Shown here: positions 1 through 64,000 of the stretch, in pieces
Layout of the letters: each line of letters starts with the position of its first letter
Position numbering within the stretch: position 1 is the first letter of the stretch
NCBI RefSeq assembly: GCF_008629685.1
Contig: NZ_VWSF01000009.1
Span: 1-64,000 of the forward strand
From: Adhaeribacter rhizoryzae
GTDB lineage: Bacteria > Bacteroidota > Bacteroidia > Cytophagales > Hymenobacteraceae
Length of the DNA stretch: 64,000 nucleotides
Direction of reading: 5' to 3'
Made by a program: the position numbers and the translations under genes
The notes under the pieces: model-generated
Seen by the model: the letters and a program-made list of their open reading frames with translations, nothing else
What the model was told of the DNA's origin: nothing
Database searches by the model: none

Positions 1-111
1 GGGTGGAAACCCCACGAAAAGCAGGCGGGGGTGATTACCCTTTTGCGCGGTTGGAATTACTTCCAGCATATCTTGCACGGGTGGACCCTGGCCCAAAAAT
101 TTGTGTCCTAA
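1..111 (+). CDS. C-terminal end of an unidentified protein (partial)
   Basis: Frame 1 is open from the window edge and ends at TAA 109-111, giving 36 residues that finish with HGWTLAQKFVS. The aromatic-rich composition and codon use look like coding sequence, and frame 2 hits an early stop. The N-terminus lies outside the window. I do not recognise the family from this short tail. It reads toward the repeat element at 223-414, with about 110 bp between them. Confidence 0.45.
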   Translation, partial: GWKPHEKQAGVITLLRGWNYFQHILHGWTLAQKFVS

Positions 112-222
112 TCGTAGCCCTAAATTAGGGAAGGAGTTCGGCCTATCCGGAACGTTGCGGATTAGCTTCGTTGAGCTGGCTTGTTGTTAGGTTATGATTA
201 ATTATTATAGAACCTAAAGGCC

Positions 223-414
223 GTAGCTACAAAGCAGACTACAGCAGTTTGGGCGATGAGGGCCTTTCAGGTTTCCGGTGCGCAGCATTGCGAGGTACGA
301 GCAAAGGAAAGATGAGCAGCCCGAGTGACCAAACGGGGCCCCGCGGCCGGGAGCAAACTTAGGCAGATAAAATTAGTTAGCACTAGAGCATTGAAAGATG
401 GAATCTTTCAAAAG
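223..414 (+). repeat. Dispersed structured intergenic element, copy A
   Basis: This noncoding block recurs at 41331-41520 (same strand) and 15211-15406 (opposite strand). Positions 241-364 match 41348-41471 with only 3 differences in 124 nt. Pairings visible in this copy are GTTTGG (247-252) with CCAAAC (329-334), GGGC (260-263) with GCCC (319-322), TCA (267-269) with TGA (313-315), and TTTCC (272-276) with GGAAA (306-310). A GC-rich invariant segment containing CGGGGCCCCGCGGCCG follows. The element ends in a 9-bp hairpin, TTGAAAGAT / ATCTTTCAA, at 391-411. It could be a noncoding RNA gene or a non-autonomous mobile element; no protein is encoded. Confidence 0.85.
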
Positions 415-513
415 ATAGACAGAAAGACCAGGCTATTTATGGAGTATCGTTATGGAGCATTGGCATAATACCTAAATTATTTATCCTTTAGCGTAAATAT
501 TTATCTGGCAAAC

Positions 514-541
514 GGATAATATTCCTATCGGAATATTATCC
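514..541. repeat. Perfect 12-bp inverted repeat upstream of the AraC-type gene
   Basis: GGATAATATTCC (514-525) and GGAATATTATCC (530-541) form a perfect 12-bp stem with a 4-nt TATC loop. It sits 108 bp before the start codon at 650. It has no T-run typical of a terminator, so it is more likely a protein-binding palindrome or a leader hairpin. The function is inferred from position only. Confidence 0.5.
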
Positions 542-649
542 AACCCTTATTTTACCTCCGGAACATAACGCAGGTAATTACAGGCTGAAATATTTACCAT
601 TCGCGGCAAAATCTATAAATTTGGTTAATTTATTTCGATCCCGGATTGT

Positions 650-1888
650 ATGTCGGTAGTACAGGTTTTGCAGTTTATTTTGGTGGGTGGTGCGCTGCAA
701 GGCTTGTTCCTGGCTTTTTTGCTGGCAACCCGACAGGCCAACCAATTGGCTAACCGCCTGCTGGCAAGCTTAATAATTTTAATTTCGTTTCAATCTATTT
801 TAGTTGCCTTCGATACCCGCGAGTTTTTTCTGACTTTTCCGCACCTGAGTAAAGTTAGCTGGTTATTGCCTTTCCTTTTCGGCCCGCTCATTTACTTATT
901 CACCCAAAAACTTACCCACGAGCAGCCCCAGTTTAAGCGGATCGACCTGGTACATTTTATTCCGTTTGGCCTCACCTTTATTTACCTGCTACCTTATTAC
1001 TTAAAATCTCGTACCGAAAAAATAGCTTACCTCAACGATTTTGAATTAGCCCGGCAAGATGATTTTGGTTGGCTAGGTCAGGTTACGTTGTTCCTGATTC
1101 TTTTTTACTTAATGCTTTCGGCAGGAATATTAAAAAGATACGAACGCAAAATATTAGATACTTTTTCGGAGCTCGGGAAAATCCGGCTGCAGTGGCTGAA
1201 GCAATTTATTTATGCGCTGTTGATTATTTTGTTCTTAGCTACGGTGGCTTTCTACGCCAAAAAGTGGACCATACCGGTATTAACCGAAATTTACCATTAC
1301 CACATTCACTATTGGTTTGTTATTATCCTGATTTACTGGATTGGCTACAAAACCCTGGCCTAGCCTCGCATTTTTACCGAAACCGCATCACAAATAAACC
1401 AGGACTTAGAGTTAGAATTAGCCCAAATACAACCCGAACCGGAAGCTATTTCGGTACCAGAATTATCCCCGGTGACCGGCCCACTGGATTTTAACCAAAA
1501 CAAAAAATATCAAAAATTAATTTTAAAAGAAACAGAAAGCCAGGCTTATTTAGACCAACTGCTGGCCTTTATGGAAACCGAGAAGCCTTACCGCGAAAGC
1601 AATATTACCATTCAGGAATTAGCCGATAGTATTGGCCTGCCGAAACACCACCTCTCGCAGGTAATTAACGACCGGCTGGGTAAAAATTTTTACGATTTTA
1701 TTAACCAGTACCGGGTAGCCGAGGCCCAACTAATGCTGGTTGATCCAAAGTACCGGCACCTGACCAACCTGGCGGTAGCCGAAGAAGCCGGTTTTAATTC
1801 CAAGGCTACTTTTAATGCCGTTTTCAAAAAACAAACGGGCCAAACCCCTTCGGAATACGTCCGGAACTATACCATACAAAACGTCTGA
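650..1888 (+). pseudogene. AraC-family membrane transcriptional regulator interrupted by an in-frame TAG
   Basis: One reading frame encodes a complete regulator of the Bacteroidota type. About six hydrophobic helices lie in residues 5-235, then a linker, then an AraC-type helix-turn-helix domain at about residues 310-410 (ITIQELADSIGLPKHHLSQV and the second helix pair ending KQTGQTPSEYVRNYT). The frame is broken only by TAG at 1361-1363, right after GYKTLA in the last hydrophobic segment. There is no frame change: 650 and the HTH part share a frame. A GTG at 1472 could start a separate 138-residue HTH protein. The gene may be a recent nonsense pseudogene, a split gene, or a sequencing error. 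The full-length family normally senses or couples to membrane signals and binds DNA as a dimer. Confidence 0.75.
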
Positions 1889-1938
1889 ACTTAGCGGATT
1901 GGCTTTATTAAGCTATAAAAGAGGTCTGAACTTAGCGG
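1883..1938. repeat. Pair of 15-bp direct repeats between the regulator and the S41 peptidase
   Basis: GTCTGAACTTAGCGG occurs at 1883-1897, overlapping the stop codon of the AraC-type frame, and again at 1924-1938. The start-to-start spacing is 41 bp, about four helical turns. AraC proteins often bind direct repeats upstream of targets, and the S41 peptidase gene starts at 1998, so an operator role is possible. A simple short duplication is equally possible. Confidence 0.4.
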
Positions 1939-1997
1939 GTAAGACGACAAGCCCCTTTTCAGAATTTAGTTTTGCAGTGTTCAATCAGTCTAAAACC

Positions 1998-3506
1998 ATG
2001 AAAAAAATCAACCTCTTGAAACACTGTTTTTTCACCTCGCTGTTCTTGCTGGGCTCTTTTAAAAGCATAAGCCAGCCCGCCAAAACACCCATTGATCCGG
2101 CCAGGCAATTTACACCGGCAGAGTTGCAAGCCGACCTGAAACTGATGCGTACCATATTGGATGAATCGCATCCGGGCTTTTACCGCTATACGCCCAAAGC
2201 ACGCTTCGATGTGCTATTCGACAGCATTGGCCAAACGCTGAACCAGCCCATGACGCAACACCAATTTTATGTAGCCGCCACGCCCATCATTGCCGCTCTA
2301 AAAGACGGTCATATAAAATATATGCCGCACGTGCGCCCGCACTGGCAATATTATTACAACCTAAATCAATTGTTTCCGCTGGAATTATATTTTACCAACC
2401 AGCAAGCGCACTTGGTACGTAACCTTGCTGGCTCAGAAAATATACCTTTGGGAGCCGAAATAACGGCCATAAACGGGCAACCCATAGCCGCAATAATTCA
2501 GAAGTTGCTACCCACCGTATATTTTGCCGATGGTAACAGCCAGGCCGTAAAATACCAGTCTTTAGATAAGTTTTTTCCGTTTTATTACGGCACCTACATA
2601 GGGGCATCTGCCAACTATACTATTTCTTACCGCGACCGCAGTTCCGCCGAAACAAAAATTGTGCAAGTGCCCGCTATTACCTTGGCTACTATTCAGCAAC
2701 TCGAAAAGGAAAAAGAAAACCAGAAGCCCAAGCAGTTACCTATTCGGCTGGAGTATAAAGACAACAGCACCGCTTTATTAACCATCGACCATTTTAATAT
2801 TTATAAAAACGAAATGGACGTAAAGGAATATTTAAAAGATACTTTCTGGCAAATAAATGCCAAAAATATTCAGCACCTGATTATAGATGTACGCGGCAAC
2901 GAGGGCGGCGTGGACCGTTGGGGAGCCCTGCTCTACGCTTACCTCACCCAAAAGCCTTTCCGGTATTACAACCAATTAAAAGTAGCGCAAAAGAAGAAAT
3001 ACAGCTTTGCCGAACACATTGCCTGGGTACCCAAAATGTTTCCGTTTTACCGGCGTTTCCTGATTACAAAAACCAAAGATGGGAGCTATACCTTTTCTTT
3101 TAAAAAGACCTTAAAAGAACAAAAACCCCAAAAGCATCCTTTTAAAGGCGATGTATATATTTTAACCGATGGTTACAGTTTTTCGGTAACATCGGAGTTT
3201 GCCGCCATTGCGCACCACCATAAGCGGGCAACTTTTGTGGGCCGGGAAACCGGCGGTGGTTATTACGGCAACACCAGCGGCTTTTTTGTAGTAGCGGTAC
3301 TGCCGCATACCGGCATAGAACTGGCCGTTCCGCAGTGGGGTTATCACATGGCAGTTTCGGGCTACCCTTACCCGGACCGGGGTGTGCTACCCGATTACCC
3401 GGTTGCTCCTAGCATCGACGATGTGCTGCAAAAACGCGACGCGGAACTGGCGTTTACCCTGGATTTAATCCGGAAGAAAAAGACTTCTTCTGCTGCTAAA
3501 AAGTAA
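1998..3506 (+). CDS. S41-family (tail-specific protease-like) secreted peptidase
   Basis: This 502-residue protein starts at the ATG that opens a signal peptide (MKKINLLKHCFFTSLFLLGS, then SISQ). The open frame extends further upstream, into the regulator gene, but nothing there looks like a start. The C-terminal half carries S41 features: a VRGNEGG loop, ILTDGYSFSVTSEFAA with the likely nucleophile Ser in the SVTSE segment, and FVGRETGGGYYGNTSG. The middle region around LEYKDNSTALLTIDHF fits the beta-rich core. S41 enzymes use a Ser/Lys or Ser/His/Glu arrangement to cut C-terminal regions of periplasmic proteins. The substrate here is unknown. It lies 109 bp after the AraC-type frame on the same strand and has a strong terminator of its own. 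Confidence 0.85.
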   Translation: MKKINLLKHCFFTSLFLLGSFKSISQPAKTPIDPARQFTPAELQADLKLMRTILDESHPGFYRYTPKARFDVLFDSIGQTLNQPMTQHQFYVAATPIIAALKDGHIKYMPHVRPHWQYYYNLNQLFPLELYFTNQQAHLVRNLAGSENIPLGAEITAINGQPIAAIIQKLLPTVYFADGNSQAVKYQSLDKFFPFYYGTYIGASANYTISYRDRSSAETKIVQVPAITLATIQQLEKEKENQKPKQLPIRLEYKDNSTALLTIDHFNIYKNEMDVKEYLKDTFWQINAKNIQHLIIDVRGNEGGVDRWGALLYAYLTQKPFRYYNQLKVAQKKKYSFAEHIAWVPKMFPFYRRFLITKTKDGSYTFSFKKTLKEQKPQKHPFKGDVYILTDGYSFSVTSEFAAIAHHHKRATFVGRETGGGYYGNTSGFFVVAVLPHTGIELAVPQWGYHMAVSGYPYPDRGVLPDYPVAPSIDDVLQKRDAELAFTLDLIRKKKTSSAAKK

Positions 3507-3507
3507 A

Positions 3508-3547
3508 AATAAGGCTCCGGGTTATGTATACCCGGAGCCTTATTTTT
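3508..3547 (+). terminator. Rho-independent terminator after the S41 peptidase
   Basis: A 15-bp stem (AATAAGGCTCCGGGT, 7-nt loop, ACCCGGAGCCTTATT) starts just after the stop codon and is followed by Ts. It separates the peptidase from the arsenic operon. Confidence 0.85.
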
Positions 3548-3717
3548 AAGCATATTTTTAATAAGCTAATATTCCTGAGTTAAATGCTTTACCCACCATC
3601 GGCAACTTCTCTTTGATTATATTTTTCTCAGGTTAATATTTTCAGCTGCGACTATATTATTTCTATTCCCTTTAGAATCTAATATCATAACAAATTTTCC
3701 AATTTAAATTTTATGAC

Positions 3718-3734
3718 GTATGTTTACGACATAC
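3718..3734. promoter_or_regulatory. Candidate ArsR operator
   Basis: GTATGTTTACGACATAC is a 6-bp perfect inverted repeat with a 5-bp centre, 25 bp upstream of the arsR start. ArsR/SmtB repressors bind imperfect palindromes of this kind overlapping their own promoter. The assignment rests on position and symmetry only. Confidence 0.5.
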
Positions 3735-3758
3735 ATCAAAGATAACTAGTTTTAATAG

Positions 3759-4088
3759 ATGACTTATTCCAAAGCAACTGCTTTTACCGCCGAAGAACAG
3801 CAACTGGCCACCTTAGCCAAAGCGCTTTCGCACCCGGCCCGGATTGCTATTATTAAGTTGCTGGCTCAGCAAAAAACCTGTATTTCCGGCGACATTGCCC
3901 AGGATTTGCCTTTAAGCCGCACCACCGTGTCGCAGCATTTACAGGAATTAAAGGCTATTGGTCTGATAAAAGGCGAAATAGATGGCTTAAAAGTTTGCTA
4001 TTGCCTTAATCCCGAAATGATGAAACAGGGAAAGACCCAGTTCGACGCGTTATTTACGCTGGCTCTGAAATCCTGCGACTGCTGTTAA
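3759..4088 (+). CDS. arsR: ArsR/SmtB-family metalloregulatory repressor
   Basis: This 109-residue winged-helix protein has the ArsR core ALSHPARIAIIKLL (residues 22-35) and the recognition helix SRTTVSQHLQELKAIGLI (53-70). Cysteines at 41, 80, 82, 106, 108 and 109 could bind As(III); the CDCC tail is distinctive. Family members repress their operon until metalloid binding releases DNA. It is the first gene of an operon with a metallophosphoesterase (20-bp gap) and an Acr3 efflux pump, which makes arsenite the likely inducer. A palindrome at 3718-3734 is the probable operator. Confidence 0.88.
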   Translation: MTYSKATAFTAEEQQLATLAKALSHPARIAIIKLLAQQKTCISGDIAQDLPLSRTTVSQHLQELKAIGLIKGEIDGLKVCYCLNPEMMKQGKTQFDALFTLALKSCDCC

Positions 4089-4108
4089 ATTAAAGAGAAA
4101 TAAATATT

Positions 4109-4891
4109 ATGCGAATAGCTTTATTCAGTGACATTCACGCCAATTTACCGGCGCTGGAAGCCGTACTGGCCGACATGGAAGCCCGAAATTTAGATGTTAT
4201 TTATTGTTTGGGCGACCTGGTAGGTTATGCTCCCTGGCCCAACGAAGTGGTAGCCGAAATCCGGAAGAGAAAAATACCCACCATAGCGGGCAATTACGAC
4301 GAAGGTATTGGCCTGATGAGCAATAATTGCGGTTGCGCTTACAAAACCGATCAGGATAAATCTTTGGGAGCCGTATCAATCGGGTTTACCAACAACCTTA
4401 TTTCGGAAGAAAACCGGCAATATTTACGGATGCTGCCCCGCCATATCCGGCTTACCTTCCTCGACGACTCCAAAGAAGAAAATAAAATTGAAGCGCTGCT
4501 GGTACACGGCAGTCCCCGCAAAATAAACGAATATTTATTTGAAGATCGGCCCGAGAAAAGCTTTTTAAGATTATTAGAGGAAGCAAACGCCGATATTTTA
4601 TTTTTTGGCCATACCCACAAACCTTTCCACCGGGCGCTGCCTTACGAGCACGAAGGTCAGACCCGCTACCGGCACGCCATCAATATTGGTTCCGTAGGCA
4701 AACCTAAAGACGGTGATACCCGCGCCTGTTACGCGGTGCTGGAAATAACCCCCACCACCAAATTAACCCAACCCAACAGCCTGCGGGTTGAGTTTGTACG
4801 GGTAGCTTACGATAATGAAAGAGCAGCCCAGGCTATAGAAGAAAGCCCGCTTCCTAATGAATTTGCGGATATGCTGCGGAAAGCTTACTAA
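4109..4891 (+). CDS. Calcineurin-like metallophosphoesterase in the arsenic operon
   Basis: This 260-residue protein shows the complete metallophosphoesterase metal set: SDIHAN (7-12), [20 protein letters not shown] and GHTHKP. Directly after the GNYDEG motif it has [10 protein letters not shown], a CGC pair that I believe belongs to one subfamily of these enzymes. It is a cytoplasmic two-metal phosphodiesterase or phosphatase; the substrate is not evident. Its position between arsR and acr3, with only a 4-bp gap before acr3, ties it to arsenic stress. It may hydrolyse an arsenylated or signalling compound, but that is speculation. Its phosphatase family membership is clear. Confidence 0.87.
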
Positions 4892-4895
4892 AAAA

Positions 4896-5993
4896 ATGAT
4901 GAGTCAGGGTAATATTCAAAAAAGAAAAAGATTATCGCTCCTGGACCGGTTTTTAACCGTCTGGATATTTGCCGGCATGGGCGCGGGCGTGTTGGTGGGC
5001 TATGTTTTTCCGCAGAGCGAAGCTTTTATTAATTCCTTTCAGGTAGGCACCGTAAACCTGCCTATTGCCATTGGGTTAATCTTAATGATGTACCCGCCTT
5101 TGGCCAAAGTAAAGTACGAACAATTAGGCCGGGTTTTCGAAAACGTGAAAGTTATTACCTTATCGTTGGTGCTGAACTGGCTGATTGGCCCGGTTTTAAT
5201 GTTTCTTCTGGCCATAATTTTCCTGCACGATTACCCCGAGTACATGGTGGGCATTATTTTAATTGGCCTGGCCCGCTGTATTGCTATGGTTTTGGTTTGG
5301 AACGAACTGGCCGAAGGCGACCGGGAATATGCGGCCGGTTTGGTTGCTTTTAACAGTATTTTCCAGGTAATTTTTTACAGCGTATTTGCCTATTTATTTA
5401 TTACGGTGCTGCCTACCTGGTTTGGCCTGGAAGGCAAAGTGGTAGATATAAGTATGGGCCAGATTGCCGAAAACGTTTTAATTTATTTAGGTATTCCGTT
5501 TTTGCTAGGCTTTTTGTCGCGGTTTATTTTGCGCCGGATAAAAGGAAATGATTGGTACGAACAAAAATTTATTCCGGCCATTAGCCCCATCACCTTGGTT
5601 GCTTTGCTATTTACCATTGTGGTCATGTTCAGCCTCAAAGGCAATTTAATTGTACGCATACCGCTAGATGTGATTAGGATAGCGATTCCGTTGGTCATTT
5701 ATTTTGCCGTGATGTTTGTAGTAAGCATTTATATGGGCAAAGCCTTGGGGGCTAATTACGCACAGAATGCTTCGGTAGCTTTTACGGCTACCGGCAATAA
5801 TTTTGAACTGGCCATTGCAGTGGCTATTGGGGTTTTTGGTTTAAATTCCGGACAAGCTTTTGCCGGCGTAGTAGGGCCCTTAATTGAAGTACCCGCTTTA
5901 ATTTTGCTGGTAAACTTTGCTTACTGGTTCCGGAAAAAATATTATAAACAGAAACCAACCCTAGAAACTACTGCGCATCTGGAGCAAGCTTAA
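4896..5993 (+). CDS. acr3: Acr3-type arsenite efflux permease
   Basis: A 365-residue, ten-helix membrane protein of the bile acid/arsenite transporter superfamily. The segment [20 protein letters not shown] contains the conserved cysteine of Acr3 pumps, and a later [15 protein letters not shown] segment matches the second conserved region. It exports As(III) across the inner membrane using the proton gradient. The open frame begins earlier (4857), but that would overlap the upstream gene by 35 nt. The ATG at 4896, 4 bp after the upstream stop, fits translational coupling; ATG 4899 is an alternative. No arsenate reductase gene is visible in the window. Confidence 0.93.
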
Positions 5994-6056
5994 AAGTATA
6001 TTTAGGCCAATAAAAGCCTTGTATAAACTTGCCATTAGAACGCAAGCGTACTGAAC

Positions 6057-6100
6057 TTAAACAAAATAGCCTGTTAATATTAACAGGCTATTTTGTTTAA
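6057..6100. terminator. Perfect palindromic bidirectional terminator
   Basis: A 44-nt perfect palindrome with AATAGCCTGTTAAT in its left arm is bounded by A-rich and T-rich ends, so it can terminate from both sides. It lies between acr3 (plus) and the pfkB-type gene (minus), which converge here. Confidence 0.85.
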
Positions 6101-6156
6101 GCTGAAGAAAAAACCGGGCTGGGCAAAAAGCATTTCCGATTTATAAATATTATTAA

Positions 6157-7104
6157 TTACCGGGTAGTTACAATTTGCTGTTGTTTCAACCAAGCGTAAA
6201 TCTCTTCTATATCTGCTTTATTACAAAGTTCCGAGCCGGGTGTCATGGTGGTGGCGGTGCCAGCTGCTACGCCGTATTTTATTACTTCGCACAACGGCCA
6301 GCCTTGCGCTAAGGTAAAAACCATGCCTGCTACCATGCTATCGCCGGCACCAACGGTACTTTTGGGTTTAATTTCGGGCGGGGCTACATACTCAATCTGG
6401 TCTTTGGTTACCAGCATCGCGCCTTGGGCTCCCATCGATACCACCATTACTTCGCACATGCCATCGCGTACCAGTTGCTGGGCAAAGCCTTCCCGTTCGT
6501 GTTCTTCCAAGCTTTCTTTACCCGCCAGTTTAGCCAACTCCGAAATATTGGGTTTAAGCAGGTATACCCCAATACCGGCCGCTTTTTTCAGGGCTTCGCC
6601 GGAAGTATCTAATATTAATTTCGCACCCATATTTTTGGCAATGGTGGCTACCCGGGCATAATAATCGTTGGGTACGCCCCGGGGCAAACTGCCACTGGCC
6701 ACAATATATTCGGGTTTAGGCGAGGTCTTTTCTAATTTAATGAGGGAGTATTTCCATTCTTCTTCCGGAATTTCGGAGCCGGGCATGCCAAAACGGTATT
6801 GCCGGTCAGTGGTTCTTTCGGTAACAGCAAAATTTTCGCGGGTCCATTTAATAGAAGGAATTGGAATATGGGTGAGGCCTTCTTTATCTAAGAGTTGGCA
6901 AAGCACATTGCCCGTGGAACCACCGGCCAAGTAATAGGCTAAAGAATCGCCGCCCATCCGTTTAATTGCCCGCGACACATTAATGCCGCCGCCACCTGGT
7001 TCAAAAATAGGGGCATCACAGCGCAATTTATTGTCGGGCGATAATTCGTCTACGTACGTACTTTTATCTACGGCTGGGTTTATGGTAAGCGTAACAATTT
7101 TCAT
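6157..7104 (-). CDS. pfkB: 6-phosphofructokinase 2 / PfkB-family sugar kinase
   Basis: A 315-residue ribokinase-fold kinase that resembles Escherichia coli PfkB along its length. The N-terminus MKIVTLTINPAVDKSTYVDE, the substrate loop FEPGGGGINVSRAI, the segment YRFGMPG, the VASGSLPRGVP region and the ATP/catalytic motif STVGAGDSMVAGM with the catalytic Asp are all present. It phosphorylates fructose-6-phosphate, or tagatose- or fructose-1-phosphate in related enzymes, with ATP in the cytoplasm. The FEPGGGGINV form favours the 6-phosphate substrate. It is a single gene facing the arsenic operon across a shared terminator. Confidence 0.85.
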   Translation of the reverse strand: MKIVTLTINPAVDKSTYVDELSPDNKLRCDAPIFEPGGGGINVSRAIKRMGGDSLAYYLAGGSTGNVLCQLLDKEGLTHIPIPSIKWTRENFAVTERTTDRQYRFGMPGSEIPEEEWKYSLIKLEKTSPKPEYIVASGSLPRGVPNDYYARVATIAKNMGAKLILDTSGEALKKAAGIGVYLLKPNISELAKLAGKESLEEHEREGFAQQLVRDGMCEVMVVSMGAQGAMLVTKDQIEYVAPPEIKPKSTVGAGDSMVAGMVFTLAQGWPLCEVIKYGVAAGTATTMTPGSELCNKADIEEIYAWLKQQQIVTTR

Positions 7105-7484
7105 CTAAAAAGAAATTTAGCAGAACGCCGGCAATTTAAAGTAAATATTCAATTCTAACTAACACAAAATTATCCAAATAGCAGACAGATTTTGCCGAAA
7201 CCGTTCCGGTTAAAGAAATAAAATGTAGTTTTTAGTTGGTTTAACAGAGCAGCAACAATTATAACAGTTTTATAATCAATAAATTAGCAATACTACCACC
7301 CTACAACGCAGGAGCGGCCACCATTGTTGGGGAAATGCCTATAAATATTATTTTGGCTGATACTTAATAAGCAGCAGTATGGGTTAAGTAAAATTATCTG
7401 TTTCTTTTGCTTTCAGGGGTTTTGGCAGGTAAAATAAACCAGTGCAGGTTATTTTACTTAAATTAATTTACGTGTAAATACAGT
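7105..7484. other. Intergenic region, 380 bp
   Basis: AT-rich. It should hold the promoter of the pfkB-type gene on its left. Near its right edge, 7429-7457 contains an imperfect inverted repeat (GTAAAATAAACC / GGTTATTTTAC) that could be a weak terminator for the PorP-like gene. I see no ORF or RNA. Confidence 0.5.
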
Positions 7485-8495
7485 TTATTGCATCCAGCGC
7501 GGACAAATGGCTTTACTGGTGTTAAATAACTTAAGCCCAATTATTATTTCGTGCGAGCCGGTATTAGCAATATTTAGGTTAGAGGTATTAAAATCGTAGG
7601 CATACCCAACATCCATAATATGGCTAATATTAATGCCGCCCATCGCCGAAACAGCATCATCTTTCCGGTAAGAGGCACCAGCCCAAACCCGATCGGCGTA
7701 CACCGCTTTTAAGTTTACATCTACCGAAACCGGGCTAGGACTAGCCAGCTTAACCATAACCGAAGGAATAACGTCGAAATTAGGTGTAACCCTGATTTTG
7801 TAGCCGCCGGTAACAAAGAAGTGCCGCTGCAAACGAGCCCCGCCATTGCCGTCGCCTTCGGCAGAATTTAAATCGCGCCGGTTTTTAATTAATTGTGCGC
7901 CCGATAAGCCCACAAAAAAAGTTTCGGAATAAAGCCAGGTACCTAAGCCCAAATCAAAATAAGTGTTGTTTATATAATCGCTGTTAATGCTGGGGTCGAA
8001 AGGATTGGTAAAAGTAGCTTCCTGGGGGTTAAAACTCCGGGTTAATACGCCTGCCGTTACACCCGTGGAAATACTTACCTTGGTACTCAGCGGCAAATGA
8101 TAGGCATAAGAACCGGTAAAATTAGATTGGCGCAAAGGTCCGGTTTTATCGGTTAAGGCGGTAATACCAAAGCCGTGGTGTGCATATGGGGTCGAGAACC
8201 GGTTCCGGTTTACGGTACGGGTGCTGCCAATACCCCGGCCCCGGTTCCGGACCCGGGTAGCTTGCTTGCCTACCGGCATGTGGGCACTCACGTAGTAAGT
8301 AACCGGAGCACCTTCCAAGCCCACCCACTGCTGCCGGTGACCAAAGCGCACATCGGCGTAATCTTCAATACCGGTTAAAGCGGGGTTGAGTAAATAATTA
8401 TTCATCATGTACTGGCTGTACTGTGGCCGCTGCTGGGCCAGCGCCGAACCAAAAGCAACCAGTAAAAAAGCTACTAAACTTAAATATTTCTTCAT
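7485..8495 (-). CDS. PorP/SprF-family type IX secretion-associated outer-membrane protein
   Basis: A 336-residue protein with a signal peptide (MKKYLSLVAFLLVAFGSALAQ). It has the family hallmark QYSQYMMNNYLLNPALTGI followed by a beta-strand-rich body ending HEIIIGLKLF. PorP/SprF proteins are outer-membrane barrels that assist export or surface anchoring of type B T9SS cargo. It lies 6 bp downstream of the 1182-residue cargo gene in the same operon. This is the usual genetic partnership (SprB with SprF in Flavobacterium), so the two probably work as a dedicated pair. The closing CPRWMQ tail is unremarkable. Confidence 0.9.
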   Translation of the reverse strand: MKKYLSLVAFLLVAFGSALAQQRPQYSQYMMNNYLLNPALTGIEDYADVRFGHRQQWVGLEGAPVTYYVSAHMPVGKQATRVRNRGRGIGSTRTVNRNRFSTPYAHHGFGITALTDKTGPLRQSNFTGSYAYHLPLSTKVSISTGVTAGVLTRSFNPQEATFTNPFDPSINSDYINNTYFDLGLGTWLYSETFFVGLSGAQLIKNRRDLNSAEGDGNGGARLQRHFFVTGGYKIRVTPNFDVIPSVMVKLASPSPVSVDVNLKAVYADRVWAGASYRKDDAVSAMGGINISHIMDVGYAYDFNTSNLNIANTGSHEIIIGLKLFNTSKAICPRWMQ

Positions 8496-8501
8496 AAAAG
8501 C

Positions 8502-11500
8502 TTATCGAATGATGGTGATCGAGCCAGATATTGGTTTGGAAATATTATCTAGCCGGATGATGTAATAATAAGTAGCGAGCGGCAAAATACTACCTTTATG
8601 CGTGCCGTCCCAAGGTTGCCGGTACCCCACATCTGATTTAAACACCGGGTTGCCCCAGCGGTTAAATACTTCTACCGTAGCGTTCGGAAAATTCTCAATA
8701 TTCTTAATCTCCCAGGTATCGTTAATATTATCGCCGTTCGGGCTAAAAGTATTTACCACCACTACCCGCGGTATAACGGTTATGGTTATTTCATCGGTAG
8801 CGGTACAGCCGTCTTCGGTAGTAACGGTTACGGTATAGGTAGTGGTTTTAGTAGGCGTAGCAATGGGTGTGGCCACATTCGGGTCGTTCAGGCCGGTAGC
8901 CGGTGACCAGACATACGTGGTACCTCCGGTAGCCCGCAACCCGAAAGGCTGCCCTTCTATAATGGTGGTATCGCGGCCGGCATCGGCGCTAATAGAAGTA
9001 ACCGTAACTTTAACCGGGGTGCGGGTAGCGCTTACACATTGGTTGTTATTGGTTGCCTGCACATAATAGGTAATATTGCTAGTAAGCACCGGCGTAACAA
9101 ATACCGGCTCAAAAGAAACCGGATTGCCGCCGGTTTCAGCAGTAAACCACTGGTAAGTACCCCCATTGGTGCTGGTTACACGCAAAGTAGCCGAAGTACC
9201 CGCACATATTGTAACATCAGAAGCTTCTACGGTAGGCGCGGCCGGTAATTTATCTACTGTTACAGCTACTACATTAGATATTACTGGCGGGCAGGTGGAG
9301 CCGGCAACACTTACCGTGCGGCGGTACCAGGTATTCTGTACAATAGAACTAGGGGTATAATCTTTGCCGTTGTTGGTACCAATAGCCGGGTTAAAACCAG
9401 CACTGGCACTGGTTACGCTGCTCTCCCAAAGGTAAACCAGGTTACCGCTGCCACCCGTAGCTAAAGATCCGGTTAACACCGGCACGGCTCCTTCACATAC
9501 CACGGTTTTAGCCGCCGTAATGGTATTATTTTCGATGGCCGGCACTATGGTAATGGTTATGGCTTCACTTACCAGCGGTTCGCAGGAGCCCGAAGTAACG
9601 GTGCGCCGGAAATAAGTGGTTTGGGTTAAGTTGCCGGGGTTATAAGTAATGCCGGTATTTGTGCCCGCCGCCGGACCAAAGCCATCGGTAGCGCTGGTGG
9701 TGCTACTTTCCCAGAGGTACGTATAGGTGCCGGTTCCCCCAGTTGGCGTAGAACCGGTTAAAGCAGTTGGCGCAGCATTACCACAAATAGTCTGGGACGA
9801 GCCAATGGTATTCTGAGCCAGGGCCGGCGCTACCGTTATGACAATAACATTAGAATTGCCGGTGCACCCGGCCGAAGTTACCTGTCGCCGGTACCAGGTG
9901 GTTTGGTTAATAGGCCCCGGTTCTAAATTTTCTTCGTTGTTGATTACCGGCGTACCGTTTGCCCCGGTTACCGGTGCAAAGTCGGTTGCATTAGCGCCGG
10001 TGGTGCTGCTTTCCCAAATAATAGCATAATCTACGCCGTTGCCGCCAGTTGGCCGCGAACCAATTAAAGTAGCAGGCGCGCTGCCAGCACAAACAGTCTG
10101 ATTTTGAGTAATGGTATTTGTAGCAATAACAGGCACTACGGTAATTTCTACTGCAGCACTGGTATCGGGTTTGCAGGAAGTAGCACGAACCATCCGGCGG
10201 AACCAGGTAGTTTGGGTAAGGGCAGTTGGTGTATAACCAGAACCATTATTTACGCCAGGAGCTACGGTAAAACCGGTGGTAGCACTAGTTGTACTTCTTA
10301 ACCAGGTATAGCTAAAATTACCATTAGCACCACTCGGCTGCGTGCCGGTAAGCGGTGCAGGAGTAGCCCCAACACAAATAGATTGCGGTGCCTGAATGGT
10401 ATTATTCTGGATCGGGGGCAGTACATTTAAGGTAAATACCCCGCGTTCGCTGCTTTCGCAACCATTTAAAACTGCCGCAATGTAGTAAGTAACCGAATTG
10501 GTAACTGCATTAATTGGGTAAGCAGTAGTGTCGCTGGCAACGGGGCTACCGCCCGTAGCAGTAGTGTAAAAATTAAATCTGACCGAACCGTTAGGCGTGG
10601 GGGTGATAACGTAGTTTTCGCCGCCGCAAAGGGTAACACTGCCATCGGCTGGCTTAGATGGACGGGCTGTAATGGTAATGGTAGCCGGTGGCCGCTGATT
10701 CGCCCCCGGTGCATCCTGCGAACGCTCACATTCGTTAGCAAAATTAGCCGCTACAGTATAAGTACCCGGTCCCGGAAAGGTAATTTTCGGATTTTGAATA
10801 TTGGGGTTATCGACCGTAGCGCCGCCCGTAACTACCCACTGAATGGTGCTGGGGTCTATGGTGCCTAAATTCGGATCAAACTGGGCCAATTCGTTTCCCA
10901 TAATAACCTGTGGCACACCGGGGTCGGCACATAAATCGCGGCCTTGTATCTGTACTTCCGGATAAACAATCAACACCGATTCTTCCTGCACATATTTACC
11001 GTCCTCATCAAAATCATCATCCGGGTTTTCCGGGTCGTAAGGATCAATGGGGCCAACCGGATCGCTGGGATCAACGCAGGCGTTACTAACGGTAAGTTTA
11101 ATCATATACCGGCCCTTTTCGTTGAATTGAAACACCGGGTTTTTGGTAGTATCCGAAGTGCCTTCGATAAACGAAAAATTAACCGGGCCGCCGGGTTGGG
11201 TATTGGTTACTTCCCATTTATAAGTTAAACCGCCACCCGTCGATTCATTTTTTATTTCTACCCGTACCGGTACGCCGCATAAAGGCGAAGGAAACTGCGG
11301 TTCTATCCGTTCTTTCTTCTCTACACTAAAAACTGCTTTGGGGTCTTTACCTACGCTAAACGGAATATTTACTACTGCCGGACAAACATTCGGGTCGGTA
11401 CTTAGGGCGGTAATGGTAATCGGGTAATTTCCTTCCTTGTTATAAGGCGTGGCATTACTAATGGTAGTGCTGCCGGTAAACTGCGCTAATGTATAATTAT

Positions 11501-12050
11501 TTACCTCGCCGTTACCCCAATCTACCTGGTAACCGCTTATACCGGTGGTGCTGGTATTGGGGTTGGTTAAAGTTGCGGTTACCGAAATATTCTGGACAGT
11601 ATCGGCCACACAAACATTAGCGCTGTTATTTATATTGTTTTTAACCGTTGGGGGCGTAAAGGCTACCTGGGGTTTAACCGTTACGGTTTGGGGTGCCGAA
11701 TCATAAACGCAAAGCCCCTTTACCCGCCGGACCGATACTGTAAAATTTGCCGAACCAGTTCCAGTATGGTTATAAGCGTAAGTAACCTTACTGCCATTAG
11801 CGGTTAATTTTGAATCGGGGGTAGTAGTTCCGTCCCCAAAATTCCAGCTATACGTTTCATCGTTCGCCGGACTTAAATTTATAACCTCAAAAGTAATGGC
11901 TGTACCGGAACAAGCATTGTTGGGGCTGAATTGCAGAACCGGAACGGGATCTAAACATTGGGCCTTTAACAGAGACGAACTGCACAGGAGCACCAGCGTT
12001 ATGAGTAAAAAATTTCGAAGACTGAGCACGGAGTAGAATTTGATAATCAA
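8502..12050 (-). CDS. Large PKD/Ig-repeat surface protein with type B T9SS (gliding-motility-type) C-terminal domain
   Basis: 1182 residues. A signal peptide (FLLITLVLLCSSSLLKAQ) is followed by PKD-like domains (YSWNFGDGTTTPDS near residue 65; further PKD-like segments to about 460). Then come four tandem repeats of about 85 residues (about 545-925), an Ig-like segment, a PKD-type linker (WSPATGLNDPN), and the C-terminal domain from TFSPNGDNINDTWEIKNIENFP to the end. That last domain is the gliding-motility-associated type B sorting signal. The only start upstream of the signal peptide is TTG at 12050; an in-frame stop lies seven codons before it and no ATG lies between. The protein is probably exported to the surface as an adhesin, with the downstream PorP/SprF-like protein as partner. 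Confidence 0.9.
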   Translation of the reverse strand: MIIKFYSVLSLRNFLLITLVLLCSSSLLKAQCLDPVPVLQFSPNNACSGTAITFEVINLSPANDETYSWNFGDGTTTPDSKLTANGSKVTYAYNHTGTGSANFTVSVRRVKGLCVYDSAPQTVTVKPQVAFTPPTVKNNINNSANVCVADTVQNISVTATLTNPNTSTTGISGYQVDWGNGEVNNYTLAQFTGSTTISNATPYNKEGNYPITITALSTDPNVCPAVVNIPFSVGKDPKAVFSVEKKERIEPQFPSPLCGVPVRVEIKNESTGGGLTYKWEVTNTQPGGPVNFSFIEGTSDTTKNPVFQFNEKGRYMIKLTVSNACVDPSDPVGPIDPYDPENPDDDFDEDGKYVQEESVLIVYPEVQIQGRDLCADPGVPQVIMGNELAQFDPNLGTIDPSTIQWVVTGGATVDNPNIQNPKITFPGPGTYTVAANFANECERSQDAPGANQRPPATITITARPSKPADGSVTLCGGENYVITPTPNGSVRFNFYTTATGGSPVASDTTAYPINAVTNSVTYYIAAVLNGCESSERGVFTLNVLPPIQNNTIQAPQSICVGATPAPLTGTQPSGANGNFSYTWLRSTTSATTGFTVAPGVNNGSGYTPTALTQTTWFRRMVRATSCKPDTSAAVEITVVPVIATNTITQNQTVCAGSAPATLIGSRPTGGNGVDYAIIWESSTTGANATDFAPVTGANGTPVINNEENLEPGPINQTTWYRRQVTSAGCTGNSNVIVITVAPALAQNTIGSSQTICGNAAPTALTGSTPTGGTGTYTYLWESSTTSATDGFGPAAGTNTGITYNPGNLTQTTYFRRTVTSGSCEPLVSEAITITIVPAIENNTITAAKTVVCEGAVPVLTGSLATGGSGNLVYLWESSVTSASAGFNPAIGTNNGKDYTPSSIVQNTWYRRTVSVAGSTCPPVISNVVAVTVDKLPAAPTVEASDVTICAGTSATLRVTSTNGGTYQWFTAETGGNPVSFEPVFVTPVLTSNITYYVQATNNNQCVSATRTPVKVTVTSISADAGRDTTIIEGQPFGLRATGGTTYVWSPATGLNDPNVATPIATPTKTTTYTVTVTTEDGCTATDEITITVIPRVVVVNTFSPNGDNINDTWEIKNIENFPNATVEVFNRWGNPVFKSDVGYRQPWDGTHKGSILPLATYYYIIRLDNISKPISGSITIIR
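9250..10425 (-). repeat. Four tandem ~85-residue repeats inside the surface protein
   Basis: Each unit begins with a variant of NNTI-x4-Q-x-IC, continues with a G-x-PTGG(x)G turn and a YLWESSTTSA strand, and closes with TTWYRRxVTS-C. At the DNA level the units are diverged, so this is an old duplication rather than a recent expansion. Such arrays usually form stalk-like beta modules. Confidence 0.75.
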
Positions 12051-12363
12051 ATAATATATTAATTTAAATTAAACAGAATAACCACGCAGGCAAAGTTTGC
12101 GAAAATATTACCTTCTTAGAGTTGTTTAAGTAATAAAACTACTCCTTTACCATAGCTGCTATCATTTACTTATCGCAAAAAACTGCAAAATATTGTAGGC
12201 CCAAACCAGCAATTATTATTTTGGAACCAAGTATTTTTTGTACGCTGGTAAGGTACCCGGAAAAGGTCTAAAAATAAAGTATTATCTCTTTACCAGCAAC
12301 ATTAATAAAGCACGATTGTTTTGTACGAAACAAAAACAAAATGGCTATAAAAAATACGCGCTG
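12051..12363. other. Intergenic region, 313 bp
   Basis: AT-rich, between two minus-strand genes. A 6-bp inverted repeat, TTGTTT / AAACAA, lies at 12316-12333 just after the sensor kinase stop codon; it has no T-run on the transcribed strand, so I do not call it a terminator. No ORF is seen. Confidence 0.45.
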
Positions 12364-13692
12364 TTAAGCAACGGGCTCTGGTACTAGGGGTGTTTTAAAC
12401 TGAATGGTAAAAGCAGTGATACCACTTTCATCGGTTTCGAGGAAGAAAGGAAAATTATGATTCAGGAGAATATCGCGGATCATGGTGAGGCCAATACCCT
12501 GGCCATTTTTTTTGGTGCTGAAAAAAGGGGTAAATAATTGCTGCCGCACCGCTTCCGGAATGCCTTCGCCGTTATCCGAAATAATTAAGCAAGGTGGTTG
12601 CAACTGCGTTTTTACGCTAATATAGCCATCGGCATCTACAGCTTCCATCGAGTTTTTGGCAATATTGATGAGAACCTGTTCCAGTTGCTGGGTATCCGCT
12701 TGGATAAATAATGGTTCGGGAGCCAGGTGCCATTGCCAGGAGATATTCCGTTGTTCCAGTTGGGGTTGCATCAGGCGGTAAACGCCCTGCAATAATTGGT
12801 GTAAGTCGCAGGGCTGGCGGCGGGGAGATGGCAAGCGCACCATAGTAGCAAAGTTGGCCATAAAGCTAGCCAGGTTTTTATTCCGTTCAATCGAAACCTC
12901 CAGCGCTTCTTCGTAATCGTCCCGCAAATCTTCCTGCAACTGGGGGGCGTAACCTTTAACCGAATTTAAAATAGAATTAATAGCGCCGATGGAATTATTC
13001 ACCTCGTGCGACATCATCCGGATTATTTTTTCGTAGGCGTACTTTTCTTTTTTGATAATATCCTCGGTAAGTTCTTCGAGCATGATAAAATAGCGCGGAA
13101 AACCTTTATCAATAAAATAAGCTTTATGGCCACGGTACGTATGAATGCCGTTGATGTGAAAAATGCGCGATTGTCCTTCTTCCAGGGTGCTTAACTCGGT
13201 ACGCCATTGGCCGGGTAAATCTTCCAGCTTTTTACCCAGCAAGGCGGGCATGGGCACCTGCAGCCAGGCTTTGGCCGCCGGATTTACCTGCTGAATATAC
13301 CCGTCGTAATCGAGCATGATAATACCGGAAGGCGAAGCCTGTATTAAACGCTCCAGCAAATATTGCTTTTCGTTCTGACTTACCCGCTCCTGCCGCAATT
13401 GCTCCATCATCAGGTTATACACCTCAATAAGCTGGTCAACTTCGGGCTGACCGGTTTTCAGGAACTTAACCGTAAAATCTTTTTCTTTGATTGATTCAAT
13501 GCCGGCTGCAATTAAATTTAAGGGTCGCACAAAAGCCCGGTAAATTTGGAACGTAATTACCAGCGAAACCACAATCAGGGCTTCGGCTGCCAGAAATAAT
13601 AATTTATCTGTCAGCAGGAAATGGTAAGTCAGAATCAGCAGCGTGGCGTGAACCACCACGGCAAACAAAATAAATTTAATCCGCAGCGTCAT
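12364..13692 (-). CDS. Sensor histidine kinase, NtrB/NtrY-like
   Basis: 442 residues. Two membrane segments (about 4-24 and 30-50) are followed by a HAMP-like region (52-105), a PAS domain (ASPSGIIMLDYDGYI, 119-133), a HisKA-like region with phospho-acceptor His229 in MMSHEVNNSIGAI, and an ATPase domain (IAKNSMEAVD, ISDNGEGIP, GQGIGLTMIRDIL). It phosphorylates the sigma-54 response regulator encoded just upstream; the genes overlap by 17 nt. The short loop between the membrane segments suggests it senses a membrane or internal signal. Context points to control of the export genes at 15566-22185. Confidence 0.9.
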   Translation of the reverse strand: MTLRIKFILFAVVVHATLLILTYHFLLTDKLLFLAAEALIVVSLVITFQIYRAFVRPLNLIAAGIESIKEKDFTVKFLKTGQPEVDQLIEVYNLMMEQLRQERVSQNEKQYLLERLIQASPSGIIMLDYDGYIQQVNPAAKAWLQVPMPALLGKKLEDLPGQWRTELSTLEEGQSRIFHINGIHTYRGHKAYFIDKGFPRYFIMLEELTEDIIKKEKYAYEKIIRMMSHEVNNSIGAINSILNSVKGYAPQLQEDLRDDYEEALEVSIERNKNLASFMANFATMVRLPSPRRQPCDLHQLLQGVYRLMQPQLEQRNISWQWHLAPEPLFIQADTQQLEQVLINIAKNSMEAVDADGYISVKTQLQPPCLIISDNGEGIPEAVRQQLFTPFFSTKKNGQGIGLTMIRDILLNHNFPFFLETDESGITAFTIQFKTPLVPEPVA

Positions 13693-15064
13693 AAGGAATA
13701 TTAAACTTATCGAGGCGCCGGTATAAAGCGCCGCGGCTCACGCCCAAAGCTTTAGCTACTTTGCTAACGTTGTGGTCGTAAAACTCCATCGACTTGCGGA
13801 TCATGGTGGCCTCCATTTCTTCTAAGGTCATCGAGCCAACGGCCGGCATACTTTTTTTATCAGCTTTTTTGGGCGTATGCTGCAGGTAAGCCTGGAAATC
13901 TTCGGGTTCCAGCACGTTTTTTCCTGAAATCAGTACCGTCCGCTCTACCAGATTTTTCAACTCCCGGATATTGCCCGGCAGCGGCAATTGCTTCAGCCAG
14001 TTCAAAGCTTTGGTAGTTACGGTTAGTTCGTGGCGATTATAAGTCTTTTTGAGGTTATCAATGAAATAATTAACCAGCAGCGGAATATCGCCGGGGCGTT
14101 CGCGCAAAGCCGGTAGTTTAACCGTAATTAAATTAATCCGGTAAAATAAATCTTCGCGGAAGCGGTTATCTTCCACCATGTCTTCGAGGCTGCGGTTGGT
14201 AGCGCTCACTACCCGAATATCGAGTTTGCGCGGCCGGCTATCGCCAAGTACTTCGTAGGTGCGGTCCTGCAATACCCGCAACAGTTTTACCTGGCTGTTC
14301 ATATCCAGTTCACCGATCTCGTCCAGAAAAATGCTGCCTTTGTTCGCCATTTCAAAACGGCCCACCCGGTCGCCTTTGGCATCGGTAAAAGCGCCGCGCT
14401 TGTGGCCAAACATTTCGCTCTCGAACAAGCTCTGCGAAATGCCGCCCAAGTTTACTTTTACAAAAGGCTGATTTTTCCGCAAACTGTTCAGGTGAATAGC
14501 CTCGGCAATTAATTCTTTACCGGTACCGCTTTCCCCTTCAATCAGAACGGAGGCATCGGTAGCGCTTATTTGCCCGATGTTGCGCAGAATAGCCAGGAAA
14601 GCCGGGTCTTCGCCAATAATTTTACTGAAATTATACTGCTTATCGAGTTGTTTGCGGCTTAGGCTGGTGCTATCAGATGTTTGTTCCTGGCCGCCGAGTT
14701 TTAGGGCGGTTTCTACTTGCTGCAATAAATATTCGTTGCTCCAGGGCTTGGTAATAAAATCGAAGGCGCCAGCTTTTATGCCTTCTACGGCGAGGGCAAT
14801 GGTGCCCCAGCCGGTTATTAATATGACCGGTACCTGCGGAACCAGCTTTTTCAGTTGCTGTAATAAATCTAAACCATCCTGCCCCGACGTATCGAGCGAG
14901 AAGTTCATATCCATGATGACCGCCTCCAGTAAATGCGCCTCCTCCTTCACAGTTTTAAGCGCTTCTCGGGCGTTGCCGGCATTGGCCGTTTTGTAGCCGG
15001 CTTGCTTTAAAAGCAAACTGAGCGAGGTCCGTACGGCAATATCATCGTCGATTATGAGAATCAT
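13676..15064 (-). CDS. Sigma-54-dependent response regulator, NtrC family
   Basis: 462 residues with a receiver domain (DDD at 6-8, phospho-Asp52, Thr84, Lys106), an AAA+ domain with Walker A GESGTGKE (177-184) and Walker B-type SIFLDEIGELD (244-254), and a Fis-type HTH (VSKVAKALGVSRGALYRRLDKF) at the end. The sigma-54 contact loop reads GAFTDA (224-229) instead of GAFTGA. It binds upstream enhancers and drives open-complex formation by sigma-54 polymerase. The kinase gene overlaps its end. The palindrome at 22290-22305 with a near-consensus sigma-54 promoter at 22221-22236 is a plausible target. Confidence 0.92.
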   Translation of the reverse strand: MILIIDDDIAVRTSLSLLLKQAGYKTANAGNAREALKTVKEEAHLLEAVIMDMNFSLDTSGQDGLDLLQQLKKLVPQVPVILITGWGTIALAVEGIKAGAFDFITKPWSNEYLLQQVETALKLGGQEQTSDSTSLSRKQLDKQYNFSKIIGEDPAFLAILRNIGQISATDASVLIEGESGTGKELIAEAIHLNSLRKNQPFVKVNLGGISQSLFESEMFGHKRGAFTDAKGDRVGRFEMANKGSIFLDEIGELDMNSQVKLLRVLQDRTYEVLGDSRPRKLDIRVVSATNRSLEDMVEDNRFREDLFYRINLITVKLPALRERPGDIPLLVNYFIDNLKKTYNRHELTVTTKALNWLKQLPLPGNIRELKNLVERTVLISGKNVLEPEDFQAYLQHTPKKADKKSMPAVGSMTLEEMEATMIRKSMEFYDHNVSKVAKALGVSRGALYRRLDKFNIPYDAAD

Positions 15065-15210
15065 GGGGTAAGGGAGAAACTAAATAAATATATGAAATTT
15101 GGTGCCGTAATTCAGTAGTTTTAACTAACAAAAATACTGTTTATTGAAGAATATTGTAGCTTTTCAAGTTTAACAACGATTAACAATTCTCTTGGCTTTT
15201 AAAGCTTTTC

Positions 15211-15406
15211 TTTTGAAAGATTCCATCTTTCAATGTCCAGGTGCTAACTAGCTTTACAATCCTAAGTTTGCTCCCGGCCGCGGGGCCCCGTTTGGTCATT
15301 CGGGCTGTCTAAGCTTGTTTTCCTCCTATCGTCGGAATGCTGCGCACCACAACCTTAGAAGGCCCTCATTACCCAAACTGACGTCGATTGCTTCGTAGCT
15401 GCTGCC
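15211..15406 (-). repeat. Dispersed structured intergenic element, copy B (inverted, diverged)
   Basis: Read on the minus strand this matches the elements at 223-414 and 41331-41520. It keeps the GTTTGG/CCAAAC and GGGC/GCCC pairings, the invariant CGGGGCCCCGCGGCCG block and the terminal TTGAAAGAT/ATCTTTCAA hairpin (15213-15233). The middle has changed. Where copies A and C pair TTTCC with GGAAA and TCA with TGA, this copy pairs TTGT with ACAA and CTAAG with CTTAG (plus-strand arms 15349-15358 and 15309-15318). An inner stem changes from TTGC/GCAA to TTCC/GGAG. These paired changes preserve the fold. It sits between the regulator genes and the export genes. Confidence 0.82.
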
Positions 15407-15484
15407 ATTCTTTTTCTAACTTTAGCATATATTTTAAGAAATGGCTATTCTATAATCTTCAGACTGTACTTAACCGTTGTCAGG

Positions 15485-15519
15485 GCTCCCCGCCTATTTT
15501 AGGAGGGGCCGGGGGTGGT
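15485..15519 (-). repeat. Short C-rich hairpin repeat (accacccc...ggggagc), copy next to element B
   Basis: On the minus strand it reads ACCACCCCC, CCCCTCCTA, AAA, TAGGCGGGG, AGC, forming a 9-bp stem with one mismatch. It lies 78 bp upstream of structured element B in that element's orientation, the same arrangement as at 41208-41245 and 41331. The spacers of the two copies also share words such as GAAGATTATAGA. Other copies lie at 18526-18562 and, degenerate, 44770-44799. Confidence 0.7.
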
Positions 15520-15565
15520 AAAACCACTACTAACAATTCAGCCATTTAACCATTCAACAATTAAT

Positions 15566-16756
15566 CTACTCCTCGTGTAAAGCAGTAGCGGGCGTAATAG
15601 AAGCCGCTTGCTGACTGGGATACGCGGCACAACCGGCTGCTAAAAGGTAAATAACCAGTACCGAACCCAAAATAGCCGCTACGTAAACGCCGGTTTGCAC
15701 GCCAAACACTTGTAATAACGGGAATTGCAAGGCTATAATAATGCCGATGATAATGCCAAAGGTGGCCAGTACCAGTACCTCCCCGATAAATTGCCGGTAA
15801 ACCTGACCGGAGGCAGCCCCAACGGCCCGGCGTAAACCAATTTCGGAGATGCGGCGGTTAATATTATACCACAGCACGCCAAACAAACCCAAGGCCACAT
15901 TCAGAATTAAGAAGCCGCAAACCACCGAGAAAATAACGAGCGGAATTAAGGTTATTTTATTGTCGGAAGTCCGCATTTCGTTCATGGTTTTTATTTCGAT
16001 GGTCCAGCCCTGGGCAATTTGGGAAGCTTGTTTCATGAGCTTTTCTTCGAAAGCTCGCGTAACGCCCGGCTTTACCCGAATCATGAGGTTATCCAGGGTT
16101 CCGCCGGCGGTGCCATTGCTGGCGTAATCGGTATTCAGGTACTCAAAGTAGCCGGGTTTATCAGACGAATATTCGCCTTTTTGCCGGAAAATTTCGACTA
16201 CGCCTACTATTTTTCGGTCCGGATTATCTTTCTCCCGGATTACCTTGCCCACCGGATTTTCATCCGGGAATATTTCGTTTCTGAGCGCCTGATTAATGAT
16301 AATGGCTTTGGTGCCGGCGGCATTATCTTCGGTAGTAAACCAGCGGCCGGCAGCCACATCTACTTGCATTACCTCGGCAAAATCCTTATCCACCGTAAAC
16401 CAATCGGCCATGGTAAACCGGTTATTGTAATTAAAGCCGGTGTTGCTGGTATTCATAGTATACGGAATATTGGATGCCGCCAAAGCCACCTGGGCTACTT
16501 CGGGGTTGGATTTGAGTTGCTGTTTTAAACGATATTGAATGTTCCGGACTTCTTCGGGTTTTTCCTGGTTCCAGCGCATGTTCATGACCCAAACTCTATC
16601 GTACTCGAAGCCAAGGGGCTTCCGGTAGTTATCGAGGTAAAAAAAGGCCAGGCTCAATACGCCAAACAGCACAATAAAAGAAAAGAATATTTCGGTAATC
16701 ATCAGGAAGTTACTTTTCTTCCGGTTCCAGATTAAGGTAAACAAATGGCGTATCAT
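15566..16756 (-). CDS. MacB/FtsX-type ABC transporter permease
   Basis: 396 residues. One N-terminal helix (about 18-42) is followed by a large periplasmic domain (about 45-265), then three C-terminal helices of the FtsX permease domain (about 272-300, 325-350, 365-385) with the motif RRISEIGLRRAVGA. This topology is that of MacB-type mechanotransmission permeases, which pair with an ATPase and periplasmic partners rather than moving substrate across the inner membrane. Its start overlaps the second permease by 4 nt (ATGA), so the two are translationally coupled and likely form a heterodimer. It is the last gene before the repeat-rich gap. Confidence 0.9.
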   Translation of the reverse strand: MIRHLFTLIWNRKKSNFLMITEIFFSFIVLFGVLSLAFFYLDNYRKPLGFEYDRVWVMNMRWNQEKPEEVRNIQYRLKQQLKSNPEVAQVALAASNIPYTMNTSNTGFNYNNRFTMADWFTVDKDFAEVMQVDVAAGRWFTTEDNAAGTKAIIINQALRNEIFPDENPVGKVIREKDNPDRKIVGVVEIFRQKGEYSSDKPGYFEYLNTDYASNGTAGGTLDNLMIRVKPGVTRAFEEKLMKQASQIAQGWTIEIKTMNEMRTSDNKITLIPLVIFSVVCGFLILNVALGLFGVLWYNINRRISEIGLRRAVGAASGQVYRQFIGEVLVLATFGIIIGIIIALQFPLLQVFGVQTGVYVAAILGSVLVIYLLAAGCAAYPSQQAASITPATALHEE

Positions 16757-17997
16757 ACTTGGCCTCCTTTCAGCGCCTGCACGGCTTGTAATTTAGACAT
16801 TTTATAGGCCGGGTAAACCCCGGAAATAAACCCGAATATTAAACTCAATCCCAGGCCAATACCAAACACGCGAATATTCAGGCCCAACTGCGCGTAAGGA
16901 ATTAAACCGCTATCGGCAATAATCTCCAGCACCAGCGCCGAAAGCAAAAAGCCAAGAAGCCCGCCAATGAGGGTTAAGAAAATATTCTCGACTAAGAACT
17001 GCCCGATGAGCGTGTTGGAAGAAGCCCCGAAAGCCTTGCGCACCCCAATCTCGGAAGAGCGCTCCATAATCCGGCTTACGTTAATATTTACCAGGTTAAT
17101 GGTGGGCATCAGCATAAATAAAAATACTACCACCGAAATAATGGCGATAAATTTACCCATCCCGGAATTTTCGCCGTCGCCTAACAATTGCCGCACAATG
17201 GTACCTTCCAAAATGCTTTCGGTGTGGCTGTAAAATTTATCGAACTCTTTGGGGTTGGGCAGCTTTACCTGTTTTACAATGCTCTGGTATTCTTCTTTTA
17301 TTTTCGGAATATCGGCCTTGGAATCGGCTAATATAATCGCCATGTAACTACCGGTTAAACCAGTATCGTCTTTATTATAAGGAGCGGTAGAAAGCGGCAC
17401 CCAAATATTGGCGTAAGAGTTAAACCGGGAATACGACACGTCTTCTACCACGCCGGTAACGCGGTACCGGATACCATCGGCTACCATATATTTACCCACG
17501 GCGCTTACGTTCGGTCCGAAATATTGGTCGCGGGCATGATCGGTAATTACCGCTACCCGGTTCGCATTTTTCTGATCTTGCTGGTTAAACGGTTGCCCTT
17601 CCAGGAAATTAAAATCCAGCACTTCCCAGAAATTAGCGTCGGTAAACTTTAAATCGAGCGATAGTCTTTTATTGTTTACATAACTGTTTACCCCCCGAAA
17701 AGTAGTGGTTACCGAAATTTTCTCCGGGGTTTTCAGTCGCTTTACATAATGGTTCATGTAATAGTAACTGGGGAAAGTATTCATGTTGCCGCTCTTGCCG
17801 GTCATTTTAATAAAATTAACGAAGAGCATGCGGTCGAGGCGTTTCTCGGGCGTAGCCGGACCAGTTACGTGGTCGATCATGGCTGTAGCCACCATCAGAA
17901 TCATAAGCGTAAAGCTGATTCCGAATAAGCTGATGAAAGTAAAGAACTTCCGCCGAAGCAATACTTTCCAGGCTATTTTGAGGTAATTCTGTAGCAT
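16753..17997 (-). CDS. MacB/FtsX-type ABC transporter permease
   Basis: 414 residues with the same topology as its neighbour: an N-terminal helix (about 18-43), a periplasmic MacB-like domain, and three C-terminal helices with MERSSEIGVRKAFGASS. The two permeases are clearly paralogous but differ in the periplasmic domain, which fits a heterodimer. It belongs to the export cluster with the ATPase (18708-19448), TolC-like protein and fusion protein, and is probably driven by that ATPase. Confidence 0.9.
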   Translation of the reverse strand: MLQNYLKIAWKVLLRRKFFTFISLFGISFTLMILMVATAMIDHVTGPATPEKRLDRMLFVNFIKMTGKSGNMNTFPSYYYMNHYVKRLKTPEKISVTTTFRGVNSYVNNKRLSLDLKFTDANFWEVLDFNFLEGQPFNQQDQKNANRVAVITDHARDQYFGPNVSAVGKYMVADGIRYRVTGVVEDVSYSRFNSYANIWVPLSTAPYNKDDTGLTGSYMAIILADSKADIPKIKEEYQSIVKQVKLPNPKEFDKFYSHTESILEGTIVRQLLGDGENSGMGKFIAIISVVVFLFMLMPTINLVNINVSRIMERSSEIGVRKAFGASSNTLIGQFLVENIFLTLIGGLLGFLLSALVLEIIADSGLIPYAQLGLNIRVFGIGLGLSLIFGFISGVYPAYKMSKLQAVQALKGGQV

Positions 17998-18088
17998 TTT
18001 TCTAGTTGTTAGCTATTAATTATTAGCGATTAGCTTTTGGTTTAACAATCCGGATTAAAAGCTAATTTAATTCGGGTTTTTGCCAGCC

Positions 18089-18460
18089 TTAACTGATTTT
18101 AGTTAGTTTCATCACCTGCTGCATTTTCACGAGCAGGAAACGCTGGCCATTTTCTTCTACAAATTCTATCTCGGCGCCGGAGCCCTTCATGTAAAATTTG
18201 GTCTCGCTGGTAGCAGTAAATTCGGTTTTTTCCTGGTCGCCGGGCGCCAAAGCATACAGCTTATTATTTTCCACCGAAATGGTTACCTGGAAATTATCGT
18301 CCAGTTGGTACACGCCCGCGTATTTTTTCAGAACTTCAGCGGCAACCGTCATTTCTTTCTGCTGCTTCGGCTGATTATCTGTCTTGGGTGCACTTGCCTG
18401 AGCTATAGCCAATACTGACATAAATGGGATTAACAAGAATATTAAAATCAAGCTTTTCAT
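18089..18460 (-). CDS. Small secreted protein, DUF3471-like
   Basis: 123 residues with a clear signal peptide (LIFLLIPFMSVLAIAQA), a charged linker, and a domain beginning LKKYAGVYQLDDNFQVTISVENNKLYAL. That opening is typical of the small beta-barrel DUF3471 domain often found after beta-lactamase-like enzymes. Here it stands alone. It lies between the permease pair and the ATPase of an export cluster on the same strand. It may be a periplasmic accessory or ligand-binding component; no enzymatic motif is visible. Confidence 0.7.
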   Translation of the reverse strand: MKSLILIFLLIPFMSVLAIAQASAPKTDNQPKQQKEMTVAAEVLKKYAGVYQLDDNFQVTISVENNKLYALAPGDQEKTEFTATSETKFYMKGSGAEIEFVEENGQRFLLVKMQQVMKLTKIS

Positions 18461-18525
18461 AGTTTTAAGATTTTAGGTGTTAGATTATTAGCGTTAAGAA
18501 TTAATATTTGGATAATTTAAAAACA

Positions 18526-18562
18526 ACCACCCCCAGCCCCTCCTAAACTTAGGCGGGGAGCT
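18526..18562 (+). repeat. Short C-rich hairpin repeat, solo copy
   Basis: ACCACCCCCAG followed by the stem CCCCTCCTAA / TTAGGCGGGG with a 2-nt loop and one T-C mismatch, then AGCT. It is nearly identical to 41208-41245. No structured element accompanies it here, which shows the two repeats can occur separately. Confidence 0.7.
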
Positions 18563-18707
18563 TCCCCCGATTAAAATTATTGGTTAGTTCAACCTGTTAT
18601 TCAGGCAATCTCCTTAATCTTTTCTGATAATTATTTCGGGAGAATTGACCATTGGTTCTTTTGGAAAGTTTTTACCCGAACAACGATTAACGAAAAACGA
18701 ACAACGA

Positions 18708-19448
18708 TTAAGAAACCTGGCTGCCGTCAAATAAGCGGATGAGGCGTTCGGTTTTTTTGGCCATCAGTTCGTCGTGGGTTACCATTACGATGGTGGTTTG
18801 CTCTTCTTCGTTTAGCCGCAGTAGTATGTCCATTATTTCGTTGCCCATCACGCTGTCGAGGTTACCCGTAGGCTCATCGGCCAGGATTATTTCGGGCTGA
18901 CCAGCCAAAGCCCGCGCAATGGCTACCCGTTGCCGCTGCCCACCGGAAAGTTGGTTGGGAAAATGTTTGGTGCGGGCGCTTAAGCCCACTTTCTCCAGGG
19001 CGGCTAAAGCTCGCTTCCGCCGATCGCTACCCGACAGTTGCCGGTAAAGTAAGGGCAGTTCTACATTATCAACCACCGATAAATCGTTGATGAGGTGATA
19101 GCTCTGGAAAACAAACCCAATTTTCTCGTTCCGGAGGCGAGCCAATACTTTATCGGAGTAAGACTTAACAGAGGCGCCATCAATTTCTATGGTGCCGCTA
19201 CTGGGTTCATCCAGCAAGCCCATAATATTTAAAAGCGTACTTTTGCCACAACCCGAAGGCCCCATAATCGACACAAACTCACCTTTACGAATGGCAATAT
19301 TTATATTGTGTAGGGCTACGGTCTCAATGGTTTTGGTCTGATACACTTTTTCAATATCGGTTAGTTTAATCACCGTTTTTTGGTGATGCGGGGGAGTGTC
19401 TACTGAAGCGTTGTTGGTGGCCAGGGGATTTAGGGTATAATTATTCAT
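18708..19448 (-). CDS. ABC transporter ATPase, MacB/LolD type
   Basis: 246 residues with Walker A GPSGCGKST, Q-loop FVFQSYHLI, signature LSGGQRQRVAIARAL, Walker B IILADEPTGNLD and switch His in MVTHDE. The DEPTGNLDS form and short length place it with ATPases that power MacB or LolCDE-like permeases. An extra N-terminal tail of about 25 residues precedes the conserved start VIKLTDIEKVY. It is 13 bp downstream of the TolC-like gene in the same operon and should energise the permeases at 15566-17997. Confidence 0.93.
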   Translation of the reverse strand: MNNYTLNPLATNNASVDTPPHHQKTVIKLTDIEKVYQTKTIETVALHNINIAIRKGEFVSIMGPSGCGKSTLLNIMGLLDEPSSGTIEIDGASVKSYSDKVLARLRNEKIGFVFQSYHLINDLSVVDNVELPLLYRQLSGSDRRKRALAALEKVGLSARTKHFPNQLSGGQRQRVAIARALAGQPEIILADEPTGNLDSVMGNEIMDILLRLNEEEQTTIVMVTHDELMAKKTERLIRLFDGSQVS

Positions 19449-19461
19449 AGCGTTATTTTAA

Positions 19462-20922
19462 CTAATCTAGATTAATGGGTTTATTATTTTCGAAATCGTA
19501 TAAAGTAAGCGTGCGCAGGTTATAATAAGCAGTCCAGAAATCGCGTAAGGAAGAAACATAAGCCCGCTTGGCCTGGTCTTTTTCCAACGCCGCAATATTT
19601 AAATCGGTAATGCTGATTTTACCAATTAAATAAGTGGCTTTGGTAATTTCGTAGCGTTCCTGCGCTATCTGGTCGGCCTGGGCACTGAGGTTTAAGCGCT
19701 CGCGCAGCATCTGAAACTGGTTTACCTGGGTGGTTACGGCCTGCTCGAAAGTGGCAACATCCTGCTCCACGGTATACTGCGCCAGTTGCTGATTTATTTC
19801 GGCCGTTTTAATTGTTGCCCGCTGCTTGCCCCAATCCATAATCGGAATATCGAACCCGATACGCACCCGCTGCTGGTCGATGGGCCGCAGGTAGCTATCT
19901 GTAAAGGAATCGGCCTGGTTGGTTAAGCCGTAGGTGGCAAATAAATTGGCGTTGAGGCCGTTTTTGCCTTTAGCATACGCTACTTCCTGCTCGGCTTGCA
20001 ATATTTTGCGCTTAAAACTAATGGCTTCTTTGCGGTTTTTGCGGGCTTCGGCCAGCGCCAATTCTTCATCAATAATTAAAGCCGGTACATTCGCGGGGTT
20101 TTCCAATTCCAGCAGTTCGTCGCCGGTGTAACCAATGTAGGTACGCAGTTTCAGGCTGGCGTTGCGGGCATCTAAACTGGCCTGGGCCTGGGCTACTTTG
20201 GCATTCATTAAACTCAGTTGCAGTTGCAGCAAATCGTTGCGCGATACTTTACCTAACCGGAATTTTTCTTCGGCAATCTTGTAAATCGCTTCGTTGTTTT
20301 CCAGGTTTTTCTGGGCAATTTCGGCGTTTACCTGTTGCAGCAATAAATCAAAAAAACGTTCGGTAGCGGTTAGCGAAATAACTTCCCGGTCTTCTACGTA
20401 TTTTTTGAGCGATTCTTCGTAGCGCAGCGGTTCAATTTTTTTGTTCCAGGCTAGCGCATTATAACCAAATAAGGGCTGCGAAATACCAATAATGGCCGGG
20501 TTACTGTTGTAACTCTTCTGGTTCCGGTCAAAATCATCGAACCGTTGCACCTGCGACCGCACAAAAAGCTCGCCGCCGGTAAGTCCAATGCCTTGGCTCA
20601 GACTCAGGTTTAAAGCCGAATTATTAATAGCCACCTGCCGGAAAGCCGTGGTACCGTCGGGCTGAATAACCGGGCTAATGGTGCGGCTGAAATCGGGCAA
20701 AGTACCATCCAGGGCCAGTTGCGGTTTGTAACCGGCTTTGTAAGTACGGAATTGCCAATAATTATTTTCTTTATTCGCCGCGGCCTGTTTCGCCCAGATT
20801 GATTCCCGTAAAGCCAGGGTAATTACCTGTTCCAAAGTAAGCCGCTTAGCAACTTCAATATTTTGAGCCAGACCAACTTGGCTTATCAGCCAGAACAGGA
20901 AGAAAAGGTGTATTTTTTTCAT
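19462..20922 (-). CDS. TolC-family outer-membrane efflux protein
   Basis: 486 residues with a signal peptide (MKKIHLFFLFWLISQVGLAQ) and the two-fold repeated helical hairpins of the outer-membrane efflux family. Long coiled segments run from about 185 to 255 (NAEIAQKNLENNEAIYKIAE) and 370 to 445, each ending in strand segments. It forms the trimeric outer-membrane and periplasmic channel of a tripartite pump. It lies 15 bp after the fusion protein and 13 bp before the ATPase. Confidence 0.9.
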   Translation of the reverse strand: MKKIHLFFLFWLISQVGLAQNIEVAKRLTLEQVITLALRESIWAKQAAANKENNYWQFRTYKAGYKPQLALDGTLPDFSRTISPVIQPDGTTAFRQVAINNSALNLSLSQGIGLTGGELFVRSQVQRFDDFDRNQKSYNSNPAIIGISQPLFGYNALAWNKKIEPLRYEESLKKYVEDREVISLTATERFFDLLLQQVNAEIAQKNLENNEAIYKIAEEKFRLGKVSRNDLLQLQLSLMNAKVAQAQASLDARNASLKLRTYIGYTGDELLELENPANVPALIIDEELALAEARKNRKEAISFKRKILQAEQEVAYAKGKNGLNANLFATYGLTNQADSFTDSYLRPIDQQRVRIGFDIPIMDWGKQRATIKTAEINQQLAQYTVEQDVATFEQAVTTQVNQFQMLRERLNLSAQADQIAQERYEITKATYLIGKISITDLNIAALEKDQAKRAYVSSLRDFWTAYYNLRTLTLYDFENNKPINLD

Positions 20923-20937
20923 CTTATTTTTCCTGTT

Positions 20938-22185
20938 TTAATTTTTTAGCCCAATTTCCGAAAGGTGGCTGTACTCTTTCATATCCGACACGATTACCTC
21001 TTCGCCAGGCGCTATTTCATCTTTCAGTTCCACAAAATCGAAGTTGCTTTCGCCAATCTGCACGGTACGGCGCACCGCTTTATCGCCTTGCACCACAAAT
21101 ACTGGCTGGTTGTGGGCTCCATTAAAGAAAGGTCCGTTTTTAACCCGCACCACCTTATCCTTGAAAGAAGTAATGGCATAAACCTCTACCCGCAGGCTGG
21201 GCCGCAACAACGGATGATTTTTCTGGTCGAGCTGCACAAAAAAAGTCACAATACCATTAGCCACGGTTGGCTCAATGGCCGAAACCATGCCGCGAATATC
21301 CGTATCGTTTACCCGCACAATAACGGGGCCGCCGGGCCGCAACTGATCGGCATAGGCATCGGAAATGCTGGCTTTTACTTTAAAACTGCTGAGGTCGGCC
21401 ACCCGGGCAATTATGTCGCCTTTGTTAACGCTGGCGCCAATTTCGGTATTTACCCAGGTTACTACGCCCGGTTTGCCGGCGGTTACTTCGGCCTGACTGA
21501 TGGTACGCTGCAATTCCTGAATATCGCGGGCCTGCATGTCCATTTCAAAACCCAGTTCTTTCAAATCTGCTTGCATAGCCAGTTTTTTATTCTGAATCTG
21601 GTCCTGTAATAGTTTTAATTCGAGTTGCGCAACTTGTAAGTTCAGTTCGGCTTGGCGGGTATTTTCGGGGGTACCACCACCAATTTTTAATAAATACCGT
21701 TCATCGGCCACCACCGACTCCAGGCTTTTTACCCGCATTTTCTTAATATTATATTGCGCTTGTAAATCGTTCAGGTCTTTTTGGAGTTCGATGCGCAGTT
21801 TGGTGGCTTTGTTTTGTTTTAACTGCTGCTCGTCTTTCAGTTTATTAAAGGAGGTAAGGGTAGATTCTTTATCAAGCTCCAGCACGGATTCGCCGGCATT
21901 TATTTTTTCACCGGGCTGGCGCAACACTTTCTGAATACGGGCCGGAATAGGGCTGGAAATTATTTCTTCGGTTTCCGGCACAATAACGCCGGAGGCCGTA
22001 ATAGTAGCTTCGATGGGGCCAACGGTAGCTACGGCCGTAATAATAGATTCTTTGCTTACTGTAGGTTTTAGCACCAGGCGCAAACCAAAAAAACTGAGCG
22101 CCACCACCAGCACCACCAGCCCAACCCTGGTGTAAACTTTTAGCTTATTTTCTTTCTTTTTTGCAGCGGATAATTCCCGGTCCAT
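20938..22185 (-). CDS. HlyD/MacA-type membrane fusion protein
   Basis: 415 residues: a cytoplasmic lead, one membrane segment (VGLVVLVVALSFFGLRLVL, about 26-44), then a split lipoyl domain around a coiled coil (about 105-225), a beta-barrel domain, and a membrane-proximal end. It bridges the inner-membrane ABC permeases and the TolC-like channel. It is the first gene of a minus-strand operon. A sequence close to the sigma-54 consensus and a 16-bp palindrome lie directly upstream, so control by the sigma-54 regulator at 13676-15064 is likely. Confidence 0.9.
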   Translation of the reverse strand: MDRELSAAKKKENKLKVYTRVGLVVLVVALSFFGLRLVLKPTVSKESIITAVATVGPIEATITASGVIVPETEEIISSPIPARIQKVLRQPGEKINAGESVLELDKESTLTSFNKLKDEQQLKQNKATKLRIELQKDLNDLQAQYNIKKMRVKSLESVVADERYLLKIGGGTPENTRQAELNLQVAQLELKLLQDQIQNKKLAMQADLKELGFEMDMQARDIQELQRTISQAEVTAGKPGVVTWVNTEIGASVNKGDIIARVADLSSFKVKASISDAYADQLRPGGPVIVRVNDTDIRGMVSAIEPTVANGIVTFFVQLDQKNHPLLRPSLRVEVYAITSFKDKVVRVKNGPFFNGAHNQPVFVVQGDKAVRRTVQIGESNFDFVELKDEIAPGEEVIVSDMKEYSHLSEIGLKN

Positions 22186-22220
22186 GGCAGCAGCAACTTA
22201 TAGTAGTGTTGCTTTATTTA

Positions 22221-22236
22221 GCCAAGGAATATGCCA
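22221..22236 (-). promoter_or_regulatory. Candidate sigma-54 (-24/-12) promoter for the export operon
   Basis: The minus strand reads TGGCATATTCCTTGGC, against the consensus TGGCAC-N5-TTGC. The GG at -24 fits; the -12 GC is replaced by GG followed by C, a real mismatch at a key position. It ends 35 bp before the fusion-protein start. Confidence 0.5.
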
Positions 22237-22289
22237 ATATTTAATATGTTTATTTACAATTACTTATGCTAATTTACGCAAAATAAAAG

Positions 22290-22305
22290 TGTCCAGATCT
22301 GGACA
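22290..22305. promoter_or_regulatory. Perfect 16-bp palindrome, candidate enhancer for the NtrC-type regulator
   Basis: TGTCCAGATCTGGACA is perfectly self-complementary. It lies about 55-70 bp upstream of the candidate sigma-54 promoter, the distance expected for an NtrC-family activator site. Its symmetry suits a dimeric Fis-type HTH. Confidence 0.6.
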
Positions 22306-22327
22306 GGGTGATCGGAAATAGAAGACA

Positions 22328-22366
22328 AAATAAAACGCACTTCCTTGTTGCCAAAGACGTGCGTTT
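22328..22366 (-). terminator. Terminator of the small ORF at 22384-22623
   Basis: AAACGCAC (22333-22340) pairs with GTGCGTTT (22359-22366). On the minus strand the stem is followed by TTTTATTTTG. It sits just after the stop codon of the small ORF, which supports transcription of that ORF. Confidence 0.65.
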
Positions 22367-22383
22367 GCGTGCAAATATTAAAT

Positions 22384-22623
22384 CTATTTATATACTTTGT
22401 TCAGCGATATAAGCTTGGAAATAATCAGGCTTATGTTACGTAGTTTATGCGTTAGCTTATAAAGTTTTTCGCTCGAATCTTGCAAATCGGCTGCTTGCCC
22501 CGCCGCATATTCGTTTTTGGCGCGGATTACTTTTTTAATATCCGCTTCAATCTTTCTTCTGTAAGAATAAAGACTGTAATATAAATAACCAACTTCCATC
22601 TCTTTCATGTCCGTGCCCCGCAT
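22384..22623 (-). CDS. Small hypothetical helical protein
   Basis: 79 residues, charged and helical throughout, with no membrane segment or signal peptide. The run IEADIKKVIRAKNEYAAGQAADLQDSS suggests a coiled coil. AGGGAAAG stands 8 bp before the ATG as a fair ribosome-binding site, and a hairpin with a T-rich tail follows the stop, so it is probably a real gene. ATG at residue 6 is an alternative start. I do not recognise a family. It lies upstream of the export operon on the same strand but is separated from it by its own terminator. Confidence 0.5.
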   Translation of the reverse strand: MRGTDMKEMEVGYLYYSLYSYRRKIEADIKKVIRAKNEYAAGQAADLQDSSEKLYKLTHKLRNISLIISKLISLNKVYK

Positions 22624-23353
22624 ACTTTCCCTGCTTTTTTATCTCTTATTACAATTTACTAATCACATATAAATACCTAAGTATTTTTACCTACAGGTGT
22701 AAAATACGTAAAATCAAGTGTGTAGTTATAGCAAACTTGCATTTTTCAGACAAAAAACTTCTTTCTTATAAATATTTTATCCGCCCAATAAAAGCCAGCT
22801 TCAAATATTATTTATCTTATTATAGCTACTTTAAATATACTTCTTAGTTGTTATTTAAGTTGCGCAACTAAAACTTAAGAATATTTAAAGTACAACTTCT
22901 GCTTATTTACACATTAATAATATTCAAGTCTGGCAAATGGAATATTTTTTAGAAATAGCTTAATATTGTTTTTATACCAGTAGCAGCATACGCTTAAGCA
23001 AAGCTACCCAATTCTAAAATTTAAATAAGCCTAAAAATAGAAGCTATACACATAAGTATCTACCCACATGGGCTAATTACCTTATATTGCGCTATAGTTA
23101 AATAATATGCAACCCGCATTAAACAGGCAACTACCTGGTTAATAAGTAGCCGCTTTATAAAAAACAGCCTATATAAAATTAATAAAATATTTAATTAAAA
23201 CAGGATTATCTTTTTTATAGAATAATTTTCTAAAATCTGGAGCAATCTCTTTTTTATTTTATTTTTTTATTCCTACTTTAGCTGCACGAAATATTGTGTT
23301 TTTACCTGATTTGGTAACCACCTAAAAATATAACAGATGATAAAACTTTACTC
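22624..23353. other. AT-rich divergent intergenic region, 730 bp
   Basis: It separates the small minus-strand ORF from the plus-strand sigma-54 activator and must hold promoters for both. No ORF, tRNA or strong hairpin is visible. A is abundant on both strands and short TATTTA-type words recur without a fixed period. Confidence 0.5.
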
Positions 23354-24691
23354 ATGAATGTAGCATTTAAGATTTTTATTGTGTCCAATGATGTCCGGTA
23401 TAGTAATATCCTGGAACATCAGCTATCACTCAATCCGGATTACCGGATAAAAAAAATGCTTTCTACCCAAGCTTGCTTATCATCTCTATCCGAAGAACCT
23501 GCGGTAGTGGTTATTGATTATGCCTTGCCCGACAAGAAAGCCGTTCCGTTGCTGCAAACCATTAAAAACCATAACGCGGCCATTCAGGTTATTTTTATCT
23601 CGGAGCAGGAAGATTTACAACTAGCCGTTGATTTATTAAAAATGGGGGCTTCGGATTATATTGTTAAAAACAGCGAAACAAAAGAAAAGCTCTGGAATTC
23701 GGTTATTAATATTCGTAAAAAGCCCACGCAAAAATCCGAAGCTAACCTTACCCAGGACCTGAGCAAATCGTTAATTGGAGAAAGCGATGCCATTAAACGT
23801 ATTTATACACTCATTGAAAAAGCTGCCAAAACCAATATTACGGTTTCGATAACCGGCGAAACCGGTACGGGCAAAGAATTAGTGGCCAAGGCTATTCATA
23901 ATTTTAGTGCGCGCCGCCAAAAGCCTTACGTGGTGGTAAACGTTGCGGCCATTCCCAAGCAATTACTCGAAAGTGAGCTCTTTGGCCACGAAAAAGGTAC
24001 TTTTACGGGTGCTTTAAACCGCCGGATTGGCAAATTTGAAGAAGCCCACCAGGGTACGCTCTTTTTAGACGAAATTGCCGAACTGGATATTGACTTACAA
24101 GCCAAGTTGCTGCGGGTGTTACAGGAAAAAGAAATTACCCGCTTGGGTGGTTCAGGCACTATTCCGGTAGATGTGCGCATTGTGGTTGCCACCCACAAAA
24201 ACTTAATGGACGAAGTTAAAAAAGGCAATTTCCGCGAAGACTTGTATTACCGCTTATTGGGGTTGCCCATTGCTTTGGCGCCGTTGCGCGAACGCGGTAA
24301 AGATGTAATATTACTGGCCAAACATTTTATTAGTGCTTTCTGCGCCGACAACCAGTATCAACGAAAAACGCTTTCGAACGAGGCCCAGCAATTAATATTA
24401 TCGTACCCTTTCCCGGGCAATATTCGCGAACTAAGAGCGGTTATAGAACTGGCCGTTGTAATGTCGGAGAGCGATACCATTCAGAAAAACGACATTACCC
24501 TGAATGCTTCCGAATCGATTGAAAATTTACTGGTACAAGAACTAACCCTAAAAGATTACACCAAACGCATTATTCAGCATTTTCTGAACAAAAACAAAGG
24601 CAATATTTTAGCTACTGCTAAAAAACTGGATATTGGCAAATCTACCATTTACAAGATGGTGCAAGACCAGGAACTACAGATTAATTATTAG
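23354..24691 (+). CDS. Sigma-54-dependent response regulator, NtrC family (orphan)
   Basis: 445 residues. The receiver keeps phospho-Asp55 (VVVIDYALP), Ser83 and Lys105, but its acidic pocket is SND (11-13) rather than DD, which may weaken metal binding. The AAA+ domain has Walker A GETGTGKE (168-175) and LFLDEIAELD. The sigma-54 contact loop is GTFTGA (215-220), a variant of GAFTGA. The C-terminus has a short Fis-type HTH (ILATAKKLDIGKSTIYKMV). No kinase gene is adjacent. The next genes downstream on the same strand are two T9SS cargo proteins, after a strong terminator. Confidence 0.9.
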   Translation: MNVAFKIFIVSNDVRYSNILEHQLSLNPDYRIKKMLSTQACLSSLSEEPAVVVIDYALPDKKAVPLLQTIKNHNAAIQVIFISEQEDLQLAVDLLKMGASDYIVKNSETKEKLWNSVINIRKKPTQKSEANLTQDLSKSLIGESDAIKRIYTLIEKAAKTNITVSITGETGTGKELVAKAIHNFSARRQKPYVVVNVAAIPKQLLESELFGHEKGTFTGALNRRIGKFEEAHQGTLFLDEIAELDIDLQAKLLRVLQEKEITRLGGSGTIPVDVRIVVATHKNLMDEVKKGNFREDLYYRLLGLPIALAPLRERGKDVILLAKHFISAFCADNQYQRKTLSNEAQQLILSYPFPGNIRELRAVIELAVVMSESDTIQKNDITLNASESIENLLVQELTLKDYTKRIIQHFLNKNKGNILATAKKLDIGKSTIYKMVQDQELQINY

Positions 24692-24714
24692 ACCTTCAGC
24701 TAAATGCTTTTACC

Positions 24715-24749
24715 ATCCCTTTCCAAAATCTGGAAAGGGATTTTTTTTG
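24715..24749 (+). terminator. Rho-independent terminator after the orphan activator
   Basis: ATCCCTTTCCA and TGGAAAGGGAT form an 11-bp stem with a 5-nt loop, followed by eight Ts. Confidence 0.9.
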
Positions 24750-25583
24750 TGCATCCGGATTCCGGTTTAACCGTTAGAAATTATCGGTTAAAAATAATGG
24801 TTATACTTTTTCCAAGTAGCTAATGCGGTATTATTTTTTATATACTAACCACTTTAAAATCAACGCAATAGCCTTTACCATTTACAACATTATTGCGCTT
24901 CACCTTCTGGCTACGCAAAAGCATTAGCAACGCTTACCATTAAACCAGAAATCAACTAACAGCGATATTTAAATTGAAATAATAGCTGCGGCTTAACAGA
25001 ATATTTTCTGATGCTTTTCATTTAATAAAAGCTCACCAATATTCCGGGCTTTATGGCGATGCAAGTAGATAACTTGGTTTCTGCCACAATTTATTACTTC
25101 TTTTTTCCACTAAGCAATGGTTTAGTTAAAGTTCCCAGCCTCCAATAACTGCTTACTTTATATCTAATACCAAAATATAAACCTTTTTATAATAACTTGA
25201 CTTACATAGCCTTTATGTGCGTTAATAAAATATTTTTAGCCCTTTGTTATTTGAATACAAATAACCCATAGGCTATTTCAAGAACAACTGCACTTAAACA
25301 TATTATATATAAATTTCAATATATTTTACCGTTTAATATATATTGGTATAGTTAAAAATAATAAAGCCATTGTCTAGCTTTGAGCAAGAATATAGTAGAA
25401 TATTTTATATTAATTAAACTATATATAAAAATTTCTTAAAATTGGAATATCTATCTATATTTGGGAAGTTTTTGGCGCTGAAAATATCCTAAAAGTTAGT
25501 TTTTTAAGCCAATAAGCAACTTTTAACGATTTTGGCATTTTATTGGATTCAAAAAATATAAGCTTACAATAATTATTACTTAA
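24750..25583. other. AT-rich intergenic region, 834 bp
   Basis: Upstream of the first T9SS type A cargo gene. The last 300 bp are extremely AT-rich with TATATATA-like runs. I found no ORF, repeat copy or RNA. A TTGGCGC-x-TGAAAATATCC stretch near 25472 resembles only the -24 half of a sigma-54 promoter. Confidence 0.45.
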
Positions 25584-28004
25584 ATGAAAAAGTTTTACCA
25601 ACTCCCTGCATATTGGAAGAATAATTCTTCTCGCATTAATCAAATGTTGATAGTGAGCATGCTCGCGTTGTTGCAGCCTTTTTTAGCATCAGCCCAAGAA
25701 TCTCTGACAAATACTCCTTACAAACAAAATTTTGATGTTTTACCTAAATCGGTTAACAGTTCGTGGCAAAACAACCAGACCTTAAAAGGTTGGTATATAC
25801 AGCAAGAAAACAATGTTCCGGGTGTAATAACCCCTAATAATGGCAGTAACTCCAATCCTGGGGTTTATAGCTTAGGAGATGGGGCCGCTAATGATCGTAG
25901 CTTGGGTAGCATATCTACGGTTGCAACCGGCAAGCACGTGTATGTACTGCGGCTGGTAAATAATACCAATACCGTGGTAAATAAAATAAATGTGGCTTTT
26001 ACGCTGGAGCAATGGTGGAACAATCCGGGCTCGAACGAGCGGTTTGGCGTATCTTACCTAACCGGCAATACGTCGGCCATCAACGCCATTATTCAGAATA
26101 AAGAGTTGCACGGCAGCAGCAATTGGGCTGTTGTTACCAGCAAAATTAACACCCCCTCTAAAGGTAAACCTGGTTATAAGGAAGGCGACACTAAAATGGT
26201 ATCGCTGGATGTAAACTTAAGTTTAGCCGTTGGCCAGGAAATTCTTATCCGGTTTGAAGATGCCATGAGCACCAAGAAAAATGGCTATAATGCTATTGGC
26301 ATCGACGATGTTTCTATTACGGCTAACCCCAACACCAATTCAGATGACAGAGTTTACCGCTTTGTGGGCGTTTCTAACGGCAATCAGGCAAACAGAAATG
26401 ATTTACTGATTTTAAGTAACTGGAAAAATAAATCTAACAAGTCTCCAGTAAACTTTACCGATAATTTTCAAACATTTGTAATTGATGTTCCTAAAAATGG
26501 TCCTGGTAACGGCTCACCCGATACAGGCAATCCAGCCCTTAAGAGTGGCCAGAATTGGGTAGTTAAGGGCCAGGGCTCTAAAGTTATTCTGGGTAATGGC
26601 AGCACAGGCTTTAGCTTAACCATTCCGCAAGATGCCTCTTTTACAGGTACCATCGATTTAAGAAGTAATTCTATCTTTAACATTGATGATGAAAATAACT
26701 TTGACCTTAATCTGGATAAAACACCGCTGATAGATATTGATGTGGTAGAAGAAAACGCTACGGTAAATTACCGGGGTACTAATCCGCAATATATTTCCGA
26801 AGCAGATTATTCTATTTTAAATGTTTCTGGTGCAAAAAAATATTTATATGGCAGTTCATCGGCTAGGGAAAGCTTAAACCTGAGTGCTGCTAATATTTAC
26901 CTGAACGAATTTGATTTACTAGTAGGAGATGGTACCAATAAACCCGGCATACTTACTCGCACCCAAGGCTATATCATTACCACTGGTCTAGGCTCTTTGC
27001 AACGTTTTGTGCCAAATGGCAGCACGGCTTTATTCCCGGTAGGTTCTGCAGAAAACGATGCAGCTAATAACCAAGTTACTTATTCTCCGGCTAATGTTGT
27101 GCAAAATGGTACTTCTGATTTACTTAGTGTACGGGTACTGGATGGCTACTACGAAAATTATAACCCCAGCACTTACCAGCCAAACGGCGACCAGGAAACG
27201 CAAGGGGTAGTAAAACGTTCGTGGATTATGGAAGAAGCAACAATTGGCGGCTCAAATATTAACTTAGCCTTACAATGGCCATCAGCCGCTAACGGCAACC
27301 TATTTATACCCGTTGAAAGCAAATTACTTTACTTTGATTTTAACAATGCCGATTGGGCAGAAATAATTAATTCGGCGTATGTTGGTGGCAACAGCCTCCA
27401 GGTTGCTGGTACAGTAACGGCCTTAGGCGTATTTAGTGTGGGCGTAGGCGGCCAGAACGCTCCCCTACCAGTAGAATTAATAAGCTTTAAAGGCGTGCGG
27501 GAAAAAGGCGAAGTAGCACTGAAGTGGCAAACTGCCATGGAAAAGAACAACGACTACTTTACATTAGAGCAAAGCACCGATGGCAAAACTTTTAACGAAC
27601 TGGCTAAAGTAAAAGGTGCCGGCAATACCAATCAGCAGCAATATTACAGCTACCAGCACCGGAACGCGCCGGCTCAGATTATTTATTACCGTCTGAAACA
27701 AACCGATTTTGACGGTACTTTCACCTACTCAAAAGTAATTGTGGTAAAAGGCTCGTCGCAGCTGGCAACGTTAGCCGTATATCCTAATCCGAGCACCGGG
27801 CAGTTTACTTTACAAGGCGTTACTAATATTACGGCTGCTACTGTAATGGATGCGGCCGGCCGTACGGTCTTAAACTTGCTGCCTACCAGCCTGAACAATG
27901 AAATTGGCTTGAACATAAACCTAACCGAGCAAAAACCAGGTATTTACTTTTTGCGCCTGACAGGCCCAACCGAAACCCAAACCTTGCGATTGATTAAGAA
28001 GTAA
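25584..28004 (+). CDS. Secreted T9SS type A cargo protein
   Basis: 806 residues. A signal region (MLIVSMLALLQPFLASAQ, after a 20-residue lead) is followed by a beta-rich concanavalin-like N-terminal half (residues 30-260, ending IGIDDVSITAN) and a middle region containing VVKRSWIMEEATIGGSNINLALQW. Then comes an LPVELISFKG module of about 90 residues, and the type A sorting domain from LAVYPNPSTGQFTLQG to RLIKK. T9SS exports such proteins and may attach them to surface polysaccharide. No catalytic motif is visible. The last 180 residues closely match the protein at 28698-30923. Confidence 0.88.
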   Translation: MKKFYQLPAYWKNNSSRINQMLIVSMLALLQPFLASAQESLTNTPYKQNFDVLPKSVNSSWQNNQTLKGWYIQQENNVPGVITPNNGSNSNPGVYSLGDGAANDRSLGSISTVATGKHVYVLRLVNNTNTVVNKINVAFTLEQWWNNPGSNERFGVSYLTGNTSAINAIIQNKELHGSSNWAVVTSKINTPSKGKPGYKEGDTKMVSLDVNLSLAVGQEILIRFEDAMSTKKNGYNAIGIDDVSITANPNTNSDDRVYRFVGVSNGNQANRNDLLILSNWKNKSNKSPVNFTDNFQTFVIDVPKNGPGNGSPDTGNPALKSGQNWVVKGQGSKVILGNGSTGFSLTIPQDASFTGTIDLRSNSIFNIDDENNFDLNLDKTPLIDIDVVEENATVNYRGTNPQYISEADYSILNVSGAKKYLYGSSSARESLNLSAANIYLNEFDLLVGDGTNKPGILTRTQGYIITTGLGSLQRFVPNGSTALFPVGSAENDAANNQVTYSPANVVQNGTSDLLSVRVLDGYYENYNPSTYQPNGDQETQGVVKRSWIMEEATIGGSNINLALQWPSAANGNLFIPVESKLLYFDFNNADWAEIINSAYVGGNSLQVAGTVTALGVFSVGVGGQNAPLPVELISFKGVREKGEVALKWQTAMEKNNDYFTLEQSTDGKTFNELAKVKGAGNTNQQQYYSYQHRNAPAQIIYYRLKQTDFDGTFTYSKVIVVKGSSQLATLAVYPNPSTGQFTLQGVTNITAATVMDAAGRTVLNLLPTSLNNEIGLNINLTEQKPGIYFLRLTGPTETQTLRLIKK

Positions 28005-28015
28005 GCTGTTACTAA

Positions 28016-28051
28016 AAAAAGAAGTACGTCAGTGAGGGCGTACTTCTTTTT
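28016..28051 (+). terminator. Terminator after the first T9SS cargo gene
   Basis: AAAAAGAAGTACG and CGTACTTCTTTTT form a 13-bp stem around a 10-nt loop, ending in Ts. Confidence 0.85.
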
Positions 28052-28697
28052 ATCAAAACTACTTTAGTTTTTTACATTGTTTTAACAGTACTTGCTATCT
28101 GTATCTAAGCACCTTGTAAATTCTTCTCACTTTTATACCACCCTTTCTTTTCTGTTAAATAGCAGCAAAAATTATCAGAACAAACTCTCTCCTGGTATCA
28201 ATTAACCAGTCTACCATTTGTTATTCAATCTTTCCTACTAAACATCCTACTGGAAAAAGTCAATAAATAAATCATCCTGTTCAATATTATTATCGACTTT
28301 TTAACTAAACATAATTTAAATAGCAAAATACCTTGCTTTTTCTTAAATCTGGATTATTCTTCTATAATCCGGAAAATAGCTATTGGTTTTTAGTGCAATA
28401 AAATGGTAAAAACGGCCAAATTTGTATATTTACGGTTATATACCTTTTTTGGCATTCTTTTAGAATAGTTTTATATATCAGAAAAGTTAATCTTTGTAAA
28501 ATGAAAGTATTATTTACCTTAACTGCAGTATTAAAAAGAGCCAGCAACTTAAATAACATACATCTAAATTATTTTACCTGTTAGTCCTGAAAGACTGGCT
28601 TTACTTATCTAATACCTACGCCCCTCACTAACCAACCAGCTAAATTCTTTTAAAGAATTAACCTAAACGCCGAACCCATACCATTTATAACCCTAAT
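28052..28697. other. Intergenic region, about 650 bp
   Basis: AT-rich with a plus-strand gene on each side. No ORF, no copy of the dispersed repeats and no strong hairpin is seen. A promoter for the gene at 28698 is expected here. Confidence 0.45.
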
Positions 28698-30923
28698 ATG
28701 ATTGCAACTTTACCTCAAAAAACTTTTAACGCTGGCTTTACTACAGGCACCTCCCGCTTTGCCATCGTTACCATGTTTACCTGCTTCGTTCTTTTATTAG
28801 CAGCCCCAGTTAAATCATTAGCTCAAACTATAAAAACAAGCTTACCTACCCAAACAGTTGTTTGTACTGGCACCTCAGAAATTATCTTAACAGCATCCGC
28901 AGAACATAATACCCAAAAAATGGTAGCCCAGTGGCAATCAAAAACCAATGATTCTTGGGTTAATATCAATACAGCTACTACAACACATTCTAATACAACT
29001 AAACCAGCTATTACAACAAGCCAGTTAAGGGTGACAAATTTTACCGATAAACAAGAATTTCGGGTAGCTTTTGGGGTTAGTTCGGCAAACCCAGAAACTT
29101 CAAGCATGGTTACCAGTACTACCATCATCATTCCTTCTGCTAATTTTAGCGTTCCTGAGGAAGTATTTGCGGGTAATAATATCAACTTAACTTTCACTGG
29201 TTCAGCTTCAGCTAACACTTCCATCAAATACCAATGGATAATTTCTGATGGAACCATTGCGCCTTCAATTGCAAACCCTACTATAAATTTTAGTTCTCCT
29301 GGCGAGAAGACTATAACCTTTACCCTTACTGATGGAAACTGCTCCGTAAAAGCCTCAAAAACCATACGGGTGCACGGCAATTATTCCTGGAACGGCAGTA
29401 AAAGTGTAGATTGGTTTGATGCGGCTAACTGGACTCCCAGCTTAGTACCGGGTGCTGCCGATAACGTTACGATTAATACGGCTCCATTTCCGCCGGTACT
29501 ATCGGCTAACACCAGCATTAAGAACTTAACCCTGAATACCGAGACTTTAGAGCTTGGCACTGCTACCTTAACGGTAAATGGCAACACTACCATTAACGGT
29601 GGTAGAATAAATGGTGGCACCTTTGCCATTGCCGGCAATATTTTAACCGCCGGAAATAGCCCGGTAAATATTTATAACGTTGCTTTAACTGGCAGCGACG
29701 CCCAGGTAATTAGCACCACTAATAATGCGGCGCCTGTATTTAACAACTTAACCGTTTTAAAAACAGACAATAAAGTAAGTTTAGAAACCGACCTAACTGT
29801 TAATGGCACGCTGAATTTAAATAACTCGAATAAACTGGTACTGGGCAGTTCAAATCTGTTGATTGGTGCAACAGGCAATATTATTTCGGGTAAAGCGGGT
29901 TATGTGGTTACCAACGGTCTAGGCACCCTGCAATTGACTGTAGCCAACAATGAAGCCGAAGTATTTTTCCCCGTAGGTAACCACTCCTACAATCCTGTTA
30001 AAATAAAGCAAAAAACTACCGGCACTACCGATATATTTAAAATACGGGTAAAAGGTGGCCTATTTGTACTGTACGATGCCGATAATAATGGCATTGACCC
30101 GGCCGTAATAGATGGTGTAAGCCGTACCTGGATAATTGAAGAAGCCGTACCAGGTGGTTCGCAAGCCCGGGTAACCCTACAGTTTTCGGCTACCAATAAT
30201 GTGAAAGACTGGGCCCCTGAATTTACACCGGAGAAAGCCGTTATGGCCCAATTTACCGAAAACTGGGCGGCGCCTACCACCGGTAGCGCTACCGTAGACC
30301 CAGATAACAGCAACTTATTACAAGTGAGTTTAGATAACCTGACTTCCTTCCGGATATTTGGGGTGTTTAACTACGACCACCAACGGTTAACCACCTTACC
30401 GGTAGAACTGGTAAGCTTTAAGGCGGCCCGTGCCAAAGGCGAAGTAGAACTGAAATGGCAAACTGCCATGGAAAAAAACAACGACTTTTTCACTGTAGAA
30501 ATGAGCCTTGATGGCAAAAAATTCAGTGAAGTAGCCAAAATAAATGGCGTAGGCAACACTAATCAAATACAAAATTATAGCTACCTGCACCGGAACACCC
30601 CTAGCCAGGTTATTTATTACCGCTTAAAACAAACCGATTTTGACGGCACGTTCACTTACACTAAAATAATCAGTGTAAACGGCACCGCTCCATTAACAAA
30701 CTTGGTGGTTTATCCTAACCCTGGTACTGGTCCGTTTACCGTGCAAGGCGCAACTAACGTAACTGAGGCCCTAATATTAGATGCTACCGGCCGCTTGGTG
30801 AAAAAATTACCGGTACTGGACAAAGAAATTTCTTTCGATTTATCCAATGAGCAAGCCGGCATTTACTTCCTGCGCCTGACTGGCCCCGCTGAAACCCAAA
30901 CATTGCGGTTAATTAAGAAATAA
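28698..30923 (+). CDS. Secreted T9SS type A cargo protein with PKD-like domain
   Basis: 741 residues. A signal peptide (IVTMFTCFVLLLAAPVKSLAQ) is followed by an Ig-like segment (45-145), a PKD-like domain (FTGSASANTSIKYQWIISDG to TLTDGNCSVKASKTIRVHG, about 165-230), and a beta-helix-like region of N-rich strands (235-420). The SRTWIIEEAVPGGSQARVTLQF segment, an LPVELVSFKAARAKGEVELKW module and a type A sorting domain (LVVYPNPGTGPFTVQG to RLIKK) complete it. The layout of the second half parallels the preceding cargo protein, so they are paralogues. Role unknown; adhesin or matrix protein is a reasonable guess. Confidence 0.88.
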   Translation: MIATLPQKTFNAGFTTGTSRFAIVTMFTCFVLLLAAPVKSLAQTIKTSLPTQTVVCTGTSEIILTASAEHNTQKMVAQWQSKTNDSWVNINTATTTHSNTTKPAITTSQLRVTNFTDKQEFRVAFGVSSANPETSSMVTSTTIIIPSANFSVPEEVFAGNNINLTFTGSASANTSIKYQWIISDGTIAPSIANPTINFSSPGEKTITFTLTDGNCSVKASKTIRVHGNYSWNGSKSVDWFDAANWTPSLVPGAADNVTINTAPFPPVLSANTSIKNLTLNTETLELGTATLTVNGNTTINGGRINGGTFAIAGNILTAGNSPVNIYNVALTGSDAQVISTTNNAAPVFNNLTVLKTDNKVSLETDLTVNGTLNLNNSNKLVLGSSNLLIGATGNIISGKAGYVVTNGLGTLQLTVANNEAEVFFPVGNHSYNPVKIKQKTTGTTDIFKIRVKGGLFVLYDADNNGIDPAVIDGVSRTWIIEEAVPGGSQARVTLQFSATNNVKDWAPEFTPEKAVMAQFTENWAAPTTGSATVDPDNSNLLQVSLDNLTSFRIFGVFNYDHQRLTTLPVELVSFKAARAKGEVELKWQTAMEKNNDFFTVEMSLDGKKFSEVAKINGVGNTNQIQNYSYLHRNTPSQVIYYRLKQTDFDGTFTYTKIISVNGTAPLTNLVVYPNPGTGPFTVQGATNVTEALILDATGRLVKKLPVLDKEISFDLSNEQAGIYFLRLTGPAETQTLRLIKK

Positions 30924-30945
30924 TATTTCTCATCTGTTTTCACCC

Positions 30946-30982
30946 AAAAATCACCTTGGCTTGTGCTAAGGTGATTTTTTTT
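30946..30982 (+). terminator. Terminator after the second T9SS cargo gene
   Basis: AAAAATCACCTT and AAGGTGATTTTT form a 12-bp stem with a 10-nt loop and a T-run. Confidence 0.88.
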
Positions 30983-31087
30983 GTTTTAATATTTTGTTTC
31001 CGCGCAGGTTCCCAATATTTAACCGTAATAGGTTTTGCAGAAAGATTCGGCAGTTAGGCTAATATTTTTAATTGGCAAACTTCAATC

Positions 31088-31927
31088 TTAATTAAAGATA
31101 ATAGTCTTGTTGTTGCTTACAAAAACCTTATCGGCGAAAACCAGCTTTAAGGCTTGGGCCAATACTATCTTTTCTACATCGCGGCCCGCTTGAGCCATAT
31201 CCTGGGCGTTGTGCGTGTGGTTTACCTGAATTACGTTTTGGGCAATAATGGGGCCTTCGTCTAAACTACTGTTTACAAAGTGGGCCGTGGCGCCAATAAT
31301 TTTTACGCCGCGCTCGTAAGCTTGCCGGTAAGGATTGGCCCCAATAAAAGCCGGCAAAAAAGAATGGTGAATATTTATAATGCGATCAGGAAACTGCTGC
31401 ACAAAAGCCGGACTGAGTACGCGCATGTATTTGGCCAGCACCAGGTAATCCGGGTTATATTGTTTTATAGTTTCCAGAATTTGGGCATCGTGTTCTTCGC
31501 GGGTTTTATTTTCGTGCGAAATATAATGGAACGGAATATCAAATTTTTCGGTAAGCGGCTGCAATGTGTCGTAGTTGCCAATTACGGCCAGAATATTGGC
31601 ATTTAAATCGTTAAAGTTTTCGCGAAGCAATAAATCGCCGAGGCAATGATGTTCTTTGGTAACGAGTATAACAATATTCTTTTTCTGCTGCGGCAACAAC
31701 TCAAAAACAATTTTCTCCGGTAAGGCATCGTGCAGTTCCTGCAGCACTTTTTCCCGGTTTATGTCGCCGGCTACTTCGGCTCGCATAAAAAAATGGTTAT
31801 TCTCTTTATCTACAAATTCGCCGTTGCTGATAATATTTAAATCGTTTTGAAATAAGACTTGCGTAACCGTATAAATTAATCCTTTGCGGTCGGTGCAATG
31901 AATAAGTAAAGTATGATTATTAGACAT
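31088..31927 (-). CDS. purU: Formyltetrahydrofolate deformylase
   Basis: 279 residues. An N-terminal ACT domain (TLLIHCTDRKGLIYTVTQ, residues 5-75) is followed by a formyltransferase-like catalytic domain containing LAKYMRVLSP, INIHHSFLPAFIGANPY and GATAHFVNSSLDEGPII. The catalytic Asn, His and Asp positions of the PurN/PurU fold are present. It releases formate from 10-formyl-THF, balancing one-carbon pools and supplying formate for purine synthesis. It stands alone with 100-160 bp on each side. No riboswitch-like structure is evident upstream. Confidence 0.93.
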   Translation of the reverse strand: MSNNHTLLIHCTDRKGLIYTVTQVLFQNDLNIISNGEFVDKENNHFFMRAEVAGDINREKVLQELHDALPEKIVFELLPQQKKNIVILVTKEHHCLGDLLLRENFNDLNANILAVIGNYDTLQPLTEKFDIPFHYISHENKTREEHDAQILETIKQYNPDYLVLAKYMRVLSPAFVQQFPDRIINIHHSFLPAFIGANPYRQAYERGVKIIGATAHFVNSSLDEGPIIAQNVIQVNHTHNAQDMAQAGRDVEKIVLAQALKLVFADKVFVSNNKTIIFN

Positions 31928-32059
31928 CAGATTTTAAACTGGTTATGATGAAGCTATTGCCTCTACGTAATAAAACAAAGTTGGCTAAAAATAGGGCATT
32001 TTTCGTGGGCTAAGGCCAAAATATATTTATTGTTTCTCTTAAACCTGGTTGGTATAAAA

Positions 32060-32088
32060 CAAAAAGCCCCCGGAACTCCAGGGGCTTT
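32060..32088 (-). terminator. Terminator of the first M16 peptidase gene
   Basis: AAAGCCCC pairs with GGGGCTTT across a 10-nt loop. On the minus strand the T-run CTTTTTG follows the stem. Confidence 0.8.
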
Positions 32089-32108
32089 GGCAAAAATTTC
32101 AGAAAAAA

Positions 32109-35084
32109 TTAGAAGGTACGGATAACTGCCGGACCAACTTTTTCTTTGTTTACGGCTTTCTTCTTGGCTTTTTTTGATTTTGGTTCAGCAGGCTCGGGTG
32201 CTACAATCATCACTTCGGGCGTGTCAGCTGCTTTCGTTAACAGGTTGCCATCCGGATCGAGTTCCACCACATCGTAGCCTAATTTTTCCAGGCCGGGTTT
32301 AATTGAAGCTTTATCGCCTACCAGCATAATATTCATTTTTTCTACGGGTAAATATTTTTTGGCTAAGGCATTAATTTCTTCTTTTGTGATGTTCTGCAAA
32401 ATCTGGTTTTGCTTCGTTACATAATCGGCATCTAAATTATAGCGAATAATATTGTTCAGGAAGGCGGCTTTCTGGAAAGCCGTTTCGTATTTCCGGGCAT
32501 CACTTTGGCCCATGGCATTCTTTACAAAAGCCAGTTCTTCGTCGGTAATGCCTTCTTCGCGCATGCGCTTAATTTCCTTCATAAACTCTACCACCGAGCT
32601 ATCCGATACATTAGACCTTACGCCGGCATAAGCAGTATACGGGCCGGCAGATTCGGTGCCGGAAAAGTAAGAACCCGCCCCGTAAGTATAGCCTTTAGCT
32701 TCGCGCAAGTTCAGGTTAATGCGGCTGTTAAACGCGCCTCCCAGTACGTAGTTCATTATCTGCGACTTGTAATATTCGCCGGTAGCATCGTAAGGCAATG
32801 CCATGTAACCAATCCGGATTTCGGACTGCGCCGCTTTTTCTTTATCTACCAGGAATATTTTGGTTTTATCCAGGTTCGCAATTTTAGCATCAGCCGGAAT
32901 TTCTACGGGTTTAGGCGCCCATTTATTTAAGAAAGTAAGCTTAGGCAATATTTTGTCTTTCTCGGTGTCGCCTACAATTACCAGGTTCGTTACGCTCGGC
33001 GAAAAATTATCGGCGTAAAATTTCTTTACATCATCCAGCGTAATTGAAGCTACGCTGGCAGCCATACCAATGGTAGGTACTGCCATAATATTATTCTCGC
33101 CGTAGAGCAGTTTGTTATAAACATTATTGGCTACTACCGTGGGCTGGGTGCTTTGGTTGGCAATGGCTTCCAGGCGTTGTTTTTTCAGGCGGTCGAAATC
33201 GGCTTGATCAAAACGCGGATGCAGCATGCGTTCTTCAAGTAAGGCCAGCGTAGCATCCAGGTTTTTTGTCAGGGCTTGCACCGAAACGGTCATTTGATCG
33301 GTGCTGCTGCCAAAACCGATAGATGAACCCAATATTTCCAGTTTACTGCTGATTTCTTCGGCGGTATATTTTTGCGAAGCTTCGTTTAACATAGCCGCAG
33401 TTAAGGCCGCAATTCCAGCTTTAGATGGGTCTTTGGCTTCTAGTTTATGCCCGCCTTTTATCGAGAACAGCATGGTAACCGTTGGCACCTCATCGTTTTT
33501 AGTACCAATAACTTTAATGCCGTTAGCCATTTTATCGGTCCAGAAAGGAGGTACTTTAACCACCGGATTAGCGCCGGCCGCCGGACGTTTGCTACGGTCG
33601 AAGTTGTCTTTAGCCTTTACGTATTTCAGGCCGGCGTATAGGTCTTTGGGCGCTTTGTAACCGGTAGTGTTTACTTTAAAATTATCGGCTTTGGCTACTT
33701 CATTGGCTTTACCTTTGGGCACCACGCTTAATATTACAGCGGGCTTGCCTTTAATATATTTATTGTACACGCGCATTACATCGGCTTTGGTTACGGCTTT
33801 GTATCGCTTCAAATTGACTGGTAAATAATTAGGGTTGCCGGTAAAGGTTTGGTAATTGGCCAGAATAGAAGTTTTACCCGATACGCTGGATAAACTATTA
33901 ATTTGGCCGGTTTCGTAAGAAGATTTAAAGCGTGCCAGGGCATCATCGGTAACACCAGTCTTTTCAAACTCCAGAAATGCTTCGCGGGCCAGTTTTTCCA
34001 TATCGGCCAGCGTTTGCCCGGGGTACGGCAATATTTGTACGGAGAATTCCCCGGCTAACTCGGTACACGGATGACTTGCACCGGCTTGCACGGCCTTCTG
34101 CGTTTTAACTAAATTTTTGTACAGGATAGAATTTTTACCCTGCCCTAATATTTCGGCTAATAAATCCAACGGCACTTCATCCGGATGGAAGTTTGGTACC
34201 GTCGGGAAAGTCATTTGCAACAGCGGGAAACGCACGTTGTCTTCGTAAGAAATATACCGATCCTGGGTTAATACCGGCGCCGGTAATTTCATGTTTTTAA
34301 CTTCTGGTCCACGCGGAATAGAACCGAAATATTTCTCGGCTAATTTTACTACTTGCTGCGGCGTAACATCGCCACCCACCGTTAAGGTAGCATTATTTGG
34401 CCCGTACCAGCGTAAAAAGAAGTTCTTTAAATCGTTTACATCACTTCGGTTTAAATCTTCGATATAACCAATTATATCCCAAGAATAAGGATGTCCATAA
34501 GGATAAAGCGTACGGTATACTGTTTCATTTGCTTGTCCGTAAGGTCTATTATCCACGGACTGACCACGCTCGTTCTTAACAGTCTCTCTTTGAATTTCGA
34601 ATTTTTTTTGGGTAACCGCGTCCAGTAAAAAACCCATCCGGTCAGATTCAAGCCACAAGGCGGTTTCGAGTTGATTGCTGGGTAAGGTCTCAAAATAATT
34701 GGTACGGTCGCGGCTGGTAGTACCATTCATCGTGCCCCCAGCCTCGAAAATAATTTTGGGGTGCTCTTCGTCGGCGACGTTATCGGAACCCTGGAACATC
34801 ATGTGTTCGAAAAAGTGCGCAAACCCCGATTTACCTACTTCTTCGCGCGCCGAACCCACGTGATACGTAACATCAACGTGTACAATCGGGTCCGAATGGT
34901 CTTCGTGAACTACTACGGTTAAGCCGTTGGGCAATACATATTTTTCGTAGGGAATTACCAGTTCGCTGCCTTTGCGGGTAACTTTCTCCACTAACCTGGT
35001 TGGTGAAGCTTTTTGTGCCTGTACGGGTAATTGCCAAATTAGCAACGCACAACCCAACAGGGCTATTTTAAAAGATTTAATCAT
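32109..35084 (-). CDS. M16-family zinc metallopeptidase, double-domain
   Basis: 991 residues with a signal peptide (IALLGCALLIWQLPVQAQ). The first M16 unit has the inverted zinc motif H90-F-F-E93-H94 with the distal Glu in TVKNERGQ. The second, C-terminal unit (about 510-930) has the M16 fold, including LRERMLHPRF-like and YMALPYDATGEYY segments, but no zinc motif. This active plus inactive pairing is the usual pitrilysin/processing-peptidase layout. It is probably periplasmic and degrades short peptides. The last 40 residues form a Lys-rich tail ending VGPAVIRTF. It is a tandem paralogue of the gene at 35212-38187. Confidence 0.92.
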   Translation of the reverse strand: MIKSFKIALLGCALLIWQLPVQAQKASPTRLVEKVTRKGSELVIPYEKYVLPNGLTVVVHEDHSDPIVHVDVTYHVGSAREEVGKSGFAHFFEHMMFQGSDNVADEEHPKIIFEAGGTMNGTTSRDRTNYFETLPSNQLETALWLESDRMGFLLDAVTQKKFEIQRETVKNERGQSVDNRPYGQANETVYRTLYPYGHPYSWDIIGYIEDLNRSDVNDLKNFFLRWYGPNNATLTVGGDVTPQQVVKLAEKYFGSIPRGPEVKNMKLPAPVLTQDRYISYEDNVRFPLLQMTFPTVPNFHPDEVPLDLLAEILGQGKNSILYKNLVKTQKAVQAGASHPCTELAGEFSVQILPYPGQTLADMEKLAREAFLEFEKTGVTDDALARFKSSYETGQINSLSSVSGKTSILANYQTFTGNPNYLPVNLKRYKAVTKADVMRVYNKYIKGKPAVILSVVPKGKANEVAKADNFKVNTTGYKAPKDLYAGLKYVKAKDNFDRSKRPAAGANPVVKVPPFWTDKMANGIKVIGTKNDEVPTVTMLFSIKGGHKLEAKDPSKAGIAALTAAMLNEASQKYTAEEISSKLEILGSSIGFGSSTDQMTVSVQALTKNLDATLALLEERMLHPRFDQADFDRLKKQRLEAIANQSTQPTVVANNVYNKLLYGENNIMAVPTIGMAASVASITLDDVKKFYADNFSPSVTNLVIVGDTEKDKILPKLTFLNKWAPKPVEIPADAKIANLDKTKIFLVDKEKAAQSEIRIGYMALPYDATGEYYKSQIMNYVLGGAFNSRINLNLREAKGYTYGAGSYFSGTESAGPYTAYAGVRSNVSDSSVVEFMKEIKRMREEGITDEELAFVKNAMGQSDARKYETAFQKAAFLNNIIRYNLDADYVTKQNQILQNITKEEINALAKKYLPVEKMNIMLVGDKASIKPGLEKLGYDVVELDPDGNLLTKAADTPEVMIVAPEPAEPKSKKAKKKAVNKEKVGPAVIRTF

Positions 35085-35158
35085 GTTTTTTTAGAAGGGT
35101 AGTTCTTGTGTAAGTATACTAAAATTTCTTCGATTTTTTATAGCATTTGCCAGGGCAT

Positions 35159-35192
35159 AAAAAAAGCTCCTGCGTTACCAGGAGCTTTTTTA
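35159..35192 (-). terminator. Terminator between the two M16 genes
   Basis: AAAAAGCTCCTG and CAGGAGCTTTTT form a perfect 12-bp stem with a 6-nt loop and flanking A/T runs. The two peptidase genes are therefore probably separate transcription units despite their duplication. Confidence 0.85.
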
Positions 35193-35211
35193 GGTCGATT
35201 TTTAGAAGAAA

Positions 35212-38187
35212 TTAAAACGTCCGGATTACGGCTGGGCCAGTTTTATCGGTGTTTTTAGCTTTCTTCTTTTTGCGTTTGGTATCTTCCATAGGCAAGTTTA
35301 CCTGCTTGGTAGTTTCGGGTATAGCAGAGGTTTGTTTCAAAATATTGCCTTCGGTATCCAGTTCTACTATTTCGTAGCCTAACTTCTCTAAACTGGGTTT
35401 AATGGCCGCTTTATCGCCCACGAGCAAAATATTCATTTTTTCGTAAGGCAAATATTTTTTAGCCAGCGCATTAATTTCGGCTTTGGTAATATTCTGCAAA
35501 ATCTGGTTCTGCTTCGTTACATAATCTTTATCCAGGTTATACCGCAAAATATTGTTCAGGAAAGCGGCTTTCTGAAAGGCGGTTTCGTAGCTGCGGGCTT
35601 CGCTTTGGCCCATGGCGCTTTTTACAAAAGCCAGTTCGGCATCCGTAACCCCTTCTTCGCGCATCCGCTTTATTTCTTTCATAAACTCTACCACCGAACT
35701 GTCCGAGGCATTGGAACGTACCCCGGCCGAAGCCGTGAAAGGTCCGGCGTATTCGGTACCGGAAAAACCAGAACGGGCACCGTAGGTAAAGCCTTTGTCT
35801 TCGCGCAGGTTCAGGTTAATGCGGCTGCTAAAAGCGCCCCCTAACAAGTAATTCATAATCCGGGCTTTGTAATATTCGCCGGTAGCATCGTAAGGCAAAG
35901 CCATGTAACCAATCCGGATTTCCGACTGCGCTGCTTTTTCTTTATCAATCAAAAATATTTTGGTTTTATCGATGCCGGCGTTAGTGGCCTGCGTTGGTAT
36001 TTCTACCGGTTTGGGTGTCCATTTATTCAGGAAAGTAAGCTTAGGCAATATTTTGTTTTGCTCAGTATCGCCTACTATTACCAAATTGGCTACCGATGGC
36101 GAAAAATTATCCTGGTAAAATTTCTTTACATCGGCCAGGGTAATATTTTGCACGCTGGGGGTAGTACCAATAACCGGAACGGCCATAATATTGCCTTCGC
36201 CGTAGAGCAGTTTGTTATAAACATTATTGGCTACTACCGTAGGCTGGGTGCTTTGGTTGGCAATGGCTTCCAGGCGTTGTTTTTTCAGGCGGTCGAAATC
36301 CGTTTGGTCGAAGCGCGGGTGTAGCATGCGTTCTTCGAGTAAGGCCAGCGTGGCATCCAGGTTTTTTACCAGCGATTGTACCGAAACGGTCATTTCGTCG
36401 GCATCACTCCCGAAGCTAATAGAACTGCCTAACTTATCTAACTGGCTGCTGATTTCTTCGGCGGTATATTTTTCGGAAGCTTCGTTCAGCATGGCGGCGG
36501 TTAGCGAAGCAATACCGGCTTTAGCCGGGTCTTTGGCCTCTAAGCGGTGACCACCTTTTAAAGAGAATAATAAAGTTACGGTTGGAATTTCATCGTTTTT
36601 GGCACCAATAACTTTAATGTTATTCGCTATTTTATCGGTCCAGAAAGGCGGCACTTTTACAACCGGGTTCGGTCCGGCGGCCGGGCGTTTGCTGCGATCG
36701 AAATTATCTTTGGCTTTCGCGTATTTCAGGCCATCGTATTCGTTTTTAGGCGCTTTGTAACCGGTTTGGTCTACTTTAAAGTTATCAGCTTTGGCTACTT
36801 CATTAGCTTTGCCTTTGGGTACCACGCTTAAAACAACCGCGTGCTTGCCTTTAATATATTGATTGTACACGCGCATTACATCGGCTTTGGTTAAGCTCTG
36901 AATCTTTTTCAATTCGCGGGGCAGTTGGTTGGGTGTTCCCAAATAAGTTTGGTAAGCGGCTAACTGAGCTACTTTGCCGGCTACGCTGGATAAACCATAA
37001 ATGGCATTGGCCTCCGCCGATGATTTATAACGGGTAAGCGCATCGTCGGAAACCCCGGTTTTCTCGAACTCCGTAAAAGCTTCGCGCGCGGCTTTTTCCA
37101 TATCGGCTAAAGACTGGCCCGGAAACGGCATTATTGATAACGAAAACTGACCGGCTAATTCGGAAGTATAATGGCTAGCGCTCGCACTGGTAGCCTTCTG
37201 GGTTTTAATCAGGTTTTTGTAGAGGATCGAGGTTTTCCCTTGACCTATTATTTCGGCCAAACAATCCAAGGCTACTTCGTCGGGGTGGTAAGCCGGCACC
37301 GATGCGTAGGTTAGCTGCAGCAACGGGAAACGAATATTATCTTCGTAAGAAATATAACGGTCCTGGTTTAAAGTTGGGGCCGGCAATTTCATGTTTTTTA
37401 CTTCCGGTCCGCGCGGAATAGAACCGAAATATTTCTCGGCTAATTTTACTACTTGCTGCGGGGTAACATCGCCGCCCACCGTTAAGGTAGCATTATTTGG
37501 GCCGTACCAGCGCAGAAAGAAATTCTTTAAATCGGCCAGCGTACCGCGGTTCAGATCTTCGAGGTAGCCAATGGTGGTCCAGGAATACGGATGGCCGTAC
37601 GGGAACAATGCCTGGGCTACTTTTTCGCTTACCAAACCGTAAGGCCGGTTGTCGTAGTTCTGGCCGCGTTCGTTTTTAACGGTAGAGCGCTGGTTTTCAA
37701 ATTTCTTTTGGGTTACGGCATCTAATAAAAAGCCCATCCGATCAGCTTCGAGCCACAAAGCCGTTTCGAGTTGGTTAGTAGGTAATGTTTCGAAATAATT
37801 GGTTCGGTCGCGGTTGGTTGAACCATTCAGGGTACCGCCGGCTTCCGATACAATTTTAAAATGCTCGTCATCACCCACGTGGTCGGAGCCCTGGAACATC
37901 ATGTGCTCGAAAAAGTGCGCGAACCCCGATTTACCTACTTCTTCGCGCGCCGAACCTACGTGGTAGGTAACATCCACGTGTACAATAGGATCAGAATGAT
38001 CTTCGTGTACTACTACGGTTAAGCCGTTGGGTAATACGTATTTTTCGTAGGGAATTACCAGTTCGCTGCCCTTGCGGGTAACTTTCTCTACTAATTTAGC
38101 GGGGGCATTTGCTTTTTGGGCAATAACCGGCTCGTATACCGCAACCAAAGCCAAACCCAAAACTATTAACTTAACTTTTTTAAACAT
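35212..38187 (-). CDS. M16-family zinc metallopeptidase, double-domain (tandem paralogue)
   Basis: 991 residues from the ATG opening the signal peptide (MFKKVKLIVLGLALVAVYEP); the open frame has an ATG 11 codons further upstream that I reject. It shares long identical blocks with its neighbour, including the whole segment around GFAHFFEHMMFQGSD, the NERGQ glutamate and the C-terminal KTGPAVIRTF. The Lys-rich pre-terminal tail is also kept. Divergence is highest in the peptidase half that lines the chamber and in the signal peptide. A recent tandem duplication with substrate divergence is the simplest reading. Confidence 0.92.
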   Translation of the reverse strand: MFKKVKLIVLGLALVAVYEPVIAQKANAPAKLVEKVTRKGSELVIPYEKYVLPNGLTVVVHEDHSDPIVHVDVTYHVGSAREEVGKSGFAHFFEHMMFQGSDHVGDDEHFKIVSEAGGTLNGSTNRDRTNYFETLPTNQLETALWLEADRMGFLLDAVTQKKFENQRSTVKNERGQNYDNRPYGLVSEKVAQALFPYGHPYSWTTIGYLEDLNRGTLADLKNFFLRWYGPNNATLTVGGDVTPQQVVKLAEKYFGSIPRGPEVKNMKLPAPTLNQDRYISYEDNIRFPLLQLTYASVPAYHPDEVALDCLAEIIGQGKTSILYKNLIKTQKATSASASHYTSELAGQFSLSIMPFPGQSLADMEKAAREAFTEFEKTGVSDDALTRYKSSAEANAIYGLSSVAGKVAQLAAYQTYLGTPNQLPRELKKIQSLTKADVMRVYNQYIKGKHAVVLSVVPKGKANEVAKADNFKVDQTGYKAPKNEYDGLKYAKAKDNFDRSKRPAAGPNPVVKVPPFWTDKIANNIKVIGAKNDEIPTVTLLFSLKGGHRLEAKDPAKAGIASLTAAMLNEASEKYTAEEISSQLDKLGSSISFGSDADEMTVSVQSLVKNLDATLALLEERMLHPRFDQTDFDRLKKQRLEAIANQSTQPTVVANNVYNKLLYGEGNIMAVPVIGTTPSVQNITLADVKKFYQDNFSPSVANLVIVGDTEQNKILPKLTFLNKWTPKPVEIPTQATNAGIDKTKIFLIDKEKAAQSEIRIGYMALPYDATGEYYKARIMNYLLGGAFSSRINLNLREDKGFTYGARSGFSGTEYAGPFTASAGVRSNASDSSVVEFMKEIKRMREEGVTDAELAFVKSAMGQSEARSYETAFQKAAFLNNILRYNLDKDYVTKQNQILQNITKAEINALAKKYLPYEKMNILLVGDKAAIKPSLEKLGYEIVELDTEGNILKQTSAIPETTKQVNLPMEDTKRKKKKAKNTDKTGPAVIRTF

Positions 38188-38283
38188 GAAAAACGCTTTT
38201 TCTGGATAAATAGAATACACAAAATTAATTACTATTTCGCTGTTTCAGTTCCGGAGTGAACTAAAATAATGCCATTTAGTAAC

Positions 38284-39174
38284 CTAATTAACTCCTACAA
38301 ATGCCAGTTGTTTGCCTTTGGCATCTAAGGCCAGCCGGGTAATATTTTTAATACCGGTAGCTGTGAAATCCGCAATTTCTTCCCAATCCTGCGGTTGCTG
38401 CGGATTGTACTGGTAAAGTTTGGGGCCTTGCGCCATTAATATTCGCCCATCCTTTGTCCAGATAAAGTCTTCGCTGCCAGGCAAGGTTTTAACCAGGGTT
38501 GTAATTTGCCGGGTGCGCAAATCCAGTTGCTTAATTTCCCAATCGTCTCCGTTGTCTTTACTAACAAAACTAAGAATTTCCTGGCCCGGTACTTTGTGCA
38601 ATCCGCGGCCAATATTGGCGGCCAATGGCTCCGATAAGTCGCCGGCGGTAGTAACTAAATGCAAGGTGTGCGGATCGCCCAACATAAAAACGGCCAGACT
38701 TTGGGGTGCTAACCAGGTAAAATAACCAACTTTGCGGTCGTTACTAAATATTTGCACCGGCTCCTGGCCGGCCACCAGCGGCAATCGCCAGATTTGTTGT
38801 TCCTCGCCTCGCACCACCGAAACACCTTTTTTATCGGGCGTTATAGTTGGGGAATATTCCCCTTCGGGTGTATTGGTTAGTTGGGTTAATTTGCTCTTTT
38901 TAATCCCAAAAGCATAAATATCGGTAGATGGCCGCTCGCGGATAGACGTAAACAGAATATTTTTACCGTTTGGCGTAAAAGTTGGCTGGTTGTCGTAGCC
39001 CGGGCGTTGGGTAATATTTTTAGGTTGGCTTAGCTGCCACTTGCCTTTTTTGGCTTTTACCCGGCACAAATAAATTTCAGTTTCGGGCATGGTTTGGGCC
39101 GTTGCCGTCCACCCATTAATCAGGCAAAGTAAAATTAACAGGATGCGCTGGCGCGAAATAGTTTTATATATCAT
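38284..39174 (-). CDS. Secreted PD40/TolB-like beta-propeller protein
   Basis: 296 residues with a signal peptide (ILLILLCLINGWTATAQ). WD40-like PD40 repeats include PGYDNQPTFTPNGKNILFTS, EGEYSPTITPDKKGVSVV and EDFIWTKDGRILMAQG. Such propellers are periplasmic binding modules. No enzymatic domain is attached. It lies 96 bp upstream of the second M16 gene on the same strand, so it may be cotranscribed with it. Confidence 0.8.
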   Translation of the reverse strand: MIYKTISRQRILLILLCLINGWTATAQTMPETEIYLCRVKAKKGKWQLSQPKNITQRPGYDNQPTFTPNGKNILFTSIRERPSTDIYAFGIKKSKLTQLTNTPEGEYSPTITPDKKGVSVVRGEEQQIWRLPLVAGQEPVQIFSNDRKVGYFTWLAPQSLAVFMLGDPHTLHLVTTAGDLSEPLAANIGRGLHKVPGQEILSFVSKDNGDDWEIKQLDLRTRQITTLVKTLPGSEDFIWTKDGRILMAQGPKLYQYNPQQPQDWEEIADFTATGIKNITRLALDAKGKQLAFVGVN

Positions 39175-39386
39175 TACGGGTATAAAGTTCTGGTTAAATA
39201 TGCTAACGAAGATACGGCTTAAAACCCGTTAGCTTTTAAGCCAAATATTATCCGAGGAATATTTATCTTTCTAAAATATATGGGTCTGGCTTAGTTTATA
39301 CCGGTTCTTTAAATTGTAATCCAATAGCTCATAAACCTCTGCCGCACCGGCCACGTAGGGAAATAATCTCAGAAACTTTGGTAAAC

Positions 39387-40343
39387 ATGCTGCACCAGTC
39401 CTATTCCCGTCGCCAACTTTTGCAACTAGCCTTAAAGGCGGGCGTTGGTTCTTGCCTGCTGCCTTTTATGAATACTACAACTAACGCTATGAATATTATA
39501 ACTGCTAAAAATACTTTAATCAAACGGCCTATTCCGGGCACCAATGAATTATTACCGGTAGTAGGTTTGGGCACCTGGCAAACTTTTGATGTAGGCCCTT
39601 CGCCGGTGAGCCGTGCCGATGTAAAAGAAGTATTGCGGTTATTTGCCCAGATGGGCGGCTCGTTAATAGATTCTTCGCCCATGTACGGCCGATCGGAAGA
39701 AGTAGTAGGCGATTTAAGCGTAGACTTGAAGTTGCAAAAGAAACTTTTTATGGCTACCAAAGTCTGGACGCAAGGCGAGCAAAACGGCATTAAACAAATG
39801 GAAACCTCGGTGCGCGAAATGCAGGTGCGGCCCTTGGATTTAATGCAGATACATAACCTGGTAGATTGGCGTACCCACTTAAAAACTTTGTACCGCTGGA
39901 AAGCCGAACAGCGCATCCGCTACCTGGGCATTACGCATTATTTAACCAGTGCTTTCGACGATCTGGAACGCATTATTAAAACCGAATCCATTGATTTTGT
40001 GCAGCTAAACTATAATATTGCCACGCGCGATGCAGCCAAACGGCTTTTACCTTTAGCTGCCGAAAAAAATGTGGCCGTTATTGTAAATCGTCCTTTCGAG
40101 AGTGGTTCTTTGTTTAGCGCGGTTAAAGGCAAACCTTTGCCCGAATGGGCGGCCGAGTTCGATTGCCAGAGCTGGGGACAGTTTTTCCTGAAATATATTC
40201 TGGGCCATCCGGCCATTACCTGCGTTATTCCGGCTACCTCCAAACCTAAACACCTCACCGACAACATGCAGGCCGGTTACGGCCGATTACCCGACGAAGC
40301 TACCCGCCAGAAAATGGAGGCCTACATCCAAAAAATAAGTTAA
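39387..40343 (+). CDS. Aldo/keto reductase with Tat-like signal
   Basis: 318 residues from ATG 39387; a TTG three codons earlier also opens the frame. The N-terminus SRRQLLQLALKAGVGSCLLPF is a twin-arginine signal. The barrel contains GLGTWQTFDVG, the catalytic Asp/Tyr segment LIDSSPMYGRSE, the Lys in FMATKVW, and the His in LMQIHNLVDW. The NADPH-site end VIPATSKPKHLTDNM is also present. It reduces carbonyl substrates, and the Tat signal implies the folded, cofactor-loaded enzyme is exported. The substrate is unknown. Confidence 0.88.
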   Translation: MLHQSYSRRQLLQLALKAGVGSCLLPFMNTTTNAMNIITAKNTLIKRPIPGTNELLPVVGLGTWQTFDVGPSPVSRADVKEVLRLFAQMGGSLIDSSPMYGRSEEVVGDLSVDLKLQKKLFMATKVWTQGEQNGIKQMETSVREMQVRPLDLMQIHNLVDWRTHLKTLYRWKAEQRIRYLGITHYLTSAFDDLERIIKTESIDFVQLNYNIATRDAAKRLLPLAAEKNVAVIVNRPFESGSLFSAVKGKPLPEWAAEFDCQSWGQFFLKYILGHPAITCVIPATSKPKHLTDNMQAGYGRLPDEATRQKMEAYIQKIS

Positions 40344-40490
40344 AGCGTTTCCTTAATTTCGCGTAGGCTGATACCTGCATAAATGATTCATGCAATTATT
40401 CAAAAAATACCATCGGCCTTAAAAAATAACTCCTTAATTTTACCGGGAGGCAGGTATTTTTAGAGGCATTTTTAAAGATTTTATTTCGTT

Positions 40491-41156
40491 TTGAGTCGTT
40501 ACGCTATATCAGATATTCACGGGTGCAATAAAACGTTCAGATACTTAGTGCAGGAGGTGCTGCAGTTAAAGCCCGAAGACGAGTTGTTTTTGTTAGGCGA
40601 TTACATTGACCGCGGACCCGACACCAAAGGCGTACTGGATTTTATTATGGAACTCCAGGAGAAACGCTACCGGGTAACCACGCTCATGGGCAACCACGAA
40701 GATATGATGCTGCAAGCCCTCGAAGGTTCCGAATATTTGCATCATTGGTTCTTGAACGGCGGCAACCAGGCCCTCGACAGCTTTAACGTAGACGATATTA
40801 CCGAAATACCAGAAAAATATTGGCGCTTTCTGCACCAGTTAGATTTTTACGTAGAGCTGGAAGATTATTTGTTAGTACACGCCGGCTTCGATTTTGAATC
40901 GCCCAACCCGTTTCAGAACGAAAAAGCCATGCTCTGGATTCGGGATTTTAAGGTGATTGATACCTACACCAACGGCAAGACCATTATTCATGGCCACACT
41001 CCTATTCCAGTTTTCGAGATAGAAGATGCCGTAGCCGACCCCACCAGTAAAGTTATTGACATAGACGGCGGCTGTGTATTTAAAATGCGCATGGGCCACC
41101 TAACCGCTTTAAACCTGGACACCCGCCAACTGCACGCCGTCCGCAACATGGATTAA
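40491..41156 (+). CDS. Calcineurin-like serine/threonine phosphatase family protein
   Basis: 221 residues with SDIHGC, GDYIDRGPDT, GNHEDM and HGHTPIP metal-binding motifs in the order of bacterial PPP-like phosphatases (PrpA/ApaH type). The start is TTG at 40491; the conserved first strand RYAISDIHG begins three residues later and no ATG is available. Likely cytoplasmic. It could act on phosphoproteins or dinucleoside polyphosphates. It stands alone downstream of the aldo/keto reductase and is followed by the repeat-rich gap. Confidence 0.87.
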   Translation: MSRYAISDIHGCNKTFRYLVQEVLQLKPEDELFLLGDYIDRGPDTKGVLDFIMELQEKRYRVTTLMGNHEDMMLQALEGSEYLHHWFLNGGNQALDSFNVDDITEIPEKYWRFLHQLDFYVELEDYLLVHAGFDFESPNPFQNEKAMLWIRDFKVIDTYTNGKTIIHGHTPIPVFEIEDAVADPTSKVIDIDGGCVFKMRMGHLTALNLDTRQLHAVRNMD

Positions 41157-41207
41157 CTATAATATAGCCGGCGACAGAACTTGCCGGAAACTAAACTGAG
41201 AAAAACA

Positions 41208-41245
41208 ACCACCCCCAAACCCCTCCTAAACTTAGGCGGGGAGCT
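41208..41245 (+). repeat. Short C-rich hairpin repeat upstream of element C
   Basis: ACCACCCCCAAA, then the stem CCCCTCCTAA / TTAGGCGGGG with loop AC and one mismatch, then AGCT. It is almost identical to 18526-18562. It precedes structured element C by 85 bp in the same orientation, like the copy next to element B. Confidence 0.72.
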
Positions 41246-41330
41246 GGGCTAACAGTTAAGCGCGGCCGGAAGATTATAGAGCAGGCTTTTCTAAATATTT
41301 ATTGTGCTATAGTTTAATAGAGAAAAGCAG

Positions 41331-41520
41331 CAGCTACGAAGCAAACGACAGCAGTTTGGGCGATGAGGGCCTTTCAGGTTTCCGGTGCGTAGCATTGCGA
41401 GGTACGAGCAAAGGAAAGATGAGCAGCCCGAATGACCAAACGGGGCCCCGCGGCCGTGAGCAAACTTAGGCTAGTAAATGCAGTTAGCACCTTTGCCTTG
41501 AAAGATGTAATCTTTCAAAA
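41331..41520 (+). repeat. Dispersed structured intergenic element, copy C
   Basis: Nearly identical to 223-414: 3 differences over 41348-41471. All stems seen there are kept. One difference changes the CGCA/TGCG hairpin to CGTA/TGCG, where G-T pairing is retained. The terminal hairpin TTGAAAGAT / ATCTTTCAA lies at 41498-41518; only its loop changes, from GGA to GTA. It sits 164 bp upstream of the large amidohydrolase gene, after the phosphatase gene. No flanking target-site duplication is obvious. Confidence 0.85.
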
Positions 41521-41683
41521 GACAAACGTTAAACATTCTTCGCTTCTCAACACAAGCTTTTAAGCAAGGCTCATTAAAACTTTAAGCTTATTCCTTATTA
41601 GTTTATATTTATTTTTAATTTCCTTCTAAACTCTTCTCCCAGAATATTATCTTCACGATACTATATTCCCCATACTCATATTT

Positions 41684-44600
41684 ATGAAACGTTTCTACTT
41701 AACGGCTCTTCTGCTATGCGCCGGGCGCTTTCTTGCTACTGCCCAGGAAACCTTTCCGCGCAACGGTGTGTACGACGACCGCCCCGGACTGGTAGCCTTT
41801 ACCAACGCGACCATCTTTACCGATTACCAAACCCGTCTGGATAATGCTACGCTCCTCATCCGGAACGGCAAAGTAGTAGCTACTGGCGCAAAAGTAAAAA
41901 TTCCGGCCGATGCGGTAGTGGTTGATGTTAAAGGCAAATATATTTACCCCAGCCTGATTGATATTTTCTCTTCTTACGGATTGCCACCCGTTATAAAAGT
42001 TCAGGTTCCGTACGCTACCGGTCCTTCCGAAACCCAGAAAAAAGGCCCTTATAGCTGGAACCAGGCTATCCGGGCCGAAAATAATGCCGCCGAAATATTT
42101 AGGGTAGATGCCAAAGCTGCCGATGATTACCGCAAACAAGGTTTTGGTACGGTGCTGGCCCTACACCCCGACGGGATTGCCCGTGGAACGGCGGCGTTGG
42201 TAACGTTGGGCCAGAAACGCGAAAACGAAGTAATCTTACTCGACCGGGCGGCGGCCGGTTTATCTTTCGACCGGGGTTCTTCTACCCAGGATTATCCGGG
42301 CTCGCTGATGGGTGCCATTGCCTTGCTGCGCCAGACCTACTTAGATGCCGACTGGAACGCCAAAACGCCCGGCAAAGAACAAAACCTCTCGCTTAAAGCT
42401 TTTACCGATACCCGCAAACTACCCCAAATATTCGAAGCTACGGACAAACTAAATCTGGTACGGGCCGATAAAATAGGCGATGAATTTGGGCAGCAATATA
42501 TTATAAAAAGCCGCGGCGACGAATACCAGAACTTAAACGAAGTAAAAGCTACCAAAGCCACGTTAATAGTACCGCTTAATTTCCCGGATGCTTACAACGT
42601 TGAAGACCCGTTTGATGCCAGCCGCGTGGCCATCGAAGACCTAAAGCACTGGGAAATGGCCCCGGCTAATCCGGCAACCGTAGCCAAAGCCAATATTCCG
42701 TTTGCGCTCACCGCCGCCGACCTGAAAGACAAGAAGAAATTCTTACCTAACCTCCGGCAGGCTATTGCTTACGGCCTCGACGAGCAAGAAGCGTTGAAAG
42801 CTTTAACGCAAACGCCGGCCCGTTTATTAAAAGCCGAACATTTGGTAGGTGCTTTAAACCCGAATATGGTGGCTAATTTTATTATTACTTCCAAGCCAAT
42901 ATTTCAGGAAGATAATGTTATTCTGGAAAACTGGATTCAGGGCGAACAGTATAAACTTAGCGAAATTCCGGCCGATGTACGGGGTGTTTACAACTTGCAA
43001 GTTGGCCAGCAAGCGGGTTTGCGCCTCGAAATTGCCGGCAACCCCGATAAACCCGAAGCCCGCATTGCTTTTAAAGCGTCCGGCGCTACCGATACCACTA
43101 AAGTAAAAGGTAAAATATTCCTGAACGGCGATTTAATTACTTTAAGCTATAACCCCGATGTTAAAAAACAGGAAAATACGGTTAGGCTCAGCGGCTGGTA
43201 CGCCGGCCCAGCAAAAGGCTACCAGGGCGAAGGTTTATTACCCGATGCTACCCCGGTAAAATGGAATGCCAAATTAGCCAAAGCTTTAACCGTACAGGCC
43301 CGCCGCGATACAATTAAAGCAAAAGACCCGATTGTACTTGGCAATAATATTTATCCTTTCGCTGCCTTCGGCCGAACTTCTTTGCCCAAACAGGAAATCG
43401 TGCTGATTAAAAATACCACCGTCTGGACGAATGAGCAAGCCGGAAAATTAGAAAATACCGATGTGCTGTTGCGTAATGGCAAAATTGAAAAAGTAGGCAA
43501 AAACCTGAGCGCCGCTGGGGCGAAAGTGGTAGATGGTACTAACAAACATTTAACGCCCGGCATCATCGACGAACACTCTCATATTGCCATTAACGGCTCG
43601 GTAAACGAAGGAACGCAAGCAGTAAGCGCCGAAGTACGGGTGGGCGATGTAATTAATCCGGAAGATGTAAATATTTACCGGCAACTGGCGGGTGGCGTAA
43701 CGGCTTCGCAATTATTGCATGGTTCGGCCAACCCCATTGGCGGCCAATCGGCTATTATTAAATTGCGCTACGGCTTAGGCGCCGAAGACCTCAAAATTAA
43801 AGGTGCCGACAGCTACATTAAATTTGCTTTGGGCGAAAATGTAAAACGTTCGAATACCCAAAATGTAACCCGTTTTCCGCAGACCCGCATGGGCGTAGAG
43901 CAGGTATTTTACGATGCGTTTCAGCGGGCGAAAGAATACGAAAAAGCGCACCAGGCTTACAACCGTTTGTCTAAAGCTGCCAAAACCAAAGCCGAAGTAC
44001 CCCGCCGTGACCTGGAACTGGAAACGCTGGTAGAAATATTAAACAACAAACGTTTTATTACCTGCCACTCCTATGTGCAGTCCGAAATTAACATGCTCCT
44101 GAAAGTAGCCGACCAGATGGGCTTTAAAGTAAACACCTTTACGCATATTCTGGAAGGATATAAAGTAGCCGATAAAATGAAAAACCACGGCGCAGGTGCT
44201 TCTACTTTCTCCGATTGGTGGGCTTATAAAATGGAAGTAAAAGATGCCATTCCGTATAATGCTGCCATTATGCACAGTATGGGATTAGTAACCGCCATAA
44301 ATTCCGATGATGCTGAAATGGCCCGTCGCCTGAACCAGGAAGCCGCCAAAACAATGAAATACGGTGGATTATCGGAAGAAGAAGCCTTGAAACTGGTAAC
44401 CCTGAACCCAGCCAAATTATTGCACCTCGACCACCGCATGGGCAGCATTAAACCCGGCAAAGACGCCGACCTCGTACTCTGGACCGATCATCCGCTTTCT
44501 ATCTACGCCAAGCCCGCCAAAACTTATGTAGATGGCATTGCCTACTTCGATCTGGAAACCGATAAGCAACTCCAAACCGAAGTTGCTAAAGAACGCCAGC

Positions 44601-44704
44601 GGCTCATCCAGAAAATGCTAAACGCTAAACAAGCCGGTGCGCCTACCCAGCCCATACCAACTACCACCCGCGGCCAGGTATTACACTGCGAAGACGTAGA
44701 ATAA
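41684..44704 (+). CDS. Secreted double amidohydrolase-fold protein
   Basis: 1006 residues with a signal peptide (FYLTALLLCAGRFLATAQ). The first half (about 30-420) has the amidohydrolase frame, but its HxH site is replaced by YPSLIDIFSSYG, so it is likely inactive. The second half (about 575-985) keeps HSH in PGIIDEHSHIA, further His in FITCHSYVQ and NTFTHILEG, and the Asp in AINSDDAEMARR. It ends with MGSIKPGKDADLVLW. Family members are metal-dependent hydrolases resembling imidazolonepropionase. The substrate is unknown. A related single-domain gene follows 146 bp downstream. Confidence 0.9.
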   Translation: MKRFYLTALLLCAGRFLATAQETFPRNGVYDDRPGLVAFTNATIFTDYQTRLDNATLLIRNGKVVATGAKVKIPADAVVVDVKGKYIYPSLIDIFSSYGLPPVIKVQVPYATGPSETQKKGPYSWNQAIRAENNAAEIFRVDAKAADDYRKQGFGTVLALHPDGIARGTAALVTLGQKRENEVILLDRAAAGLSFDRGSSTQDYPGSLMGAIALLRQTYLDADWNAKTPGKEQNLSLKAFTDTRKLPQIFEATDKLNLVRADKIGDEFGQQYIIKSRGDEYQNLNEVKATKATLIVPLNFPDAYNVEDPFDASRVAIEDLKHWEMAPANPATVAKANIPFALTAADLKDKKKFLPNLRQAIAYGLDEQEALKALTQTPARLLKAEHLVGALNPNMVANFIITSKPIFQEDNVILENWIQGEQYKLSEIPADVRGVYNLQVGQQAGLRLEIAGNPDKPEARIAFKASGATDTTKVKGKIFLNGDLITLSYNPDVKKQENTVRLSGWYAGPAKGYQGEGLLPDATPVKWNAKLAKALTVQARRDTIKAKDPIVLGNNIYPFAAFGRTSLPKQEIVLIKNTTVWTNEQAGKLENTDVLLRNGKIEKVGKNLSAAGAKVVDGTNKHLTPGIIDEHSHIAINGSVNEGTQAVSAEVRVGDVINPEDVNIYRQLAGGVTASQLLHGSANPIGGQSAIIKLRYGLGAEDLKIKGADSYIKFALGENVKRSNTQNVTRFPQTRMGVEQVFYDAFQRAKEYEKAHQAYNRLSKAAKTKAEVPRRDLELETLVEILNNKRFITCHSYVQSEINMLLKVADQMGFKVNTFTHILEGYKVADKMKNHGAGASTFSDWWAYKMEVKDAIPYNAAIMHSMGLVTAINSDDAEMARRLNQEAAKTMKYGGLSEEEALKLVTLNPAKLLHLDHRMGSIKPGKDADLVLWTDHPLSIYAKPAKTYVDGIAYFDLETDKQLQTEVAKERQRLIQKMLNAKQAGAPTQPIPTTTRGQVLHCEDVE

Positions 44705-44705
44705 T

Positions 44706-44741
44706 TGGTTGTTGGTTATCGGTTGTTGGTTGTTGGTTGGT
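44706..44741 (+). repeat. Short degenerate GGTTGTT tandem repeat
   Basis: Units of GGTTGTT or GGTTATC recur about five times just after the stop codon of the large amidohydrolase. A simple-sequence tract, not coding. Confidence 0.6.
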
Positions 44742-44769
44742 GATTATAAATTTAAATATTCGAAAGTTC

Positions 44770-44799
44770 CTCTCCCATTTTAGGACGGACAGGGGTGGT
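44770..44799 (-). repeat. Degenerate short C-rich hairpin repeat
   Basis: On the minus strand it begins ACCACCCCTGTCCGTCCTAA and continues AATGGGAGAG, related to the copies at 15485, 18526 and 41208, but the stem has lost several pairs. It lies between the two amidohydrolase genes. Confidence 0.5.
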
Positions 44800-44850
44800 A
44801 AATAAATATTTAATCCACCTTAACTAAAATATTCCCAAACGGAAATTCCT

Positions 44851-46149
44851 ATGAAATTAAAATATTTAATAATTGCCTTATTCATAAGCCTGCAAGCCTC
44901 CGCCCAGGTACCCGCCCCCGCTCCGCTGCAAAACAAACCCATCTTATTAACCGGCGCTACGCTGCACGTAGGCAATGGCACCGTTATCGAGAAGGCGGCT
45001 GTAGCCTTTGATAAAGGCAAAATTATTTATGCTGGCTCGGCCAGCAGCGCACCCACCGCAACCGGCTACGAGCAGATTGACGTAACCGGGCAGCATATAT
45101 ACCCTGGCCTGATTCAACCCAATACAACCCTGGGTCTGAACGAAATAGCTTCTGTAAGAGCCACCTTAGACCAGCAGGAAGTTGGCCAAATTAATCCGAA
45201 TGTACGCGCTATGGTGGCTTACAACACCGATTCCGATGTACTGCCTACCATTCGGGCCAATGGCGTATTGCTGCTCCAGGTAACGCCGGTTGGTGGTACT
45301 ATTTCGGGAACTTCATCGGTAATGCACCTAGATGCCTGGAACTGGGAAGATGCCGTGGTAAAAGCCGATGATGGCATGCACCTGTACTGGCCCCCTTTAC
45401 TTTACCAAACCCAATCCGAAACTACCCCGGCCTTTACTGAAGCCCAGCGTAACCGTGAAAAATTATTGCAGGACCTGGATAAATTATTTAAAGAAGCGGC
45501 GGCCTTCCGGCTAGGCACGCCCAACAAAGAAAATTTTAAGTTAACTGCTCTAAAAGGTTTGTTCGACGGCACTAAACGACTTTACCTGCACGCCGACAAC
45601 GCCAAAGACATTATAGAAAGTGTGCGGTTTGCCCAAAAGAATGGCGTAAAGCAGATAGTGCTAACAGGTGGTCGGGATGCGTGGCGCATTACAGACTTTC
45701 TGCGCGAAAATAATATTCCGGTAATTCTTTCGGGGGTGCACGCCTTACCCGGTTTAGCCGGCGATGATACCGATTTAGCTTACAAAACACCTTTTTTATT
45801 ACAACAAGCCGGCATTTTGTATGGCCTTAGCTATAGTACCAGCTTACACGGTGTCCGGAATTTACCTTTTATTGCGGGTACGGCCGTAGCGCATGGGCTA
45901 ACCAAAGAACAAGCTTTAATGACTATTACGGTTAATACCGCTAAAATATTAGGCATTGATACCCAGGTAGGCACCCTGGAAACCGGCAAAGATGCGACGC
46001 TGGTTGTTTCGGCCGGCGACCTGTTAGATATGCGCACCAACCAGGTAACCCAGGCTTATATTCAGGGGCGTAGGCTGGTCCTTACTGATAAACAAAAATA
46101 TTTGTATCAGAAGTTTAAGGCTAAATACCAAGCCGGAGAAGCAAAATAA
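44851..46149 (+). CDS. Amidohydrolase-fold protein lacking the HxH metal site
   Basis: 432 residues with a signal peptide (MKLKYLIIALFISLQASAQ). The amidohydrolase frame is clear (LTGATLHVGNGTVIEKAAVAF at the start, VGTLETGKDATLVVSAGDLLD at the end), but the HxH motif is replaced by YPGLIQPNTTLGL and the later His ligands are not evident. The segment NPNVRAMVAYNTDSDVLPTIRANGVLL resembles the degenerate N-terminal half of such fused proteins. It probably serves as a non-catalytic partner or as an enzyme with a different metal site. It is paired with the 1006-residue protein. Confidence 0.87.
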   Translation: MKLKYLIIALFISLQASAQVPAPAPLQNKPILLTGATLHVGNGTVIEKAAVAFDKGKIIYAGSASSAPTATGYEQIDVTGQHIYPGLIQPNTTLGLNEIASVRATLDQQEVGQINPNVRAMVAYNTDSDVLPTIRANGVLLLQVTPVGGTISGTSSVMHLDAWNWEDAVVKADDGMHLYWPPLLYQTQSETTPAFTEAQRNREKLLQDLDKLFKEAAAFRLGTPNKENFKLTALKGLFDGTKRLYLHADNAKDIIESVRFAQKNGVKQIVLTGGRDAWRITDFLRENNIPVILSGVHALPGLAGDDTDLAYKTPFLLQQAGILYGLSYSTSLHGVRNLPFIAGTAVAHGLTKEQALMTITVNTAKILGIDTQVGTLETGKDATLVVSAGDLLDMRTNQVTQAYIQGRRLVLTDKQKYLYQKFKAKYQAGEAK

Positions 46150-46230
46150 ATTTTCCTGTTATCTACTAATACCCTATAGCCTGAACAATCTGCCAGAGAT
46201 GCAGGATATTTTTGCCTCCTGCTCAACGCG

Positions 46231-46285
46231 GTCATTCCGAAAGAATCTTCTGATTAGGTAACGCAGAAGATTCTTCCGGAATGAC
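46231..46285. repeat. Long near-perfect inverted repeat (intergenic hairpin)
   Basis: Arms 46231-46252 (starts GTCATTCCGAAAG) and 46264-46285 (ends TCCGGAATGAC) are 22 nt each and pair at 21 positions around an 11-nt loop. It has no T-run, so it is not a simple terminator; a separate terminator follows at 46347. I believe similar GTCATTCC-type hairpins are dispersed in related genomes, but cannot check it here. Confidence 0.8.
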
Positions 46286-46346
46286 CCAGATAGGTCAGAT
46301 TAGCTCTTCTTTTCTGCTATGCAAACTGCTTTTTACTATTTGGTAT

Positions 46347-46377
46347 AAAAGCCTCTGGTTAGTGCCAAAGGCTTTTT
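46347..46377 (+). terminator. Terminator of the amidohydrolase genes
   Basis: AAAAGCCT pairs with AGGCTTTT, with an inner TGG/CCA stem, ending in Ts. Confidence 0.75.
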
Positions 46378-47044
46378 ATCCATTCGCTTTTATTCTCACG
46401 CTATTTTTTTATTCATTACAAGATTACACGGTACCACTTAATCTGTTATAATATTAACCTAGCCCGATGTTGCTGCTCGAAAGCTCCGCTTGCCACCTAT
46501 GGTTATAAAAAATGTATACCTAACAAAGGTCTATTTTAAACTTCTACGAAATTAAAGCAAGTATAATATTATATAATCTTACCAAAACGCTACTCATAAA
46601 ATTTATAACGCTACTGTTAGACTAATAGCAGAAGAATAATCAGCGATTATTCCATTCGATTATAATATTTATTCGGAAGTTTATATTGTTAATACAAGTA
46701 TTTGATAATCAAGCAAATTATGGAACTAATACTTTTAGCAACAATGTTTATCAGGCAATATTTATTAAATATTCTTATAAAAAATTAAACTTTAATAACT
46801 TTAAATGTATTGTAGTAGTGTTAAAACGGCCAAAATTATTCTAAAATAAGTTTGAATAATCCTGATAACTTAAAGAGTTAACAAAAATAAAATATTAGAA
46901 TATTTGGACATGTTATTAAATATTATTAAATTTATAAGACTTTTTTGCACTACCTATTAAAGTATTTGTAAAAAGTTTAGCACCTGCTAAAATATTTAAT
47001 TCTCTACTAAATTTAACGAATACCTTTAAATTCAATTTCGCGTC
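46378..47044. other. AT-rich intergenic region, 667 bp
   Basis: Upstream of the 78-residue ORF. Extremely AT-rich, with no ORF, no recognised repeat and no clear hairpin. It looks like a long promoter or leader region. Confidence 0.45.
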
Positions 47045-47281
47045 ATGGAAAGACTTACAAACACCGTAATCCAAACCAACTGTGGTAAACGCTTCGATTT
47101 ATCACGTGCCTTCCCCTTTGCCCGTAATTTAGCTGCTCCTTATGGTGCTCATAATTTTGCAGTTTACAAAGCCAACGGTACTTATTACATTAAAGGCTAC
47201 AACACCGGTACCAACGATAAAGTACTAGATGCTTTTGAATTAATATCGGAAAACGAAGCCATGAAGTATTTAAATCACTAA
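47045..47281 (+). CDS. Small hypothetical protein
   Basis: 78 residues, soluble, no signal peptide. It opens MERLTNTVIQTNCGKRFDLS and has a beta-like stretch NFAVYKANGTYYIKGYNTG, then an acidic helix (ELISENEAMKYLNH). Codon use matches neighbouring genes although the flanks are far more AT-rich, which supports a real gene. I do not recognise the family. It stands alone between 900 bp of mostly noncoding DNA and a candidate terminator at 47391-47416. Confidence 0.6.
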   Translation: MERLTNTVIQTNCGKRFDLSRAFPFARNLAAPYGAHNFAVYKANGTYYIKGYNTGTNDKVLDAFELISENEAMKYLNH

Positions 47282-47390
47282 TAAATAATTAGTTATATAT
47301 TTTTTCAGCAAACATCTTATTGTTATTTTTACTGGTTAGTCACTAACCAAGCCTCCACAAAATAATTATTTAACTTAACACAGTTTAAGC

Positions 47391-47416
47391 AAAGGCCGCC
47401 CACAGATGCGGCCTTT
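47391..47416 (+). terminator. Candidate terminator after the 78-residue ORF
   Basis: AAAGGCCGC and GCGGCCTTT form a 9-bp GC-rich stem with an 8-nt loop. The T-tract is short, so strength is uncertain. Confidence 0.55.
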
Positions 47417-47595
47417 ACTGTATATAAATCTTATGTACGCCTTTATGCATCAAAACTTATACGGCTATAATATTGGGTTTGGGTTTAAACAGGCATTAGA
47501 ACATTTATTTCCGGGATATAATAAAGATTTTACGCCCTACCTAACTTGGTGTAATTTTTTTGTTTAAGAATGTTCGTTAATTTAAATAAAAAACT

Positions 47596-47603
47596 TAATT
47601 TTG
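47596..47603 (+). promoter_or_regulatory. Candidate -7 promoter element for tRNA-Arg
   Basis: TAATTTTG matches the Bacteroidota -7 consensus TAnnTTTG and lies 15 bp before the tRNA. A TTCG at 47572-47575, 20 bp upstream, may be a weak -33 element. Confidence 0.45.
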
Positions 47604-47618
47604 CATTCCAATAAAATT

Positions 47619-47690
47619 GCTTCCGTAGTTCAATGGATAGAATGTTGGTTTCCGGTACCAATGATAGGGGTTCGAATCCCTTCGGGAGCA
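47619..47690 (+). tRNA. tRNA-Arg (anticodon CCG)
   Basis: A 72-nt cloverleaf. The acceptor stem GCTTCCG/CGGGAGC has one G-T pair. The D stem is GTTC/GAAT, the anticodon stem TTGGT/ACCAA with loop TTCCGGT (anticodon CCG), and the T arm AGGGG TTCGAAT CCCTT. The discriminator is A and CCA is not encoded. It reads CGG codons. Confidence 0.95.
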
Positions 47691-47691
47691 C

Positions 47692-47730
47692 AAAAAAAGC
47701 TTTTAGCTTATTGCTAAAAGCTTTTTTTAT
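47692..47730 (+). terminator. Terminator of tRNA-Arg
   Basis: AAAAAAAGCTTTTAGC and its exact complement form a 16-bp stem with a 5-nt loop and T-run directly after the tRNA. The symmetry lets it also serve the esterase gene arriving from the right. Confidence 0.88.
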
Positions 47731-47789
47731 TTAGTTCGGAAATATTTCGGACAATAGAAATTTATTTCTTCCCCTTTAATATGCAGCAA

Positions 47790-48668
47790 TTATAGCTTGC
47801 TCGCTATTTGTCTTTTAAAGAATTTGCCCGATTCGATAAAAGCATCTACATCCCCGGGGAAAGCATGCTCCCCTCCTTCCACTTTTAACAGTGTCACTTC
47901 AGGCTTACCTGTAGCTTTAAAAGTATACCTGGTAATAGTTTGCTTATTGGCAGGATTTGTATCGGGCAAGGCTTCTACTACAGGTTTCCCTTTGTAGCCG
48001 GCTATACTGGCCCAATAATTAAAATTGCTATTTGTAGAAAGTACCGTTCCAAAAGAACTTCCATTTACTACCATTGGCCCGCCCTCGTATGGATTTACGG
48101 AATCTTTGGTGCCGTTGATAATCATAACGGCTACCGGTTTCTTTAATTCAGCACAATCCAGGTTATCTGTATCGGGTAAATTAGCCACCACCGCACTTAT
48201 TCCTTTACATTTATCAGGCATAGTTAAAGCCAGTTTGTAAGCCATGTGCCCCCCACCCGATAAACCTATTGCAAAAAATTGCTGATCCTTAACCTGGTAA
48301 TGTTTTTTAAAGTAGCGAACCATTGCTTCAAAAAATGCCTGCTCGTTAATATTTTGCAGGTTGGCAACACTAGTGGCCATTTTCCGACATTCGTTCCAGT
48401 AGCGTTTATAGCCATCCGGATAAACCAAGAAAAATTGCTCTCTACCGGCTACTTTTTCAAAATTAGCGGCAGGTTTCAGCATGCCTTTTCCATCGCCACC
48501 AGAACCATGCAGCACAAATATTAAGTGGTAATTTTTTGTTGCCTGGCTGGGCTTATTAAAATGAAATGTGCGGTAATGATTCTCTACTAAAACAGAATCT
48601 GTCAGTACCTGGCTTTTAGCAGTAAAAAAGCTGGTGAGAAATAAAACCAGTAAAATATATTTTGTCAT
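47790..48668 (-). CDS. Secreted alpha/beta-hydrolase, PHB-depolymerase/feruloyl-esterase type (LpqC-like)
   Basis: 292 residues from the ATG that opens MTKYILLVLFLTSFFTAKSQ, a signal peptide; in-frame ATGs at 48674 and 48698 are less likely starts. The core has HGSGGDG (oxyanion region), the nucleophile motif GLSGGGHMAYKLA with Ser, an Asp in NGTKDSVNPYEGG and His in EGGEHAFPG. The segment VYPDGYKRYWNEC is typical of this family. It cleaves carboxyl esters outside the cytoplasm. It stands alone and converges on the tRNA terminator. Confidence 0.88.
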   Translation of the reverse strand: MTKYILLVLFLTSFFTAKSQVLTDSVLVENHYRTFHFNKPSQATKNYHLIFVLHGSGGDGKGMLKPAANFEKVAGREQFFLVYPDGYKRYWNECRKMATSVANLQNINEQAFFEAMVRYFKKHYQVKDQQFFAIGLSGGGHMAYKLALTMPDKCKGISAVVANLPDTDNLDCAELKKPVAVMIINGTKDSVNPYEGGPMVVNGSSFGTVLSTNSNFNYWASIAGYKGKPVVEALPDTNPANKQTITRYTFKATGKPEVTLLKVEGGEHAFPGDVDAFIESGKFFKRQIASKL

Positions 48669-48980
48669 GTTCATGAATTTAAAACTTAGCTGGGCCAATA
48701 ATACGCTTCCCCAATTTAGAACTGGTTAAGGTATAAAATTTATTTATACAAATACATAATGCTGTTTAGGCAGTTACCAAGTTGATTTGCTAAATATTCC
48801 GTTTCTGGTAAAACTAAAGGTTTGCAACTGTTTTTGCTGCGGATATAGGTTTATGAGTACCTGCGCAAGCTTTACACCGTTTTTAAATTTAAAAGCCGGG
48901 CAATATTTACCAACAGCATTGCTGGCTTGTAATCTCTTGAAGTTGATATTGGAAAAGGCATCTGCTACTTGCCTTAGATG

Positions 48981-49394
48981 TTATTCGTTGTTATTAACAC
49001 CAAACTGTTGTTTAAATAAATTAGCGGTTTCGGCGGAGAGCGGCTTGGGTAAAAACCCCGAAACAAGGCTATAAGCCCGCGATCTTTCTTCGTCGTATGG
49101 GTCAACGGAAGAAGTGAGGATGAATATTTTTAATTTATTCGTTAGTTTTTCTTCCAGGGGAGCTAGGGCGTCTAAAAATTCCCAGCCATCTAGGTGGGGC
49201 ATATTCAGGTCCAGCAAAATCAGGTTAGGCAAATTACCTTGTTCCAGGCCTGTTTCAATCGCCTTTAAGGCTTCCTCTGCATCAAAATAAGTAACAATAT
49301 CACTGGCCGCTTGTTGCAGTTTAAGCATAAACCGGGTCAGATAACAACTCATTTCATCATCATCGATTATAAAGACCTGGGGTATCATGGGCAT
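48981..49394 (-). CDS. Single-domain CheY-like response regulator
   Basis: 137 residues with FIIDDDEMS (acidic pocket), phospho-Asp in LILLDLNMPHLDGWEFL, Thr/Ser in IFILTSSVDP and Lys in GFLPKPL. No output domain, so it acts by protein contact or phosphotransfer. Its ATG overlaps the kinase stop by one base (TAATG), which implies coupled translation. An alternative ATG lies two codons in. Confidence 0.92.
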   Translation of the reverse strand: MPMIPQVFIIDDDEMSCYLTRFMLKLQQAASDIVTYFDAEEALKAIETGLEQGNLPNLILLDLNMPHLDGWEFLDALAPLEEKLTNKLKIFILTSSVDPYDEERSRAYSLVSGFLPKPLSAETANLFKQQFGVNNNE

Positions 49395-51577
49395 TAGGAA
49401 TTAAACGAAATGGTAAAAACTGTTCCGGAATCAAGCTGACTGGCTACTTCAATGTGGCCACCCAAAGCTTCTACCTGATTTTTTACTAAAAGCAAACCCA
49501 TGCCTTTGCCTTCTACATTGGTATTAAACCTTTTGTATAATTTAAATAAATGGCTTTTTACTTTTTGCATATCCATGCCAATGCCATTATCAGTTATCCA
49601 GAGCACGATTTTACCTTCGGCATCCTGCCATGCACCCAGGTTTATTTTCAGTGGGCGGTTCGGCGACCGGTATTTAATAGCATTACTCACCAGCTTATAA
49701 ATAATACTGTACAAATAAACTTTATCGGTATTAAGTTTATAGTCTTCGTTTAGTTCGGTTACTAACTGCCCGCCACACTCCGCTAAAGCGCCTTGCAATC
49801 TTTCGTGTACCTGCCGGAAAACACCGGCAACCGAAACAGGTTGTTTGGTATTGGGTTTATCTTTGTCTTTTACGGCTAAAATGGTATTAATATCTTTTAT
49901 AACATCGTCGAGGCGGGTTACCGATGTTTTAAGCTTATTCAGGATTTTATCGTAAACCGGGTCGTTTTTTTGTACGCGGTATAACAGATCGGTGTAGCCT
50001 AGCGCATTAGCAACCGGAGCCCGTAAATTGTGCGAAACCATATAGGTAAACTGCTGTAAGTCCTGGTTTTTCAGAAATAGCGCATTGGCTTGTTGTTGCA
50101 GGTGCAATTCTGCATCTTTTAACGCCGATACATCCGACAGGATAAAAAAGGATCGTTTAATTTTACCAGACTTATCTAACTCCGGGGTAATATCCACGTG
50201 CAACCATATTCTTTGGCCGTTTTTTTGCGTAAAAGCAATGTCTTCCGAAAAAGGAACGCCATTTTGCACCCTTTGGGCTATTTTAATTATGGTATCATAA
50301 TTAATATTATTTTCACCTAATATTTCGCTTACCTTCTTTCCTTTAGCCTCCGTTAAAGAAATATCCAAAACCTTTAAAAAGCTTTCGTTAGCCCACTCTA
50401 TGGTGCCATTAGCCTGCAAAATCAAAACCCCGTTTAATACCTTACTGGCGACAAAAAATAACTTTTCAAAATTTTCCTGCTGGGCAATTTTGTCGGTTAT
50501 ATCTAAAAAATGAACGGCGAAACCCTTTTTGGTTGGGTATATATCTAAATCGAGTGTAACATTAATGAATGGGAAATACTCCTGAAAATGGACAGACTTC
50601 CCGGTTGCTGCTACTTCTTTACATTTCCGTAAAAATATAGAAGATGAAAGATCCGGGTTAATGCTAAACAAAGACCTATTTAAAAGCGCTTCTTTGCTTT
50701 CATTTAATAGCGTGGCGCATACCTGGTTTATATAGGTAATGTAAAAATTTTGATCAAGCGCCAAGAATCCTTCGTTTATGCTTTCAAAAATACTGCTTTG
50801 GGCCTCAGTCTGTTCTTTTATTAGTTGGTGGGCCCGAATAACCTGAGTAATATCCTGAGTAATTCCCTGCACTTTTATAACTTTACCCTGGTGCATAATG
50901 GGCACTAAGGTAACACTTAACTCAACCTCGGTACCGTTTTTGTGAATTCCGGTTCCTTTAATCCAGCCGGATTTACCTAGCCAGGCTTGCGCAAAAGCTG
51001 CTTGTGAGGTTTCTAATGCCTCTGGTTTAACAAAACTGGCAAAGTGCTGGTTTATAATTTCTTCTTTGGTATAACCAAAAATCCGGGTGGTACTGGCATT
51101 TGCATCTTCTATTTGGCCGGCACTGTTGAGTAAGGTAACAGAATCTGGATGGTTGCAAAACAAAGATTCGTAGTAAGCCTCTTTTTCTTTTATTTTAGCG
51201 GCAGCCTCTATATTGTCGGTAATATCTTTCGAGCGCATAATAAACCCCTGAACTGCCGGATGTTCCAGCATGTTTATCAGCTCGCTGGTAATCCAACGCC
51301 ACTGGCCACTGCACGCTTTTGCCCGGTAAGTACAGGTTTCGGTGGTTCGCAGGGTACAGGCCGTATAAAGCGCCGCCTCAAAAACCCGGATATCTTCTTC
51401 GTGAATATAATGCCGGATATCGGTTCCTATTAATTCATTTGATTGCCACCCCAAAGATGGCTGCATATCATCGGACCGATAGATAATAATACCATCTTTG
51501 TTTAAAACAACAATAGTATCAATGTTGTACTGAAAAATAGTATCGAAAAAGGCATGCTGATTAATGAGTTCTTGCAT
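49394..51577 (-). CDS. Cytoplasmic multi-PAS sensor histidine kinase
   Basis: 727 residues without membrane segments. About four PAS domains lie at 8-120, 130-245, 255-365 and 375-490, several followed by PAC-like motifs (TWYRAKACSGQWRW-type, GIQDITQ). Then come a coiled linker and a HisKA region with the acceptor His in FTYMVSHNLRAPVANALG, and an ATPase domain with LVSNAIKYRSPNR, ITDNGIGMD and GKGMGLLLVKNQ. PAS domains may sense redox, oxygen or small molecules. Its natural partner is the overlapping single-domain regulator. Confidence 0.9.
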   Translation of the reverse strand: MQELINQHAFFDTIFQYNIDTIVVLNKDGIIIYRSDDMQPSLGWQSNELIGTDIRHYIHEEDIRVFEAALYTACTLRTTETCTYRAKACSGQWRWITSELINMLEHPAVQGFIMRSKDITDNIEAAAKIKEKEAYYESLFCNHPDSVTLLNSAGQIEDANASTTRIFGYTKEEIINQHFASFVKPEALETSQAAFAQAWLGKSGWIKGTGIHKNGTEVELSVTLVPIMHQGKVIKVQGITQDITQVIRAHQLIKEQTEAQSSIFESINEGFLALDQNFYITYINQVCATLLNESKEALLNRSLFSINPDLSSSIFLRKCKEVAATGKSVHFQEYFPFINVTLDLDIYPTKKGFAVHFLDITDKIAQQENFEKLFFVASKVLNGVLILQANGTIEWANESFLKVLDISLTEAKGKKVSEILGENNINYDTIIKIAQRVQNGVPFSEDIAFTQKNGQRIWLHVDITPELDKSGKIKRSFFILSDVSALKDAELHLQQQANALFLKNQDLQQFTYMVSHNLRAPVANALGYTDLLYRVQKNDPVYDKILNKLKTSVTRLDDVIKDINTILAVKDKDKPNTKQPVSVAGVFRQVHERLQGALAECGGQLVTELNEDYKLNTDKVYLYSIIYKLVSNAIKYRSPNRPLKINLGAWQDAEGKIVLWITDNGIGMDMQKVKSHLFKLYKRFNTNVEGKGMGLLLVKNQVEALGGHIEVASQLDSGTVFTISFNS

Positions 51578-51716
51578 TAATTGAAAGCTCAGGCAAAGTA
51601 AGGTGTTTTAAATTTTAACCGGGTGTTTTCCAGTAAGGTTATCCGGCCGCATTAAAGAATATATATAAATTTATATTATACGAAATTATCCCTGGCTTGT
51701 TTTACATTAATCCTGC

Positions 51717-51750
51717 AAAAAGCCTGACTTTTATTTAAAAGCCAGGCTTA
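51717..51750 (-). terminator. Terminator of the 1462-residue cargo gene
   Basis: AAGCCTG and CAGGCTT flank an inner CTTTT/AAAAG stem with one mismatch between. On the minus strand a TTTTT run follows. Confidence 0.75.
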
Positions 51751-51770
51751 AACAGAAAAACAAACAATTG

Positions 51771-54700
51771 TTAATTTTTAATAATACGGGTTACCAACAC
51801 GCTGGCTTCGGAACGGGCACTAACCAGGTAAGTACCGGCTGGTAAATGTTGCAGATTTAAAACTAATTCGTCGGTTTGGTTACTAAATATTGCTTTTTCG
51901 GTTAAAACCAGTTTACCGGCTAAATCCCGAATTTCGAGGTTGTACTTTTCAGATGTCGGAGTTTGCAGCACCAAGGTAATTTTACCTTTGGTAGGGTTTG
52001 GATAAGCCAGCAATTTAGGCTGATTATTCCCATCGGCTTTTAAAGCTGCTACTGCACTATAGGTATAGGTACCAATAAAATCTACTTGCTTCAGGCGGTA
52101 GTAAACAGTACCTGACAAAACAGTTCTATCCCGGAAGGTATATTTCTGTAATTCTAAACTGGTACCGGCACCAGCTACCTGGCCTATTTTCTTAAATATT
52201 TTGCCATCCTGGCTTCTTTCTATTTCAAAGCCCTGGTTTTCGGTTTCGGTAGCAGTAGCCCATACTAAATTTACCTCGCCGTTTATTTGTTTAGCCCTAA
52301 AGTAAAGCAGCTCTACTGGTAAAACGGTGTAAGGATTATTATCCATAGAAGTTTGGGAAGCCGCCGGGTAGAAAAACAAGGTTACCGGAATATTTATGGT
52401 AGTGTTGTTTAAAGCATCGGTAGCCGTAATGGTTACCCGATAGGTGTATATACCAATCTTGCTTAAAGTACTGCTGTTTGATACAAATATTTCGCCGGTA
52501 ATGGCGTTTAAGCTAACGCCGGCCGGCAAAGCTCCTGATGTTAATGTAAAATTAGTTACAGCGGGTTTAAAGCCTTCGGTATCATAAGCAAAAGCTAAAA
52601 CATCCAGGTTATCGTACCCATTTACAAAATAAGGAGAATTTACATTGTAAGTAGTTGCACAATTAGCATTAACAATCAAATCTTTGAAATTACTGCTTGT
52701 GGTTCCATTACAGGTTTGTGCAATTGTCCAGCGGAAAGTATATGTTCCAGAAGTTAACCCGGCAACTAAAGTATTATGCTGATTAACATTGGCAAATACC
52801 GGCGTAGCAGCCCCTGCCGGCATAGTAATAACTGTCCAGGTACCAGTACCATAAGTTGGTTGGTTACCAGATAAAGTGGTAGAATAACAGGCTTGTTGCG
52901 TAGCGCCTACTAGAGCAGTAGTTACGGTTTGACCTACCACCACTGTTTGGGATTGCGCTAACGTAACAGTACAAGTTGAAGAAGTAACCCTTACTGTGTA
53001 AGTGTAGGTACCATTAGCTAGAGCAGCAGTAGTAAAAGTTTTTACAGAACCATCCCCAACAAAAGTAGTTAATTGGGTACCATTTTGGAGAATGGCATAG
53101 GTGTAAGGGGTAGCTGCACCGTATTCGGTAGCTACGCTAATGGTTACAGTTTCATTCACACAGGCAGAGTTTTTATTAACGGTAACACTGCGGTTATTGG
53201 CTGGCCCCTGAGGCGTAATGATAACAGCATCCGAAGTTGAAGTACATCCAGCAGTATTCTTATGCACTACAGCATACACAGCCGTTCCGGTTATAACATC
53301 GGTCGTAAAAGTAAAAGGTGCTGAATTGTAAGTAATTTCAGAGCCAACCAGTACACCATCTTTTTTCAACTGGTATTTATCACCAGCAACTAAACTACTT
53401 GATATAGTAATAGTAGCCGTGCTATTGTAACAAATAGGATTTGGTGAAAATGAAATTACGGGTTTAGCTGGCACTGTTCCATTAACGGTAACCGGCGTAG
53501 TTGCCTGTATGGTTTCGCAATAGGCAGAATAGTTTTTACGAGCTACAATCCGCAAGGTACCATTTGCTTTAATAAGACCTGAAATAAGCGTAATAGCACC
53601 ACCCGTACCTACTACAGGGTTTCCAGTGTTTACATTATCCAACGTTAACTGGTAATAAATGCCATTCTCTGAATTAGAAATGGAGGCGCTTACCTGACTT
53701 TCGTTACAAATATTAGAAACAGCAGAAGTGAATGATGCCGTAATAACTGCAGGCGCAGTATTACACTGAACATAGCCGCCTGTTACCTGGGCACTCTCGC
53801 ACAAGCCTGTGGTTTTTACAGTTGCAGTAATTAAGCCTCCGGTATATAATTCTAAGCTCGACAAATTAGTTAATGACCAGCTTCCATTTGCCGAAGCCAG
53901 CGTAGTTCCAAGTAAAGATCCATCAATATAAACATATACAGTTGCATTGGCTGATGCGGTTCCGGTTACCGTTCCATTAGAACCATTACCTTCTTTTATA
54001 GGTGTAGCGATAACCAAACTAGTTGTTGGGGTCTGAGATGTTACAGTAACGGTAGCAGACGAAGCACTAACGTTTTTGTTTGTCGCAGTAGCACTAGCAT
54101 AAAACTGCGAATTAACAGTAAGGGTACCAGCCGGAATAGTAGCCGTCCAGGTGCTAGCAGAATTAACTGTTGCCGTTGCAATTGCCGTTGCAGTCCCTGT
54201 TTTGTAAATATTAATAGAGGTACCAAAAGCTTCGGTTGATGTACCGGATACACTGGTTATAGAAGTTGTAGTACAATAAGTCCCAACAATTACGGGCGCA
54301 GTAGAAGTAGCGCAATATCCTACAATTAGTTCTGCTGATACTGGTGACATACCTTTAAAACTACTAGGAAAGCTTGTAGCTGTGTAAGGCGAGACTGGCG
54401 TTTTAGCCCGAACTGTAAATTTATCGCCTACTGTAAAGCCCATAGAAGTTAAGTTGATGGACCAACTTCCGGTTGCGGTAGCAGTGGTGCTGTGTGTTAA
54501 GCTCGCACCAGCAACAGGTACAGCAGCAGTTGAAATTGTTGTAGGATAACCATTTACCGGGATGCCATTTCTGTACAAATAAATTAAAGCACCTGCTTCT
54601 GCCGTTCCGGACAAAGTAGTTGTAGTAGCGCATACCAGGGAAGTAGTGATTACCGGTTGAGCGGTGGTATTTGCATTAGGCGTTGAAGCAGTAGCTCCAG

Positions 54701-56159
54701 GCAAGAAAAAAAGATTAGAAGAGGGCGATTCACAACTACTGGTGGGTATAACAGTAGCACTAAGAGTAGCATAATTAACACCAACAGCGCTACCACCTCC
54801 ACTAGTACCATAACTAAACAAGTTGTTACCTTGACCAGCAGGGGTAAAGGTCCAGGAATAGGTTCCGCTAGTAACAGTTGTAGCAGACGTAGTAGAACCA
54901 AAATAAACTCCATCGCGATATACTTTTATGGTAGCGCCCGGATAAATAGTAGTACCTGTGATGTTTTTTTCATTTTGTCCGAACGCAGTAATAATAGGAG
55001 CCGTTGTAGTACAGTTAACTAAAACCGTAGAAACAATAACGGAGTTAGATACAGTTGATGGTGTTTTACTTGTTGCTAAGGCCGTAGCCGTAATACTATT
55101 ACCAGCTACTAATGCAGAGCTGGCAATATTAGTTAAAGTCCAGGTTCCGGTACTGCTTACGGTGGTGGTTCCAATAGAAACATCATTATTAAAAACGGTA
55201 ATAACCGTACCTTCCGCTTCCGTTGATAAACCCGAGATAGAAGTTCCACCTGCTCTGATTGGTCCATTAACCGCTGGTACACTCGTTGCTCCTGCACTAA
55301 AACCACTAGTTAATATATTATTTAAGCTGGTTGCAGGAAACGAATTTATAACCGCACTCCAGGCCTGATTTCTATCGATATAATTTAAATCATTTAAACC
55401 ACCAATATCGGCAACCGTACCGGTAATACCACTTTGTGCACTGGTAACCGAAATGCCCGAAAGCCGCAACGGCGTAGCCGCCGTAATAGCGCCATTAAAC
55501 CCAGATACTGGCACAAAAAAGTCAATAAAATAATCGGCGTTGCTGTTAGTGGCCGATAGTGCAACCGAACGCTGGGAGTTGGTTAGGTGCGAGGCCGTGT
55601 AAATAGTTGTATTATTAGCCAGGTTTATTATTCCTACATCAAAGTTAGTGGCTAATAACACCTCGTACTCAAAGCCGGGGTTGGTACCGGTTCCGGCAAA
55701 AGTATTATTGGCATCAATAAGTACGCTAAAGCCTTTAGAAGCCGACGAATTATTACCTACCCGCACCCGGAACATGAAGTTGTTGCCATCAAAATAAGCA
55801 TACCACGGGTCTTTCATTAAATCGGTAAAGTTAGTAGAACCACCGGTTTTTAGATCCGAATGCGGTTCCGTTAAAACCTGCGGGAACAAACGGTAAGGAA
55901 TTTCGCTATAAGTTGCCCCTACATCGTTCGATATAAATCCGGAAGTTGTTTTAGAAACATAACCGTCGGTATTAGGGTCCAGCACCTTCTCGCCAGCATT
56001 TGTTGCTTTTTGAACAATAAAACCCGGAATCTGGGCAAATGTGCTGGCCGGAAATAAAAAATTTAAGATTAATACCAATAAAATTGGAATAAAAAAAGAT
56101 AAATTACATCTGCCCTTTTTTACATACATCAGAATAGTAGAAATCATTTTCATAAGCAT
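51771..56159 (-). CDS. Giant Ig-repeat T9SS type A cargo protein
   Basis: 1462 residues. A hydrophobic signal segment (FFIPILLVLILNFLFPASTFAQ) follows a basic lead with several candidate ATGs; 56159 is kept as the longest. An N-terminal domain (45-270) precedes a long series of Ig-like repeats built around GxSxEAxGxxIxVY motifs (about 280-860). Then come further beta domains, a cadherin-like segment near 1230-1320 (GALPAGVSLNAITGEIFVSN), an LPVELLYFRA module and a type A sorting domain from LLAYPNPTKGKITLVL to the end. It is probably a surface adhesin or matrix protein. The repeats are low in Cys and rich in Thr and Ala. Confidence 0.88.
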   Translation of the reverse strand: MLMKMISTILMYVKKGRCNLSFFIPILLVLILNFLFPASTFAQIPGFIVQKATNAGEKVLDPNTDGYVSKTTSGFISNDVGATYSEIPYRLFPQVLTEPHSDLKTGGSTNFTDLMKDPWYAYFDGNNFMFRVRVGNNSSASKGFSVLIDANNTFAGTGTNPGFEYEVLLATNFDVGIINLANNTTIYTASHLTNSQRSVALSATNSNADYFIDFFVPVSGFNGAITAATPLRLSGISVTSAQSGITGTVADIGGLNDLNYIDRNQAWSAVINSFPATSLNNILTSGFSAGATSVPAVNGPIRAGGTSISGLSTEAEGTVITVFNNDVSIGTTTVSSTGTWTLTNIASSALVAGNSITATALATSKTPSTVSNSVIVSTVLVNCTTTAPIITAFGQNEKNITGTTIYPGATIKVYRDGVYFGSTTSATTVTSGTYSWTFTPAGQGNNLFSYGTSGGGSAVGVNYATLSATVIPTSSCESPSSNLFFLPGATASTPNANTTAQPVITTSLVCATTTTLSGTAEAGALIYLYRNGIPVNGYPTTISTAAVPVAGASLTHSTTATATGSWSINLTSMGFTVGDKFTVRAKTPVSPYTATSFPSSFKGMSPVSAELIVGYCATSTAPVIVGTYCTTTSITSVSGTSTEAFGTSINIYKTGTATAIATATVNSASTWTATIPAGTLTVNSQFYASATATNKNVSASSATVTVTSQTPTTSLVIATPIKEGNGSNGTVTGTASANATVYVYIDGSLLGTTLASANGSWSLTNLSSLELYTGGLITATVKTTGLCESAQVTGGYVQCNTAPAVITASFTSAVSNICNESQVSASISNSENGIYYQLTLDNVNTGNPVVGTGGAITLISGLIKANGTLRIVARKNYSAYCETIQATTPVTVNGTVPAKPVISFSPNPICYNSTATITISSSLVAGDKYQLKKDGVLVGSEITYNSAPFTFTTDVITGTAVYAVVHKNTAGCTSTSDAVIITPQGPANNRSVTVNKNSACVNETVTISVATEYGAATPYTYAILQNGTQLTTFVGDGSVKTFTTAALANGTYTYTVRVTSSTCTVTLAQSQTVVVGQTVTTALVGATQQACYSTTLSGNQPTYGTGTWTVITMPAGAATPVFANVNQHNTLVAGLTSGTYTFRWTIAQTCNGTTSSNFKDLIVNANCATTYNVNSPYFVNGYDNLDVLAFAYDTEGFKPAVTNFTLTSGALPAGVSLNAITGEIFVSNSSTLSKIGIYTYRVTITATDALNNTTINIPVTLFFYPAASQTSMDNNPYTVLPVELLYFRAKQINGEVNLVWATATETENQGFEIERSQDGKIFKKIGQVAGAGTSLELQKYTFRDRTVLSGTVYYRLKQVDFIGTYTYSAVAALKADGNNQPKLLAYPNPTKGKITLVLQTPTSEKYNLEIRDLAGKLVLTEKAIFSNQTDELVLNLQHLPAGTYLVSARSEASVLVTRIIKN

Positions 56160-56627
56160 CTAATTAAGTGCTTCGAAAATAATTTAAAAAATACAATTAA
56201 CAGCAATTACAAACCTTCTTTTCGATGAACATAGGTTTTTACCCGACGAACGAAAACTTTCAGTATAAAAGCCTATCACAAAGCGCCTTAAGCTTCAAAT
56301 ATCTTATCTGCCTGAATAGAATAATTGTATTATGAGTTACTTAGCTTCATTATTGATACTCATAGCTCAGACTTTAATATTAGAATCAATTCTGCCTTTA
56401 AATACATTTTACAATTTTATTTTTAATTTATAATTCTAAAATATTCAAATTATTATCGAAATATTAATATTAAATAAATATTTTTATTATTGTATTTAAA
56501 CAACAAAAGCGATAAACACCCTTATACACAAAGAATATTTTACCAAAGCCCGCAATACAAATAGGGTTGTACACTTGTTAAGGCAATTAACAGAATGATA
56601 CTGCTGGTAAATAATGGAATAGGGTAT
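56160..56627. other. AT-rich intergenic region, about 470 bp
   Basis: Upstream of the 1462-residue gene on its left and downstream of susD on its right. It should hold the promoter of the former. Nothing else is visible. Confidence 0.45.
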
Positions 56628-56667
56628 AAAAGAAAAGCCCGGACACTAATGTCCGGGCTTTTCTTTT
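56628..56667 (-). terminator. Strong terminator after the SusD gene
   Basis: An 18-bp perfect stem (GCCCGGACA, 4-nt loop, TGTCCGGGC with A/T flanks) closes the SusC/SusD operon. Confidence 0.92.
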
Positions 56668-56681
56668 ACTTAATGATATTT

Positions 56682-58199
56682 TTAATAACCTGGGTTCTGC
56701 GGATTAAGGTTTGGGTTTACCTGTATTTCGTTGCGTGGTATTGGCATCAGGTAATCGCGGTTAGGGTCAAAATTTGCGTGTGGTTCCAGAGAGTTAGGTC
56801 CTTTAAAAACTTGCTCTCCTAAATTCCGGCGTTTAATATCGTACCAGCGTTTATACTCAAAGGCTAATTCCAAGCGTCTTTCTTCCAGCACCAGATTAAT
56901 AAATTCAGGTTTACTCAGGCCGGGCGCTACATTTTCGGGGAACGTAGTTTGCTTACCAGCCCAGTTTCGTGCCCGTGCCCGTACCTCGTTCACGTACCCA
57001 ATGGCTTCGGCGGTAGGTCCATTAACCTCAGCGGCGGCCTCGGCCGCTATTAACAATACCTCGGCGTAACGCATGGCTGCATAATTATGGTCAGAGTACC
57101 GGCCTTCGGAGTTAGATCTACCTGGGTAGCGGGCATATTTGGCAATGTGGGGCCGTTTGGTATTGGCAAATACGGTATAAGGCTGTAAAACACCACCAAT
57201 TAGCGCACTGTCATCCATACTTACTTCTTTCCGGTAATCGCGCGAATCCCAGGTATTGTAAACCGCCATTGAAGGCACAGATACACTCCAGCCGCTTTTA
57301 GGCGCATCTGCTCCCCGTATACCGGTCATGGGCGGAATTATATCATCATTGGCTCCACCATCGCCACTTACCAACCCCAGAAAGTCAATGGCAAAAATAT
57401 GCTCTTGCAGGTTACCAGGCTGCGGTGCCCGGAACAAATCCTGAAAATCGGGCACTAACCCGTAACCAAAGCGGGCTTTGTTATCAATTACAAACTTGGC
57501 TTCGGTGTAGGCTTTTGGGTAATCTTGCAAGGTTAGGTGCACCGAGGCCAGGTAAGCGGCCGCCGTACCTTTAGATGGCCGGCTTCTTACCCCCTGTGGC
57601 TGTTGATCGGGCAGCCACTGCTTGGCATGCTCCAGGTCGGCTATTATTTTCTGATATACTTCGGCTTGCGGGGTTCTGCTAATATCTTTTACGGTGCTGG
57701 GGTCGGTAATAAAAAAATCGATGTACGGAATATCGCCGAATACCTGCACCAGGTGAAAATAGCTGAAAGCCCGCACAAACCGCGCCTCTGCTATTAAGTG
57801 GTTGATTTCGTTCTCCGGTAATTTTAAAGATTCGGCACCCGATATAGCTGCGTTGGAAGCACTGATAACCTGGTACCAAACCGGCCAGAACTGATTTACC
57901 ATGTTGTTGTTATCGTCCATGTTAAAATCGTTTACCTGCTGCCGTTCGGCCGGTGTACCGCGGTCGCCAATATCGGCCATATCGCCGCGCAACATTAAGG
58001 CCGTTACAAACTGCCGGCCATAGAGCCGCTCCGTAGCTATCCAGCCATAAGCGCCAAAGATGGCAGTTTCTACATCTTTGGTGGTTTTAAACATACTTTC
58101 GGGAGCCAGAATACCAACCGGCTTTTCTTCCAGATCTACACAACTCAGGAGCAAACCCGATAGCGTGAGTACCAGAAATTTATTTACAAACTTTTTCAT
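56682..58199 (-). CDS. susD: SusD/RagB-family nutrient-binding lipoprotein
   Basis: 505 residues from the ATG opening MKKFVNKFLVLTLSGLLLSC; a longer frame from 58235 overlaps susC and is rejected. LSGLLLSC is a lipobox with lipidated Cys. TPR-like helices, typical of SusD, include LIAEARFVRAFSYFHLVQVFG. The C-terminal LVLEERRLELAFEYKRWYDIKR and YLMPIPRNEIQVNPNLNQ-like end (with QNPGY) are hallmarks of the family. It sits on the cell surface, captures oligosaccharides or other ligands, and caps the SusC barrel. Ligand unknown. Confidence 0.95.
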   Translation of the reverse strand: MKKFVNKFLVLTLSGLLLSCVDLEEKPVGILAPESMFKTTKDVETAIFGAYGWIATERLYGRQFVTALMLRGDMADIGDRGTPAERQQVNDFNMDDNNNMVNQFWPVWYQVISASNAAISGAESLKLPENEINHLIAEARFVRAFSYFHLVQVFGDIPYIDFFITDPSTVKDISRTPQAEVYQKIIADLEHAKQWLPDQQPQGVRSRPSKGTAAAYLASVHLTLQDYPKAYTEAKFVIDNKARFGYGLVPDFQDLFRAPQPGNLQEHIFAIDFLGLVSGDGGANDDIIPPMTGIRGADAPKSGWSVSVPSMAVYNTWDSRDYRKEVSMDDSALIGGVLQPYTVFANTKRPHIAKYARYPGRSNSEGRYSDHNYAAMRYAEVLLIAAEAAAEVNGPTAEAIGYVNEVRARARNWAGKQTTFPENVAPGLSKPEFINLVLEERRLELAFEYKRWYDIKRRNLGEQVFKGPNSLEPHANFDPNRDYLMPIPRNEIQVNPNLNPQNPGY

Positions 58200-58224
58200 T
58201 TTAATATTTTCGGTTAAAAAACGC

Positions 58225-61200
58225 TTAGAAACCAATATTGATACCTACTGTGTAAGATTTGGCATTAGGATAGCTACCATAATCCAAGCCCAGGTTACGG
58301 TTACTGTTGGTAGCACCTTCCGACATATAATTTACTTCCGGATCGTAGCCTTTGTATTTGGTTATGGTCCAGATGTTCTGGGCACTAATGTACACCCGCA
58401 GCTTACTCATTTTTAACGAATTAGTAATTGAATCTAGCAAATTGTAGCCCAGGGCTACGTTTTTCAGACGGGCGTAACTACCATCCATTACCCAGCGCGT
58501 AGATACCCGACGGGTACGGCCAGAAGCAGCTTTGGGTATATCGGTATTGGTATTTGTGGGGGTCCAGCGTTTCAGGGCATCGGTAGTAGCATTGTTAATA
58601 CCCGATAACAGGTTAAGCTCCATGAGGGTATAACTTAGAATATCGTTGCCCTGCGAGCCCTGAAAGAAAATATTTAGGTCAAAACCTTTATAACTGAAAT
58701 CGTTGTTGAAACCCCAGATAAATTTAGGGTGCGGGTTACCAATAATGGTGCGATCGTCGCTGTTCAGCACCCCATCGGGCTCGCCGGTTAAATTACCCTG
58801 GGCATCTCTCTTACCATTAATATCTCTAAATTTCTCGCCGCCGGCCATTCTTTCAAAACCGCCACCGGCTAAAAATTCATCTCCTTCCTGGTATACGCCA
58901 TCGTAAATCCAACCAAAAATAGTACCTACCGGATAACCTTCGCGCAGTACGTGGGTATTGCCTAAACCTACTAAGTGGCCCGGCGCAGCCGAGTACTGCA
59001 ACTCATTGCCGCCGGGTAATTCCAGTACTTTATTGCGGTTCCGCGAAATATTAATATCAGAACTCCACTGAAATTCGCCTACCAGGTTCCGGGAGTTGAG
59101 CGTAAATTCAAAGCCCTTGTTTTCTACGGAGCCTATATTCTGTAACTGGTTAGGATAGCCGGAATATTGCGGCAGTTGTACACTAAAAAGCAAATCGCGG
59201 GTTACACTCCGGTAATAATCCAGGATAAAATTCAGCCGGTTGTCCAGCAAACTAATATCGGTACCTATATCTAGTTGGGCCGTTGTTTCCCAGGTTAAGT
59301 CGTTATTGGCTACTACCGTTGGTCTTACTGCATTTACGGCTAACCCGTCAATAATTGTGTATACGTTCGAGAAGCGGGCCAGCGTCTGGTAAGGGGTAAT
59401 GGCCTGGTTGCCGGTTAAGCCATAACTAGCCCGCCATTTCCATTGGGTAATTGCACTAATTCCTTGCATAAAAGGCTCGCTCGACATTTTCCAGGCAAAA
59501 GCGCCGGAAGGGAAAGTGGCCCATTTATGGTTTTTACTAAAGTTAGAAGAACCATCGCGCCGGATAGTAGCGGTAAATAAATATCGGTCGAGTAAAGACA
59601 AATTAGCCCGGCCATAGAAAGAACCCAGTTGCCACTCGGTAAGGCCGGAAGACGGACTTTGCCATACAGAGGCGCCTCCCAGGTTCCAGTAAGATACTGC
59701 GTTTGAGATAAAAGACTGTCCCGTGCCACCCCAGTTTTCGCTGGAAGAAGTTTGGAAAGAATAGCCGCCCATTACCGAAAAATTGCTTGATGTTCCAAAG
59801 TCTCTGGTATAGGTTAAATAATTTTCGTTCAGGAGCAGGGTACTTTTAGCACCTGATACCGTAGCCTCACCACCTACCGTACGGCCAACATTAAGAGTAG
59901 TAGGCGCAAAATAGCCGGTACGGCCGCTGTTGGTGGTGGCCCCAATGGTTGTCCGGAATTTAAGTTCTTTTAAAATATCGTACTCGCCGTAGAAGTTACC
60001 CTGAATGCGGTCGTTCAGCGACTCGTTTTCTAATTGCGTGGCTACGGCATACGGGTTATCCTGCGGGTCGTTTAACCGGGCAACGGTAAACCGGCCGGTA
60101 TTAGGGTCAGTAATAGGTTGATCGGGCTCAAACTTAAAGGCCGCCGAAATTACGCCCGGCGTAAGACCACCGGAACCTTCCTGCGTATAGGCTTGCTGTT
60201 GCGAAGCGCGTTGGGCAAATAAATTTAACCCTACTTTCAGCTTTTCGGAAGCTTTAATATCAATATTACTGGTAACCGAAAAACGCTTAAAGCCGGAGTT
60301 CAGGATTACCCCTTTCTGATCGTAATAATTACCGGAGATGTAATAATTTACGTTTTCACTGCCACCCGAAAAAGAAAGCTGATGGTTTTGAATAGCGCCT
60401 CTTCTGAATATTAAATCCTGCCAGTCGGTGTTGGCGTTGGCCGATCCTAAATCGAAAGCAGGCCGGGCTTCTTTGATATAAGCTCTAAACTGATCGGCAT
60501 TTAATAAATCAAGCCGGTTAATCTCGTTCTGCGAAGAAACCGATGAATTAATATTAATGCGGGGTTTGCCGGCTTTTCCTCGTTTGGTCGTAATCATGAT
60601 TACCCCGTTGGCCCCTCTTGACCCGTAAATAGCGGTAGCCGAAGCATCTTTTAATACTTCCAGCGATTCAATATCTTCTGGTGGCGGCAAAGCCCCGCCC
60701 ACAAAACCATCTACTACATAAATTGGGTCGGAGCTGGCATTTATAGAGGTTCCACCCCGAATACGCACTTTAAAAGAAGCCCCCGGCTGGCCGTTATTGG
60801 CCTGAATTTGAACTCCAGCCGCTCGCCCCTGCAAAGCCTGCACGGTGCCCTGGGCCGGGTAAGCCGATAATTCTTCTGACGATACAGATGATACCGCACC
60901 GGTTACATCGCTTTTCTTGACGGTACCATAACCCACCACCACTACTTCTTCCATGGCTTTGGCATCCATCACCAGGCTTACGTTTAGGGTAGTGCGGTTA
61001 TTAATAACTACTTCCTGCGAAACATAACCAATGTAAGAAAATACCAAGGTACCGTTTGCGTTGGGTAGATTAAGCGAATAATTTCCTGCTACATCAGAAG
61101 TAGTTCCGACGCTAGATCCTTTCAGCACAATTGTTACCCCGGGCAAGGCTTCTCCGCCATTACCGGTAACTTTTCCGCTAACCAGTATGCCTTGCGCGAA

Positions 61201-61275
61201 AGCCCCAACTACCAGAAACAAAAAGAATGGTAGCAGCAGTAGCCACTTTAATTTAAATGATAAAATTCTATTCAT
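58225..61275 (-). CDS. susC: SusC/RagA-family TonB-dependent transporter
   Basis: 1016 residues. A signal peptide (WLLLLPFFLFLVVGAFAQ) is followed by a carboxypeptidase-like regulatory domain (GILVSGKVTGNGGEALPGVT, about 28-105), the TonB-box-like MEEVVVVGYGTVKKSDVTGAV, a plug domain (to about 235, KDASATAIYGSRGANGVI), and a 22-stranded barrel ending GINIGF. It imports SusD-bound ligands through the outer membrane with energy from TonB. SusD follows with a 25-bp gap. The two genes upstream encode a cupredoxin and a propeller protein rather than the usual glycoside hydrolases. Confidence 0.95.
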   Translation of the reverse strand: MNRILSFKLKWLLLLPFFLFLVVGAFAQGILVSGKVTGNGGEALPGVTIVLKGSSVGTTSDVAGNYSLNLPNANGTLVFSYIGYVSQEVVINNRTTLNVSLVMDAKAMEEVVVVGYGTVKKSDVTGAVSSVSSEELSAYPAQGTVQALQGRAAGVQIQANNGQPGASFKVRIRGGTSINASSDPIYVVDGFVGGALPPPEDIESLEVLKDASATAIYGSRGANGVIMITTKRGKAGKPRININSSVSSQNEINRLDLLNADQFRAYIKEARPAFDLGSANANTDWQDLIFRRGAIQNHQLSFSGGSENVNYYISGNYYDQKGVILNSGFKRFSVTSNIDIKASEKLKVGLNLFAQRASQQQAYTQEGSGGLTPGVISAAFKFEPDQPITDPNTGRFTVARLNDPQDNPYAVATQLENESLNDRIQGNFYGEYDILKELKFRTTIGATTNSGRTGYFAPTTLNVGRTVGGEATVSGAKSTLLLNENYLTYTRDFGTSSNFSVMGGYSFQTSSSENWGGTGQSFISNAVSYWNLGGASVWQSPSSGLTEWQLGSFYGRANLSLLDRYLFTATIRRDGSSNFSKNHKWATFPSGAFAWKMSSEPFMQGISAITQWKWRASYGLTGNQAITPYQTLARFSNVYTIIDGLAVNAVRPTVVANNDLTWETTAQLDIGTDISLLDNRLNFILDYYRSVTRDLLFSVQLPQYSGYPNQLQNIGSVENKGFEFTLNSRNLVGEFQWSSDINISRNRNKVLELPGGNELQYSAAPGHLVGLGNTHVLREGYPVGTIFGWIYDGVYQEGDEFLAGGGFERMAGGEKFRDINGKRDAQGNLTGEPDGVLNSDDRTIIGNPHPKFIWGFNNDFSYKGFDLNIFFQGSQGNDILSYTLMELNLLSGINNATTDALKRWTPTNTNTDIPKAASGRTRRVSTRWVMDGSYARLKNVALGYNLLDSITNSLKMSKLRVYISAQNIWTITKYKGYDPEVNYMSEGATNSNRNLGLDYGSYPNAKSYTVGINIGF

Positions 61276-61391
61276 AATCTATTTAGTAACTGGTTGAAAA
61301 ATAAATAAATACATTTTAAAACAGAAAACAAAGGAAATTAAAGCTAGTACATTTTTATTTTTTTATTGTACTTAATAATGTTACGAAAATC

Positions 61392-62888
61392 TTAGTTTTT
61401 AAGTTGGTTCAGGGTATAACAGATTATTTTGTCTTTCAAAATATTACCGTCTGTGCCGCTAATATTGCCTAATTGCAGTTCGTACACGTACCCGGGCTTT
61501 AAGGCAGCCAACGTTAAAAACACCTTTTTCCGATCCGCCGAAACCTGCACATCCGTAACCGCTACTTTTTGCGCATTAAACTGGTCGGAGCCGTATTTGG
61601 CGTGATACGCGTAATAATATTCTTTAAATTTATAGTTCTCCGGCTTACTGGCAGCAGTTACTTCGATTGGTTGAGTAAAAGTTAAAGCAAAACCGGTGGG
61701 GGTTAATTGCATATTAAGAATATCCAGCGGCAACTGACCGGCAAAAACAATGCGCTGAATGCCTTCGTCACCGGCCCAGCCGTGGTCGCTTTGGCCCACC
61801 CACAAGCTGCCATCGGGGGCAAAAGCCAGCCGGTTGTTGCCTTTGCGCAAACCCTGCCCATCCAGAAAAGGCGTACAAGCACCCTGCAACGTACCATTTA
61901 CCCGTTCCAGCATTACCCGCACAATCCGTTCCTGGTTCATTTCGCCCACCAATAATTGGCCGCCAAACGGACCGAATTTGCCATTGGTATTATCAAAAAC
62001 TGGTTGGGTAATAGAATTGGCTATAATATTGTGCGGAAATAATACTGCTGCCTGAGCCCGCTTTTTATTTAACTCCGCTACGGGTATTTCGAAAGGGTTC
62101 TGCTTTTTCGAGCCTTGTTCCCAAACGAGCCCCGCCGGGTGACCGTAAAATTTGCCTGCTTGCACTTCGTACAACGGACTGGTTCCCACCCAGTCGCCCT
62201 GGTTATCAGTAACCAATAAATTATTTTCGCCATCCAGCACCAAACCATTAGGCGAGCGAAAGCCGCTGGCATAAGGCAATAATTTACCCGTCGGCGTTAA
62301 TTGCATAACCCAACCCCGGTAGGGCACCACCGAAAACATTTGCCGCCCATACTTGCCCAAGGTAGTAGAATCCAGTTTGCCCCGTACTTCGGGCCGCACG
62401 CCACCATTGGGCGAACCAGTATTTAAGGCGATAAATAAATTGCCTTGTTTATCTTTTACCGGCCCGTAATTAAACTCATGAAAATTACCCGAAATGCCGA
62501 AATCATCGGTTAAGGTTTCGTACAAATCGGCTTGCCCATCGCCGTCGGTGTCTTTTACCCGGGTTAGTTCCGGGCGCTGCATTACTAATATTTCCGAATT
62601 GCTAACGACTAATATTCCGAGCGGGTCGTGGAGACCGTGGGCAAATACCCGCCATTGTTTCTTTTGCGGGTTATAAATCATTATTTCGCCCCGACTAAAC
62701 CCAGCCACCAACTCGCCGTTGGGCAAAAATTCTATAGCCCCGGTTTCACTTACCAGGTTGTCCGGCATTGGAATCGACTCTACGCGGTAAGCTGGGGCAG
62801 CATTAACGCCAGGTGTAGGTTTAACCGGGTCGGCGGCCATAAACCAGAAAGAGAAAAAGATTGATAAAAGCAACCAGGCTGATTTCAT
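61392..62888 (-). CDS. Secreted NHL/PQQ-dehydrogenase-like beta-propeller protein
   Basis: 498 residues with a signal peptide (WLLLSIFFSFWFMAA). A six-bladed propeller of the sorbosone-dehydrogenase type contains GAIEFLPNGELVAGFSRGEI, LHDPLGILVVSNSEILVMQR, DTDGDGQADLYETLTD, ASGFRSPNGLVLDGENNLLVTDNQGDWVG and FLDGQGLRKGNNRLAFAPDGSLWVGQS. A beta domain follows (YELQLGNISGTDG). No heme motif is visible. Its ATG overlaps the cupredoxin stop by 4 nt, so the two are made together and may exchange electrons, though a redox cofactor here is unproven. It precedes susC by 116 bp. Confidence 0.87.
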   Translation of the reverse strand: MKSAWLLLSIFFSFWFMAADPVKPTPGVNAAPAYRVESIPMPDNLVSETGAIEFLPNGELVAGFSRGEIMIYNPQKKQWRVFAHGLHDPLGILVVSNSEILVMQRPELTRVKDTDGDGQADLYETLTDDFGISGNFHEFNYGPVKDKQGNLFIALNTGSPNGGVRPEVRGKLDSTTLGKYGRQMFSVVPYRGWVMQLTPTGKLLPYASGFRSPNGLVLDGENNLLVTDNQGDWVGTSPLYEVQAGKFYGHPAGLVWEQGSKKQNPFEIPVAELNKKRAQAAVLFPHNIIANSITQPVFDNTNGKFGPFGGQLLVGEMNQERIVRVMLERVNGTLQGACTPFLDGQGLRKGNNRLAFAPDGSLWVGQSDHGWAGDEGIQRIVFAGQLPLDILNMQLTPTGFALTFTQPIEVTAASKPENYKFKEYYYAYHAKYGSDQFNAQKVAVTDVQVSADRKKVFLTLAALKPGYVYELQLGNISGTDGNILKDKIICYTLNQLKN

Positions 62889-64000
62889 AACTTTACTCCC
62901 TCCTTCCGGGTCATGGTAATGCTAAAGTGCCGGGCTTGCCGCGCTGTAAGTTTTAATTTGCCACCAATCCATTTACCGGCCGTAGCTTCGTACTGCACAC
63001 CATCTACCGAATCTGTTACAAACCAAACCTTTTGGCTATTATCAGGTATCCGGAAAGTCCGGATTAAGCCAGCCCCGTCGGCTTTGGGTTTAATCAGTTC
63101 GTATACTGTTATCCCGTTCAGGTTGTATTTAAATTCCGGGTAGCGTTCTCTCAGTTGATATCCTTTAAAAGCCACGGACGGAATATTTTCGGGTTGATTC
63201 AGCCGTAGCGGGTATGGCGTTTTATCGCGGTAAAATACCTGGCCTATAATAATGCCGTAAGAATCGCCTTTGCCTTTCCATGAATCTGAATTATCTAAAA
63301 AGCCACCTTGCCAGGCGTAACGCAACCGGCAGGTACCGGCATCCCAACAGTAAGATAGCTCCTGGGGTAAACTAACCGCAATAGCCGCCGGACTCGCATC
63401 GGGCATAAAAACCCGGTACAAAAAAGGTGCTTGCAGTTCGTACGGATGAGCCGGTTTGGCCGTAGTTGCGGGGTGAGCAGTATGCCTATTACCGTTGGCA
63501 GCACCCCTAGCAGCAATAATATTTTCGGTACGGCGAGCAGGCGGAATATTTAAATCATTTGCTAGCGGCAAAGCAACTTCGCCCACGTACATGGCGCCGT
63601 ACATAATAACTCCGTGGCCGGGATAGGTGCACACGTACGGATAAACGCCCGTAGTTTTAGGTGTAGTAAAAGTTATGGATTTTGTTTCGTCTGGCTCCAG
63701 CACGGGTATGCTCCAAAGCACTTGTGGCGAAGGGGGAATAAAATTCAGTTTCAGACCCTGCTCACCCAACTTTAAAGCCGCATTTACCACCGCATCGCGG
63801 GCTCCCGGCCGGGTAATTACCAGGTTATGGCTCATATCGTCGGTGTTCGTTAAAATTAATTTAACCCGGGCATTCGGCTTCACCTGAAAACGCACCACAT
63901 TGTACTGCAAACCGGCTATGGCTTTTATATGCACCGTCGTAACCGAATCTGCTACCGGATGGGCGTGCACCGGCAAAGCCAGCAGCAAAACCAGCCACAC
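62885..64000 (-). CDS. Cupredoxin (azurin/plastocyanin-like) secreted protein, 5' partial
   Basis: At least 371 residues; the frame runs off the window. The visible start WLVLLLALPVHAHP looks like the end of a signal peptide. The cupredoxin domain (about 20-140) keeps the type 1 copper ligands H58 (MSHNLVI), C124, H129 and M133 in the C-x4-H-x3-M spacing of azurin (YVCTYPGHGVIM). A second beta domain (about 175-371, AVSLPQELSYCWDAGTCRLRYAWQGGFLD) follows; I do not assign it a function. It is cotranscribed with the propeller gene and probably with susCD. Such copper proteins often serve as periplasmic electron carriers. Confidence 0.85.
   Translation of the reverse strand: MWLVLLLALPVHAHPVADSVTTVHIKAIAGLQYNVVRFQVKPNARVKLILTNTDDMSHNLVITRPGARDAVVNAALKLGEQGLKLNFIPPSPQVLWSIPVLEPDETKSITFTTPKTTGVYPYVCTYPGHGVIMYGAMYVGEVALPLANDLNIPPARRTENIIAARGAANGNRHTAHPATTAKPAHPYELQAPFLYRVFMPDASPAAIAVSLPQELSYCWDAGTCRLRYAWQGGFLDNSDSWKGKGDSYGIIIGQVFYRDKTPYPLRLNQPENIPSVAFKGYQLRERYPEFKYNLNGITVYELIKPKADGAGLIRTFRIPDNSQKVWFVTDSVDGVQYEATAGKWIGGKLKLTARQARHFSITMTRKEGVKL

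Follow-up and report, generated by a model that had tools for sequence, protein, structure and literature searches.

The 64-kb stretch of DNA analysed here (the window) contains three look-alike intergenic blocks, which raises the question of whether they represent small RNAs, a mobile element, or both. Profile matches placed copy A at 221-418 on the plus strand (modelled RNA core, 242-415), copy B at 15404-15206 on the minus strand (modelled core, 15209-15383) and copy C at 41328-41526 on the plus strand (modelled core, 41349-41522), in agreement with the initial annotation. When copy C was used as the blastn query, copy A was recovered with an E-value of 1e-71 and copy B, which is 82% identical to copy C, with an E-value of 2e-48; this likeness is far above chance. 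The cores of copies A and C differ at 3 of 123 positions; the 3 of 124 reported earlier becomes 4 of 124 once the next base is counted. The GC-rich block and the terminal 9-bp hairpin described at first sight were found in copies A, B and C, and the genes that neighbour the copies are indeed unrelated to each other. A REP-like hairpin (CCCCTCCTAAACTTAGGCGGGG, 41220-41241, plus strand) lies upstream of copy C and ends 107 nt short of its core, and a hairpin of the same kind precedes copy B.

Family size, host range and coding capacity

The count of three copies describes the window's share only, as at least 56 copies were tallied in the host genome over several incomplete lists. In one search of this genome, the best 40 of 65 candidates all covered most of the query, and copy B was not among them. 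Counts by model R2 were 131 copies in G003, 110 in G007, 67 in G008 and one in G312, and this model found zero copies in G010 and G011. All eight genomes of the window's genus matched. Within the taxonomic family, model R1, with no more than 18 candidates scored in each genome, matched 68 of 150 genomes, which represent 4 of 6 genera (g1, g2, g3 and g6), and an order-level search in which 9 candidates were scored per genome matched in 11 of 291 genomes, ten of which belong to the family. A phylum-wide draw gave matches in 4 of 395 genomes, the host's own genome included, and absence in this draw is weak evidence because only 6 candidates per genome were scored. When named genomes were scanned for the motif, 77 of the 80 loci among the matches listed were from Pontibacter, Rufibacter or Sabulibacter, and the other 3 were chance-like. 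An exact motif match was absent from viral contigs, and blastn with copy C gave no match in plasmids. These data establish the family and its copy number, and a search of the open-licence literature found no description of such a family.

The absence of coding capacity, first claimed for the window's copies, was upheld over 110 copies, in which no coding frame accounts for the element: stop-free runs reach 75 codons at most, with a median of 55 for the longest run of each copy, only 24 of 660 copy-frames stay open from end to end, and element lengths occur in all three classes modulo 3. Among the properties that define MITEs, the element is multicopy, non-coding and dispersed, and the copies listed are scattered rather than arrayed in the manner of an integron attC cassette array. 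On the chromosome of G007, 62 of the 84 listed copies fall in the interval from 1 to 4 Mb of a 6-Mb record, which may be the part towards the terminus.

A pseudoknotted fold and its compensatory changes

The conserved part of the element spans about 175 nt, starts with a AGAAAAGC-type sequence, and comprises a long arm that branches at a three-way junction, a GC hairpin in an H-type pseudoknot, and a 3' hairpin. In copy C, with all features on the plus strand, the outer strand of P1 (GTTTGG, 41354-41359) pairs with CCAAAC at 41436-41441, and the 5' strand of P2 (41375-41383) pairs with 41413-41421; P2 is replaced as an entire helix from copy to copy, and several discrete helix types occur. The three-way junction carries hairpin a (GTGC/GCAT, 41385-41395) and hairpin b (TGC/GCA, 41396-41410), the latter being TCC/GGA in copy B. 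The GC hairpin (GGCC/GGCC, 41444-41455) lies within the block initially annotated as invariant, and its loop bases 41450-41451 pair with 41460-41461 to give the pseudoknot (41450-41461). The 3' hairpin (TTGAAAGAT/ATCTTTCAA, 41498-41518) is genus-specific and changes between species, with TGGAG.../...CTCCA arms found instead in related species, and in Pontibacter-type genomes the arm and the GC hairpin are conserved and the 3' hairpin is not.

Conservation of these helices was measured in alignment A2, which holds 83 copies: copy C and 82 copies hand-picked from the 99 that remained after 110 copies had been thinned at 93% identity, the 17 excluded by hand including the two poorest (L083 3523 and L080 3333). 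Mutual information in A2 recovered the helices as well as a pair that joins the GC hairpin's loop to a base downstream (columns 141-152). This pair, one of two in the pseudoknot, is CG in 53 rows and GC in 26, and is standard in 80 of 83 rows. Overall, both sides had changed in 29 of 43 pairs, and 95.2% of cells were paired compared to 30.5-46.2% when partners were slid by 1-3 columns, a test that favours the unslid version because the structure was derived from the same alignment. The shuffle test is free of this derivation bias and ignores the relatedness of rows; here the covariation score was 0.376 compared to 0.139 in shuffled alignments, and for every measure 0 of 500 shuffles reached the observed value. 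In alignment A4, made of 92 sequences from three genera and one outlier that were fitted to the model, 94.1% of cells were paired (34.0-47.9% when slid), both sides changed in 36 of 41 pairs, and the score was 0.450 (0.144 shuffled). Taken together, A2 and A4 establish the fold and show that compensatory changes have conserved it, and further copies thereby strongly bear out the structure proposed from the first three. The initial proposal of a conserved fold is thus supported by covariation, but not by single-sequence folding, which was not clearly better than shuffles: z was -0.4 for RNA on the plus strand, -1.4 for RNA on the minus strand and -1.6 for DNA. At such values minimum-energy folding is uninformative alone, and it was rejected as proof of structure.

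With one invariant G.U pair excluded, A2 holds 69 G.U cells vs 30 A.C cells, and the counts are 113 vs 3 in alignment A3, which leans to the model. The balance points to the plus strand as the strand that would fold; however, the G.U excess cannot tell RNA from DNA because DNA also tolerates G.T wobble. No known RNA family explains the element, as the covariance models of Rfam 15 gave no match above chance at any copy in the window and at 14 loci. The single Rfam match touching a copy was ceN109 at 41517-41545 on the minus strand, with 14.4 bits against a gathering score of 52 and an E-value of 2.5; a tRNA gene at 47619-47690 is the sole match in the window that reaches its gathering score.

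Several copies carry additional parts. Behind one copy, the 3' hairpin is repeated twice more in tandem (L036 1411-1494), and an extra hairpin, GGAAGATGCTCTTC, resembles a module-like addition inside the P2 arm of L035, L029, L092, L097 and L063 (8790-8979), with a variant in L046. At L162-L171, from the Pontibacter-type genome G084, the conserved stretch is about 110 nt longer at the 5' side and opens with a GGACAGGTCGCGACCTGTCC hairpin.

Placement, site history and candidate mobilisers

Gene orientation around the element was scored with a home-made gene caller. Among 79 single copies in the genus, 65 had a called upstream gene, which was codirectional in 59 cases (nominal P 5e-12), and downstream genes were codirectional in 45 of 78 cases (P 0.21), these orientation P values being too small because at least nine sites were counted in both G000 and G001. 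The count for tandem sites among these single copies was 38 vs 6. The placement of the element is intergenic, and most single copies in the genus lie codirectionally behind a gene. At 45 loci from other genera, mainly Pontibacter- and Rufibacter-type, the bias was weak (codirectional upstream gene, 27 vs 14, with four uncalled). Close pairs of modelled copies were all head-to-head (17 of 17 in G007, with 84 of 110 copies listed, and 6 of 6 in G003, with 66 of 131 listed), and 34 paired copies showed no gene-orientation bias; truncated copies can occur in tandem (L060 8809-8902, L036).

The Bacteroidota promoter motif TAnnTTTG was not enriched over 8 offset ranges in 81 upstream regions (z -1.6 to 1.9), and the surroundings of copy C (41100-41700) hold neither a promoter nor a terminator above chance. 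Of 59 upstream gaps, 15 contained a sense-strand terminator, as did 3 of 59 downstream gaps; this contrast is modest because antisense terminators are also upstream-rich (12 and 5) and there is more sequence in the upstream gaps (15,474 vs 11,464 bases). A strong hairpin lies upstream of 61 of 107 copies, and 37 of these hairpins end 75-125 nt before the core, vs 12 of 43 downstream; the upstream hairpins differ in sequence and many come from shared REP families, so the counts are not independent. L016 and L009 have a terminator-like hairpin on the far side of the element, which speaks against a strict rule that the element lies behind the terminator.

The history of individual sites was followed through their flanking genes. 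Copy B has kept its address and orientation in all seven genomes in which both flanking genes were matched, and in G004 a REP-like hairpin interrupts the element. Old fixed addresses of this kind look more like host retention than recent mobility. Nine sites, copy B included, are common to G000 and G001 with both flanks matched. Element identity in these nine ortholog pairs is 0.76-0.83, compared to averages of 0.70-0.78 for non-orthologous pairs, and identity over the 3.2 kb that surround copy B is 89%. With the exception of L034, the best G000 paralogue was closer than the ortholog (8 of 9 sites; 0.84-0.91), a best-of-many value that is biased upward. The pair L036/L100 was left out of this comparison because its orthology was not established. 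These data show that orthologous signal has nearly been lost inside the element, which suggests either continuing exchange between copies, as read from identity values rather than from mapped conversion tracts, or very fast evolution within a fixed fold.

Thirteen sites, picked as those without an ortholog in hand, had both flanks in a sister species; 7 were empty, 1 held a degenerate remnant and 5 were occupied. Empty sites in sister strains had been named as places to look for terminal duplications; such sites were found here in sister species, with one clean set of junctions and six sites too diverged to place them. At the clean site (G000 C1 near 212720, compared to L063), an insert of about 408 bp, made up of a REP-like hairpin, leader, core and tail, lies directly behind a terminator; TTA stands at both junctions, which at only 3 bp could be due to chance, and no inverted ends were seen by eye in this one insert. 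The presence and absence of this insert are compatible with gain in one species or loss in the other. Altogether, dispersal of the element is well supported.

The initial annotation had reported no transposase in the window, but bases 1-111 (plus strand) encode the last 36 codons of a DDE transposase. This reading frame ends about 110 bp 5' of copy A and is a neighbour, not a demonstrated part of the element. A full 451-aa copy is present in L013 (DDE_Tnp_1, E 2.9e-6), where the DDE insertion sequence (41-1396) ends in a REP-like hairpin, CCCTAAATTAGGG, that is also found upstream of copy A and several other copies; by eye, its end sequence differs from that of the folded element. In 9 of 30 loci the contig stops 224-764 bp upstream of the element, its terminal sequence being of the same kind, and the DDE insertion sequence seems to break the assembly at these loci. 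RVT_1 was found in 5 of 8 genomes and was absent from G000, G002 and G003, and a reverse transcriptase as needed partner, whether of a group II intron or a retroelement, was rejected on this ground. Y1 transposases gave no match in the element-rich genomes G008 and G021, where 18 of 18 scored candidates match the element, and are present in genera g4 and g5, which have no element match. A Y1 transposase as needed partner was likewise rejected, since its presence does not follow the element, and for the same reason the palindrome-associated, IS200/IS605-type carrier suggested initially is unsupported. With RVT_1, Y1 and the adjacent DDE element examined, no mobilising protein or autonomous partner with the same ends was found.

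Possible identities of the element

It appears fairly probable that the blocks are copies of a dispersed, non-coding and non-autonomous element of about 175-200 nt that is selected for its folded sense strand, most likely as RNA. The first proposal, a small RNA family or a non-autonomous element mobilised in trans, is partly supported: it was in the right neighbourhood, and its two halves are compatible. The element may spread as a unit of 0.2-0.4 kb, carried by trans-acting machinery that would recognise the fold, and may land in the 3' regions of genes close to hairpins. Sequence exchange among resident copies would follow, and the survivors would mainly be combinations still able to pair. 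Transcription entering from the upstream gene probably reads the element, because no promoter motif of its own was found. More tentatively, the family may exemplify a new class of mobile element that makes nothing but a complex folded RNA and in which the fold, not a protein, is the unit of selection; this would be a self-homogenising RNA population, continually reshuffled helix by helix, at as many as 100 or more addresses, many of them old and fixed, with copies lying singly behind genes or in divergent pairs.

A regulatory RNA useful to the host, whose copies would be sRNAs or UTR modules acting either on the adjacent transcript or in trans and would have been duplicated only incidentally, is possible but somewhat unlikely. 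The constancy of copy B's address and orientation in seven of seven genomes, the preservation of structure by compensatory change, the sense orientation of copies, and, in distant relatives, the end of the modelled element 2-31 nt ahead of a start codon at L142, L341, L340 and L342 are consistent with such a role; however, the orientation of downstream genes is random, the genes beside the window's copies are unrelated, the Bacteroidota promoter motif is not enriched upstream, 7 of 13 sites are empty in sister species, and locus identity inside the element is almost gone.

The head-to-head pairs bear on another alternative. Among the listed copies of G007 and G003, 19 of 23 spacers within such pairs measure 130-290 nt, and the left member differs in type from the right one by eye. 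These pairs, the unequal types of their members, the upstream hairpins and the tolerance of G.T wobble in DNA are compatible with folded DNA, in which a single-stranded hairpin would mark each end of a miniature transposon, the members of a head-to-head pair would be these two ends, and the RNA would have no function. This explanation is nonetheless decidedly unlikely, as terminal inverted repeats were not seen by eye at one clean insert, Y1 transposases are uncorrelated with the element, and sense placement behind genes is unexpected for a DNA-only element.

Six loci from outside the family were inspected for neighbouring genes, and at five of them the element lies in tandem with both neighbours, the exception being L343. 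The modelled element ends before the start codon by 19 nt at L142, 2 nt at L341, 14 nt at L340, 31 nt at L342 and 93 nt at L345, and two distant families (L341/L142 and L340) have a GH109-type gene next to the element, on opposite sides. As a sign of leader function, these positions are a lead, no more. An amplified cis-acting 5'-leader switch that once regulated a downstream gene, for example an amino-sugar gene, would account for the GH109-type genes; however, it is very unlikely, as the GH109-type gene of L340 lies upstream, with an APH-fold kinase-like gene downstream, L342, L343 and L345 have neighbours other than GH109, and the independent loci are few. A riboswitch with a fixed 5'-leader place was rejected in view of the random downstream orientation in the genus and the unrelated neighbours in the window. 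The copy at L343 is flanked on one side by a LexA-like gene and on the other by a SMODS (nucleotide second messenger synthetase) gene.

Rfam includes HEARO-type families, and a stranded guide RNA of an RNA-guided transposon nuclease (TnpB, IscB/IsrB), which would be alike in kind in its size, pseudoknot and mobile context, is highly improbable given that no Rfam match above chance was obtained in the window and at 14 loci.

The element is filed with the known structured, non-autonomous bacterial repeats, from which it differs in its pseudoknotted multi-branch fold, its divergent pairs, and its fixed addresses with exchanged content. HEARO and IsrB-type RNAs are mobile, structured and at times without their ORF; the element differs from them in having no Rfam match above chance. 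Group IIC introns insert near terminators in the sense orientation; the element, in contrast, is far shorter, has no Rfam intron match and occurs in G000 and G003, which have no RVT_1. REP and BIME sequences go with RAYT transposases; REP-like hairpins precede many copies by 75-125 nt and head-to-head pairs recall BIMEs, but the element has a much longer, branched core, and its presence does not go together with that of Y1 transposases. ERIC, YPAL, Correia/NEMIS, RUP and RPE are mainly palindromes. ERIC/RU-1, YPAL/RU-2, Correia/NEMIS, RUP and RPE are described as small mobile sequences, some with transcribed RNA structural motifs, and are like the element in being small, non-autonomous and mobile (PMC2229807). 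The element, unlike these, is not a simple palindrome and has no inverted ends at one clean insert. The repeats bcr1-bcr18 of the Bacillus cereus group are, like the element, intergenic and present in many copies; about half of their copies are reported to be expressed in UTRs, operons or ORF-less transcripts, bcr1-3 are MITE-like, and bcr10 and bcr18 have conserved secondary structures (PMC3446304). They belong to other hosts and are likened by description, not by sequence, and the element is set apart by its three-way junction and pseudoknot, its genus-wide covariation and its head-to-head pairs.

An element with a pseudoknotted three-way junction, about 50-130 addresses per genome, strong covariation and no match in Rfam 15 is unusual. 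Small bacterial repeats are usually simple palindromes. The family amounts to a natural experiment: one RNA is represented by hundreds of variants that can be aligned, many of which occupy fixed sites, and with them one can ask whether selfish spread, conversion or usefulness to the host maintains such repeats. Near several copies (L071, L083 and L019) lie very long palindromes whose arms are of the CATTCAGGAGGAA type and which constitute another repeat family.
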